A DNA stretch of 64,000 nt, from positions 1,243 through 65,242 of the forward strand of contig BDIU01000219.1 in NCBI GenBank assembly GCA_002118135.1, written 5' to 3'. Origin of the DNA: Trebouxia sp. TZW2008 (lineage: Eukaryota; Chlorophyta; Trebouxiophyceae; Trebouxiales; Trebouxiaceae). The translations under genes were made by a program, and so were the position numbers. Within the stretch, counting starts at the first letter, position 1, and every line of letters starts with the position of its first letter. Below are positions 1 through 64,000 of this stretch, one piece after another. The notes below the pieces were generated by a model. That model did not search any database. It was not told the origin of the DNA and was given only the letters and a program-made list of their open reading frames with translations.

Positions 1-3000
1 CAAAGTTTCAGATGGTGGAGTTGTCCAAGCCACAGAACCACAGATGATCTTTGTCCCGCAGATACAATTCAGCATACATGATAGCCCCATTGTCATTCCA
101 GACACAGTAGCAAAGTTGGTGAAGAGCTCTACCCACAGCAGGACATCTTCAGTTGTTTGCCGTGAAAATAAGGCATTTTGACTCTGCTGATGTGGTTGAT
201 GTTATATATTGTGCCAAAAGCACCATCATGTTGACCTTGTGCATTGCTAGCATTCTGGAGACCTTGTTGTGCCATTTGCTGAGGGCACTGATGAGCATGT
301 ACAGCATCCAAGTAAGCAAGCTCACTCTGGCATCAATGACACAAATGTGTGGAGTGCATAAGCCAAGATTTGCTGCAGTGTTACGTTGCTACCAGTGATG
401 TTGCTACCAATGATGCTGATGTTGCTTCCAATGATGGTGATGATCCACTGAGATGCACTGCCGCCAAGAGTGCGGGTAGCTGCAGTGTCAGGTGAGTCTA
501 GACCTGCTACCACGAACAGTTGCGGCAAAAGTTTCAGAGGATGATACGGGTTGTAGTGTGAGCAATGTGTCTCCGGGGGCACCTTAATTCAGCGACCCCC
601 CCTTCGAACCCCCTGATCAGAGCCCATCTGGCCCCTTACACATAGACGAAGATTTGAACCTATGACGAGCGACTTCACAGGCCACAGTCTCAACCATTGG
701 GAGAAAAAACCCCGAAGAAAGTTTTAAGAAGTATTGAATGCTGGGGATTAGCAACGTGTGGCTGAATATGATCTGGCACAGGCCAAGCCCATGTGGGACA
801 CATGGTGTACTCATAAGATTGCCGGCCTCCGGGCGGCTAATCAAGCACGCCCCTGCTTTATGGGCAACGTCACGCACAAAGCCCTGGCAGACCCGAAAAC
901 GTGATGATGTTGACCAGCGTGCAACAAGGGGCAGGGTGGCGGAGCTCGAACGAGCCAAAGAGACGACGTCAGTGAGGCCTCAGTGTCACGATACCAACTT
1001 CGTACTCGAAAGCAGCTCAAAACGCAACGATGGCCGTGTTTCACGCTTGCGAGGGCCCACACGTCCACTCCAAGTCTTGCATATCTCACGCCCTTTCTAT
1101 TGGCTGATCGATCGCAGATACCGAATCGCACGTACGTACACTTTCAGACCGACCGGCCGTTCCTGCTCGAACCGTAGGCGAAGCCTAGTTGAGCGGACAA
1201 TACCGCCGTTGCTACCGTGTTACTACCGTGTTGCTACCGTGTTGTGCGTAGAGTTCACATTGTTGTTGCCTGCAGCCGATGGTGCACTGCTACCAATACC
1301 GAACTTTGTACAACTACCAATGTTGAAAGAAGTGCAGTCGCCAGTATCGCCACGTACCCTGTAAAGATTGCGGGACCTTCCAAGCCGCGAGACCTGCAAA
1401 CACTGATCTTGCACTTGTGTTGGCATGAAACGACTCTACCGGGTCTGACCAGATGTTCAAGTCCCGGCGACGGAACCAAATCGCGTGCTCTGTGAAACAG
1501 ACTAGCGCATAGGACGAATTTTTGCTTGAGGGTGATCGTCCAAGGATGTCGACTCTCTCTCTGAACTGGCATCCAAAGTTAAAACCGGTCGTTTGTGCGG
1601 CCAACCAATCAGGGAACAGCAAGACGAGATTCCTAACTAACAGCAGCTGAGATAAGCAAACATGTCTGCTGGCAATAACGCCTAAGTACTATGAAGGAAT
1701 GGAGCCCACTGAAAATGGGATATTGATGGCACCCATGAGGGATCAAAAGCGGGATACTGAGTTCTGACTCAGTCTGACTACAATGCATATAGAGCTAAAC
1801 TACTTACTCTGGCATCGTCAGCAATAATACTTGAAAAGACACAATCATAATGATAATAGTAGTTACTGTCGAAGCAGGGGCTATAGCGATGATGCTCAAG
1901 ATGGTGTTCAAATCAGCCATCCTACTGTACCTACAGGAAAAACAGAAGGAATCTAGAAAATGATAGCTGCATCTCTAGATGCAGACCTACAGACGATTGC
2001 GTGTAGTACGACGCCACGTGGACAGAATTCTAAAGATCATTGTAACGCTTCTGACGTAGCTTTTGCAGCGACTACGTGCAATGTCTGTAGCGACTACGTA
2101 CAGCTGTCTGTAGATCTGTGTACAGAGACTCCAAAGTTTGAATTTGAATGTATTACGTTAGAATTTTAGGTTTGTGTACAAGGGCCACGCCGCAAGCGGC
2201 GCATAAGCAGGGGGGGTGCGCAAGTGTGAAACCTACGTTATGTCCACCTTCACACCTCAGCAGCTTCACACAGACAACTCTCCAGAACCCGTGATTACTA
2301 CAATACCTCTGTTTTTCTCTAGAATTTCTGAAAAGGGTGTGAAGGTGTGAAGGTAGGGCGGTACAGAAAACAGTACTTGCACTAAGTACTCTCTGTTTAA
2401 TCTGATTGAATTTAAGGAAAATAGGGGTGTGAAGGTGTGAAGTAGGGTATTTGACATGGACAGATGACTACCTGTTTTCAAACAGTTAAAACCCTACTTG
2501 TAAAAATACAAATTTTTACTCATGCTCCCCCTGCTTAGTCATGAACACCCTCTGACATAACCATGACATAACACTGCAAATGCTTAGTAAAAGCAAATGG
2601 TCACCGGTCAGTGTTGCAAATATGTATATTTGCAACACTGACCCAAATATACCCAAATATACGAAAATCCACAGTATACTAATGTAACATACATTATCCA
2701 GTGGGTTTTGGGCAAATATATATATTTACAACATAATTTATAATGTAAGGTCCCAACCCTACTCTCACGCCAATTCAGGTCCTCGTCACTCCCTCGCCAT
2801 TTGCAAGAAGAAGATCCTTTCTGACCTTGCTCAGGGCAGTTGCCCCTGTAGTCGCCCTGCAACTTTGCCGGGAGCTGCGGTCGTGACAGGAGACGGCAAC
2901 TGGTGCTTTCGATCCTTTAGCCCACCTGTGCGTTAAGGGTACCACGCCAAGCGCGTCACACTTCCGTTTCTAATCCTGTGAAGCTCAAGATTGAACACGA

Positions 3001-3099
3001 CCTGCTTGATCTTGTGTTCAGTGACTCGTGTTCTCCGCCAGGGTCAGTAAGTCAGGTGTTATAGCTAAGGTCTGCGTGTGCGGAGACTGTCCAACTGTC
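1..3099. other. gene-free left flank with short repeats
   Basis: I see no coding exon I can support here. The stretch holds degenerate triplet-like repeats near 395-450, repeated gctaccgtgtt units near 1205-1250, and gtgaaggtgtgaag direct repeats near 2335 and 2430 with an inverted relative near 2250. A GCCGC-AA-GCGGC hairpin lies at 2189-2200. From about 2460 to 2750 there is an AT-rich patch, unlike the rest of the window. Open frames such as 738-1364 on the plus strand show no domain and no splice-consistent neighbours. The upstream ATG at 3028 is in frame with the next gene. Confidence 0.5.
2609..2640. repeat. perfect 14-bp inverted repeat with 4-nt loop
   Basis: The arms CAGTGTTGCAAATA and TATTTGCAACACTG are exact reverse complements separated by TGTA, so the 32-bp stretch can form a cruciform or hairpin. 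It lies in the AT-rich patch and is followed by several caaatata repeats. It could be a transposon end, a protein-binding palindrome or a chance structure; no function is shown by the sequence. Confidence 0.8.
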
Positions 3100-6000
3100 A
3101 TGCCGACGACCGCAGGCTCCTACCGTAGGATGGACCATGCCGCAACCTGCGACAGACTGCAAGCTACGTTAGACGAGCTCATAGACTTTCTAGGTCAGGT
3201 ACAGGCCGGGGACGATCACTGCTGGAAATGTCTTGTGCCGCATAATATGCTGTGTCAAAGACTCTGGAGCGATGCTATCGACTGCAGACATACGTGACGA
3301 CCTCTGAGGAGGTGTCGCGGGCAGAGCATGCAGTACAAATCAACCTGCAGATTCTGCAAGACTTGAACGACCACAATGGGTTAGTACCAAACCCACCTTC
3401 TGACACATCAGTGAATGAGGCAAGCCATCAACGGAATGCGCCACCAACAGGTATTGACCCCACGTTGCCACTGTTATGCCCAAGCTGTTGGCTGCTCATG
3501 ATGTGAGCAACCAAGTGTCTACATATTGTCACTGCTTTTTCGCAGGCACGACTGTCTCTGATGCCTTTGCAAAGCAAACATCTCTGGCTGGCTTTGAGCA
3601 ACTCTCTGACCTGCCTCAAGCTGGGAAACATGACAAGCTGCAGGCTGTTCTTGCACGAGCAAAAGCCATCAGAGGTCACAGCAGTGAGACCGCTTCAAGC
3701 AGCAACAGGCCAACTGCGCACAAGCCAAAGCGCCCTCAACCAAATGCCAAAGCATCTGGCAGAAACATGCCTGCAAAGTCTGCATCAGCTACTCAACCTG
3801 CGCCTGTCAGCAATAAACGGTCCACGCATGATCCCTCATCTTCCTCAGGTCTTCAGCGGTCCCAGGCAGTGCTAGCGACGCACACCAGAGACAGAGTCGC
3901 AGACCAGCCAGCAGCTCTGTCAGCACACGACCAAAATGTCCCCACGGTGAAGCAGGCGTCACAGCAGGCGTCACAGCAGGCGTCACAGCAGGCTTCAAAG
4001 CAGGCTTCAAAGCAAATTCCAGAGCAGGGCCAGCAGTACAAGCAGCAGAGTCACATGGGTCAGCCAGTCAAAGCAGAAGCAGCTGCGGCAGGCCGCGCGC
4101 AAAGCTCAGATGACTCTCATGTGCAAGTCCCGCCTCTGCAGCTGCCAGCTGAATTCCACAAAGCGTTGAATGCTCTCAGGTGTGTGTCTGCATCAGTGCC
4201 ACAGGAGGCTTCAGAATTGTCCATGCTGAGCATCACAATGCCTAACTCACCCCTTTGATTGTGCTTACAAAGCTCATGATTAGCAATGTAGACCAGGGAA
4301 AAGCCCTGTGCAGAATACATGTGTCATGCATGCTAATTTGAAGCATCTGTCATATGTATGTTGGCTGTGTTCCCTGAGCCAACGCTCAACTAATGTTTAG
4401 GCAACTATTATCTTTGTCCTTGCAAAGCTCCTTGCAGACCAGGGCAAACCATCACGCAACAGACAGCTACTTGCCATGTTTGTTTTATGTGCATGTGTCA
4501 TGCTTGCATGAGCTGTACACCCCAGCACATTGTCTAGCTGATGAGCAAGACGCCCTTTGCATGTCCATGCAGACCAGATGGAGCCAGTAGCAGCAGTGCT
4601 GGACCCTTCAGCTCGAGTGGCCCTTTCATCAAGCTTAGAGAAACCTACAATGACGCATTGGCTGCCATCACTGATGCGGGTCAGGCCTTCCAAGCAGCAC
4701 TCAATGATGCTGGAACTAAACCTGACACATCCGAAAGACAAGGGCCTGATCCTGTATCTAAAAGGTGATCAACTGCCCTATGGCTCATTCATCAGTCTGA
4801 CAGACATGTACAGCGACACCTTGATTTCTGGTTCTGATGCTGGTGAGGCCCTCCAAGCCGCAATCAGTGATGCTAAAAGTCAACCTGCCACACCTGAAAG
4901 GCACTCGAGCCTTCCTCAACTTGCAAGGCAATTAGCTGCCCTATGCTTCTGTATGCATGCTTGATGTGGCATGCTTTCTTGTTGGTATTCCTGAAATGCA
5001 GGCATTGGCATTAGAAGCATTGCTTGATCAAAGCAACAAGCTTGAACAAACCCCCTACTGCAAGTCTGCAAAATGTTGTAGATGTGCACTGACTGGCATG
5101 CATCTGCTGTGTAGGATATCCGCAGAACTTACTCTCCCTGTTAGACTGTCAATGCCTGCCATATTCAACAGCCAAGCAGCGCTCAATTGAAGCTTGCCAC
5201 AGGTGTCCTCATCCTGATGATACGATGTCATGCAGGGTCATAGAATGCTAATAGTAAGCACGTGAACGCTGATGATCATCATCACGTCATGCGGCCGTTT
5301 GTAGGTGCCAAAGGTGCCAAGGCACAGTAGAGGCTCAGCTGACCTCTGCATAGTCTTGCTTCAAGCCAGTGTGTCAGTGCCTGCTGTGGACAATGGCAAA
5401 CTTCCTCGCTGTTAAAGCTTGTCACAGATATGAGGCTTAGATGCTTTGAGGTCATGCAGCTGTGTGCAATTGGCTGAGGTGCCATGCCCTAGTAGAAGCT
5501 CAGTTTGGTCCAGTGCAACCTCCGCTGTCTGTCGACTGGCTCTCTGTTGCATCTTACTTGCACCTTACGTTGATTTCATACTGTGGTGGCACTTTGACGT
5601 CATGCAGCTGTCTATAGGCTGCTGAGGTGCCGTGCCCTAGTAGAGGCTCAGCTCGCTCTCCTAAAGCGCTGCAGCAACAATGCAGTGTCTACTACACTCA
5701 GGCATGAGCATAGCAGTTCGACCTTGCCCCAGGGTGCTGAAGCATCATGGCAGGAAACAATGCAGCTCTGGCAAGAGGTATTGTACTTACCTTTGCCCAC
5801 TGCCGGTGTGCTTGCGTGTCATGTCAAAAAAATGACTGATACACAGCTTGACGAGGCTCCTGCAGCATAGCACTGCTGGAATTGGTACTCCATGTTATCT
5901 GGACTGTAGCAAACAAAGCAATATACTATGTGCAACAGGTGAGACAGATCCTTTTTGATTGGCTCATGCGGGTTCTGACTGGCACTGGGTATCATCAAGC

Positions 6001-8062
6001 TCTTGGTCACTAGTGAGTCATGGCATGCGGAGTTCCACCATCATCACATGCTTGGCATCTTTGCAGCTGCTCTGTCACACATGCTATTGACAGCTGCCGC
6101 TTATTTGACTGACACAAAGATTCAGGCAGTAAGTCCATCTTAATCTTCAAGCAAAGCACTTGCCTTCTTGTGGCAACACACAACATCGCCAACATCTGAG
6201 GCAGGGTCAATATTACAGCTGACAGTCAAGAGTGCAAAGCTTTCAAAGTAATGTCTGCCTGTTGGCAATCACACCATAGCAAGTAATGCTTGGACATGAG
6301 ATGACCTTACTGTGACAGTCAATACAAGCCGGCCTGGCGAGAAAGGACTTCAGCGACACACACCTAGTACCTGTACTACAATGTGCATCTGAACGCTAAC
6401 AATAAAGGGATGCCCTGTACAGGTACAGGCAGAGTATCGAGACCTGTTTGATACACCAGCAACTGACCCTGAGGCTTTGCTACGCTGGCGTAACAGAGCG
6501 CTGCGTTTTGTGCTGCCTCCTGACTCAATCACACCAAAATTTGTTAAGGCTGGCAAGCCTGACTGCAATCAAGGGGGCAAAGCAGGTACACAAGGTGCAG
6601 ACATCAGCTTGTCTGTAGTGACTGCCTGAGCCTTGGTGTACATCACTCTTTGTCAGCAGAGTGATTGAAGATGATCAAAGATATAGCACAAGCCTGCTCC
6701 TGAAACCATGGTGCTAGAGTATCCGAATGCCAGCTCAATGCCACTCTATTGCTGCAGAACATCTGTTCACCTTGGCAGCAGCATGAAGCCAAAATGCCTT
6801 GTTGTTGTGTAAACGTGGCTAGCATCTTACATCAGTGTAACTCTTCACACACGCAGCACATCATAGCACAAGCACAGCACAGCGCACCGCAGCATAGCAG
6901 AGCAATGAGTTGTGTGTGTCTGCTTATAGGTGACAAGCCTGCTGAAGCATGGCTGCCAGAGGCCTGCTGGGACTCCCTGCCCAGGTCTCAGGATGAGTGC
7001 CTTGATCCCAGCACTGTTCTGCTGCCAAGCGGCAGGGCAGACAAGTCAGGCCAGGTCCAAGTCGTGGAGTATGCCAATTTGCCACAGCTGCAGACCTTGT
7101 CAAGGTCAGCATGTACAGTGTTCCAGACTTAAAATCCTGCATCTGTACTACACTGCTGTGTTTGGCACGTGTTTTGGGGGAAATATTTGAGTTCGCCTAC
7201 CTCAGATCTACACTACACTGCATTGCTTGGCATGTGTTTTGAGACAAAGATATGAAACCTAAACCAGCAGTAAGGTTTGCGAGGTATGCCTGGCTGTGCA
7301 TCATGGTCAAGAAGCAGCAGACTAGCCATGAATGCATTGCAGCTGTATTTGTCATTGCACAGTATCCATTGCACATGAATCTGTCACAGCACTGCAGGCG
7401 ACCTGTTTCTGTTGCAGCACTACAAGTTACTGCATGCAAACATGTATTACAGCTGTATCTGTCATGAATGCGTGTCTGGCATAGCACAACATGACAATGC
7501 GTTGCAGCTTACTTTCACTAGACTGACTTGTATTATGGCATGCACAGGCTGCAACATCAAATCCAGCTTTACTCATTGCAGCACCATATTAAACCAAAGT
7601 TGGTATCTGCCATGATAGCCTGCAGCACCAACTGACAATATCTTCCTCACACAGTTTCAGTTGTGGCTTTGCTGACTTGCATCATGGTGTGCCCAGGCTG
7701 CGACATCAGTCTCAGCTTTGCCTATTGCAGCACCACGTTGAATCAAAGCTTGTACCTGCCATGATAGCCTGCAGCACCAACTGACAACATCTACCTCACA
7801 TAGTCTCAGTTGCAGCTTTGCTGACTTTGATCATGGTGTGCACAGGCTGCAACATCAGCTCCAACTCTACCTACTGCAGCACCATATTGAGTCAAAGCTT
7901 GCAGCACCGCTCATGCCTACACTGGGTGAAGCTGGCTTGACAAGCACAAACTGCAAGGCAGACCCTGAGCTTCTTGCAGCAGAAATCAGGCTGGCCCATG
8001 CTTTCCTGTGCAGAGGGCCAACACGTGGGCTTTGTACCATCACAAAGGAGCATTTGCATTGA
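3100..8062 (+). CDS. unrecognised 572-residue protein, eight exons
   Basis: Exons: 3100-3198, 3288-3450, 3546-4179, 4573-4764, 5702-5777, 6423-6585 (or from 6429), 6930-7104 and 7846-8062. All junctions are GT-AG, all phases agree, and the sum is 573 codons including the stop. An in-frame ATG at 3028 could add 24 residues. The N-terminus (about residues 1-90) looks helical. A long middle part is rich in Ser, Gln, Ala and Pro and contains a short QASQ repeat coded by a 12-bp unit near 3955-4010. The exons at 6423 and 6930 are compact and acidic. The last exon is Leu/Gln-rich at its start (LQHQLQLYLLQHH) and ends EHLH. I do not recognise the family. Soluble nuclear or cytosolic adaptor proteins often look like this, but that is only an impression. 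Decayed copies of exon 4 and of the last exon lie in the introns. Confidence 0.7.
4775..4920 (+). repeat. diverged copy of exon 4 of the 3.1-8.1 kb gene
   Basis: The translation SGSDAGEALQAAISDA here mirrors AITDAGQAFQAALNDA in exon 4 (4573-4764), followed by a similar TPER/TSER stretch. The copy sits just 3' of the exon-4 donor. It could be an alternative exon, but its splice sites are not obvious, so I treat it as a decayed tandem duplicate. Confidence 0.65.
5280..5660 (+). repeat. three intronic direct repeats, about 150 bp apart
   Basis: The motif gaggtgcc(a/g)tgccctagtag followed by a(a/g)gctcag recurs near 5300, 5480 and 5620, each time after a variant of a gtcatgcagctgt motif. The array lies in intron 4, upstream of exon 5 at 5702. 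Confidence 0.65.
7548..7845 (+). repeat. two decayed copies of the last exon's acceptor and 5' part, period 149 bp
   Basis: Acceptor-plus-exon segments beginning GCTGC(A/G)ACATCA occur at 7548, 7697 and 7846, exactly 149 bp apart. The third opens the true last exon. The first two keep AG before the copy and the following Leu/Gln-like codons, but run into stops (ccatgatagcc). Confidence 0.85.
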
Positions 8063-8480
8063 TATCAGACCTGTTCAGTGTGAACTGTGGTGACTGTGGC
8101 AGCTGTGTGCAGTTAGCTCAGTATTGGCGTGCAAATGACAGAATCTGCTGTGGGCTGCAGCAGCAAATTGATGAGATGTAAGTTGAACACATGGAGGTTG
8201 CATGAGGTCGCTGCTGTCCCTAGGCATGTCTCTTCACACACTGTGCAGTACTATCTATAGTGTCTTTGCCACACACTGGACAATGCGCATAACATTAGTG
8301 TCGAGCATGTCCCATGGTGTGACCCAACCCCGCCATATGCAGATTAATGTCAAAATTTCAGTCTGGCCATGGTTTTGTCTCTTTTTTAATCTATATACCT
8401 TAAGTTTGGGCTATAGCCAACATATATCTTGAATTTGGGCTATTTGGCATGTCAACTTGCATCCTGATTTCCGCTGAACG

Positions 8481-8552
8481 GCGGCGTTGGTGTAGTGGTT
8501 AGCATAATTGCCTTCCAAGCAATTGGGACGAGTTCGATTCTCGTACGTCGCA
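8481..8552 (+). tRNA. trnG-UCC: tRNA-Gly(UCC)
   Basis: A 72-nt cloverleaf. The acceptor stem GCGGCGT pairs with ACGTCGC through one G-U pair, with discriminator A at 8552. The D arm carries GTAGTGGTTAGC. The anticodon stem TTGC/GCAA encloses the loop CTTCCAA, giving anticodon UCC, which reads GGA and GGG glycine codons. The T loop is GTTCGATTC. The internal A and B boxes for RNA polymerase III are therefore intact, and there is no intron. CCA is not encoded, as expected for a eukaryotic nuclear tRNA gene. A five-T run lies about 40 nt downstream. Confidence 0.95.
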
Positions 8553-9069
8553 ATGATTGTAAACCTGCGAGCGTCATATGCAACAGATCAGCTTTTTGCC
8601 GCTGCCCAAGCAAGATCACACCGGCGGTAACACGCCAGCGATTTTGGTAAATTAAACATGCTGTGCTGTCAGCTCAAGCCATGCGTCTATGCCAAGTGCT
8701 CAAAAGCAATTTGCCCATTGCTTCTCATAAGTTTTGATCTGTCATGGGCACACAAATCTTCAAATTCGGGCGTGCAATTGAAAAGGGCGCAGATGCTTTT
8801 GAAATCAGGATGACTTGAAGCAGGAGTTTATCACTATGAAAATTGCAGGTTCACATGCGGAAAGCTTCATGATAACGACTTAAGACACTCCCTCAAAGCT
8901 GCAAAAAACAAGCTATTGTACACAGAAGAGTCAATAGATGGTCAACCAAATTGGACATGCTTACTGCATGTGTTGCAGCGGAGTCCTGTTCAAGAGACTG
9001 CACTGACTGACTGTGATGGCATGGGCACATTCGGAATTGCAGCAAGCACTGCAGCTGCGTGTCTGAGGC
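8553..9069. other. spacer between tRNA and EXECUTER 3' end
   Basis: Nothing recognisable. The plus-strand open frame at 8916-9143 is largely antisense to the last EXECUTER exon and its 3' flank. Confidence 0.5.
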
Positions 9070-12000
9070 CTAACAATCAGACAGATCAATCTTCTTCAGA
9101 ACGACTAAGTAGTGACTCTGCTGCTGCTGGCTGCTCCAGATGAAGCCTAGCTCTGCCCCTCTTCCAAAGTCCCCATTCAGGTGCAACAGCTCCCCATCCA
9201 CCCACCTGAAGCAAAGTTACCTTGCATTGATAATGAATTCTTGCCAAGTTTCTACCAGAAAATTGACCAGATGACTTTTGCCTTGGTCACAAAGACATAA
9301 CTTCTTCATCAATCTTGTAGCAACTGAGAGACCTCAAGTTTAAGCTATGATCCTCAACGGAAGCATCTGAGTAAACCTTGTGTGTCAACAATTCGCTTGA
9401 GGAACAAATGCATACATATCACTCCTTGTATCTGTGAAGGCACAGAGACAGCAGTTCCATTGAGGTCATCGCTGGCTCGTATGCTCAGTGAATCTGAGCA
9501 CACGAGCCTGTGAATGAACGAATGACTGGAGGCACACACGGGCGCACAGACGGACAGGCAGACAGATGGTCGGTGGGTGGGTGGGTGTATGAATGCTGAC
9601 ACAGGCAACACATCGCATGAGGCATGCGACTGCTTTGCTTACGTGGGTTGCGCAAGGTTGCTTTGCGCTATGCAGCCAGAGCCTTTGTAGCGCGCAATGA
9701 CACCCATCTCTGGTGGGTACATGTCAGGGGTGCCTAGCCGTCCACGTCGGCCTATCTTGGCTTTGAAGCTGATTTCACCAGTTGGAACAACATTGCTCCC
9801 TGTTAGCTTGGTGCCAGTCACCCATTCAATGCCGTCCTGCATGCCGTCACGAAGCATTTGACGACATGCTGCTGCATAAGTCAGAATGCATGCAATGTCT
9901 GAGCCACTGAGGTGAGTGAATTCAGGTTGAACGGGTTACGAAGTGTGTGCGGGTGACAGAGGGACGTCACGTCACTGCAGCTGTTGACCCATGCCATCAC
10001 AACCACAACAGCTGACGTCAGGCACTCCCTCAACACCACCCTCGATGCCATCACGCCAGATCGGCACATGCATTGACCAGCAGTGCACCAATCAGCCTGA
10101 ACCATAAAAACATATGTGTCCAAGCACAGCATTTCAATGATGATACATCAAATGATGGCAAACCCTACTTGAAGCCATCGTACGTGCCAGCAGAAGCATC
10201 AGCTCGTGCATTGACACACTGCGTTCCAATCAGCTTACGGGCAGGATACACCAGATGACACCAGTCGTTCACTTGATGCCATCCTGCGTGCCGCCATAAG
10301 CCATCAGCACATGCCTTGAAGAGCAGCAGTCCAAACAAGAAACAACAAAGGATGGCATTGAGCTGGACTCTGGCACCATCTGATGTTCTTGATTGGAACA
10401 CTGCACTTCAGAGAATGAGCTAATGGCTCATATGCCAACATGCCCGTCAAATGACACCGCTCAGGCGTGGTTTCTCGCTCTGTTTTAAGCAGATCATGCA
10501 AGCCAGCATGCCCCTGTGGGCCGGCAGCATCTATATTTGGGAGAGCCTACAACACATACAATCAAAATCCTTGCAGATGATGCCAGTCACTTTGGCATGC
10601 AGCAAGACATGGCAATTCAAGACCACAGCTTGTGTGATGTGTGACAAGAATGCTTGCAGCAGTCTTGCCTTACAATGTTACTGACTGTCGATGTCATGAG
10701 ACAACAAACCAAAACAAGCACTCTGTAGCGCCAAAGCATCTCCTGAGCATTTGCATGAGCCAGCTTACACTCTTCAGCAGACAAGTTGACAAGTATCATT
10801 GCAGCAATAAAATACACAACAAACTCTCTTTGTACTGACTGCTTTGTTTGCCAACAATCTGTCCTTGAACTAGATTGTCCTACTCAGAGGGACCACTGCT
10901 GTCAAAATGCAGTGACTAATTACCAATGGCGTTGTCCTTACATCAGAATTGTCCTTACATCAAGTGTCCTTATAAGAGAGTTCACTGTATGAGTGAAGCT
11001 TTGCACTGCAGCAAGTGGAACTTACATCAATGTCATCTGGCTCCCGCTTCAGCTGCAGCACTTCCATGCCCTGACCGCCAAAGGCTGCTAGATACAGCCC
11101 AGTGAAAGGGTCAGTGCCCACAAAATCAGTATTGAGCCGTCTGTACTTCATTGTTTTGGGGCTCTTATCTGCAAAGGGAGCAAGTATGTTGAGCCAAGAA
11201 GAGTTCATGCTTGTATGACCATAAAGTATGCCCCATGTAAACATGCACGAGCTTTGGCATGCCATGTCTGCATATCTGAAGCAGAATTCCCTTCATGTGT
11301 GACACAGCAGAGTATAGCAGATGCATGTGCACAGAAGCAGTTTGCTAGGCTATATGATGGTGCCTTGCACGCTCCAAACTGGAAATGCACTCAAGAGGAG
11401 GAGGCATTTGCAACAGTTTTGGATTGCATGCAAGTTGCACTGACGTGATCACACACAAGCTTGAAGCAACAGGCGCTGCACAAACAGCAGAGAGGCACAT
11501 ATTGCAAAATTATTGCGTGACCTCTTGAAAGCCAGACGGTGAGATTCAATAGAGCATGACTCTCTGAATATAGCTACAAAACATGCGACTAGGCAAAGAA
11601 CATGCACAGAGAGCAGGAAGCAATCTCTGTGCAACCTACCTGAAGAGTCTGGCTGCTTGATGATATTCCTAGGATTGCTTTGCTGCATCATCAACGCTGT
11701 CTCAAACACAGTGTCTGCAAACTTCTGAAACTGCTCCTCTTCATCTTCACTGTCAGTTTCCTCATCCTCATCATCACTATCATCACTGTCGTCTACAAGC
11801 TCAAAGCTTCCCCTTTGCTGACTGGCTTGCTGCCAGAAAGACTTCAACATTTGGCTCGTGTCTTCCAAGGCTTTCAGTGTGGCCTTGTTCTTTTTGGTTC
11901 TGCGTCTTTGCGCTTCTAGTTGAGCCTGAAGCCTCGCTCGCCTTGTGGTGGGGGCTGCAGGCTTTTCCTTTTTGGGTGCTAAGCTCTTTTCAGCCTGAAA

Positions 12001-15000
12001 CCACCATGAAAACGTTAGTTGGAGAGACTTCTAAGTCTGACTTTGGTCTTCCAAGGACTTGAGTGTGGCGGTGTTCCTTTCAGTTGTGCGCCTTTGGGCT
12101 TCAAGTCCAGCCTGGAGCCTAGCTCCTTGTGGTGGCTTTGTCTTTTCTTTCTTTGGCGCCAAGCTCTTCTCAGCCTGAAGTCGCCAAGAAAGCATGAATT
12201 ATGCACGCAGATCAACAATTTGACAACTTAACAATGTTTCAAAGTCTCCTTGTTCTGGCATAGCTCTTTTCCGCATGTAATCGTCAAGAAAGCTGCAGTC
12301 AGGTTTGGATGCACTTGAGTCAAAAGCTGAGGCGTATAGCCAGTTACAATAAACGTCAATGGGAATGAGGGCTGTTGGCTTTCCCTTCTTGCGTCCAAAT
12401 CCTTCTCGGCCTGAGATCACCACGAAAGCATTATTTTGCATGCAGCTTGATAGGTTGGTCAAAACTTACCAATGTTCCAATCTTGCTTTTATGCCTGCCA
12501 GAGAGCTGTTTAGCTCTGCGAAACGCACAATTTATCTCCACCTGACACTGCTGAGGAAGCTGCACTTGAATTGAGATGCACTTGACGAAACAGCTCTTGG
12601 CAGTGTAGAATGAAGGCGACATGCTGATTGGACACAAATAGTGCATACGCTTTGCTGTGAACATATGCTTAGTAGAGAATACTGTGTGTCATGCTATGAA
12701 GTCTGATGACAGCGCACTGAACATCATTTGGCGCCAATTGATTGACACCCCAGTACAGGGGTTCACGGCTTGGGTATCACAAGTGATCACCCAAAATTCC
12801 GAATGAGGTAAGGCTGACATGATTTTGGACGGTCAATGATGATGAGCTTGGCATTACCTCATCCAGCTTCTTGATGAGTTCCGCATGCCTGGCCTTCTGA
12901 TCTTGGCTGCTGCCAGGTTCAGGCGCAAACGCTTTAAGCTGCTTGACCACCTCCAAAACATTGTTGACGACAGCCTCCCAACTGGGTTTCTTGTCACCGT
13001 CTGTGACCTCAACAATTCGGCCTGAGGTGCTTTCTTCTTCATCATCGGAGTCATCCTCATCAGAGTCAGGGACACCGTCCAGTGAATACTCGACTCTGCC
13101 ATCTGCGTGCTCTGTTCGGACGACTTTGAGTGTTGGAGTACCTTCATCTGAAGTTGCTGCAGCTAACATTTGTGCCAAGTGGTGTTGTTCTGCTGAATGT
13201 GTGTCTGCTGGAAGCCGCTCCTGCCATTGGCGGATCTTTGCTGGATCCAGGTTTGCACCTGTGCTGCTTTTGACCAAGGCAACAGTGGCTTCATCATCCT
13301 CGCTGTCCTCGGCTTCTGAGTCAGTTTCGTACTCGTCGTCACTGTCGTCCTGTTCATCGTCGGACGCTTCGGCTTGTGTCGTGATTTGCCGCCGCAAGCC
13401 GGAATTGAAGGACTCGGGATGCAGTGTGACCTCCAAGCTGTCTCGACTGGTCTGTGCAATGGTGGCCGGCAGCCTCTCGACCAGCTCATCCATGACCTTG
13501 TGCTTTCGCTTGGAGATCTCGACCTCGGGGCTGTCAGAGGTTTTGCCACTGCTGGAGGGCTTGCTACTGCCGGTGGCAAGCGCATGCTGCCTGTTGGCCT
13601 GCTCTAATAGCTGCCTGACTGGAATGATGGCCTGTTTGCCATTCTTGCCATCCTTGACCTCCATGAACACTGCACAAAACAGCTTCCTCAACCCAACTTC
13701 AACAATCAGTTGGCCACCAACACAACATTGTAGACAAGCCAGACTATAAATGGAATGCTCAGCAAGACAGAGAGGAGCTCAAGGGTTTCCTTGATGTAGC
13801 AATGTCTGCAACATAGCGCTGATGTCAGGTTTATGCACATGACAGCTGGTTTGGGTTTGTGACATGCTGCTGATCTGTACCAAACATTGTTGCATGATGG
13901 CAATCACCTTGCAAGCCACATACATGGCAAGCTTAGGCACCAACAACAGCAGCAGCAATTTGTGTCGAGGCTGATGTCGATACTTGTGTACCATGGGCAT
14001 GCCCGCCGTGCATGAACTGTGTGAGCTGCTTGCAATGCTCAACATGCTAATTAAACAGCGGCTTGAGCAGATTCTGACACCAGTTTGCAGCTTGGCAGTG
14101 TCCTGTGGCTGCTGCTAGCTTTGTAGGCGGACACAGGCCACACTGCTCATTCATGACAGCTAGCTTTGAGAAGGCAAGTTGCAAAGATTGTGGATACGTA
14201 CTGAGATTCAGCTCTGACGTTGGGGCATCAGGCATCTTCAGCGCAGTCCCTTGCTGGTGCAGCTCCCCTTGAGCATTCCTTTTGAGAAAGAGTTCTAAGA
14301 TGGGTGTGCCAAAGTCCTCTACAGCATCTGACTGTGATTCCTGTTGTAGCTGCGCAAGATCAACATTATCTTCCGAGGGCACTCCCTGCAGTTATGATGG
14401 AAGCTGTAAGGCCAAAATACAATAGTGATGAAAGCTGTCAGGTCAAAGTTCATTGCAGCATCTGACTGTGACTCCTGTTGTAGCTGCACGATGTCAACGT
14501 CCTGTTCTGACAGCACTGCATACAGCTGTGATGAGACTACCAGACTGGACTGTGGACCTGAGACTAGAAAAGAGGAAGAAGAAGAAACTTGCATGCCTCA
14601 GCCAGCCAACAAGGACTGTTGCACTGCCACACAGTGACAACGACAATGTGTCCATTGGGTTCATGGCAATCTATCACATTGTGAATCACCCAACTATGCT
14701 GCACAAAGAAAGCGCCAGTGTTGTGTCCACAGAAATTGATGATGTCAATCACAGTAGTAGAAACAAGCTGATGTTTGGACAAGCCATTGACCGAAAGAAG
14801 AAAACAGGAAAGGGTTACGCCTTTACGCGATTGAACAGGAGCCCTGGTTGCTGCTGGCAGCCTGGGACTGTATAAGCAACAGGTTTGCGATGATGATGAG
14901 CACAAGAACACCGTAAGTAACACTCAATACGCAGTATGTCACACGGGAAGAAAACAGGTTTGAAAACTGAGTCGGACAATCCTGAGCAGTGTGGACATAG

Positions 15001-17530
15001 CCCACATATCTAGCAAAGGCAGGAGCGATCTACAGCAAACGACCATAGGGCACACAGCTGCTGCTCTCCAGGCAACATTCACATGATGGCTATGAGTACA
15101 GCTATCTTTGTGACATACAGGAGCTGACTGCTGCATGGCCAAGCTCCTGAGGAGTGTAGGCATAGCCCACATACCTGGCAAAAGCAGGAACATGCACAGC
15201 AAATGACTCCAAGGGCGGGAGTTTGCTGCTTTTCAAGCAATATGCATGTGCAATCAGGCGTAAACATAGGCTCATAAGGTAGGAGAGCTTACTGCTGCAT
15301 GGGCCAGCTCCTGAGCAGTGTAGGCATAGCCCACATATCTGGCAAAGGCAGGAGCAATGTGCAGCAGGTGACCATGTGGGTCCTCATTGTCTTCTCTGAC
15401 CCACCAGCCTGTCAGCCCAACTGCACCTTCATCCCTCAAAACCGCAGCCTTGGCATAGTCCTCGTCCTTGAGAGCTTGCTCATACTCCTGTCATAGACAT
15501 CAAACGCCATGTCAGAGCCAACAACTCTCATTCATTTATAACAACATTCCAGACGTATGCTAGACAGGCTCAGCAGGCCCAGCTAGGTACGTACTGCAGT
15601 AACCGACTGTCTCAAACCAGTTCGATCCTGCGCCATCCTAACAGCAATTCTGATACCACAGGAAGCAATAATCTCATGCGACAGATGCAACAAATCCCAT
15701 GGCACAGACAGCAACAACTGCTGCATCGCAGATGGCAAACACTCTCGTGTCACAGACATGAAGTGCTTGATTGTCACAGGGCAAGAGCTCCCTTGTCACA
15801 GCAGTCAAAGCAAAACAGAGGCGACACTTTTTTGTATGCTGTCTGTGCACGGCTGGCAGGAGCAGAGCGCTGCTGCCAATAAGCATGAGCAAGATCAGCG
15901 CACAGAAATTTCTCTGCGTAGGCAGGCATGATGGCTTAAGCTTGATGCAGCTGCACGATGCGCACTTTTCTGTGGAAGGAGGTGAAATGCAACTTGGCTT
16001 TTGCGGAAACAATCCAAGCTGAAAACTGTAGTCAAGCATGCCCACAAACAGCCAGCAAAACATACCCACATCTGGGTGCACAAGCCCTGAATGCACAGCA
16101 GTCGCTGTGTCTTGTGTAAAAGCTTTGTGCATCAGGAATGTAGCGGCAGAGTGTGTACAACGACTTGCCTGCCTCGTCTAAGTTGGAAACAGCTGCTGAC
16201 AGAACTGTATGAAGGCAGCTGATTGCACCTTTGTGCACCTAGTTGCTGGGTTTCTTAGCCTGCCTAGCAGCCGTTTACAAGAAAAGCATGTAACCAGTAG
16301 TGCAGCAGGATCAGCAGCCCACCTTGACCAAATCTCCAACAACATTAACAGAGCCAATCTCATCCAGCCTCTTTTTCAGCTGGGCTGCCTTGTCAAATCT
16401 TTCAAGCGATGACTCCAAGGCAAGGGCCCTCTCCACTTTCAGCGCTTGGTGCGCTCGACGGTCCATCGCATCCATGTGCTGCAGTGCACAAACAAGAAAT
16501 GTTCAGGAATTGCAGCAGCAGTGTTGCATAAGCAGAGCTGTAGCATATAACCTACAATTGCTGCTGACACATTGGGCTGCTTGGCGCAAGTGACATGGGC
16601 TGTTACGCAGAGGAAAACTAAGATCTATTTCACTGTCTGAATCACAAGTGAGCCCTGACTGAGCCCTTGCAGCTGCTGGATTTGCATCTACTCACACAAC
16701 TGTAGCAATTCTGGCTTCACATTACGCCAGATGAGTTGTACACCTTGCCGATGGGCATGCACCTCATTGCAAGAGCCTGTATGTTGATTGTTGTGAACTC
16801 TTGCCAGCGGAGCGATGTTTCAAAAGCAATGCAGTGGTGTTTGCGAAGCCAGACATACTTTGAGGCAAATATTGGCAGCAGCAGCTGCTCCGACCAGAGG
16901 CTGCTTAAAGCAGAGTTGGACAGTACGGGCACATTGCATGGAGCTCAAGTAATGTTAGGTGGCCGAACGGTGGCAGCGAGACACATGCAAAGCTATGTGA
17001 AATACCTCAGCCCAATCTTGCCACGATGTGTCACTGCTACAAGTGGCCATGTCTGTTGCAGGCTGTGGTTGTGCATCTGGCTCAGCAATGCTTTTTTCAG
17101 TGTCTCTACCCTGCTTGCTGAACCAGAGGTCACGGAAGGTATTCTTGATGCCGGATAGCAAGCCAGGCTTGCTGTTGCTGTCTGAGGCCTCACATCTGCA
17201 AGGGCCAGAACTGAATGAGTTTTGCAGCTCGCCAAGCAGATCGTATTTACTTGTGCTCAGAAAGCATATGTCAGCTTTCTGATAGGAGCGACAAACTTGC
17301 CAAAATAGTATCTACAAAGTCACACAGGCAGACAAAGTTGCCAGAATGGTATCAGCAAAGTCAAGGCGTCACCTGCAAGATCTTCGCTGCTGAGCGCGGT
17401 GGGAGCTGAGGCTATGTTGCGCAGAGAAAGTGGAGTTGCGCTTTGCTGACTGATATCTCCAGCTGGCTTGCCTGGGGCGTTGACTGGGCCCAAGATGGCA
17501 CCTGGGCAACCCACTAGACTGAAGCTGCAT
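9070..17530 (-). CDS. EX: EXECUTER-like plastid singlet-oxygen signalling protein
   Basis: In plants EXECUTER1/2 are thylakoid-associated proteins that relay singlet-oxygen signals to the nucleus. Exons on the minus strand: 17530-17373, 17195-17006, 16478-16323, 15487-15293, 14385-14202, 13669-12858, 11994-11640, 11168-11026, 9871-9643 and 9205-9070. Phases agree throughout except between 11026 and 9871, where one short exon (length 1 mod 3) is missing from my model. Exon 1 encodes a Ser/Arg-rich, acid-poor N-terminus typical of a chloroplast transit peptide. Family marks follow: a UVR-like coil (AAQLKKRLDEIG), GLTGWW with DPHG and ARYVGYAY, GTPILELFL, then a long acidic insert with DDSDDE tracts (exons 6-7). 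The C-terminus is TDPFTGLYLAAFG, FKAKIGRRGRL, GVIARYKG and WVDGELLHLNG. Length is at least 852 residues, longer than the plant proteins because of the acidic insert. Four of its exon edges have decayed tandem copies in the introns. Confidence 0.9.
9985..10330 (-). repeat. decayed copies of EXECUTER exon-9 edge
   Basis: The exon segment reading GACGGCATGCAGGACGGCAT on the minus strand has look-alikes near 10300-10230 (GGCGGCACGCAGGATGGCAT) and near 10065-10030. They lie in the intron before the exon at 9871. The copy near 10230 retains about 30 nt of alignable coding sequence but has an in-frame stop. Confidence 0.65.
12045..12420 (-). repeat. two decayed copies of EXECUTER exon-7 start
   Basis: Exon 7 opens AEKSLAPKKEK at 11994. 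A copy starting at 12174 reads AEKSLAPKKEKTKPPQ and continues in alignment for about 40 codons, to TLKSLEDQ. A shorter copy starting near 12410 reads AEKDLDARRE. Both keep CAG before the copy, so both are potential alternative 3' splice sites. The first copy is preserved well enough that it might be a used exon. Confidence 0.8.
14445..14530 (-). repeat. upstream copy of EXECUTER exon-5 start
   Basis: The peptide LQQESQSDA of exon 5 (14385-14202) recurs at about 14525-14445, again after a TGCAG acceptor, with conserved spacing of the preceding acidic residues. The copy ends near AMNFDL. It could be a mutually exclusive alternative exon or a decayed duplicate. Confidence 0.75.
14955..15235 (-). 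repeat. two decayed copies of EXECUTER exon-4 3' half and donor, period about 165 bp
   Basis: The exon-4 end coding for ARYVGYAYTAQELAHAA and its GTAAGC donor (15293) is followed downstream on the minus strand by two copies. Their shared core lies 164 and then 165 bp away. The nearer copy keeps the codons for about 20 residues, but its donor has become GTCAGC; the farther one is more eroded. Confidence 0.85.
15523..15650. mobile_element. partial copy of a MITE-like element
   Basis: The stretch contains the core tgctagacaggctcagcagg and the following cccagctaggtac, flanked by a cattcatt motif. It matches the left arm of the complete inverted-repeat element at 44334-44664. Only one arm is recognisable. 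It lies in an EXECUTER intron. Confidence 0.7.
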
Positions 17531-20500
17531 GACAGCAAAGTGTGTGAGCAAGGTCCATAACTCACTGACAGATTGTGGAGCAAAGGTAACAGTAGCTACC
17601 CGAACCTGACAAGGTAACAATGTCCCTGCCATCACTCAGGCGTCCCTGGCTTATGCTTGATGCACCTCCAAACCATCAACAAGCTCGCGTTCCTGCAGTC
17701 ATACAGCATGTGCACGATCGCTTAACCTCGCAGCCCTTGGAAGGAGCATATCAGTCCATAAGTGATGCAATCTGCTTTCAGAAACTTGCTGAAATGCAGT
17801 CTATTGCGGATCATCAGAGGATCACAATGCACGGGCATGACGCACCAGTGACAGTATACAGTTGACAGCGACGCAATACGTAGGCACCAGAAAGCAACTA
17901 CAGGCCGTCAGGCTTGGCGAATATGCAAGCTGAGGCTGACTGGCACGGTTATGCTGTGCAGATCAAGTCAATTGCGCCGTGATCCTCGCGGTGTTGCGCG
18001 GTTGCTGTGAGCCGGCCTTTACGAGCCTGAACTCGCGAGCTCATATTATTTTGCCAGATAAGAAAATTCTGCAAAATCGGCTGTGCCCAGGGCTGTGCGC
18101 GCACAGAGTGCCAGATTTACAGCAGCGCCATCCTGGTCACGGGATGTCGGAGGGCTGGTCTACTTGCCGACGTGAGCTCGCTACTATGCAAGCAATATAC
18201 ATATCTGTCCTGTGGCATGCAAACCCTTGTGATCTCTTGTTCCCTAAGTAGCGCTGGCCTTTAGAATGAGCCTGTTCAGCAAAGCGTTGACTATCAGGTA
18301 TGCATCTTGCTCTGTGATACAGCTCAAACCCCGCAAGTATGGTTTTTGAGCTTGACAGGGCCTGCTTGTGGCTTCGAATCATAAAGAACTGCAGTGTCAC
18401 AGCTTGCTACTGAAGCTCTTCAGAAGGTTGTGTGCACACGTCCACATCCATCAGTACTAGCAAAGAATGAGCTCAACTTATCTTGCCAGACTTCTTGCAC
18501 ATTTGCGATCAACCATGGCAAGCTGCAGCTACATATTGCAGACCTTGAGCGATGAAAGCAAGTCTAAGAAGGCTAGATGACATACATGTCCTGACTGTCA
18601 GTCATAAGCTGACAGTTTGGAGTGTCATGACCTCATAAGCATAAATGTATGTGCCATTGAGACTGTCAGTCCCCACTAGGTCAAGTTGTGCTGAACGTGC
18701 AGCACAACAATGACCTGCAGCAGGTTCAATAATCACCACAATGACCATGTCAGCCAAGGTGAAGCCTGCTTTGTGTACACAGTTGCCTTGAAGACAAGCA
18801 AATAGTATGACCTCCGTTGCAGTCTCACGATGTTCTGGCTTGTGCAATTCACATTGCTGGCTAGCTGGTGCTGGCTGGCAAGCACTGATTGTGGTATCAG
18901 CAATGCAGATCTGCCGGCAAACTGGTCATCCAGCAATTAAAATCTTTCAGCAAATACGTCTGCTGCAACTTGTGGCTTTACAGCCAGCTAAAAGCAAATC
19001 TCACGTCTCTAAGTCGAATTCAATGAGCGATCAGCAATCAGACTTCGTGTGTAGCACACGAGCTGTTCTTGTTGATGTGGGTGGCACCCTGGGTGGCACC
19101 TGGTATGCACTAAACTCTAGTGACTAAAGGCTCACAATCTGGCATAGTGGCGTCGACGCCGCTGCAAAGAAGTAACCAGACCAGCACAAGCTGCATTCAG
19201 CATTAAATTTTACATTAATCTGACCACTAAATGAGTCAATTTCCTGCAGTATATGAGGAGCGCCGTCTGCATGTTGCCACTGATCCTTCCAGAGAACTCT
19301 GTTCTCAGGTTTTACAATATGATGAGAGGATACGCATCCGCACTGGATGACTGGTGTGCGCCCCACTTTCCTTGTTACTTGGCACACCTATCCGATCTGA
19401 CCCCAAAACCTACATCAGAGTAGTACAACTGGCTCAGTTGTGAGTTCAATCTGGAAGGCGTGCAGCTTTGCAAACCACTCTCGTGATGCGACAGTCGTTG
19501 CTCGACACATGTTCAGTTCCAGGCCGCGACTTCATCGTCTGCGCCGCCACCAGTCGAACCTGAAGTGCTCCAACATCAGTGAACAAAGAACAACTCAAAA
19601 AGTCCGACTGTGATACACGCTGATTATGATTGCAGTTGCCCAGAAGTTGTCATTGGCGAGTTTGTTGCAAAGAGAGAAACGCTATTTCTGTTTCACTTGG
19701 GCAGCTGCTCACACGTCACGATGCAGTTCCACCTGTGTGGCTATACAAGCCAAGATCAGGTTTAGATACTCAGTTGTTTTGGGGTGATTCTTTCTGTTGC
19801 ATTCCTGAGGTCTGCAAGCAACTCACACACAACAGCACCTGATTGCAGAGATCATACAGTATGATGCAGCGTTGCAACAGAACTTGTTATTCTGCATCTT
19901 GTCTACATCTGCGCTGCGTCTAGGTATTGGCGGCTTGTGCTGTCTGAGGTTGATGCAACCACCCAGACATTTGGCTCAGCCTGTTATAGCTTTGTGCGCT
20001 GCTGCATAGGGTAGCGCAGCCTGAACTCAAGATGTCTTGAGACAAAGCGCAGCGTGCTCAGCAATTCTCTAATCATTTACCCACCGGCGCCAATGTGCAT
20101 TACACCACGACACAGATGAGGTGCAACGCCCTGAATGTGAGCTCACTATCGTTTGCGTCGATATGTCTGTGGAGGGTCTTGATATTCTGGCAAGGTTGTA
20201 AATTCCATGGCTGACACATGCCTTCAGGTTGAAAATCTAAAGATGTGTTCTCGAGCCAGTGCACATGTCATCTCACAGTGATGGATCATTAAGTCCTTGC
20301 TTCGACAAGCTGCATCTCAGTGTAGTTCTAGAAGATTGGCCAGTTATATATATATACATGACAGTCGAAACAAGAAATCAACGTGGCTTTTCAGTAAATG
20401 TCGGTGGGTCATTTTGCAGCATGTCATCAGGCAAGCGGGTACTTGTGCTGCGTTGAATAACAGCAGCGCTTCTGAGCTGCCAGCAAGGAAGGGGAACAGA

Positions 20501-20659
20501 GAAATACTTCATGAACCACATTGTAAGCTAGTTGTGACCAGGACCACCTTGATTTAGGCGCAAGATCTTTGAGATCAGAAGCAGTCCCTTCAGAGGCTTC
20601 GTTGCATCAAACTCAATCCTGCCAAAGACATGATGTCAGTCAATGCCAAGTCTGCGCAG
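17531..20659. other. 3.1-kb stretch without recognised gene
   Basis: This contains the EXECUTER 5' flank and the 3' flank of the macrodomain gene. Open frames at 17620-17865 (+) and 19124-19387 (-) are the most protein-like. I find no domain and no splice-consistent partner exons for either. A short AT run (tatatatata) lies near 20345. Confidence 0.4.
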
Positions 20660-22632
20660 TTACTGTTTATCGCTTTTGCTATCTGCATCAGCATCCACCA
20701 TGCCAACATCAGCATCAGGACTGCCTGCATCTGCAGCGTGGGTTTGTTTGGTGGCTATATGGCTTGGGAGGTCTGTCTCTTTGACCGGTTCAGCTGCTTC
20801 AAGCACTTTTGGTGCTGCTAAGGCTTCTTGGGCAGCATCTGCAGCTTTGCCTTGCTTGACCCCGGTCAAAGTCTGCACATTTGAGTCATCACCAGTCTGG
20901 CCATGCTGTGGCACTGACTCTTGTGGTGCAGCTTCCATGGCGTCTATTGACGCAGGTTCTGTTGCTTTGCTGGATTTTGCATCTGGGTTTTCGCTTGGTT
21001 CTACTGCATCGCCTTCTGATGATGAAGCATTTGTGGCTTTACCACTGTCTTCAACAGGTTTCAAGCGCTTCTGGGCCTCAGCATGCCAGATGTCATATGT
21101 GTCAGCCCCAAACAGCACAAAATGCACCTCTTCCAAAGCACCACACCCTTCCCAGCATGCTCTGATGGCAACCTGCAGCAGCATGGGGCTCATTGGGACA
21201 ATCTTTAAACGTTGTCATGCCCAAGTACTGTCAGGAAGGCATGCAATGGGTGCAAAAGCACATGTTTGCATGGAATGCTTGCGCCATTATACACCGCTGT
21301 GCAGATTACACGCAACACACGTACTCAATGAGAATATCTGACTGAGTTGTAAGGGCATATGCCACTCAGATGCTCAAACACAGCAAGCCAAAAACAAACA
21401 CATCCAAACATTGTGCATGATCTGGCTATGCTCAGGCAACCTAGGCTGTAAGTGATGTGAGTGAGGCATCAGCAGGATTTAGATGGTCAGGCAAGCTTTA
21501 CCTGGCAAGCTGCCTCCAAAGGGTAACCATAAATACCACAGCTGATGGCAGGAAGTGCCACTGTTGCAGCACCCACCCCATTGGCAACAGCCAAAGACGC
21601 CCTAAGCACAACAAACAAACTGATACTCTGGACATGGTCTTGTGAGGGCTTGTCTGTAGGAGCAGCATTATGCAAGTGCTATGCTCATGACAGCTTCCGG
21701 CAGGAGCTGAGCAGAACAGAGATCTGCACAGTCATGCATGGTCCCTAGAGCGCTGACATTGCTGTGTTGATGTCAGCAGCAAAGCTTGGCAATCAGTAGA
21801 GTATACAGGCTGCCAACTCCTAACACAGTTGCAGAAAGCTGACATAAGTGAAGGCAGAGTTGCTGCTGGTTTGGGGAGCTTGAGTGGTGCATGTGCTTAC
21901 CTGTATGCAGATGTAAGGTCTGCCTGACTGCCCCTGGAATTGCCTTTGCTGTAGATGGGGCCCACTGTATGTATGATCCATTTGCAAGGCATGTTGTATG
22001 CTCTGCACAGCAGGTGGAACATCAAAGATTTCCAATACACCTGTGCTGCTGCCCTTAATAAACCAAAAGGCATTTCTCAAAGCAAGGTGTATGAAGCATT
22101 TGTCTTGCTGAAGAAATTGCATGCACTTTGCTTTTCAACTCGATATACAGTCGGCACAACTCACTTGTGGCAAGCCAGAGTACTCACAATGTGATCCTGG
22201 CATCTCCAGTGGGACACCGCTCATTGATGATGTCTGGGTAGCGTCTGCAAGCTTCCACAAGTTCTGGTCCTGCCGCTCTGTGAATGGCTGCGGAGGTAAG
22301 GCTGGTTGCGTCAGAGTTGAGTATTGCAGGTGAAGCATGCAAGCTGAGCGCTCTTGCATGCATACGGCTGTTCAAGCTGTTGACGCTTGACGGCACGAGC
22401 TTGGCTCATGAACACACCTCCATCTACACCTCCACCTCCTAGCATACGCTCGTTGGCTGCACGGTACACCACTGATTGATGGGGCTGATCAAACGTGACC
22501 TCGACGAGGCTTGAGATTTCTGCGCAGCTTACCCGCGTTCACGACAGCATCTCCTTGCCATTGAGTGATGTCGCCTTTCTGAATGACAAGCTGAGACTTG
22601 TTGTTCAAGTGATACCTAGCCGAAGATGACAT
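20660..22632 (-). CDS. MacroD-type macrodomain ADP-ribosyl hydrolase with acidic tail
   Basis: MacroD proteins remove mono-ADP-ribose from acidic residues and hydrolyse O-acetyl-ADP-ribose. Exons on the minus strand: 22632-22533, 22456-22418, 22287-22188, 22002-21901, 21601-21502 and 21172-20660. Phases agree and the total is 318 codons. The ADP-ribose site is complete: GDITQW near residue 20, VVNAANERMLGGGGVDG at about 30-46 with the catalytic-loop Asp45, HTVGP, and the second loop PAISCGIYGYP at about 131-141. The fold ends near residue 184 with VHFVLFGADTYDIW. Beyond it comes a low-complexity tail of about 130 residues rich in Ala, Asp, Glu and Ser, which is not part of the enzyme and may be an interaction or nuclear region. 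There is no clear targeting peptide. Exon 2 is only 39 nt. Confidence 0.93.
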
Positions 22633-23976
22633 AGCTGCGTATGTTCGTACAGGACCTCTGCCAGGCAGATGCCGATGTGAGAGAAGCTGAACGCGAACGA
22701 GACCGACGCGCATCTGCAAACGATCACTCAAGTGATGCACATCGAAGAGACTCTGTTGCTCTGGCAGTCCAAAATGAAACAAGCAGCGGAGCCCAAATTT
22801 GCTGGCTTTTTTTTTTTTTTTTTCCGTATGCAAAAACTGCATTGCACCAGCAAGGTCTGCCCATGGTTGGACTTGGCATGCGCTGCTTCTGTCATATCAT
22901 GTTACAGACCCTTTATTTCCTCGAGCAAACAACTGAACTGTCACGCAACCAGGTCAAATTCAAACATTCAAGCTGGACATTTGAGTTATGGAAAGAAAAA
23001 AGGCTTGTGAACCAAAAGGTGCGTGCCAATGTACAACATGGATTTGGCATTAATAGCCAATGACGTCTGTGCACGCTGCATAAGCGCAGTCAACAACAGT
23101 CAAGCACGGTGCACATTGCTTTGCAAAATCGACAAGGGATCAAAATGAAAAGGAAAAGACGTCTGTACAGTGACTGTAATAACACAAACAAGCTGCCCTC
23201 TAAAGTTGGTAGGCATGCATTGCTGACACCAGTATAGTAACTGCTGGCCTTTCTGGCATGCCATTTCTCCTGTGAAAATCTTTGAGCTTTATATTTTGGT
23301 ACTGCTCAACCTGCTTGATACCCAGATAGCCATGTTACTACAAGACAAGCAGCCTTTCAATGTGGCACCCAGCAAGCCAATTGCCTCAGAAACCGCATTA
23401 GCTGCTGTAGCATGACAAACCCTCTTTTTGTAATCTTTGCCTGACCCAATTCTGCCATGCTCTGACTAGCTGTCATCTTTGTTGTGCCTTATGTGCTGCT
23501 GCTCTGGCATGCAATAAATTGAAGGAATTGACCAGCCAAGGCGCTGACTTGTACAACCCGGACAGAACTTTTGACTGCTGTGTACAGCTTTGGCACCAGC
23601 CATTAGCTGATTCCAAAGCTGTGCGGGAAAAAAACGCGTCAGCACCTTCTGTATGAACGCCCACAGAAGCTTCTGGAGAAGCCAAGCTTTTGCCTTCTGC
23701 TATGCAACTGTTGCTGCCAGTAGAAGCCATCACCACCGTTGTTGCTGCACCCTGCCTTGTTGCTCCGTTTGCATAGAGGCTGTCAGCAATGACGCAACTG
23801 CTAAGCTGAGGTGTTGATCCATGACGAACTAGTGCAGTCAGCGCAGTGACTGACCAGGGGCAGTGCAACGGCCCTGCCCCTGCAAAATGCTTCAGGCTGT
23901 TTGAGTTGTCTTGCCCCTTGTAAACTACATTTGGGGCTGTTCAAGATTGAGGGCTTGTCTCAGAATAGGAGTGCAG
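22633..23976. other. spacer with a 17-T run
   Basis: Intergenic between the macrodomain start and the 3' end of the dCTPase-homeodomain gene. It holds a run of 17 T at 22807-22823. It also holds an open minus frame at 23473-23868 with Ala/Ser-rich sequence. The 5' part of that frame (about 23905-23840) duplicates the last exon's end next door, so the frame may be an alternative terminal exon. Confidence 0.45.
23840..23905 (-). repeat. copy of the end of the dCTPase-homeodomain gene
   Basis: The motif GGGGCAGGGC, then CTGCCCCTGG and CAGTC, repeats the terminal exon sequence at about 24030-23977, some 140 bp away. Confidence 0.7.
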
Positions 23977-26900
23977 TCAATGTAGAGACTGGCCAGGAGC
24001 AGCAGAACTGCCCTGCCCCTGTAACATGCCCTGGGGCTGGTCCAGGTCAAAGGAGGCCTCGCTCTTCAGGGTTTCAGAGCAACCAGGCCCCATTTTGCGC
24101 TTCTTCAAGTCCTTGGGCTTGCGATTGTTGAAGAAGTTGTGGAGACGCTCCTGATCATAGACACACAGCATGTCACAAACTTGACTTGCATAACTAAGCA
24201 ATCGAAGAAACACAGCATGCCACAGACTGGACTTGTGAAACTTGTGACTGCTGCCCATGGCTTGTCAAGATACAAATCCCAGTCTAAATACTTGCAGTTA
24301 CAGCTGTGCAGACAAGCACTGTCCTGGGCATAGACGCACAGTATGCCACAGACTTGACTTTTGGAAACATAGACAAGTTTCCATGTGAACTGTGCAGCGC
24401 ATTGTGACCACAGACATACAGCATGCCACAACTTCAACGTGCCAAGTTGTGTTCCCACCGTCAATGGTGATTGTGCAGACACTGCTGATGACAGCAGACA
24501 CACAGATACACAGCAAGTCAAAGAATTTGACACAGCAGTCACTGACATGTCATACTATTGTTGCTGGGCTTTGTGCAGCCAGCTCTGAGCACAAGGATAC
24601 AGCACGTGACAGCCAGAGGAAACACAGTCCTTGCTGATCAATACTATTCCAGCATGACGTCAATGCAGGATGAATGCCAGCAGGAAGCTCGACACTCCTG
24701 ATCTCATACTTGAGCCAGATCATGAGTTCAACAGGGCTTTGTGATCAGTGCCGCCGTGAGATGAAATTCTGACCATGCTGATGTCAAAGTTGATGCATGC
24801 TGATGTTGATGCAGTGGTTTTTTCACATCACTGCATCAACATGTCAGAAGTACCTCTGACTTTAGCACCGTGTCAGGCTGTGAATGCAGAATTGTGGATT
24901 TGACGAGCAGGGGATACTCAGCTTGCTGATCTTGTACTGGGTGTAGAAAACGTGGTCAACAGGGCTTTATGTTCAGTGCTGCTGTGCGAGGAGTCTCTGA
25001 CCTTGCGCTCAGCAGGGTCACAGCACTATCTGAATTGCATACTTGTTTGTCAGTCTTAGCATGGATTCTGACCTTGCTGATCTCGTACTTGGTGCAGAAC
25101 TGCTCTCTTGCCTCTTTGGCAACAGACAGCAGGCTCCAGTTAGCTTCCTCTGCCAGGTCAGTCAGGGCCGTCAGCTGCTCATCAGTGAAGCGCTTCCTCT
25201 TGTTGCCGTTTGCCTCATCTAGCGGGTCAGACCTGCAACAGCCGCTGCATTGGACTTGTGTGCTTTTGTGTGACTCGTGTCCAGCTTTGCTGCATGGATT
25301 GCCTCTGTGACATGCATAGATGACGAAGGGATTGAGTGAGGAAGCGAAGGTGTGAATGGACGAGCGGATGAGTCTCAGAGTGAAGCCCTGCTCTTCATGA
25401 ACTGGATGCATGAGTAACAGGGGGTGTGAGTGAACGGATGACTGAGGTGGTGGTTGAGCTGCATGGATGAGTGCAGTGGTGCATGCACGGACAGACAGAT
25501 GGAAGTGAGCATAGATGGCTGATAATATGCAGGGTGTCAGAATGAAGGCGGTGGCAGACTGTTAGATCGACAGATGAACAGACAGACAACAGACAGATGA
25601 ATGTGAAGACGCTTGTGTCTTCATGAGCAGCTCATGGGACTGATGACCAGGCATGGTTGAATGCATTGAGGAATTAATGCATACCCTCTGGTGTAGGAGG
25701 TGTACTTGGCACTGGAGCCGCGGCACAGCTCACTGGGGTACTTGTCAGCATTGGCTTGCATCTTACGCTGCCTGTAGTGCACACGTTGCTGACACGCTAG
25801 CGATACTGTTCATGACATGAAAATCTAAAGAAGAAGTTGGCTGAGAAGGGCTGCATACACATCTATCAAAGGTGGATGATGGCAAACGTCACAGATCACA
25901 CAGGATGTGATACAGCATGTTGTGCATGACCTTCTGTGTGTCTTGGCTACAATGCTAGAGTTGCGAAGAGAAAAGGCTCCTTGCTGCATTTGACATGCAG
26001 CTAAGACAGCATGCAGCCAAAGAACCGTAGCTGAAGGCTGCTGTAATGGCGAGACTTGTCACAACTGTTGTGCCGTCCTCAGTAAATGATGCTATGCACA
26101 GCTGATACAACGAGACTTGGTCACCTCTCAATGCAACGAGCTATGAACTGCTGGTACAGTAGGGGCTGAATAACGCCATGTCATGCACTGCTGTTGCATG
26201 ATGACTAGGTGACTTACACTGCAGCAGCAAGGTCAATGCCGCAGACATCTGCCAGGCGCACCAAATACAGCAGCACCTGCAGCAACAGGCTCAGTAACAT
26301 CAGCTTGGGGTCAATATGACAGAAGTCATGTCGTTTAGCACATGCAGATGGCCCTGATCTGCTATGGTGAACATCAGCTAGGCTGGTCTGGTTTCACACA
26401 TCTGAGCTGATAGAATGATGCCCGTTTCAAGCTGCGCAAGAGGTATTGCACAACTTGTACAAGTAGTATACGCTACATCTGTGCCTGATGAAAGCAGCAA
26501 CGGATGACAATGCAGGTCATTGGTTCAGGAAAGAACCTGCCTGTATCAGCGGGGAAGGTCTGCTGATGTGACATATATGCTACAACAGACTGTGAGCATT
26601 TGGGGAATTTGGGAAATAAATATGTTCCAGTTGGTGATGTGCAAGGGGCAGTGTGACTCGTAATGAGACAAAGCAGAATGAGCAAGAGGCTTGGGACTTG
26701 CGGCAAGCAGGGCAGCAAACACAATAAAGCATTGTGAGATGCTTACATCAGACATTTCTTCCCCTGTATGTCGCTTCTCGTCAGGGGTGAAGGTGGGGAG
26801 CCCCCGGGTGACCCCCTCCCCCCGCCACTGGAAAATCTCTGACAGCTCCCCTACCTCCGCCACCTGCAACACCACAGCGAATAAGCATTCATACGAGCCC

Positions 26901-29900
26901 TAACAAACGCAGGATATGGATCGCTGCATTGCTGCATGTGCAATGCCTTGAGAAACTTCATCCTCTGAGCAGTGCAGCCGTTTCACGTGCAGCTTTGCTC
27001 TGCTTTGCCACACATCCTTTGCATTGTTTGTAGCTCTACGCTGCATACTGTGACTACATTTGCATATATACCATTGTGGCAATGCTTTCTCATACACTTG
27101 TACATGGATTGGTGAGAGTTATCAGGCTTCTTCTGCTGTTTCAGCAGCAAGAGGGTGCTGATGGCATCAGTCTGGGAGCTGAACCAAATGTTGGACTGCG
27201 CCTGAATTCAGGGTTGAGATCAACTCTGCAGACTTGCATTGAAGCCAAGCCCAGGAAAAAGACCGCAGGGCAAGCTTAACCAGCCTGAGCTCAAGCAAAT
27301 GCCGTGTCACTAAGCTGCTTTTGTCTCATACCACATGTCTGCAAGCTAAGCAACTCATGCACAGATTCAATGGTGTAGGTTAGCACAGGACCAAACTGGT
27401 TGAAGACAATTGATTGCTTCAGCATGTACCTAGCTGGGCCTGCTGAGCCTGTTTAGCATACACTCACAATGAATGAATGAATGAGTGAGCAACTAAGCTC
27501 ATTCTAGAGCAGTGAGACTGACAGAGCTGCTTTCATTGCTAAAAGCACATGCAAAACAGCATCCGAATATGCTAGCACATTTTCCAGAGAAACAGAGAAG
27601 ATCTGCCTTGCCAAGGCTCGCATCTCAGACATCTTGGTGGGCAAATGCATTGCAGGGGCTTTGCAGATTGTTGAGAGCCATGATGCTCTCAGGGATTGTT
27701 GTTGATCTGCAGGGAGTCTGGGCGTTGGGCGCTTTGCTGGTGACATACAAGCACGCGTAGAGAAAATAAAACTGTACTGCTGCTCATAAGTCACCTAGTA
27801 CATATGCGAGAATGTGTCATGATGATGATGATTATGCCTATGTTACTGTTAAAATTCAGATCGTTATCATGGATCAGTATGATCATTGTTGTCAAAAGTT
27901 GGCAGCAAATGGCTATTTCTGGCATTGCTGTTGTTTGAAATAGTGCTAATGAAGGAGCTTTGCTGATGGCATGCAAGCATGCAATGAGGACCTGAAATTG
28001 TACTGCTGCTCAGTACTTGCGCCACACAGTACATGTGCCACATGGTGTCATGATAATGATGATGATGATGTCGTTTATGATCACTGTCAAAATACTTCTT
28101 GCCATGGATCATTGTTGTCAAAAAGTGGCAGCAAGTGGCCATTTCATAATTGCTGATGTTGGTATGGTGCTGATGAAGGAGCTGAAGGCCAAGTTGTTGT
28201 CACATGCATGCTCTGAGGACATTGGCATATGCTTTGGCTTTGATGCTGTGTTGCACAATCGTGCTGCAGCTGGCAGGACACAACTGGCGGACCAAATCAG
28301 CTGGAGCTTGATTACAACACAGCATTGCAGCCAAAACATATGCCAGCATACTCAGTGCCCGCCTATGTCAAGACCTGAACAACCAGCTCCTTTAGCATCA
28401 GTATGGCTTTGGGCCAGATAGCAGCTGCACAGAAGCTGTACTCAGCCTGCGGCTATTGCATGAGCCAACATGTGTCATGGTGCTCTTGCCTGCTGTTGAA
28501 GAGTAAAACCCAAACGCTGCAATCTTCCTGAAACCGCCTGACAGCATGATCGTTTTATCTTGTCTTGTCCTTTCTCTTCTAAAAAAGCACATAACAAGTG
28601 TGGGCTGTCTTCTTGTGCAAGCTGGTCTTTGCCGAATTGTGGAAACAGTGGAGCAGAACCATGGCTTGGTGCACTTTGCTATGCAAACGCAAGCTGGTGA
28701 CTCAAAGTTGGTGACTCTCATTAGGGTTCCTCACACCAATCAGTCAAGACAAGCAGACTTGGGCTAGCAGCGCAATTATGACCAATGCTGGAGCAAGGAA
28801 CTGAGGTGGTATGAACCTGTTTGCAGGCAGTCAACTTGGTATCTGAGAGTGGTATGGACAAGCATTGAGCTGTAAACCAGCTTTATTGGAAAGGCAGAAG
28901 GGCTTTGTAAGCGGTGTTGACTTGTTGAGGCTGAGCTTGCCCCGTTGTTGCTCAATGTTGTCTTTGCTGAGCGATCAACCATGCTGTCACATGCCTTACA
29001 GCCAGCTGGCTACATGCTGAGCTGCATCCTCTTGAAAGATCTGTTATGTGCTCAACACAAATCTGGAGTTTTTGGCACAGAAGTTGTGCTCTTCTGCACA
29101 TCCTACCCTTCGGCCTGCTCTGCACTTGCATGTACAGGGTTTTTTGGTGACAGCAACTTTAACCTGGTACAGACTCCATACACGATTTCCAGACAACAGC
29201 ATCTGAAGCCGATCACATGCCTATCTTGCTATGACAGGCCTGAGATGTGCCTTGCAGACACAGGCATAGTAGGCGCTGCTATAAGGGTAGTTCACCATTA
29301 GTCAATGTCCTCTTCTTGATGTGACTGACACTGCCATCAGTTGCATCAGTGAACCACCATACTCTCCATTCCAGTGGTTGATACTCTTAGATACTTGCAT
29401 AATGGGTAACAGGTACTGGCGCCACGTATTGCGTATTCCATGCTTTGCACTGCTTCTCGGTGATCCATACTCTCAAATACTGCGTACTGCGTGTTACGTA
29501 TCGGGTATTGAGTATTACGTATGGTGAATCACTGAGCTGCATGCAGTGAAGCTGCATGATACTGGCAAGTGCTGTCCTGTGCACAGTCCCAAAGCTGCTT
29601 GCCAAGCCTCAAGGGGAAGGAGCAGAAAAGCAGAACCCAGAGCTGCTTTTGTAGTTGAGCACAAGCAGGATTGAGACTGAGCAACACTGAGACTATAACG
29701 TTTCAAGATTTGCTTTGCTTACCAGGGCAAACAGTAGGTTTCTAGGCGAATGGAACTTCTCCCACTCCCTGTCGGCAGCAAACTTCTCTGTTGCTGCTCT
29801 CAAGTCCTCCAGCGTTGTATGGCTGAAATGGTGCTGCAGCAGTGGCTCAGCAGCAGCTTGTTGCAAAGGAACAACTGGGCTGGCTGGCAAGCGGCCTATG

Positions 29901-31497
29901 GCAGCTGCTGTTGCTGCTGCCACTGCTGATAGATCTGCTGATCCTGCCAGCATCTGCCGAGAGCCTACACAGCCGATACAAGATTAGTGAATGTCAAAGA
30001 CAAGAGCAGCAGCAGTCATTGGTGCTACAGCAAGAGCCCAGCAGCAGCGGCCTGGTGCAAAGGGACAACTGGGCTGGCTGGCAAGCGGCCAATGGCTGCT
30101 GCTATAGGTCTGCAGATCCTGCCAGCATCTGCCGAGACCCTGCAAAGCCATTGCATGATCCAGTACATTGCATGAGTCAAGAGTGAAAAGGAAATGGCTA
30201 CAGCTGTTGCTGCTGATTGGTCTGCTGACCCTGCCAGCATCTGCCTGGACCCTGCACGGTGGAAATCAGAACCAGCAGTGTTAAGGCATTGTGGCGAATG
30301 TGGTACTGTAGCAGCGGTCCAGCAGCAGCATTCTCATGCAAAGGGACGACCAGGCTGACTGGTGCTTGGCGTATGGCGGCTGCTGTTGCTGCTGCCACTG
30401 CTGATAAGTGGACCTTGCCAGCATCTGCTAGGACATTACATGCTCAACACAGTAGTCAACGGTGACCATGACAGGGCCTCTGCTGATGGCTTATGCAATC
30501 CTTGGCAAACTTTATATCAAGTGGTCGCTGCTACTCCTGCTACCACTGCTGACAGGTCAGTAGGTCTGATAAGCACTGACTGAGACCCTTCACAAGCTGC
30601 AATCTGGGACGTGTTCCTACATGGGCATTTTCTGTGACATTATGTGGCAGGTGACTACCTGAAGGTGATGCATCAGAAGCCTCCCTGTCTGTGAGCTCAT
30701 GCTGCAAGCCATCCAGCCTTGCATGATGCAAAGCAGGATGCACTTGCTGTGACAAAGCGGCTTGCTGCTGCTGGTGATGCTGATGCTGGTGCTGCGACTG
30801 TGACTGTTGTTGCTGCTGTTGCTGAAGAGGCAGGTGCTGTGAAAGGCTCATGAGCTGCTTGGGGTGACCATGAGCCCTCAAAGCGTCAAGCAAGCTGGTG
30901 GGGTTGGTATCGTATAGGCCTGTCTGAGGGCTGAGGCGTTGTGGCAAGGACACACTGCGCTGATGAAGCACCTGCTGCCCCAGCGCATGCTGACTGAGGG
31001 CGTGCAGTGATTGCTGTGAAAAGCCGCCAAAGGAAGAGTTGAGCTGAGGAAACTGGCTTGATAGGGTATGGAAGTTATCTGCAAGTGGATAATCACTGAA
31101 TCTTGTGCAGGGTGCAGGTGAAGGTTAGAGAAGGCTTGCTCTTTCAGCAGAACGTATCAAGTACTGAGATGTGCTTACCTGCATCGAAGTTCTCGATGTT
31201 GATGCCATGAAAGGGGTTTGCAATACCTGCAAGCAAGTCGATATAACTGCATCACCGCGAGACGGTACGGCCTGCTTGTCGTGGTGTGTGTCACGAGCGC
31301 TACGCAGATTCGTGGGGTTGACACGGTGACACAAGTGCTAGCTGCTGCCAGCAGCTACAATGAAAACGCAGACCGGTTCAGCGGACCGCTTTGCCGAGAC
31401 ATCCCTGGATCAAGAGAGAAGTGAGCGCGGCTTGAAGCAGCGTACCTCTTGTGTCGGAGTGATCATCTGGCAATAAATGGTCGTCACGGTCGCCCAT
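23977..31497 (-). CDS. dCTP pyrophosphatase-like domain fused to homeodomain-like domain
   Basis: Exons on the minus strand: 31497-31446, 31226-31179, 31078-30659, 29964-29723, 26863-26747, 26276-26218, 25771-25685, 25232-25073 and 24150-23977. Every junction agrees in phase; the total is 453 codons. Residues 1-170 are low complexity, with Gln/His runs near 30800. About residues 223-341 match the all-alpha NTP pyrophosphatase of human DCTPP1: FHSPRNLLFAL, EVGELSEIFQW, EEMSD, LLYLVRLADVCGIDL, NADKYP and RGSSAKYTSYTR. The four metal ligands are present (Glu257, Glu260, Glu290, Asp293), so dCTP or modified-dCTP hydrolysis is plausible. Residues 353-415 have homeodomain size and pattern: basic arm KRKRF, then a recognition-helix-like LHNFFNNRKPKDLKKRK. 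Asn403 and Arg405 sit where homeodomains have Asn51 and Arg53; Trp48 is replaced by Asn. A 37-residue tail follows. Nuclear, DNA-bound nucleotide sanitation is an inference. Confidence 0.82.
24160..24620 (-). repeat. degenerate array of acceptor-like segments before the homeodomain helix-3 exon
   Basis: On the plus strand, cacagcatg(c/t)ca with a following ac(a/t)tga recurs near 24165, 24210, 24340, 24415 and 24500, with a weaker copy near 24600. The copy nearest the exon at 24150 is the true 3' splice region. The others look like duplicates of it within the same intron. Confidence 0.65.
24680..24960 (-). repeat. decayed copies of the homeodomain exon-8 end and donor
   Basis: Exon 8 ends with codons for FCTKYEISK and a GTCAGA donor at 25073. 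Two downstream copies, near 24945-24905 (reading TQYKISK) and near 24720-24690, align with this end. Both are followed by related intron sequence (tcaacagggcttt and agtgc motifs). Confidence 0.7.
27375..27490. mobile_element. partial copy of the MITE-like element, opposite arm
   Basis: The stretch carries agctgggcctgctgagcctg followed by gaatgaatgaatg. This is the reverse complement of the arm seen at 44334 and 15523. It lies in the long fourth intron of the dCTPase-homeodomain gene. Confidence 0.7.
27720..28190 (+). repeat. tandem duplication of about 230 bp in an intron
   Basis: Segments at about 27725-27960 and 27960-28185 align over most of their length. Both start gctttgctg(g/a)tg, and both have actgctgctca, gtgtcatgat(g/a)atgatg, ggatca and tgttgtcaaaa in the same order. 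No coding function is evident. Confidence 0.7.
30010..30450 (-). repeat. three decayed copies of the Ala-rich exon-4 start
   Basis: Exon 4 (29964-29723) encodes MLAGSADLSAV and RLPASPVVPLQQAAAEPLL. Related segments occur at about 30150-30040, 30260-30195 and 30440-30305, reading for example RLPASPVVPLHQAAAAG. Each lies in the intron 5' of the exon. Confidence 0.8.
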
Positions 31498-32390
31498 ACA
31501 ATGACGCCAGCAGGGAAGTGCAAACTTCTATCTTTCGTTTTTGCAAGTGACCTTGCCAGACACGCTGTCAGCTAACTGCATACACGGCTGCGGCACGCCT
31601 TGCGCTGAGATCATTTCGCATTCAGCTTGTCGCTATTCAAGTTGACAAGCTGCCTCGACTTGCCACTTCAATAGCATACGTCAACCGAGTTGAGCGGGAG
31701 ACTTTGCAGGCGACCAGGCATGTCTGGTCTCGGCAGCAACAGCAGAGACGAGTCGACACTCGTCGATAGGCTGCACCGATGGCGACCTGCTGTGGCCGTT
31801 CCGCGCCAGTCTGTGTCATCACCTACCCCAACAAGCTCGGCCTGGCAGATCCTGGACGCAAAAAATTGAAATCGCTCGCTCAGACAGACGAAGGATGTCG
31901 CAACAGCTTCCTGTGCTGCATTGACAGCCAGCCACGTCCTTCAGGCTTGCTACCGAATTAGTCACAAAATTGCACTGCATCGCGGGGTCAATCATTTCTG
32001 CGAGAGCGTGCATTGAGTCACTGGCACCATGCCACAATTTATGTAAGTCGAAAATGAGTCAAGACATTGACTCAAGCTGACACAAGCAACGTCTTGACCA
32101 ACGAGATTCGTTGCTAGGCCGTGCGACTGGCGCCATCGCGTCTTTCCTTCACACCTGTCCAGACAGCACACAGGGGTCACTATGCAAACAATGGCTGAAG
32201 CATGTAAGCATCCTGTCCTAACAGTTGCAAATGTGAGGCTGAAGCCCATTTAGCATATTCACTGAGGCACATTGCCATGTCAAGTCTCAACAGATTCGTT
32301 GTTCTGCAAACCATAAGTGTTTTAGCAACTGAGCTGGTCATCAAATGCAGGCAGGCAGAATCAGGACAACGCTTGGCCAGAACTAAAGCT
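31498..32390. other. spacer upstream of the dCTPase-homeodomain gene
   Basis: No exon or RNA gene recognised. It must hold the promoter of the minus-strand gene starting at 31497 and the 3' flank of THOC1. Confidence 0.5.
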
Positions 32391-35300
32391 TTAAGCTGTT
32401 TCTTCTTTTGTTGCAACAGCCTCACTGCCTTGTGGTTGGGGGCTGCTCGCCGCGCTGGCATCAACAGTAGCTGCATTGTCAGTTGCTGCTTCACCAAACT
32501 CTGGTCCCTCTCTGATGACTTGAGCATTGGTGGCAGGTTGCACAGATGGTGTTTGTGTATCAGCTGTTTCTGCTACCTCACTCATCAAGTCAGCAGGTGC
32601 TGGTTTCTGGTCGCTTTCTTGCAGCTGGGCTGTTGTTTTGGCCTCAACTTGTTGATGCTTGCCATCTGTTTCTAAACTAGCATCTGCTTGGTCTGCTGCT
32701 GGATTAACAGAAGCAGGTTCTGCATGTGCAGGAACTGCATTTGCTCCAGCAGCAGGCTCTGAAGCTACTGGGTCGCCATCCTGAATCGCAGCTGCTTGTT
32801 GAGCCAAACCACTGACTGCTGCATTTGATTCAGCAGCAAGCCCGGCAGCTTCTGGCTTGCCTGCCTGAGAGATAGCTGATGCTTGCTGAGGAGCAGCACT
32901 GACCTGTGCATCAGGCTTGGCAGCGCCAACCTGTACCACATCACCTGCTAGCTGTTGGTCGGAAGCAACCTGGTGAGAGCCTGGCTCAGTGCTGTGGGCA
33001 GCCGTCAGGGGTACATCCTTACTGGCATTTGTTGCTTCTGCATTCATGGCTGTGTCTGCATCAGACTTGAGAGTGTCTTCTGCTCCAGACTCCATGGCTT
33101 CAATAGCAGCAGGTGTAGCTTCTGTCATGACTGTGTCCTCCTGTTGCTTGAGACCTGTGAGCCATGAACATGCCATATTAGCACATGCTGCTTGAGGCTG
33201 GCAGCATTTGAATGAGCACCACATTGGGCAATGCCTCACAGCCGGTAAAGGCAGAAGATATGCAGCGATAGGCAAGCTGGTGGCCTGCAGGAACAAGTCA
33301 TTGCACAGCAGATAATGCAACACATCTGGTCAGAGCTGCATTCTATGCAGTTTAGCTGCATGCAGGCATGCTGAGATGCATGATGTCAGATGTTTTGGGC
33401 TGCAATGCTGAAGGGCAGTGGGATTCACAGGAACAAATGCATGCCCAAACCACACATGACATACTGTACAAGTAGAATCAATGAGCTTGAGCATCCTGCC
33501 TGACCCTGAGTGCCATCAGATGCAGAAAGTGCAGCATTGTCATGACCCCTATTGCTTCTAAAGTGACCTGTGTTGTCACCAGATTTGGGTTGTCGCACAG
33601 CTTCCTGACCTTCCAAGGTATACAATGCACAGAGCGTAGCAGCTTCTTGGATGTCGCTGCCAGTATATGGAGAGCAAAGCTGAGCTAGCTGACCTTCAAT
33701 GTTACTTCACTGCTAGTTAATGCATGCAGAGTGAGAGACAAATAAGCTGATCTTCATTGCCATACAGTACGCTGTGCAACAGCCATTTTGCGCCTGATGC
33801 ACGCAAAGTACAGAGCAAATAGCTGACCTTCATTGCCATACAAACCAATGTGCAGCAGCTATTGCACTGCTGATTCGTGCAGAGTGAGAGACAGCCAGCT
33901 GACCTTCATTGCCATACAACACAGTGTGCAGCAGCTACTGAATTGCTAGTGCTAGTCCATGCAAATAAAAGGCCAAACAGCTGACCTTCATTGCCATACA
34001 GTCCAATTTGCCACACCAACGTCCCTGCTACAGTGACTTCTGCTTGTAGGGATTCAGTGTCAAGACATTCTCGACGACAATGTCACTAGGAACCAATCAG
34101 TGTGTTCTGACTGCAATGGCACCTCTCCTTTGATATGGACACTTCAATGTAGCGACGGATTTGTTCGTGACCAATGCCTTATAAAGAGAAATTACTGTGA
34201 TCCATGCAGTGTAAAAAGGAGCTAACTAACCTTCACTGGCATCAAATTCAGTGCATGTCACAAACCAGACTATAGAGGAGCTGGCCAAGTGGCATCAGAT
34301 GTAGAGAAAGGAACAGGTGACTGACCTTCACTAGCGTCAGATGCAGAGCGTGCTACAGCTGCCTTTGCAGGGACTTTCTTAGCACCAGGCTGAGGGGGGC
34401 TCTTGAGCTCAATCTTGGGCTTTTGCCAGTTGGTTGGCACCTTGTCAGGATATAAGTCAGCAAATGCAATCTCCAGTCTTTCTGCTGGGCTATCCATTTG
34501 TGTGGCGCGTTCCCAGATGTCAACACCTTTGCGCTGCAGCATGCGCTGGGCTCTGAACAGGTACAGGGGGTCAACCCCACCAGGAGCGTTGGCATTGGCG
34601 AACTGCAGCAATAAGTTCACATAGTCAGAATCTGAATGCTGCTTGTCAGATAGTAGGAGAGGGTGAAAATGACAGCTTGGCGCTTGTGCAAGCTGAGCAG
34701 AATTCAACGTCAGAGACCCAAGACTGCTGCTTGTCAGCGACCAGAACAAGATCAAGAGCCAGCTTAGCCTATGCACAAACACTGGAGCTCTGGAGATTCT
34801 GCTGCGCAGCATAAGCAACCTGTGGGTTGTTGATTTGGATGCCCACGAGAGCAGTTGGAAGAAGAAACCTCTGTGACACCAAATTTGTCAACAGCGAGCA
34901 AGATGCAAGTTGCAGACGCAGCAAGCAGCTTGTCATGCTGAGCGTTGTCATGTCATATACTACTGAGCAGACACTGACTTGGGGGTCTAGCGGAGCTGTA
35001 ATCAGGTCTATGCACAATGCCATTGGCATTGCCATTTTGGAAAACACATGACAGGCTCTGTAGCTTCAGAAGAACAATAGGTTTGAGCAATAAAACCTCT
35101 GCATACCTGGTGCTTCTTTCTGAAGTCGCCCAGATGTAGCTCCTTGCCTATTTGTGCAAGATGCTGGTCTGTGGTTGGCAGCATCTGCTGGTCCCTATTC
35201 TGCCTGTAGACGTCTTCCTCAGCACCTGAGTTGTCCCACATCCTGAGACACACAGAACCAGAAATGTGACATAGCCCCGACATGTGATGTTGCAGGTTGT

Positions 35301-38300
35301 CCATGTAGGGGTACAGGGTGCAGTTGACTTCAAAAGCTGGCTGGATGCATGAGATGCATATGCACCTTATGTAAATACATTGACTGGGGGACCGCCTGAG
35401 CTGATAAGATGTCATGAGCATGTGAGAAAGTCAGCAAATAGAGCCAAAACATCACTGACTTAATTGCATTACCTCAGCTTGATGCAAAACATGTCACTGC
35501 TTACATTGCAGTCAGCATTGGGCTGTGTATGGCAACATAGAGGCTAGTCTCAGAGCAGATGACAGCAGCCTCCATGCATGATGATAGCAAATATAGCACC
35601 AGATATGTCTGCTGACAAGAGAAGCCTTGCCTGTCTAAGTCTAGGGTCGTGTCAGGCTCATTGCCGCCCAGGTCAAACATGTTTGTCAGCTTTGCGGGCG
35701 GTAGCTTTGGCAATGCTCTGTCAACTGCACAGACATATCTCAGTTAGCTGCCAAAAACGCCAGTAGTGCAGCTGGAAAGCAGCAGAGCAGCTGCAAAGCA
35801 GCAGAGCTGAACAAAAAGCTATGCAGATGACGTCAGAAAGGCATGCAGAGGCTTTGGGGGACATGACTTCCACAAAAGACATGCCTCATCAGCAAGTGAC
35901 AGTGCTGCAAAGCCAGACAGAGGCCTGAGAGACAGACAAGAAATTGATGTTGGGCATAAAAAGCGTGCCTTGCTTACATGAAGGTGCAGGTTGAGGTCCA
36001 GGGCCAGATGCCTCCCAATAAGCAGCAGCGCCCTCTGATTTCCACTTCACAAACGCCGTTTCCCTTTCAAGCAGCGCCTTGACCACATTGGTGAAGGCAG
36101 GGCCCTGCTCAGGCGTCCTGCTCAGCTCATCATACAACTGCTGCTGCAGCTGAGCCAGCTCTGGTATCTGCATCATGAGGCTCCTATTGTCTCTTGAGGG
36201 TGTGAAACAGTATAGTGATGTGCACCGCTGTGAACAGACAAACACTGCGCTATTCTTATGCCATCTATTGTGCAGGCATGTCCAAATTGCACCCTGCTGA
36301 GCTCGTCATACAATTGCTGCTGCAATTTAGCCAGCTTTGGTATTGGCACAGTAATGCTGTTGAAATCAGTTGAGCTTGTGACCTAGCGCTCTGATATATC
36401 AGCATAAGCAGTGCTGTTTGTTGCTGCATCAATGAGACATGCAAGCATACCCAAATTGACAGTGGCGACTCGACGTTTGTCAAAAGCGTTGCAATAGCTG
36501 ACTGTAGACACAAGGCAATTGTGAAAGAAAATTGTTTGCCGTGGCATAGACATGCAACGTGTGTCAAGCGTGACTCATGCCGTATACCAAGGCGCCTTCC
36601 TACAAGCACACTGGTGATCGGACTCAGTGACACAGCCCACACAACATAACTGAGTCCTTAATCATGCGCAACAGAGAACCAGAAGTTGCTTTGCAGCAAA
36701 CCTGGCATGATCCTGACCTGCTTTTCCTTGAGCTTGGGCAGCGGTTTGCCAACAGTGGGGTGCCTGGGGTGCTCACAAGCGTGCAGAAGGACCAGGCACT
36801 GTACAAGCAGAGTACGGCGGAAGGCTGCATCTCTCAACTGCAATTTGGTGAGTTTGCTGCTGGTCAAATACTTGACAATCACGCTCTTTCCGCCATCTGC
36901 ATATGACACAGCAAGGCTTGTTCAATGTGTTCAAACAGGACAGCACATTGTGCGTGAGGAATACCAGACATTACACTGTATACACACTAGACCATGTAGC
37001 ATAGATGGCAGGCGTGTGTGGCACCTGACATTGTGCAGAAAAGTGCAATTAAACGAACCTGTGAGAGAAGCTGTATGATGCCTCTTGGGCCGTCAGAAGG
37101 CAAGTCACAGCAGATCTGAACCCATCGCAATGCTGACAATCCGACTGTGGATGCCATGCACCTGACTCACAGGCTTTGCAAGGCTGGAGCAGGCATGCTG
37201 CAAGCCAGCTGAACTTGCATGCCACACAGTCAGCCATGCATGGTCAAGTGTGACAAATTTGCCACATGTCTGAGGGGCTGCAAACAGGTTTCTGCATTTA
37301 CAGCACAGGTGTGACTTTTCTATAAAAAGCTTGCCTTGAGGCACAGCAGTGGAGCGGGAAGCCACGCCAGTAGGTTCCTCTTTCAGTTTGCTTAGGACAG
37401 CTTGTATGCTGGACACAGCTTTTGACCATTTCTCTGGATCTGCCTGGTCATGCGGATCTTGAAACGCATTCTGAAGCTCCCAGAGCTGTTGATAAAAGGC
37501 AAAGTCAATGGGCCCTGAGCCGTCTACGCTTGCCTGCAAGCAATGTGACTTGTATTAGAATTCATGTCTTGTTGCGCTGTGCGCATGCAGAGAGCTGTGC
37601 TCAAGACGGATTGACTAAAGGCGACAAGGTCTGTAAGGCTCAGCACATTTCATAGCAACTTGTGCCACGACATAGACTGCACCGATACAAAATTGGAGAC
37701 AATGTTGTGAGCGGTAAAGAAGCTTGCATCATGCTGTTTGCAGAATGCCATTTTGTATCTTCATACATTTTAAGAGATACATGCACGAAAGGCAGTGCAG
37801 AGGTGGCTGTCAGTATATGGCTGTCAATACATCAAAATTAGATGGTCAGCTCCTTACCCCTGCCTCTTTATCCATTGGCGTCACATGCTGATTGACATGA
37901 AAAGGTGCATTCAGGCCGGCCTTGTCATTGAAAGGCAGCATCTTTGCTACTTCAAGTGCCACCGCGCCCAGAATCTCAGCATCTTGATTGTTTGAAACAC
38001 GTCTGGTGAACATGTTGCAAGCCTTTTGGAATCGCAACAGAACAATTTGAGTGAGCTTTGCTCGGCTGATTCTCAACTCCTCCCAGAACTGCTCCATAAA
38101 GCTGAAGCAAGCCTTGACATCCTCTGTTGCATTGGTTTCCACCACGTCTTCCACAAGCTGGAAGACCTCACCTGCAAGTTGACATGGTCACAGCGCTGCA
38201 CCATAGCTGGGCATCTGCGGTGCTGCACTGCTGCGTACCTGCTACAATAGACTCTGTCTTGGCCAAACTAACAGCAGCTGACAGCAGAGTCTGAACAGCT

Positions 38301-38991
38301 GGTGAGCTGGCGCTGCTAAAGCTATAAGTCATGAGAGGTGTCTGAGCTTTACTAGCCTGTGTCACAATGTGCTGCAGCACGACGCGAAGACCCAGTGCCA
38401 CATTCACTTGATTTGATGCAAGTAGGTTCCCAGATTCTGCAAGGGCCTGCGTTTATGCTTTGGTGTCTTAGACTGAGTATAGCAAACAGGAGGAGAGCTG
38501 CAGAGCGTCACAGTTTACCTTGACAGCGGCCTGTATCCTGCCCTCATCAGTGCTTGCAGACAAAGCGCTGACCACAGCGTCCTGCAATGCCAAACATCAC
38601 CTGCGACATCAGTTCAATGCAAGCGTGTGTCACGCTATACTGCTGCACACACACCTGGAACTGATTGAGGTCATCGTCATAATCCTCCCGCAAGCGCTTG
38701 ATACCGGCGAGGGCTGGCATACTGAGTACACACCAGCGGCAACAGTGACCTGAGCACTAATGCGATGTGCACATGCGTGTCTGCCCGCGTCGCGATCTGG
38801 CAAAGCACGGCAAAATGCAAGGCTGGTCCTGCCAGCACTCAAGGCTCAGAGGCACTGAAGCATGAATTCGAGGGTCGCAAAACACAAGCTGCTTTTGAAT
38901 GTGTTGCACTACCTTGCTCGCACTGGTTGACTTCGTCATTCACGCTCGGCACGGGCATTGCCGTTGCTGCGTGTGAGGTCGTTGACGGCAT
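32391..38991 (-). CDS. THOC1: THO complex subunit 1 (THOC1/HPR1)
   Basis: THOC1 is a core subunit of THO, which couples transcription to mRNP assembly and nuclear export. Exons on the minus strand: 38991-38913, 38713-38655, 38581-38519, 38446-38239, 38171-37858, 37533-37335, 36896-36718, 36167-35978, 35724-35631, 35242-35107, 34819-34783 (weak donor, tentative), 34631-34326 and 33154-32391. All phases agree; 876 codons. The introns after 37335 and 35631 start with GC, and phase supports both. Family marks: EVAKMLPFNDKAGLN (human LARLFPLSEKSGLN), IDFAFYQQLWELQNAF, YLTSSKLTKLQLRDAAFRR, LLVQCLVLLHACE, ALLERETAFVKWKSEG, and the LTNMFDL...MWD block. The last exon is a 250-residue Ala/Glu/Asp-rich tail with no death domain, unlike animal THOC1. 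An upstream in-frame ATG at 39036 would add 15 residues. It is head-to-head with the BAR-like gene. Confidence 0.9.
33690..34260 (-). repeat. array of duplicated 5' splice-site segments in THOC1
   Basis: The THOC1 exon ending at 34326 closes with the codons for ASEG and the donor GTCAGT. Within the next intron the plus-strand motif ga(c/t)cttca(t/c)tg(c/g)cat recurs near 33691, 33751, 33825, 33901, 33982 and 34229. Five of these are spaced about 60-80 bp, joined by related sequence (gtgcagcagct, cagagtgagagac). Most keep a potential GT donor, GTCAGC on the minus strand. Confidence 0.85.
36285..36345 (-). repeat. decayed copy of THOC1 exon-8 start
   Basis: Exon 8 opens IPELAQLQQQLYDELSR at 36167. 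About 170 bp upstream on the minus strand a copy reads IPKLAKLQQQLYDELS, then diverges. It may be an unused or alternative acceptor region. Confidence 0.8.
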
Positions 38992-39136
38992 TTGACCCTT
39001 GTCCAGACGACCTGACCCTCTGCAAGGCTTAAGCAACGTCGCAACTCGTGGTCAAACTTACGCTGGCATCTTGTTGGTGAGCTGTCCCACAAGACTTACT
39101 GAATTCGAGCTTAGGGCTTACTAGCTAGAGGATATC
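38992..39136. promoter_or_regulatory. divergent promoter, THOC1 / BAR-like gene
   Basis: Only 145 bp separate the two start codons on opposite strands, so both genes must share this interval, or 5' UTRs extending from it. I see no clear TATA box. A shared bidirectional promoter is inferred from spacing alone. Confidence 0.6.
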
Positions 39137-41442
39137 ATGGGGGCGGGATGGCGCAGATTCACTGAAAAGGTCATCTCAAACAATACTGGCTGCACTGCAA
39201 TCTGTCAAGACAGATGTCAATTTGACTAGTGCAAAAGAAGACTTGTGACTCGCCACATAGCCATTTTGTACAACCCTGTGTACAAAGTGCTGACGCACGA
39301 CCGTGTTATGGATACAGGCTCGCCAGAAGTGGCACCTAACAGCAGACAAAGGCTTTGCTAGCTCCTCAAATGCAAGGAATGAAATGATGTTGAAGGATGC
39401 TGGAGAATTTGCAGGTCATATCAAGAGGTGTGAGAAGGACATCAGGGTGCTGAAGAATGCCACTGAAGGTGCACAGAGTCTTAGAATTTGCTGCTGATTC
39501 AGTCTGGTGCTTTTAAAGCCATTAAGTTAGCTTGTAAGCTTCACAAACGACTGCAGGTCTGATCAACACCACCAAGGCTGTCATGTCCTCACCCTTGCCC
39601 AAGGTCTATGAAGACTGTGGTAATGGCACAGCACAGCCTATTGCCACCACACAGGGACTGTCAGGTGCAATTGGGGGTGACTTCAAAGTTGATGAGCTGC
39701 AGAGAGTTTCAAAAGAAACGGTAGGAGCCCTGCAGCCAACCAAATCTGAGCTGTCATTGCTTTGTCCTAATGCATGACACATTACTTTCTAGACACTAAG
39801 CTCTTGCGCAGCTTTTGACTGCAACAGACATCAGGCAGCCAAGTTTGCATACAAGGTTGTTTGATTGCCCAGTCTTTGAACAAAGGCAACCTTCCTGGGT
39901 ACTTTGACATTGCTTGTGACATTGACATCCAATTCAATTGTTTTCTGCATACATGTATTACCAACCAGCAAGGTTCCTTTTCTGTAGACGTTCAAAATGA
40001 TTTTCCAAGACTACACCACTTGACATCGTCTGTATGGCCCCCTGTTGGGTCTCCAGGGCCATCATCATTATTGACTGATTGATTCACTTGTTCCTCACTT
40101 TGCAGGCAAAGAAGCTGGAGGCTGAGGTGTTGGCACCCATGCAAAGGTGGACTACAGCTTACAACACAGTGCAGGCACGCATGAACAAGCTGGAAGGCGT
40201 CCGCCTGGAGGTAGATTCTAGGCGGCGTACTGTGGCTGAGCTTGGTCAGAAGATTGACAAGCAAAGAGCCAGACTGCCTCAGACCAAGACAAAGGGAGAG
40301 CATGACATAGAGCAGACCATCCACAAAGTGCAGCACAAGGAGAACAAGCTTGCTGGTGATTGCAGTCTTCCTGTACTGCTTCATTTCATTACTGCGACAC
40401 ATGCTGTCCATGCTGCAGCCATTGATGTGCATTGTACAGCTTGCCTTTTTTTGCTGCAGCAATGCTGCTAATGGGCATTGGCGGCAAAAGTCCTAAATTG
40501 TGACACCCTCACATGACAGCATCATGATGTACTTCTTTAAGTACTATGTCAATGCTCAGTTTGGCATGTTTACTTGCAGCCGCTCGCCAATCTTTCAAGG
40601 AACAGGAAGCGCTAGTCTACCAACAGCTGGCTCAGCTGATTAGAGATGCAGTATGGCTCAAGAGTTACATAGCAGCAGTCATGCGGCTGGAGCAAGAGGC
40701 CTTCCAATCTGCCTATGCATCCCTTGGCCCCTCCAAGGCCACCCTGCCTTTGCCACAAGAGGTGCCCATGCAGTCTGAGCAAATGATGATGACAACTGGA
40801 TCAACCACAAGCCAGCCAATGGCTGTGCCACCACAGGTTGGTCCCAGGCACAAGCCCTTGACAAAGAAAGCGATGATGGCAGGCTTGTGCAGCTAAAAAC
40901 ACACACCTTATGACAGCCTCGTTTATGCACTCAAAAGGCTCATGCCATGTGTATGTTTGACACGAAGCGCACTTACAGGACTCCATCCCGTCTCGGGCAG
41001 AATGCTCTGAATGGCATTGGTTTGTGACCGTTTCGTTATGCCCTCACAACAGTATTGACTTAGCCTGACATCATCTGTGGGACAAAAAATCAATGCAACT
41101 GCTGAGACTGTCCCGCAGCATCTGCTGACAACTTCTGCATTGGTAAAATATGTCTAGGTCAACTGCATCTGCTGCTTAGCAGCCTCATTGACAACAGGAT
41201 TCTTGCAGGCAGCTGCTCCAGGAGGTCTGATGACTTCAGTCACTAACAAGATCAGGAAGCAGCCTAGCGGCAAAGAGAATGGCACCCAGGTCCGAGCAAC
41301 AGCTGTTGCTGGCAAGGAGTATGTTGATTTGCCATCGGTCCCAGCCAATCCCATCAGGCGTGGCCCAGGCTCAGTTGCTAGCACAGGCTATGACAGATAT
41401 GCTCAGCCACAGTATGCACAGCAGGAAGTCTGGGCTGCCTGA
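39137..41442 (+). CDS. BAR-domain-like coiled-coil protein
   Basis: Exons: 39137-39169, 39318-39468, 39557-39720, 40106-40355, 40580-40836 and 41209-41442. Phases agree; 363 codons. The N-terminal part (MGAGWRRFTEK, then KWHLTADKGF) leads into about 230 residues of predicted long helices. These include the heptad-rich AKKLEAEVLAPMQRW, MNKLEGVRLEVDSRR, HKVQHKENKLAG and YQQLAQLIRDAVWLKSYIAA. This helix order, with a mid-helix APMQRW-like break, resembles amphiphysin-type BAR domains, which bind and bend membranes and often act in endocytic or secretory traffic. The C-terminal third is Met/Gln/Pro-rich and basic. I see no SH3 domain, unlike plant SH3P proteins. The exon-5 donor choice (40836) is supported by phase only. 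Family call is by pattern, so moderate. Confidence 0.65.
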
Positions 41443-42157
41443 TTTGACTGACCCTGCAGTAGAGGCAGGCTCCTGGCATGATGTGTTGCATGTTGTGCAA
41501 GCTTTACTGCTGTGTTATGTGATGTTATGCTGCTTGACGGGATGCTGCGTGTATGAACACTGCAGTGTCAAGACTTCTGAACATATGATGATTTCTTCAA
41601 GCAGTCAGCAGCCGTTTGGCGCTGTAAACAAGTTGCACTCTAGCCTGGTTCTTGTGATGACTTAGCATTAATTGATTTGCTGCTGACAACAAGGTGCTGT
41701 GTAACGTTTGCCTTTAAAGAAATGAGTTGATCAGTGCTGCACATGTGCCTCACACATTTACCCAGCTTTGTCTGTACATCAAATAGGGCAGCAAGGCCAT
41801 TCATTGCGGGATGGACTGACATGCACATATACGCTCTGCTGCTGCAGTAGCTGCAGACTCATATCACTACTAAGCATGCATATACATGGATTGGCAGTAA
41901 TACAGCAGATGTCAAGGTTCGTGTCATGGTCACTTGTTTAGAGAGTCTCTGTAGGGGGCATTGCAGCAGGTGAAAGTGCAGCCATAAGCAAGATTCAGAT
42001 GGCATTGCTGATTTGCAACAGAGTATGATGCAGCCATCAGCAGCTGCTCTTTATGGTTGCTTGGGCATTGGACAAACTTCACTGGCTGGCACTCAACTAG
42101 TGTTTACAAGACTTTGTTGTGGTGTGCTGAGAGTGGTGGACAAAACAAAGCTAGCAC
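41443..42157. other. spacer between convergent genes
   Basis: 3' flanks of the BAR-like and EF-hand genes. No additional gene recognised. Confidence 0.5.
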
Positions 42158-42961
42158 TCAGTCTAGTAGACTCTTGAATTCTTTGTAATCAATTGAGCCA
42201 GTCTGCTCTTTGTCAAGCTCTGCCAGCATAACATCCAAGTCTATTGTGAGCTCAAACTCCTGCAGCACATCAACAATATCTTGTCCTGCAGCTTGAGTGA
42301 CATTTTGTTGAGAAAACTAGGAATGGATGTTGCTGAACTCACCTTGATTGTATTTCTGAGCTTTTCAATCAGGACCTTGCCAGAACGGTCAGCCTGCATT
42401 TGCAGTTGTCAATACAGAGAAGTGGCAACGTGATGGGCTTGTCAGAAACTGGAGGCAGACAGTGCTGAGAGACACAACCAATACCTTGCCTCCCAGAGCA
42501 ACAAACGCCTCCACAGTATCAGTGTCATCTGTTTCAGCTGCTCCTGAGACTTTCTGACTTTCTACTAACTTCAGGAAGTCCTCTAGATCAATCTCTTTGC
42601 TGACATCGCCATCAGTCTAACAAGCCAAACACCACGTAAGACATGTCTGAAGAGAGTCTTGATCAAGCACAAAAGACCTATGCATTGCACAGAACCTGCC
42701 ACAACAGGAGGTGCTCTGCAGTGTCACTGACCAACCTGGGATAGTTGAGCAGCTATGTCTTCATCCGTTACATCATATCCAAGCGATGTCAACATCCCGC
42801 TAAGCTCGGCTGTGTTGACAGTCCCCGCTCCTGTATTTCACAGTGCTTGCCGCCTGCTCTTGACATCATATGGACAAAAAGTGCAACAAAATACCTGTTC
42901 TGTCGTATTGAGCAAACGCTTGCCGGCAAGCCTGCGCCTCGTGCTGTGATAGCTGCGTCAT
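42158..42961 (-). CDS. calmodulin-like EF-hand protein
   Basis: Exons on the minus strand: 42961-42895, 42830-42736, 42616-42485, 42393-42343 and 42259-42158. Phases agree; 149 codons (148 residues, calmodulin size). EF1 loop at residues 20-31 is DRTGAGTVNTAE, with Thr and Ala in ligand positions 3 and 5. The second and third loops are degenerate (DGDVSKEIDLED and ADRSGKVLIEKL). EF4 at about 131-142, DKEQTGSIDYKE, is canonical. The linker FVALGGKADRSG followed by an EFELTIDLD stretch resembles EF-hand light chains and docking proteins of ciliary axonemes more than calmodulin. That would fit the dynein-2 subunit in the same window, but it is not proof. Probably one or two functional calcium sites. 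Confidence 0.85.
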
Positions 42962-43308
42962 GTTTGCAATTCCAAGTAAGTGCAATCCAAGTCGACTAGG
43001 CTGCCGTTCAAGCGCTGAGCAACTTGAGCTTGCCTCACAGCTTGGCCAGAGCGGTTCTGTTCTTCCTCTTCACACAGCTTCCGATTCCTGCATGCCTCTT
43101 TGACTGAGTACAGTGTTCGGCTTCGGTCAGCAACCGCACCGTCGTCAGCAGACGTCAAGTTGAGCTTGGCTTGCGATTGTGCAGCGCAGACTTAGGCACA
43201 TCTTATCTCTGTATCAATAGCCGGCTGCAGGCCTAAGACTCAGCGTGAACTAGCTGCAAAGCAGGCACCTCTCTTGCAGCAAGCGGCGACTGCGGCGCAG
43301 TTAATCCC
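42962..43308. promoter_or_regulatory. divergent promoter, EF-hand / Ser-rich genes
   Basis: The two start codons on opposite strands are 347 bp apart. The interval contains no other gene that I can support. A minus frame at 42958-43158 overlaps the EF-hand start and is more likely 5' UTR. Confidence 0.5.
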
Positions 43309-45784
43309 ATGAGAGACGCACCTCCTATATTTCAGGTGATTCGACATACGACGCAGCGGTTTTGCTCCATATCGCGTGCTTAACTTTTGCTGTTTCTGTT
43401 CGCCAGGTACTTACCCTATCGAGCAATGTAGCCAGCAAGGCAGACAAGCTAAGTCTCAAGGCTGCTGCTGCTGATGAGGAGGAGCCTTCATTCCGTGCAA
43501 GGGCACTGCAGACGATCAAAGCGCAGCATCAGTCCAAGATCGGCACAGGTCTGTCTGGCATTTTTGGTAGCTTGGCTTGGTTTTTCCATAATGCTCAAAT
43601 TGCCATGTGTATATAGGTTTGGGGTCACTTGCGGGACGACAGAACAGTCCAGCTCATGGACGCGCAAGCTTGACAAGCCCACCCGGCATTGCTGCCACAG
43701 GCCGGCTGCGCGACATCAACGCGCGCAGGTCTGCATTATCGCCTTTTTTTCTTTCCTGTGTGCATGCAGCAAGCCAAGGATTCACCACAAAGCCATGGTG
43801 CCTTGTGAATGCAGAAAGACTGGATCACTGCATGATGCTGTCCCATTCTTGGTTTTGCTTGTGTGCTGTGCTGCATGCCTCATTGATTGGAGAATTGATT
43901 GATTTGACACCTGTGCCAGCACAAATGCGGGGTCAACAACAGGAATACCTCACCCTGTTCCTGTAGGCCATACAAGTTGTTTATCTTAGCACCCAAAGGT
44001 TTGCAGTCGTCTGCATGCCTGGCAAACAGTACAAGCTCATGACTTCTTGTATAATGCAGTGAAACCAGGATGCTGCATGATGCTGGCTTGCGAGTGTCAG
44101 CATTGAAAGTTGCTCAACGGCAGCCATCAGAGGCGAGTCAAGGCTCAAACACAAGCAGCCCTTACTCAGCCAAAGGGTCGGATGTGAAGCCTGCCAGCAA
44201 GGTCAGGGGTGTTGTCAGAAGTGCTACATTCTCAGCTGGCAGTTCAGGTCCTTCAGACGCAACTGCACTAAGGGAACACCCTATGGGACAATTAAGCAAC
44301 AGAGGTAAACCCTTCACCCGTCGCTTCATTTTCATGCATTCATTCCACACATGTGCTAGACAGGCTCAGCAGGCCCAGCTAGGCACATACTGGAGCAATC
44401 AACTGTTCCCAACCAGTCCAGTCCTGAGCTATCCTGAACCATCTGTATTGAGCATGGAGGGAAGTGATCATCACCAAGTCAGCTGTAGCAGCAGAGACAC
44501 GGCTTACCTCAGAGTACGTGACCCAAAGTACAGGCTTAGCCACAGAATGCGTAGCTCAGATAAACACAGGCCCGAAGTGGTTGGGGGCAGTAGATTGCTC
44601 CAGTATGTACCCAGCTGGGCCTGGTGAGCCTGTTCAGCACAATTCTAACATGAATGAATGCATAGCTCAGACAAAGACAGGCATGCATGCCAGCTCAAAT
44701 AACAATTTGCAGATCTACCTTTTATTGATCTGCAGGAACAAGGCCCAATTCAGCACCTGCCAGCAGTGACGTGCAGCCCTCCCTGGACTCCAGTAGGCAC
44801 ACAGTCAAGCGCAGACAAGTAACAGCCTCATACGAGCCGCCTTCCGCCCTACCAGGGTTCAGGCCAGGTCCTTGCCTGACAGCTGACTCTCAGATCAGTC
44901 GCTCCCGCCACAGCTTGCGCCCTGGCACGCCAATCACTAAGGCAGAAGCTGCTGCAGCCGCCACATCATTGGCGAGTAGCATGAAGGCTACTAGCAGCAA
45001 GGATGTGCGAGAAGCAGCCACATCAGTGGCAAGCAGTATGAAGGCCACTAGTAGCAGGGATGTGCGAGAGGCAGCTATTGCGGTCAGCAAGGCAGTGTCT
45101 AGCTCCCAGGACTTGCCAGTTGCAAGATGGTCGAACAGCAGATCAGCAGCTGGCTCAACAGGCTCAAACACAGCTTCAGCAACAGCTTTGAGCTTGCAGA
45201 CTGCATCTCAGGCTGACAGTGACATGGCTAGAGATCAGGGGGCTAGCATGCTCAGTCACAGTGCTCCAGGCAACAGCAGCAGTGCAGCAAGTATACATGA
45301 TAGCACTCAAAGGCCAGTCAGAAAGGTGTTAGCGTCACAGCCGACGCAGTCAGCTGTGAAAGGCCTTAGATCGCCAGTCAGAAGATCTCTGTCCCAAAGT
45401 TCTATCCCATCCGCCAACAGTGATGGTTCAGACAGTTTCAGCTCACTCAGAACACATAGCACCACGTCAACTAGTGCAAGGAAACGCTTGGATGTGATCA
45501 GGTACAAGAGCAATGAAGACCCTGTCTCAGCAGGACAGAACATTACAGCACACCACATGAGCGGCAACAGTGTGGTGTCCTACATCAGCAAAACTTCTGT
45601 TGCAGCCAAGGCTGCTGATGTGGAAGTAGATACTGGTCGCAGTGTGCACCCATGCAACACAGCAGATTTGCTGAAAGAGTCCAATGAGATCATGCAGTGG
45701 TTTGGCATGGACGACTTGTGGTTTGAGGCTGACTTCTTGCCCTTTGCAGAGAGGACGTTGACAATTGACACACAAGCGCAATAG
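43309..45784 (+). CDS. unrecognised Ser/Ala-rich 524-residue protein
   Basis: Exons: 43309-43335, 43407-43548, 43617-43728, 44060-44304 and 44736-45784. Phases agree; 525 codons. Residues 1-60 include a short coil (SSNVASKADKLSLKAAAADE). The rest is mostly Ser, Ala, Thr and basic residues, consistent with intrinsic disorder. An imperfect repeat of about 21 residues, SLASSMKATSSKDVREAA then SVASSMKATSSRDVREAA, is present near 44965-45080. The last about 40 residues are different and compact (LLKESNEIMQWFGMDDLWFE), like a short linear binding motif or an interaction helix. No catalytic motif is seen. Cytoskeletal or regulatory scaffold is a guess only. Intron 4 contains a complete MITE-like element. 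Confidence 0.65.
44334..44664. mobile_element. complete MITE-like element with about 70-bp terminal inverted repeats
   Basis: The left arm starts atgcattcattc and contains gctagacaggctcagcaggc. The right arm is its imperfect reverse complement, with gcctggtgagcctgttcagc and ending gaatgaatgcat. The two arms pair over about 70 bp around a central region of about 190 bp with no coding capacity. It is non-autonomous and lies wholly inside intron 4 of the Ser-rich gene. I cannot identify a clear target-site duplication. Confidence 0.8.
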
Positions 45785-46170
45785 CCAGATCGCTGTGTAG
45801 CTGTCAGAGTTTGCTTCAGTGTTCTAGCTAGACATTCAGATGCACTAGCAAAGTCAGACACGGTTTTAATGCCTATGCGTCAAAGCAAGACATATTCTGC
45901 ATAGAATGTCAAGCTGCTTGCTATGTGACACACAAGACCCTGCCCTCTCACAGCCAGCAAACGATGTACTGTTACTGTTGCAACTGTTATGGTCTTCTAG
46001 TTTGCTGGTGTTGGACTTGCAGCTGTTCTGTGTAAAAGTTTCTGCTTCCTTGTGTAACAACATTGCTTGCTGTGGCAGATTATCGGGCGTGTCATGTGTA
46101 TGAACAACTGGATGTCAGCAGTAGAATGTACCACAGTCACTTGTGACAAACTAGCGCATGCAGGCAAGAT

Positions 46171-49100
46171 TTACAAAGCTTCTTTGCTAGAGTCTGTACG
46201 TCTTCTTGCAAGCTGCTGCCTGCTGGTATGCAATGCTTTAGTTGCATTTGCTGATGCAGACGCACTTCGCAGAGATTTCTTGTGCTGTTGCGCTTGCCAC
46301 TTAGCTTCTAGCTCCTTTCTGACTGCATCAATGCCTGCATGTCAAAGCATACTTGAATCACTGACATCTTCAGCTGAATGAAGCTTGCACTTGTGCTGAT
46401 TGCATGCATTCATGTGTGACATCAAGATGCCCTCCCCCACAGCATGCCAGATCTCAATGGCACTAGAAAGCAGGCAATCTCAAAACAGATATGTTTGCTG
46501 CTTGTCAGCTACAAACGTGCTATCCAATAAACGCATTTGAATGAGACAGGCATCTCCTGTCAGCTTGCAGACACTTCATTTTTGTTGCTTGCAGGTATGT
46601 GCTGCACAGGCGTGCCAACTGGTCAGTCCATTCATGATGATAGTGATGATGATGATGTAAAATAGCAGTATTAGCAACAATCTTGTTACTTTGTAGCACA
46701 TGTGCTGGGTGTATGTGGCTGCAGTCCTGTGATGTCAGGGATAATGTCATGGAAACAGACCTGGCTCAGGATATAGCTGCTGATCTGCATCAGGTGCGTG
46801 TTTGGCACTTGAGGACGGAGCTGGAAATGCCTTTGCTGTTGCTGCAAGCCAGGCATCAAGGGCCGCTTGAGAACCAGGCTCTGTCAATCTCATGCCCTTA
46901 AGACTACCAATGTCTGCAAATCTGCGAAAGTTTTACTGATGTCAAGCCTTGCAGGACCAATATCTAACAGTAACAAATACTCATAATGATGAATACACAT
47001 TCCAGCACATGTGCTGAGTGTGTGGCTCGAGTCCACAGTACAAATCTCTGCAACTGCAAAGCTGATACGGTTGGCAAGCTTTGTGAGGCTAGCAGGGCAT
47101 GTTACACATTGGTAGACAACACGTCATCAGACAATAGGCCAATCAAGCTGTAAACACCTGTTTTGACACACAGGCTGAGCCGTCGCAACAACAATTGTTG
47201 TAAGTGACACTGATCGAGCGTATGGGAACTTGAGGAATGCTATGCCTGTGGACTGGCAGGATCGTGCCCCTGAACTTTTGGCTGTGGCTGAGCCTGAGGG
47301 CTCACTGCACTGCGCGTGACATTTGTGCTCAGACAACAATTCAAAAAGGTGCCCAGGCTGCTGAGTATAGGCCTAGCATGGTGCACAGCCTTTGCCCAAC
47401 ATCGCACACAAAACATATCAAGGTGTACTGAATGGGGATGCAAGTGCCTTGTCTATGTTGATGTCAAAACCTATATGCAAGGCCATGACAATCCCTATCA
47501 ACCAACCAGAGAAGGGCAAATGCTCTACTAAAAGATATGAATCGTTACCTGTCAGACCCAAACGGCACCATCAGCAGCTTCAGGGGGTCCAGCTGTGCCT
47601 CAGTGCGCAGCTTCCTGAATCACCAATACACGTGTACGGCATATATCACAACAGCTTTGGTAATGCACGGTCTGACTCCATCTTGGCAATAGCGCAGGAG
47701 GCATCTTTCGGCAGCAGGCTCAAGCATTCTGACTGTCTTGCTGATCGTCACAAGGATGGCAAAATCAAGCTGCCATGCTCATGGGGACACAGCAGTGTTG
47801 TCATAAGAGTGCCTGGTGCAGCTTCCATCTGCATGCCAGAGAGGTCCAGGTGTGCTCAAGTGCTCACACAAAGCACAAAAGACTGCATATGGGGGACAAA
47901 AGCAGCTCAATGCGGCAGATACTTAAGCCTGCAGGGGCTCCTCTGCTCAAATCACCTGCCAGCATGTTTGGTCAGTCCCATCTAGAGCCTGCTGCAGTGA
48001 GATAAAGTAAAGACTTGAATCCACAACCTCTATATGATGCAAACATACTCTTGGTCATATGGGCAGCTGCTTACATGCGTTTGTCCATGCCTGTGAAGAG
48101 CATGTGGGTCAGCATGAGTCTGAAGTTGCTCAAAGCAGCTTTGTCTGCAGCAGTATCTCTCTGTCTAGCACCTCCTTGGCTGCTGCTGCCTTTCAAGCCG
48201 CCCAGATAAACCAGGGATGCGCCATGAAGATGTGCAACATAGCGCAGGGACTGACCCATCAGTTGTCGTGACTGCATGCACAGCATCAACGCAATGAGCT
48301 ATGCAGATGTGCAACATAGCTCAGTGCCTGGCCTGTCAGCTGCCGTGATTGCATACATAGCATCAAAACAATGACGTTATACCGCAGTGAGCTATACTAC
48401 AGTGATGCAGCATGCAGATATGCAACATAGCGCAGTGATCAGCCCAGCAAATAGCGTGACTGCATGCACAACATCAAAGCAGTGAGGTATGCCACAGCAA
48501 TGCACCATGCAGACACGCAACATAGCGCACTGACTGAGTCATGACTTGTTGTGGCTGCATTCACAGCACAAGAGCATTGAGTCAAGCCACCAACAAGAGG
48601 CCTTGCAGTCAGCTCATGGGCTTGAAGGTTGTGTTGATGCAATATCAATGAATGCAGTGGCTCAGCATGATGTGCTCAGTTGCTTGTGACTAGCAAGATG
48701 GCCAAAGCACAAGCTGACTCTGAAATGGCAAGTCTGTACCTCTGCATCTGCATCTCTCAAAGTGTCCTCTTTAGAAGCTACCAGCAACAGTGATATACCT
48801 GCAGAAAAGCTTGAAGCTCAGCCCTTGACCAAGTTGACAGCAGCAAACCCCGAGCCAATGACTGCAGCTTACAACATTGAAAATTGTTGTCAGCTGGCAG
48901 CACTGCAATCCCCAAGGGACCCAATGAAGATGCGGCTGCTTTGCTCAGATTGCAACTGGGAATTACCAAGAGTTGAGACTTGACCAGGACAGGGCATGCA
49001 AATGAGTCACTCAGTCCCATACACAATCCTCAAGAAAAGTGTAGCTGCTTGGCAGCAAAAGTTGAGGCTGTCTTTTGTTGTCAAGGTCACAGTACGCAGC

Positions 49101-50216
49101 ACCTGATGGCGATGTTTTGAACTTATAGTCTGTACACCATCTTGAGTGATACATATCAAGGCAGGGTGAACAGTGCTGTAAAGCAATGGCGGCACGGGTG
49201 GGTATGCAAACTAGACTGGCATAGATGCCAGAAAGCGTCAGTTGGGGAGTGTAGAGGCATCTGCAAAGCAGCAGCGTTGCCACCATGTAAGGGGCATCAG
49301 CTTGCATGGCAGGAGCTTGCCTCAGAAGCTTGCTGAGAAGCACAACAATCTGCTGAGCAAGCTGCTGATTGCAGTCTGGTAACCCTAGCAATGAATATAT
49401 GCATAGCAAAACTGCTCACCAATGTGCTGTATGACGTCCTTGTCCTCATGGCTGCTGCCAACATACTTCTTGGCTCTCAGCCGCAGCTGCTCAGGGTGTT
49501 TGGAGCCTTTCTGCTGTAGCCAAGTCAAACTCTGTTGCACCTTTGCCCTGACTTGTTGTAACTGTGTGACTGCACTCTGCAAAGCCTGTGATGGCTGTGA
49601 TAAGTCAACTACTATAGCCACTACAGCTGTCGCAACCTGCGGCATATGCGTGTCCAGTCAGCTTTGTGCTGTCTTGCAGAGTCAGTGGCTGGGCAAAAGT
49701 AAGCAGCAATAAGCAAGTTTCACACGACCTGCTCAGGGCCAAGTACGTTGCTGTTGCGCAAAACTTCTGCAGACAGTTCTTGGCTCCCTGACAGTTCCCA
49801 CAAGTGTGCTAGCTCCTTTGGGTCTGAAGGGTTAGCAGCAGGCTTCCGTACAAAGGTGTAATCCAACCCTTCTGTGGGCTTGGGGATGTCGCTCTGCATG
49901 CATACAAAAGATTAAAGTCTTGCTTCTTGACTTCTGCAGAGGAGAGCTTGGACACAAGCAAAAGTCACCTTGTCAGGTTGAGTGTACTTGCTCAGCAGAG
50001 TGCTTTTGCCTGAGCCACGTGGTCCCACGATGTACAAATTAGCGTCAGGACGAGCGCCTGCAGGAGTAACACAGTTTTTGCCGCCCCGTGAGTGGTTCAA
50101 AACCAACTCACAGTGGCGGACAAAGTGATCAGCCTTGAACCTGACTGGCTGATTTGTACTTTGCTTCTCTCGAGCAGCTGATCCCAAATAGGCACACGCG
50201 CACCAGCAGTAGCCAT
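46171..50216 (-). CDS. DYNC2LI1: cytoplasmic dynein 2 light intermediate chain (D1bLIC/DYNC2LI1)
   Basis: This subunit stabilises the dynein-2 motor for retrograde intraflagellar transport. Exons on the minus strand: 50216-50141 (donor GTTCAA, chosen by phase), 50057-49969, 49893-49729, 49636-49420, 48798-48740, 48271-48075, 47614-47549, at least one unresolved exon, and 46334-46171 with the stop. Marks: MATAGARVPIWDQLLERS start; P-loop GPRGSGKST; GLDYTFVRK with HLWEL (human LALEYTYGRR, HFWEL); VVDLSQPSQ; ISLLLVASKEDTLRD (human PLVIIGSKYDVF); QSLRYVAHLHGASL (human KTLRFVAHYYGASL); LLMVPFGSDR; and the C-terminal GIDAVRKELEAKWQAQQHKK (human VDEMRIQKDLELEQ). A further exon reading HDPASPQ may lie near 47290-47235. 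Phases agree wherever exons are adjacent. It is head-to-head with RPL4. Animal and algal orthologues are strictly ciliary. Confidence 0.88.
48300..48575 (-). repeat. three decayed copies of the dynein-2 LIC exon-6 start
   Basis: Exon 6 opens SRQLMGQSLRYVAHLHGA at 48271. Upstream on the minus strand, copies at about 48349, 48459 and 48553 read SRQLTGQALSYVAHLH, SRYLLG-stop-SLRYVAYLH, and PQQVMTQSVRYVACLHGA. Acceptor AG is lost in the first and kept in the other two. Spacing is irregular, about 80-110 bp. Confidence 0.88.
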
Positions 50217-50448
50217 GCAACGGCGACTTGGGGACTTACGCGGGTTCGGTGCGCATAAGCCTGTTGAATGCGATGACGCAGACCGCCAAGCAGGTGTTGT
50301 CTGTGCGTTCGTGTGAAGCAAGTTGACTTTGATGCTGAATCTAACCCTAGGCCATGACTGAAGGCTTGCACCGAAACCAGAGTTGAAGGAACTTGAGACT
50401 TTGGAGGCGGCTAGTTGCGCCCTCTTTGGTTGCATACACTTTGCTGCC
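50217..50448. promoter_or_regulatory. divergent promoter, dynein-2 LIC / RPL4
   Basis: 232 bp separate the start codons on opposite strands. It must serve a highly expressed ribosomal protein gene and a ciliary gene. No TATA box is evident. An upstream in-frame ATG for RPL4 at 50383 lies within this interval. Confidence 0.5.
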
Positions 50449-53400
50449 ATGGCCGCTTCAAGGCCTTTGGTGGGCATTCAGAGCACCGATGAGGGCTCTA
50501 GCCAGCAGGCAAACCTGCCTGCTGTCTTTACTGCCCCTATTCGACCTGACATCGTCAGACAAGTACACACTGGCTTGGCAAAGAACAAGAGGCAGCCATA
50601 TGCCGTGAAATTCGAGGCTGGCATGCAGAGCAGTGCCGAGTCATGGGGAACAGGACGTGCTGTGTCACGTATTCCCCGTGTGCCCGGTGGTGGTACTCAC
50701 CGTGCTGGTCAGGGAGCTTTTGGAAACATGTGCCGTGGTGGACGCATGTTCTCACCCACAAAGACATGGAGACGGTGGCACAGGAAGATCAACATCAACC
50801 AGAAGCGATATGCCGTCGTTTCAGCCCTTGCAGCTTCAGCTCTGCCTTCACTGGTGCTAGCTAGAGGTCACAAGATTGAAAAGGTAGCACAGAGCCTCCA
50901 CACCTGCTATTTCTGTCACCTTTCATCTCCATCGCAATGCGCTGAGGTCGTGTCCTGCACCCCTAGCACCTTCCTATGCTGGCAACGTGAGATCTAGCTG
51001 AAGTCGTTCTGGGTGTCACTTGCAGGTGCCAGAGATCCCTTTGGTGGTTGATGACAGCAGCGAGAGTGTCACCAAGACCAGCAAGGCAGTCCAGATCTTG
51101 AAGTCAGTTGGTGCATACGAGGACGCAGCAAAGGCCAAGGACTCCATCAATGTCAGGAGAGGCAAGGGAAAGATGAGGAACAGGCGCTACGTCAACCGCA
51201 AGGGCCCCTTGGTCATCTACGGCAATGACAATGGCATTGCCAAAGCCTTCAGGAACTTGCCTGGAGTTGACACAGCCCCTGTCACAGCGCTGAACCTGTT
51301 GCAGGTGGGCTATTGACATAGTGCAACAGCATGTGCCCTCTACTGCACTGAGCAACAGCTGCAAAGCACTGCTGCTGGCAGCTTTCAGTGGCTTGAGCGG
51401 TCATGCAGACTGAAAGCTGCAAAGCTGTTGTGCTCATCAGCGCTCCAGTCATTCATTTCACTTGCTGTGCACCCTACCCCTGTTGCAGGCTGCAGTCACT
51501 TGGTAGTCCATAAAGTGCACTTCAGCTACCATTGACTGTACTGCAATTGCAGATGCAGCAGCTCAATCTGTAATATGCAGCAGGAGCAGCGTCGTCATCA
51601 GTAATGTCAGCAAATAGCTTTTGCCAGCACTCTGCTGCACAAGAAGTTCTGATACAGCAGCAGCATCGTCAGTAGCATGCACGGACCAGTCATTAGACTG
51701 TGCTGCCCAAAGGTTGATGCAGCAGCATCAGCAGTAGTAGACATGGCTGACCATACTTGTGCTGCTGCAGTTGGCTCCTGGAGGTCACCTGGGCCGCTTC
51801 ATCATCTGGACCAAGTCAGCCTTTGAGCAGCTGGACACCATCTTTGGTAAGCAAGCTACAGCTCTTACACCCAGCTGTTTCGTTGGCGCACTTGTATCGA
51901 ATTGTCCTTCAGTGTTGGCCTTTTGTGGGCTGTCAAGGAGGCAGACAGTTTTGCACACCAGACTGCAAGGGTTCTCAAGCAAAGTCAGAAAGAGCCAACA
52001 AGTTGTGCCAGTTCTTTTGAGTTGGCAGTGCTGCAGTCAGCATATCTCATTTTTCCTTTTGCGGTAGCCCTTGGCACTAGTGTGTCCATCATTGCATGTT
52101 GAGGTGACAAGACGCATGCCTCTGCTGTGAGGCAGTGCTTGGTGACTGCTAGTGCTGTTGCCCTCTTTTGCAAAGACGCTCGAGAATTCATCAGAGCAGT
52201 TGCACGTAGGAAGGTAATGCTTGGTGACTGACGGCCTTGTTGCTTTGCCTTGCAGGAACAGTTGAGAACGCATCCGCCCAAAAGAAGGGGTACAAGCTGC
52301 CCAGGGCGCCCATGACCCAGAGCGACCTCACCAGGCTCATTAACTCAGATGAGGTGCAGAGTGTGGTGCGACCCAAGAAGACGGTATGTCTCCTGCCTCC
52401 TGTGCACTGCATGTCCAGCAGAACTTTTTGTCCAATAACATACTGACTAGTGTATTTCTTGTGTATCAGTCAGTCAGCAATGACACACGCATTTCACACA
52501 GTTACTCCACACCTGGCATAGCATGCAATCCGATGCCAATGCAAAATTCAAAGCTTAGCAGCCCCGCTAAGCACATGTGTGCATTTAATCTTGCATCTGT
52601 GCACAGGACATGTTTTGTAGGCACGAGCAGTCTTTCTCCTTCTTCTACTTGTGCTCCTTCCAGCCCTGTCGACGCCAGGCAGTGTGCTTGCTCAAAATTG
52701 CTTGTGTTGCATGACTGTGACTCCGATCTTCTTGTGAGCTCTGCCTGCCGCTAGTTGCTGACCAGCTGCCCTTCTTGTCAGCTTTGCTTCCTGTTAGCTG
52801 GCAACAGGCTGCCCTTCTTGTGACCCTTGTGACCTCTCCTGCATTGAGCTGGCTTCATGATCCTTCCTGTGTGTTGAGGCTTGACTTTGGTGCTACAGGT
52901 GAAGCGTGGCAGGGCGCTGAAGAAGAACCCACTGAAGAACCTGGGTGCTCTTCTCAAGCTGAACCCATATGCCAAGACTGCGCGCCGCCAGGAGCTGTTG
53001 CATCAGGTATTGGACATGCCTTCATTGCTGTTGCGTTTGCATAGACCAAGAGCAGGCTCGAATAAGCCCTGCCCAGTTATGGCACCTGGCTTTGCACTCA
53101 TCAAGGACAGGCCTGTATGAGTTCTGCAAAGCCATGCGACCTACTTTTGCACAGGCCAAGCGCACTTCTGTATGCATACCCTGAGCAATCATCAACTCTT
53201 CTACATTTCTGCAGGGGTCTCATTGCATACTGTTGGTTATTGTCACATCTGCTTTGCTTGTTTACGCTCCTCGTAGTCAATAGTAATGAGTTGGTGGATC
53301 ACAAGTGAGCGACGCGTCAGGCTTCCATCAAACTACTGTTGCTGTCTGGCTGGAATGGGTCATGTCTAGCTGCTACCTGGTCTGGTTGCGCCTCTTGCGT

Positions 53401-53724
53401 AGCAGTATTTTTCATTTGCGTTTGTGAGGTCAATGCAAGAATAGGTCCAGTGGGTGCTTTGCATGTGACTCGCAATTGACACAGTATCAACAACAGTGAT
53501 ACCATAGATGACAGCCAATCACAACAATGAACGGTGTGCAGGCACGTGTTGCAAGTGGCAAGGGCAGGGACGATAAGCTGCAGGCTGCTCGCAAGGCAGC
53601 CAAGACTGAGCACAAGAAGGTTGGCCAGGCCTTCTACAAGCAGATGACACAGGACAGCGACTACCAGGGTGCAGACTACGAGGTGTTTGACAACTGGCTC
53701 AACAAGACTGAGCAGCCCAACTAG
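50449..53724 (+). CDS. RPL4: 60S ribosomal protein L4 (uL4)
   Basis: Exons: 50449-50883, 51026-51304, 51771-51846, 52256-52383, 52899-53006 and 53542-53724. Phases agree; 403 codons, normal for eukaryotic uL4. The N-terminal uL4 fold carries the loop [20 protein letters not shown] followed by [19 protein letters not shown], which lines the peptide exit tunnel. Then come [36 protein letters not shown] and [17 protein letters not shown]. Exons 4-6 carry the eukaryote-specific basic extension ([12 protein letters not shown] segment, [23 protein letters not shown]). I chose the ATG at 50449 because MAASRPLVG matches the family start. The upstream ATG at 50383 would add 22 residues not typical of uL4. 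Confidence 0.98.
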
Positions 53725-53751
53725 GCAGATGTCTCATAGATGCTGGCCCCT

Positions 53752-53756
53752 TGTAA
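53752..53756 (+). terminator. TGTAA polyadenylation signal of RPL4
   Basis: TGTAA, the polyadenylation signal typical of chlorophyte nuclear genes, lies 28 nt after the RPL4 stop codon. Assignment rests on motif and position only. Confidence 0.55.
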
Positions 53757-54514
53757 CATATACACAACTTGTCCATTGCTGGTCTGACTTGACGAGGACC
53801 TGTTTGCGCTTAGATACACAATTTGAATGTGCATCAAAAACCATGATGCGCCATAGCTATGCGCAATGTTCACCTCAGGATTTTGCATCAGCTTCCTCCT
53901 CGCTTGACAGCTGCATGCAAAACTGCTAGCTACAGGTAAAAAAGCTTGCTCGGTTTTACTGGCATTAGCACTTGTTACTGAAGCTTGTAAGGTCAGGCTG
54001 TCCAAGTTGCGCTTCTTACCACAAAACATTCAATGTCTCCGATGTTCTGTTCGGAAAGGCCGTGACTAGCTGGCAGACTAGGTGGCAAAGTATGCTGCCA
54101 TGCCTACAAAATTGCGCAGGCAAGCGCCTAGCTGCTTGACATGCAGCTTCCGAATTTAAATTGCAAGAGTGAGACCATGCTCGTCAGTCACAAGTCACAG
54201 CTGATTCATGCCATGAGAAAGATCAACAGTCGCAAATGGAATGCTGACGCATCGTTCAGTCATAATCTGTCCACTCACCAACACTGACTACGATAAACGA
54301 AGAAAAATAAAGCAGATATGACAAGCACCGGCAGCACTGCTGCTGCAAATGATTGCCAACATATAGCAATACAGAGCTAGCAATATAAAGTAGGCATTGC
54401 AGACTGCAGCTCCAAAGCTGTCTGCCCACAGGCGAGCTCAAAACTGGCAAATTGCCTGAAAATTGAAGATGCGCACAAGTGCATCAGAAGTGGTACATTG
54501 TCATGTCAACAGCA
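53757..54514. other. spacer between convergent RPL4 and RAP genes
   Basis: No gene recognised; contains the 3' flanks of both genes. Confidence 0.5.
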
Positions 54515-57500
54515 TCATGACCCTGGAGCAGACACATCATGAAAGGCCTGGTTCTGAGCAGCAGCTTCTTTTCTGTTCTTGGCAACTTGCAAGATCAGCT
54601 CAAGACGTGACTGGGGTGCTTTCCCAGTCTTCTTCCTCAGCAGTGCTTGCTGTTGGCTGCGTGACAACCTCTGTGGCTGAGATACTGCCTCCGCAACATT
54701 TGGCTGCTGACTCTCTGCGTGGCCAGGAGAGTCTGCTGCATCTTCCCTCTGCTGCTGAACATCTAAATAGCTGAGAGTTGGTGCTGCATCTTGTTTCTGC
54801 TGCTGACTACCAAGGTAGTTGGGAATAGCTGCCTCATCTTGCTGCTGCTGCTGCTGCTGCTGCCTGTCTAGGTAGCTGCTGACAGGTGTCTGGCTATGCG
54901 TCTGCTGCTGACTTTCAAGAGAGCTCTCAACAGATGTTTCATCCCGTTTCTGCAGCTGACTGTAGCTCTCAGACAGTGTCTCATCTTGTTTCTGCCGCTG
55001 ACTACCTCTATAGCTGAAAATCGTTGCCTGACCCTGTTTTGGCTGCTGAGTGTCGATGTAGCTTTCAGGCATTGCATCAACTTGTTCCTGCTGCTGACTA
55101 TCTGGATAGCTGTGACCAGTTTCGCTACCTTGTGTCTGTGGTTGACTATTCAGGTGGCAGCTGTGAAGGGATGCTGGATCTTTGTTCTGCTGCCGAGTGC
55201 GTGTGTAGCTTTCAGGCAAGGCCTCATGTTGGACATGTTGCCGACTGTCTGTGTAGCTCTCATATGGTGCCTCGTCTTGTTCATGCACTGACAATTTAGC
55301 TGGGAAGGGTCGGCAAACAAGGCCAAGCTGCTCTCTCTCCCCCAGAAGAGCACGGATCTTGTCAAACTCTTGTCGGTGTCTTTTGGACGATGCGTTTTGA
55401 TGCTCTTCAAGATGCTGCAGAGCTGCGGGGACTGGCAGTGTGTGAATACCAACTTGGCTCAAACATCCCTCCATGTATGCCTGCAGAGGAAGCATTGGCG
55501 TGAGTGATGATGCTGGCCGATGCACAATGCAGCGAGCTGCATCTTCACAATTTTGCATGATGCATTGTCCTGTCCAAGATGCTGCAGAGCTGCGGGGACT
55601 GGCAGTGGGTGAATGCCAACTTGGCTCAAACAACCCTCCATGTACGCCTGCAGAATCAATAGTCAATCAGTCAGTCAGGCAGCCAGTCAGTCAGTCAGTC
55701 AGGCAGCCAGTCAGTCGTTCAGTCAGTCAGTCAGTCAGGCAGGCATATGGGCAGTCAGTCAGTCTATCAGTCAGGCAGGCAGGCAGGCATATGGGCAGTC
55801 ATTCAGTCATTCAGTCAGGCAGGCAGACAGTCAGTCATCCAGCCAGCCCATCATTCAGCCAGGCAGGCAGCCAGCCAGCCGGCCAGTCATTGATTCAGTC
55901 AGACTTGTGGGCAGCCAGTCAGTCAGTCAGCGAGTCAATGACTGTATGCATTGACACAGTCATTGCTGTCAACTGAAATGAAGTCCATCAAGCGCAACAG
56001 CACACAAGATCAACATGAAAGCTTAGCAGATGCTGAGGGCAAAGCCACACACAATCAGTTGACAGCAAGACAAGCGTACCATCTTCTGAGTGAAGGTGTT
56101 CAAGTGGTCCCAGTGGAAGTAAGGGATGGACAGCACTGTCCAGCCCAATTGCTGAAGGGACCTCCTCTTTACTGCAGCAACACCCCACACAAACTTGCAT
56201 GCAGGCTAAAGATCACATTGCACTTCAGCAGCATATCACAGCACTCAGCCACCTACAGCTGCAGTATGAATGCCATACTCACTGCAGCAATATTACGCAG
56301 GACTCAGCTGCATTAAGATGCAGGAGAAACATCATAAGTCAATCAATCAAGTGAATGTCCTTGGGAGCCAACAGGGGGGTCAACAGACCATGTCAACAAT
56401 GAAGTTCACTGCAGCAACACCGCGACAGGACCGAGGCAGTTCAAGCTTGGGAGGACATCAGATGTCACTGCAGCAAGCATGTCACAGAACTTAGCCGTCC
56501 AAGACTGCAGTGTGAACGCCATATCCACTGCAGCGACATTGCACAAGACTCAGGTGCATCAACAGACAAAAAAAGCAGCACGCTGTAGTGCAGCAACACC
56601 ACAACAAGACCAAGGCACCTCAATGTTGGGAGGACATCAGACATCAATGTGGCAAGCATGTCACAGAACTCAGCCGCTCAAGACTGCAGTGTGAACGCTA
56701 TGTTCACAGCAGCGATGTTTCACAAGACTCAGGTGCACCAGGGAAACTTCACACTTCACTGCAGCAGCACCACAACAGGACCAAGGCACCTCAATGTTGG
56801 GAGGACATCAGATGACACTGCAGCAAGCATTTCACACAACTCAGCCTCCTGCGGATGCAGTCAGGGGACTACACGCCTCTGCAGCTCTACATACCACAGG
56901 AGAGATTCTTTTCGGTGATTGTTCTGAGTGCTTAGCAGCAGCCCCTTACCTATAGTGCAGCTAGTGACTTCATTCCGCATGCAGTGTAGAGACCCATCAG
57001 CTTCAAACATGACCAGCCTTTTCAGTTCATGTCTTTTCTTTTCTGTGCTTGTTCTGAGTGCATAGCAGCAGCCCTTTACCTATAGTGCGGCCAGTGGCTC
57101 GTCGTTCATTCCGCATGAAATGTAGAGGTCCATCAGCTTCAACCACCACACGAGCCTCTGGAAAGGCCATGTCCACTGTGTACTCTTCTTCAGAGTACTC
57201 CAGCTCTATGGTGTGTGGAAGTGACAGGATAGTGGTTGCAGCAGCTATATCCTGCATCACAAATAGGCACTATGCATATATTCTTTTGATAGCCTCCTGT
57301 GTATTTCTATGTTGCTGAGTATGCGCCCTTACAGAACTCAATTCAATCAATCAATCAATTACATTTTCTGTCCTTGGGACCCAACAGGGGGGTCAACAGA
57401 CAATATCCAAAACAAAACAGAACTGTAGCCTGTGATGTGATCACATGACAGGATGGTGGTTGCAGAGCAATAGCCGGCAGCACGCTCTGGTGTCATTGAT

Positions 57501-59720
57501 TTAAGCTTTCTGCACAGAATGGCGCAGAGCACGCATCATGTCTTGCAGTGTTTCATGTGTAGTGTGTGCTCTTCCTCAAACAACTCTAGCTCTAGGGTGT
57601 GGCGTAGTTTTAGTGTGGGGTTGCAGCAGCAATGTCCTTATGTCTCAGGACGTGAACAGCAGAATGTGTGCCAGAATGAGACCAATACAATGACATGGCC
57701 TCAAGGAACTTGTCACCTCACAGGAACATGTAACCTCATCAACAAGCATGTGAATAGCAGTTGTGCTTTCAATCAAGACAAGTCAGAATAATTCTGATGG
57801 TTCAAAGTATGAAAGCCTGTAGCATTCCTACGGCTGATGCAGCTCACCTTCTGGAAGACTGAAGGAGCAAGTCTGGCTGGATCCTTCAGTTGTTGCCAGC
57901 GGGAGCGGGCCAATCCTGCCAGCTCCCCCCTTGCTTGCAGGGCTGCACACGCACTCACAGTCAGTGGGTCAGTCATGGAATCATTTGGCCAACCAGACAG
58001 TGGGTCATGCAGCTGATTGACTACTGCCTTTAAGTTACTTGACCTAATCAGGTGCTGCCAGCGCGCTGACCCCACCAGCTCCCCCCTTGCTTGAAGGGCT
58101 GCGCACTCACTCACAGTCAGTACATCAGTCATGTACTTAGGCAGCCAGTGAGTCAGACAGGCAACAGTCAGTCAGCAGTGAATCCCTGCTTCAGGCAGTT
58201 TAGCAAGTCAGCTGCTGCCAATGGGACTGCGCCAGCCGCGCCAGCCCTGACAGCTTCCCTCTTGCTTGCAGAGCTGCACAGTTACGCACAGTCAGTCAAA
58301 GAGGCAGGGAGTCAGTCACTCACAAGCAGGGAGGAAGGCACCCAAAGAAGGGAGTAAGCATGTGGCTGATGCTGATAGTGGTGCTCTTTGGAGGAATAGC
58401 GTTTGAGCAAGGTCCGGGCAATACACCAGAAATCACAAAAAGTACATTGCAACAGTGACCAAAACAAAGCTTGTCATAATGAATGGTATTGGCAGCGAGA
58501 GCAACAGACTGGAGTTCATGTGTTGATGTTAGTGATGGGTGTATGTAAGAAAAGCTAGCAGGCAAGTAGTCACCAGCAAAGATGTCTTCGTAGCGTGTGA
58601 GATGTGAGAGATCCAAGCCGAGGTCAGGTGCCTCCAGCCTGAGGATGAGTTCCAATTGGTAAAGCTGACTAAGCTCCTCCAGCTTCAGCAGGTGCAGCTT
58701 GGTGGGGGCTATTGCACGCACCCTGCGGAAGAAGGGCGGGTGCAAATGCCCCAGCACTGCAAAGCCCCAGGCTGTGTTTGTTAGAGCCTGCAAGACAAAG
58801 CAAAGGTGAGCGGAGCAACAATCCTGGGGTCGTCAGAGAAAGACAGGGCATGCCAGAATCTGACCTGGTGTCTAGAGTCTCAAGCGCCCTATTGCACAAC
58901 TGGCGCACCATCTCCATGCAAACTTGGTTCTCTGGGTTGACAATATGTGTGGCAAAGGCGTACATCATAATGAGGCCATGAAGGTTGGACAAGACAAGGG
59001 GTCTGCTAGGGTGGATGCATACAGGGACAAACAGACACTTCATGCATCACCTGTACGTCAAAGGTGTCCAGGGTCTCAAATGCCCTATCGCACAGCTGCC
59101 GCACCATCTCCATGCAAATCTGGTCCTCTGGGTCAATTGTATGAGTGGCAAAGGCGTACACCAGGATGGATACAGTAAGGGGGGCAAACGTGGGGCGGGC
59201 TGAGGGGTCTGCTAGGGCTGACAGCACCTTGGCTGCACAGGCTTGGAAGAATTTGGGGTGGTAGTGACGCGCCCCAGAACAAGCCCATATCAAGCTCACC
59301 ATTGGCTGCAAAAAACACCATTTGTTTGTTCAAGCAAGAAACTGGACATGTTGTTTGCATGCACAGGCACATGAGAGCGGTGACGGGGCAAAAGGTGGGG
59401 TGGGCTGAGGGGTCTGCCATGGTGGACAGCACCTTTGCTGCATAGGTTTGGTGTTCAAATTTGGGGTGGTAATGGCAAGCATCAGAAAAGGCCCACACTA
59501 GGCTCACCATTGGCTACGCAAACATACCATACTGATGGGATTGATCTTTCAGCGCCATCATCAATACCATCATGCATTTATGTGAGGTTCTGTGACACAG
59601 CCAGGTGCATACAGGAAAATGAAGCTTGTTCAAACAGCTCTGTGCAATGCCACTGCAAATGGCCCCTCGGTTCAGGTTCTGGGCCAGGCAAAGAAGCATG
59701 AGTGACCATGCGGAACGACA

Positions 59721-59757
<37 letters not shown>

Positions 59758-62479
59758 ATAAAGCCAGCACATCGGCAAATGACATGAGTCTTGCAGTTTG
59801 CCCGCAGAGAAAGCAATGAAGCATACATGCAGCAGAGATGCTGACATTGCCAAGTCTATTACTGCAGCTGTGCAAAGCAGAATGTACAACGCAAGCAGGA
59901 CCCAACCTGCAAGCAAGCAAGGTGAAGGCAGTCGTGTCTACCTGAAACTTCAGTGAAGGCATGCTGACCACAAAGTAGTCTGCTGCTGCATCCATAAGGC
60001 TTGGGCTGTAGTAGCCAATGCTTGACATTGCTGACAGTGACATGGCTAACACCTGCAGCAGGGCATTCAACTTGTCTTTGCACGTGTTTTGTTTTTGCAC
60101 TTTCATGACTTTGTGCACTTGTTCCAACAGGCTGTTCTTCTTCAAGCAGCATTTGAAGTTGTAAGAAAAGGCAGAATATGAATGACATTGTGGCTGGATC
60201 AGTGTCAGCTGGACTGATTGGCTGATGCCAGCAATAGGCCTAAAGGTCAGCTATTGACATTTGATCTGAACAAGTTGAAACAGCATCATACTCTACACGT
60301 GTGATGGAAATTGGTACAACACTTTGCTTACAACTCAGAGGTTGTCACATGACTGCAGGGACAAAAGCAGATTTGTAAGTCATAATCAAAGCGTGTCAAA
60401 GAAGTCTGACCCTGGGGGTGACCTTCTTCTCCTCCAGCAACTGCCCCAAGCGGTTTCTAAGGGCATTTAGCAAAGTGGCCCTGTCCCCTTGAGAAATGAA
60501 GGACTTGCGATACACCAGGGTCTGCGTCTGTTTGTGTAGATCTGCATGACAACAGGATGCTTACTGAACATAGACTCTGCAATTCCTGCACAAACAAGGC
60601 GGTTTCTGAGAGCATTGAGCAGGGTGGCCCTATCCCCTTGAGAAATGAAGGACTTGCGGTGAAGCAGGGTCTGCGTTTGTTTGTGCAGATCTGCATGACA
60701 ACACGGTTCTTTTTGAACTTAAAAACTGCAGTTTCTGCACAAACAAGGCGGCTTCTGAGGGCATCCAGCAAAGTGGCCCTGTCCCCTTGTGAAATGAAGG
60801 ACTTGCAGTAAAGCAGGGTCTACGTTTGTTTGTGCAGATCTGCATGACAACACAGTGCTTTTTGAACATAAAAACTGCAGTTTCTGCATGAGCAAGGCAA
60901 CTTCTGAGGGCATCCAGCAAAGTGGCCCTGTCCCCTTGTGAAATGAAAGACTTGTGGTAAATCAGGGTCTGCATCTGTTTGTGCAGATCTGCACAACAGT
61001 GACACGCTCGCAAGTACATCATGCTGCCTAAAAGGGTGCAAGAAAAGAAAAGGTACGCCTCAATGCACCACAACAAGACCTCAGAGGTATGTATGAGTGG
61101 TCAATCACTTTGCACTCAACATGCAACACTTAGAATGCCAAGATTATGGGTCACTGAGATGCAGTGTAGACTGTACGATGCCCATTGGTGTCAGACGCTT
61201 GCGCAAGCATTTCAGAGCAGCAATCACTGAATTGCATAGTATGGTTCACTGATGCAAAGTCATTGTGTGAGGGCCGTACCAAGCCCACTCACGGCTGCAT
61301 CTGCTTTAAGTCTTTGTGTTGTAGCCCACACATACATGCCCAGATCTGTATCTGACATATGGGGTATGTTGGATAGCCCTTGTGATGTCAGCACGCCCCA
61401 TAGTCCGCCTTCAAAATAATTCAGCTTGGCAAAGGACCATGCTACATTGGCCAATGACTGCACACACGTACACACAGAGGTGAGTGATGCAAAGCACTAA
61501 GGCCCTGATATCCGTTTAGGGCTGTATCTGACATATCGGGTATGACGGAAAAGCCCTTGTGATGTCAGCGCGCCCCATAGCCCGCCTCCAAAATAATTCA
61601 GCTTGGCAAAGGACCATGCTACATTGGCCAGTGACTGCACACATACACACATACATAATGTTGAGTGGTACCAAGCGTTTAGGTCCTTATGTTCAACCAG
61701 GGCTGTACTTAACAAATGGGGTATGTTGGAAAGCCCTTGTGACGTCAGCACGCCCCATACCCCGCCTTCAAAGCAATTCAGCTTGGCAAAGGACCATGCT
61801 ACATTCGCCAGTGACTGCACACGCACATACACACAGGTGAGATATGCGAAGCATTGAGGCCGTTAGATGCAGCCTGTGAACGATTTTAGCTTGGCTGAGG
61901 ATCATGCAACATTGGCCAATGCCTGCACATCAACCAAGGTAGGTGAGAAAGGCCTTTAAAGAAAAACAGCTTGGCAAAATACCGTGCAATTTTGCGGTGG
62001 CTGCACACAGGTGAGGAAAGCCTTCCAACTTTAGTTTGGCAAAGGAACATGCAATATTGGCCAGTGACTGCACACGCACATGCAAAGGTCAGACTTTGAG
62101 AGCAGCAATGCATGTATTTCAAAATGGTAAGCATGCAACAGACAACAATACTAGCCAGTGAGCAGTGACGGATGTGTCAAGGTTGCTGAGAAAATGCAGA
62201 ACATTGTCTGTTGTTGACATGCGCAACAATCTTGCTCAGTGCTACATGCTTGTAGGTGCATGTAACAAGTGACAGGCATCGCTTTGTTTCTTCTTCTGCA
62301 ACGCATGACAGGGAGGTAAGCAAAGGTTGGATGCTGGCTAAACCTGATCTGACAGATTGATTTTCTGCCGTATGGTTGCCGCTGCTGCCGCTGTGATGAA
62401 GGCGGCATCATCAATGAACCCCTGGCTTGCGCTCGCCCATAACACATTGGACAGTGCAGGCAATGAGTACCATGACACA
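54515..62479 (-). CDS. RAP-domain organellar RNA-binding-type protein, 5' end not found
   Basis: RAP proteins (FASTK/OPR-like) act in chloroplast or mitochondrial RNA processing and translation. Exons on the minus strand: 62479-62344, 61457-61293, about 60530-60411 (start uncertain), 60052-59942, 59305-59051, 58787-58574, 57942-57848, 57251-57080, 56171-56080 and 55480-54515. Phases agree from the 60.4-kb donor onward. Upstream exons encode helical repeats with the family look: LPALSNVLWASASQGF, SLANVAWSFAKLNYFEGGLW, LSAMSSIGYYSPSLMDAA, MVSLIWACSGARHYHPKF, ALTNTAWGFAVLGHLHPPFF. The RAP domain spans 57251-56080: YTVDMAFPEARVVVEADGPLHF, RTI, then LGWTVLSIPYFHWDHL. The last exon adds a 320-residue Gln-rich tail of imperfect repeats of about 20 residues (YxDSQQQ pattern), which is unusual for the family. 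The start codon, presumably with a transit peptide, lies beyond 62479, possibly outside the window. Confidence 0.82.
55560..55647 (-). repeat. near-identical copy of the RAP gene last-exon start, 167 bp upstream
   Basis: The true last exon starts at 55480 with AYMEGCLSQVGIHTLPVP. The copy starts at 55647 with AYMEGCLSQVGIHPLPVP and is also preceded by CTGCAG. About 75 nt differ at only a few positions, so this is the youngest of the boundary duplications. If spliced, the copy leads to an early stop. Confidence 0.88.
55668..55935 (+). repeat. CAGT/CAGG tetranucleotide microsatellite
   Basis: About 270 bp of (tcag)n and (caggcag)n units with slight interruptions, in the intron between the RAP-domain exon and the last exon. 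It gives long open frames on both strands (QSVSQ-type peptides), which are artefacts. Confidence 0.95.
56200..56880 (-). repeat. array of RAP-exon acceptor segments, about 170-180 bp period
   Basis: The plus-strand motif a(c/g)tgcagca(a/g)cacc occurs at about 56170 (the true acceptor of exon 56171-56080), 56408, 56587 and 56757. The three distal units share over 100 further bases (ggaccaaggcacctcaatgt, ttgggaggacatcag, gcaagcat, cacaagactcaggtgca). Confidence 0.85.
56340..56390. repeat. dispersed repeat, copy 1
   Basis: A tcaatcaatcaa tract and tgtccttgggagccaacagg, then ggggtcaacagac, recur near 57340-57405. It may be the 3' end of a retroelement, whose tails often end in short tandem repeats; this is not proven. 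Confidence 0.5.
56945..57015 (-). repeat. copy of the RAP-domain exon end and donor
   Basis: The segment with cattccgcatg, gtagag(a/g)tccatcagcttcaa and the GCACTATAG-GTAA donor context near 57080-57140 recurs about 135 bp further on in the intron. Confidence 0.75.
57340..57405. repeat. dispersed repeat, copy 2
   Basis: Matches 56340-56390 in the same orientation: (tcaa)n tract, then tgtccttgggacccaacagg and ggggtcaacagac. Confidence 0.5.
58020..58295 (-). repeat. two decayed copies of the LQARGELAGLARSRW exon
   Basis: The exon at 57942-57848 begins with the codons for LQARGELAG. Copies start near 58098 (LQARGELVGSARWQHL) and near 58272, so spacing is about 156 and 174 bp. Each copy is preceded by the same actcacagtcagt intron sequence. 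Confidence 0.85.
58860..59000 (-). repeat. downstream copy of the RAP gene exon-5 3' half
   Basis: YAFATHIVNPENQVCMEMVRQL here duplicates YAFATHTIDPEDQICMEMVRQL of exon 59305-59051, about 198 bp away. It keeps the reading frame up to LETLDTRSDS and could be a real extra repeat or an alternative exon. Confidence 0.8.
59375..59520 (-). repeat. upstream copy of the RAP gene exon-5 5' half
   Basis: MVSLVWAFSDACHYHPKFEHQT here duplicates MVSLIWACSGARHYHPKFFQAC of the exon beginning at 59305. The acceptor has changed to CGTAG. Confidence 0.8.
59719..59757 (+). repeat. (CAGG)n microsatellite
   Basis: About nine uninterrupted CAGG units in a RAP-gene intron. Confidence 0.95.
60560..61010 (-). repeat. 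three copies of a RAP-gene exon start, exact 149-bp period
   Basis: The landmark agatctgca lies at 60538 (true exon edge), 60687, 60836 and 60985, three exact 149-bp steps. Each unit carries codons for KSFISQGDRATLL(D/N)ALR. Only the first continues into the rest of the exon (GQLLEEKK) and a donor. Confidence 0.92.
61530..62090 (-). repeat. four or five copies of the SLANVAWSFAKLN exon start
   Basis: The true exon begins at 61457. Copies with ANVAWSFAKLN(Y/C)F begin near 61634 and 61814 (steps of 177 and 180 bp), with shorter, more eroded copies near 61924, 62000 and 62070. The first two copies are intact over about 35 codons, to GLSNIPH. Confidence 0.88.
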
Positions 62480-62519
62480 CTGCAGTCACACAGCATGTTC
62501 GGCAAAATTGCGTGAGTCA

Positions 62520-62790
62520 CAATGCGTCATGTGACATGACTGCTATGATGTGGGCTGCATCATCAGTGAACCCCTGGGTTGCGTTCGCCCATAAGGCATT
62601 CAACAACGGAGGCAGTGAATACCATGACACACTGCAAGCCACACAATATCTGATGTACATCATGCCACTGTCAGATGTGTTGCATAAGTGCTGAAATGAA
62701 GGCTGCATCATCAGCAGACCCCTGCCCTGCGCTCGCTCACAAGACGTTGGACATCGCAGGCAATGACGACAAGGACACACCGTACGCTAC
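62520..62790 (-). repeat. two copies of the LPALSNVLWASASQGF exon start, about 150-bp period
   Basis: Copies begin about 152 and 300 bp upstream of the exon starting at 62479. They read LPPLLNALWANATQGFTDDAA and a third, frame-damaged version. Confidence 0.85.
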
Positions 62791-64000
62791 ACAAAAGCTC
62801 ATGTAGCCCATGTACGTCACCATCAAATGCCAAGCATGCAACAAATGTCTATCGTCATACAATGATACTCAGCAAATGCGAGGATAAACACAGTCTAGTG
62901 AGTCAAGTGGCGCGGATTTCATACAGTCAATGTCACAAAGGCATGACAGCTCAAAGAGGTCTGATGTCCCGGATGATACTAGTATCAAATGAGTGGCACA
63001 GTTGTCACGTGCTTGACATGTAGGCTGTGCGCTTTGTGAAGTAGCCAACTGCAGGCTGTGCTGCAATACATGATTTCCACAAGAGCATAATAGCCAAAAC
63101 AGCATAAGGTTGCAACTGGAACAGATTGCTGTACAAGATTCAGAAAGCATTTGGGAGTGCAGCAAACAGTGCACAAGCAGCCGTAGAGACAAGAACAGTT
63201 CGAAGCAGAAACTAAAGTCCTGGTTCAGAAACAAGACATGCATGCATGCAGCTGCACTCCAAATGAGTCGCGTCCAAGCAAGCAGCACTGCCTGCAGGAA
63301 TTCCATGTTGAAACAGGCTGCCAACTCTATCTACATGGCGCAAAAGCAATTTCAATATGGGGGCCCAACACCCAGAAGCATCAGCTGCAAGCTTGCCCTA
63401 AGGCAAATAAGCAAGAGCTACATTGCTGGTCCAATAAGCCTGCTGTATGGCCTACAGAAACAGGGTGAGGCATACCTGTCACCTACCTCCGATTTACACG
63501 GGCACAGGTGTCAATCAGTCGATCAGCAAACAGCTCAACCTAGCAGTCTGCTTGAGGAGACAACTGGCTCACGGCAAAGATGTGACAATTGCAAGCTTTT
63601 CAAAGAGCACTACCTGGCAGTCAATCTAGGGGAGAAATGATCCCAGAGGGCTTGGGTCAGAAACCCCTGCTTTGCTGCCCCCCACACTACAACATATAGC
63701 TCCTTTGCTGGAATGTACTCGCTTTCTGCTCTTGACCTCTCACTGACGAGCTGTATGACCTGTGTACAAATATGACCGGATGAAACATTAGCTCAAGGAC
63801 CTAGCCTAGTGGCATGAGTATCATTTTGTAATGTATAATTTGAGAAGTTTGCCCATCGCTGCATGGGAGTACACCAGAATAGATTGCTCAGTAGAGCTTG
63901 TAAAGCTGGTAGAGGGAGATGCTTTGATAGCAATTGGGCAGCACAGCCTTGCAATGATCAGCAGCATCACATGCATGCTAGACCAGTCATGCTTGACAAA
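62791..64000. other. right edge, no exon resolved
   Basis: This should contain the 5' introns or promoter of the RAP gene. An open plus frame at 63110-63640 shows no domain and has no supporting exon partners. Confidence 0.4.

Follow-up and report, generated by a model that had tools for sequence, protein, structure and literature searches.

Gene Structure at the Fusion Locus

The window, that is the whole 64,000-nucleotide stretch of DNA analysed here from the lichen-type green alga Trebouxia sp. TZW2008, carries on its minus strand (31497-23977) a gene of nine exons encoding a DCTPP1-type enzyme domain followed by a homeodomain. Splicing yields 1359 nt, corresponding to 452 aa and a stop codon, and all introns (8/8) are of the GT-AG type; the spliced translation thus bears out the single continuous frame of 452 residues proposed in the earlier note. 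Exon 1 (31446..31497) contains the start codon (MGDRDDHLL...), with a start similar to that of the homologue P0001, and is followed by exon 2 (31179..31226) and by exon 3 (30659..31078), which encodes a Gln/His-rich region. Residues 1-221 contain 54 Gln and His residues, in agreement with the Gln/His-rich part that had been described in front of the enzyme. A TFIIA match to residues 67-212 (20.6 bits, cut-off 36.2) was taken as a composition effect.

The DCTPP domain begins within exon 4 (29723..29964) at about position 29821 (residue 222) and continues through exon 5 (26747..26863), encoding E257, E260, E290 and D293, and exon 6 (26218..26276), encoding the helix past the second ligand pair with Y297, to its end (KYP...GSSAKYT) in exon 7 (25685..25771). 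Decayed partial copies of exon 4 lie at 30030..30406, on the same strand, inside intron 3 and outside the coding frame. Beyond the exon 7/8 junction at 25685/25232, exon 8 (25073..25232) encodes the linker, the homeodomain arm (homeodomain from about 25201) and helices 1 and 2, as placed by means of the P0002 model, and exon 9 (23977..24150) encodes the recognition helix LHNFFNNRKPK (to about 24091), a basic tail and the stop. In the Pfam scan of the window protein, MazG (PF03819), HTH_32, MAM1 and HTH_NDX gave scores below their cut-offs.

The Trebouxia proteins P0001 and P0002 show 79% identity to the window protein, with an alignment covering 100% of the two-domain region. The window protein and P0001 share identical residues at 57/64 positions of the homeodomain and 93/120 of the DCTPP domain; the N-terminus of P0001 reads MSDREDHLL (MGDRDDHLL in the window protein) and the tails are similar (18/38 residues). 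Since start and tail resemble those of P0001, the gene model is independent of a single assembly.

The DCTPP1-Type Enzyme Domain

DCTPP1, which clears surplus or modified dCTP, generally occurs as a short, free enzyme. Residues 257, 260, 290 and 293 of the window protein are E, E, E and D and align with E63, E66, E95 and D98 of mouse DCTPP1, which we take to be the metal ligands (mouse numbering), and this alignment confirms the full set of four metal-binding acidic residues first read from the sequence. Counterparts of W47, W73 and Y102 (the last being Y297), presumably residues of the base pocket, are all present, and the model of the homologue P0018 predicts the all-alpha DCTPP1 fold. Tandem forms of DCTPP1 also exist.

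Among 30 aligned fusion sequences, the four metal ligands are complete in 28 and K121, N125 and Y129 are kept in all 30, while W47 is found in 28 (with two gaps), W73 in 29 and Y102 in 27. Loss of metal ligands with retention of the homeodomain was seen in an Ostreobium protein and one MMETSP protein, the ligand positions reading D, Q, E, D in P0028 and N, E, H, Q in P0052. P0052 keeps the homeodomain through FFNNR and has a decayed DCTPP part; in P0200 the metal site is damaged, as judged by reading the sequence, and the homeodomain is kept. That P0028, P0200 and P0052 retain the homeodomain despite a damaged metal site is what one would predict were DNA binding of use by itself.

Searches of the organism's own genome with the window's domain, P0134 and the Chlorella protein P0040 as queries did not find a second DCTPP1 gene; only four places matched, corresponding to exons 4-7 of the fusion gene. 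A family search of the same genome with PF12643 gave no match and missed the fusion locus too, with matches in 6/14 controls, probably because introns split the domain, whereas the single-protein queries worked. Family searches with PF00046 and PF04770 gave no match in the genome and none in the controls either, and so carry no weight. As no second DCTPP1 gene was found, the fusion protein probably must supply the enzyme function.

The Homeodomain and Its Class

The homeodomain extends from K353 to about residue 415. The earlier note had described a homeodomain-like module behind the enzyme and had made its reading depend on a three-helix fold of residues 353-415; structure predictions on homologues show this three-helix homeodomain. 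In the P0018 model both domains have pLDDT values of about 89-98 and match DCTPP1 and homeodomain structures, and the linker is of low confidence (49-65), so that no rigid coupling path is visible. In a first model (P0002) the DCTPP part was poor, with blocks at 44-71, a problem that a deeper alignment cured for P0018.

Regarding diagnostic residues, the window homeodomain has R, F and N at R5, F49 and N51, presumably contact and core positions (homeodomain numbering). W48 is replaced by F, a conservative change, in the window and in 22/24 sequences of an alignment of 24 fusions (A1); the frames of the remaining two are broken. In A1, R5 and F8 occur in 24/24, and F49, N51 and the motif FFNNR in 22/24; in the two proteins that lack FFNNR, the reading frame departs from the homeodomain. 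Across 19 complete fusions selected for alignment (A2), NFFNNRKP and R5 are invariant. Symbiochloris P0130 has I in place of F49, and P0030 and P0035 depart from the homeodomain consensus after NLT, a departure point that differs from that of four fragments supporting a shared intron.

The Pfam homeodomain PF00046 scored 15.3 bits against the whole protein and 19.6 bits against the isolated piece, below the cut-off of 22.9, and was matched at E 0.01 or better by 7/24 fusions. The ZF-HD homeodomain model TIGR01565 scored 31.5 bits (E 1.2e-7) against the window protein and 40.1 bits against a Bryopsis piece, both under the curated cut-off of 57.45, and in the own-genome search it matched only the fusion locus (25.1 bits). 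When a profile of the fusions was compared with nine reference homeodomains, ZF-HD was scored best. By profile, the homeodomain thus most resembles the ZF-HD class of land plants, at scores below the class cut-off; contrary to this assignment, a phmmer search with the window homeodomain alone scored goosecoid (24.5 bits, gapped) above ZF-HD chains (18.2 bits). The ZF-HD zinc finger PF04770 was found neither in the window protein nor, at E 0.01, in the 24 fusions.

A TALE homeodomain was rejected, there being no match to the TALE-type Pfam family (Homeobox_KN) and a Meis homeodomain reaching only 6.0 bits with the fusion profile; a WUS homeodomain reached 2.1 bits. 'WOX' proteins are listed for Trebouxia arboricola and Codium fragile in an excerpt of PMC6788696, and these may or may not be the fusion homeodomain under a different name. 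A homeodomain-only search with the P0128 region, in which 12 candidates were scored, returned seven proteins, six with DCTPP sequence and the fragment P0201; it did not reach ZF-HD proteins and is too narrow to exclude a homeodomain without DCTPP.

Distribution Across Algae and Related Fusions

The homeodomain is present in 32 further proteins, some of them fragments, which form 22 groups at 85% identity. Both profiles are matched by 30 homologous records, some of which are partial and not all of which are independent, and the named carriers of the fusion belong to three core chlorophyte classes, the Trebouxiophyceae, Chlorophyceae and Ulvophyceae, so that the domain pair that had been suggested for a search in other chlorophytes is indeed found there. 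Against the possibility, raised at the outset, that the two parts are transcribed separately, ORFs from three transcriptome records of relatives (P0015 mmetsp, P0024 TRINITY, P0052 mmetsp) join both in one frame. P0120, which is nearly identical to the Trebouxia protein P0001, shows the order of parts found in the window protein, and its read-through of introns falls at two positions that agree with those of the window. Gln-rich tracts are seen at one end or at the opposite one.

A profile scan of the protein set also revealed DCTPP without this homeodomain in Astrephomene, Edaphochlamys, Pleodorina, Dunaliella, Chlorella and Micractinium, and the link between enzyme and homeodomain is therefore not obligatory in green algae. 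In a DCTPP tree of 74 sequences, including 27 fusions (LG+G4, midpoint root), the fusions were not united, and fused and stand-alone chlorophyte proteins were intermixed with weak support. Strong groups comprised 11 fusions including Bryopsis, Ostreobium and Symbiochloris (100) and four Trebouxia proteins (99), and the fusion P0024 paired with a Rhodosorus protein (85). The tree does not settle between loss of the homeodomain in Volvocales/Chlorellales and retention of a separate paralogue. The fusion is real, old and selected.

In liverworts, DCTPP is joined to a Myb/SANT domain (PF13837) in 4/4 proteins scanned, from the three genera Marchantia, Riccia and Calypogeia. As in the algae, enzyme and DNA-binding domain share a single protein, but the DNA-binding domain is unrelated and N-terminal rather than C-terminal of the enzyme, which would suggest a separate origin. 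DCTPP also adjoins many unrelated Pfam domains (methyltransferase, oxidoreductase and others) in homologue records, some of them probably mis-joined gene models, and these many neighbours weaken the argument from the liverwort fusion. Together, the presence in three classes, the failure to find a second DCTPP1 gene and the liverwort fusion suggest that a connection of dCTP metabolism with DNA has been selected.

Proposed Function

A head for sequence-specific DNA binding is, to our knowledge, an unexpected addition to a free house-cleaning nucleotide hydrolase. No paper describing a DCTPP-homeodomain fusion was found in the literature searched, and the homeobox and MazG matches listed there were unrelated as far as their titles and the opening of their abstracts indicate.

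The reading that we favour, while stopping a little short of calling it probable, is of an active dCTP pyrophosphatase and DNA binder serving as a nucleotide-responsive regulator that still catalyses and would be an analogue of NrtR from bacteria. From the computed architecture, homologue folds, site residues and conservation we infer that the DCTPP1-type head would hydrolyse dCTP and C5-modified dCTP to the monophosphate and would form a tetramer, presenting several homeodomains together, and that the ZF-HD-like head would bind specific DNA. Occupancy of the pocket by dCTP or 5-methyl-dCTP might then alter how the protein binds DNA at its targets, perhaps genes of dNTP supply or S phase. A fuller proposal, which we hold more loosely as one possibility, is of a eukaryotic regulator that would sense a DNA precursor directly, a working dCTP/5-methyl-dCTP pyrophosphatase acting as sensor for the homeodomain to which it was joined before the core chlorophyte classes split, and of a second, parallel evolution of this principle in liverworts with Myb/SANT, the homeodomain being an algal relative of ZF-HD and the enzyme replacing the zinc-finger dimeriser.

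The near-universal catalytic site would fit an enzyme equally with a sensor. The earlier note had considered both an enzyme acting at chromatin and an enzyme fold turned into a ligand-sensing or dimerisation domain of a transcription factor. The homeodomain could do no more than anchor an active pyrophosphatase to chromatin or retain it in the nucleus, where dCTP or 5-methyl-dCTP would be removed at replication with no nucleotide-driven regulation, and active-site residues intact in 28/30 sequences and the lack of a second DCTPP1 gene in the genome searches speak for such an arrangement, as does human DCTPP1, which according to an excerpt of PMC7162842 is nuclear, cytosolic and mitochondrial and keeps the dCTP/dTTP/dUTP pools balanced. 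We nevertheless regard it as rather unlikely, because free diffusion of dNTPs should leave little to gain from tethering, because a recognition helix invariant in the 19 selected fusions, from three classes, exceeds what nuclear retention needs, and because some proteins without the metal site retain the homeodomain.

Less probable still is a transcription factor that co-opted the pyrophosphatase fold as an oligomerisation platform in place of the ZF-HD zinc finger, the chemistry being incidental. ZF-HD as the best class by profile, the failure to find a zinc finger, the Gln-rich tracts at one or other end and the loss of metal ligands in P0028, P0052 and, by reading, P0200 would all suit it, but of a mere scaffold more frequent decay would be expected than is seen in a set where 28/30 retain the four ligands and the base-pocket residues are similarly kept. 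That two adjacent genes were merged by a wrong splice model, as placement of the two parts on separate exons might suggest, is highly improbable in view of the 30 records matching both profiles, three of them from transcriptomes, and of the read-through in P0120.

The fusion suggests that there may be direct wiring between the metabolism of DNA precursors and the binding of DNA; on the fuller proposal, dNTP pools would steer gene expression with no signalling cascade in between. The fusion is also relevant to how the ZF-HD homeodomain class arose, a family stated to be absent from chlorophytes in excerpts of PMC3880041 and PMC6189526.

Comparison With Known Systems

Compared with DCTPP1/RS21-C6, the all-alpha, MazG-like NTP pyrophosphatase (PF12643), the domain is here placed mid-protein, with a homeodomain behind and a Gln/His-rich part in front. 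The ZF-HD (PLINC/ZHD) proteins of land plants are similar in that the homeodomain gives an ungapped alignment with 1wh5 and 1wh7; they differ in the recognition helix, VWLHNNK/IWMHNNK as against NFFNNRKP in the fusion, and in carrying a separate zinc finger (PF04770, ZF-HD_dimer), which was not found in the window protein. The Nudix-related transcriptional regulators NrtR/AraR of bacteria, described in an excerpt of PMC4666351 as dimeric and ligand-switched, likewise combine a nucleotide-hydrolase-type fold and a DNA-binding domain in an oligomer and thus set a precedent for the favoured reading. Membership of the NrtR family was nevertheless rejected, as the domains of the fusion are MazG-like and homeodomain, all-alpha in the enzyme part, and not Nudix and winged helix; moreover, the catalytic motif is impaired in NrtR/AraR according to the same excerpt, whereas it is kept in 28/30 fusion sequences, a contrast that weighs against the nucleotide-responsive reading.

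Gene structure and copy number

Splicing of the window sequence joined nine minus-strand exons (exons 1 to 9 at 31497-31446, 31226-31179, 31078-30659, 29964-29723, 26863-26747, 26276-26218, 25771-25685, 25232-25073 and 24150-23977) into one frame of 452 codons plus a stop with GT-AG at all eight introns, bearing out the continuous nine-exon, 452-residue frame proposed in the earlier note. Residues 256-337 matched the MazG-like family PF12643 (Pfam, 35.7 bits, cut-off 27), and residues 353-408 scored below the Pfam Homeodomain cut-off of 22.9 (15.3 bits for the full-length protein and 19.6 for the piece on its own). The single reading frame has RNA-level support, since the transcriptome-derived records P0015 and P0052 (MMETSP) and P0024 (TRINITY assembly) carry homologues.

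Exon 4 has left degraded, incomplete duplicates of itself in intron 3, just ahead of it, at 30030-30406: two of 96 nt (68 and 77%) and two of 68 nt (72 and 76%), as if exon 4 had been duplicated repeatedly; these may be alternative or dead exons. The next gene downstream of the fusion (~22310-22630, minus strand) resembles a macro-domain protein (GDITQWQGDAVVNA / AANERMLGGGGVDG), its joined 43-residue piece scoring 18.3 bits for Pfam Macro, under the cut-off, and upstream lies a long Ala/Glu-rich open frame (32391-33329, minus strand) matching no Pfam family above cut-off.

Within the 68.5 Mb genome (527 contigs), each of three DCTPP queries (the window's own domain, record P0134 and Chlorella vulgaris P0040), with matches reaching down to 45% identity, found four places, which are exons 4-7 of the window gene. 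No second DCTPP gene was detected in this genome with these queries, which a strongly diverged copy could escape.

Distribution of the fusion in green algae

The domain pair, described in the earlier note from the window alone, was found in other chlorophytes, with 30 homologues matching both DCTPP and homeodomain and named species in three classes. Among the best 120 of 141 matches, the nearest proteins with a species name are a pair from Trebouxia, which share 79% identity with the window protein over the entire two-domain region, so the source alga is probably a Trebouxia or close to that genus. This homeodomain occurs in at least 32 proteins besides the window's (22 groups at 85% local identity), drawn from the best 120 of 141 and best 120 of 1447 matches and retrieved with both domains as query, a count uninformative on homeodomains without DCTPP; P0030, P0033, P0035, P0120, P0124 and P0201 are fragments or broken frames. 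The DCTPP profile matched all 30 first-found proteins, P0120 at just 27.8 bits; of two found later, P0200 has a MazG-like domain and the fragment P0201 has none.

By class lookup, the named carriers comprise Trebouxia sp. C0009, Trebouxia sp. C0010, Myrmecia bisecta and Symbiochloris irregularis (Trebouxiophyceae), Polytomella parva and Chlamydomonas eustigma (Chlorophyceae) and Ostreobium quekettii (Ulvophyceae), together with Bryopsis sp., which we take to be ulvophycean. Among the set collected, proteins of Astrephomene, Edaphochlamys, Pleodorina, Dunaliella, Chlorella and Micractinium have DCTPP without this homeodomain.

Origin and catalytic site

The incomplete proteins P0120, P0033, P0124 and P0201 depart from the homeodomain consensus directly after the lysine at the window's last-intron position, and the next residue is valine in all four, as expected from a GT donor read through; in P0030 and P0035 the consensus is lost elsewhere. 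We read this intron, from these sequences, as common to Trebouxia-like and Bryopsis/Ostreobium-like algae, which would argue for one old origin of the fusion. In the tree of DCTPP domains, however, the fusions do not form a single group.

Metal ligands E,E,E,D are present in 28 of 30 aligned fusions (the window and 29 homologues, with P0120, P0200 and P0201 left out). The exceptions are P0052, which has N,E,H,Q and also altered base-pocket residues W73 and Y102, and P0028 from Ostreobium, which has D,Q,E,D. Y102 is replaced by H in P0026 and P0124, and P0200, another protein from Ostreobium, has DVGQ in the corresponding stretch of the metal site. The homeodomain of P0028, P0200 and P0052 is unbroken through FFNNR; therefore the chemistry has mostly been kept by selection, and the homeodomain can outlast it. 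P0052 combines a homeodomain near that of Trebouxia with a badly decayed DCTPP domain, and is possibly, judging by sequence, a purely DNA-binding offshoot.

Novelty of the architecture

Full-text searches of the open-licence literature found no paper combining homeodomain and dCTP pyrophosphatase, DCTPP1 and Chlamydomonas, or Myb, dCTP pyrophosphatase and Marchantia, and none describing a DCTPP-homeodomain fusion as such. Among the open-licence matches listed, by title and start of abstract, those for homeobox and MazG were unrelated to the fusion and those for Trebouxia and homeodomain had other topics; the word stem 'pyrophosphat' is absent from the main text of the green-lineage TALE gene papers examined. 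The Polytomella protein is labelled 'Homeobox domain-containing protein' in UniRef, so automatic annotation has already caught one half. WOX sequences reported from Trebouxia arboricola and Codium fragile in passages of PMC6788696 could be the fusion homeodomain by another name. What is new is the architecture; both component domains are of known kinds.

Comparison with other fusions and proposed function

Among the best 120 of 141 matches, DCTPP adjoins many unrelated domains, some of these pairings probably being mis-joined gene models. Two or three tandem DCTPP domains per protein were seen in P0005, P0006, P0007, P0008, P0010, P0123, P0125 and P0126, records that are by name oomycete, mollusc, annelid, chytrid and brown alga, plus unnamed ones. 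All four liverwort proteins scanned (P0044, P0047, P0050 and P0056; Marchantia polymorpha, Riccia fluitans, Riccia sorocarpa and Calypogeia fissa) have Myb_DNA-bind_4 (PF13837; 53-59 bits, cut-off 27) and DCTPP above its cut-off. Their Myb/SANT-like domain precedes DCTPP, whereas the algal homeodomain follows it, and the three placed in the DCTPP tree fall among other streptophytes, apart from the algal fusions. We infer that a DNA-binding domain was joined to DCTPP at least twice, on opposite sides, with the caveat that the unrelated pairings noted above include probable gene-model errors.

DCTPP1 is a tetramer, and one homeodomain on each subunit would make the fusion a multivalent DNA binder. 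According to passages of PMC7162842, DCTPP1 governs dCTP, dTTP and dUTP pools and its in vitro substrates include C5-modified dCTP. The main rival reading is an enzyme simply tethered in the nucleus. We favour a regulator that would both hydrolyse and sense dCTP, by analogy with the bacterial NrtR and AraR, Nudix and winged-helix regulators, as portrayed in parts of PMC4666351.
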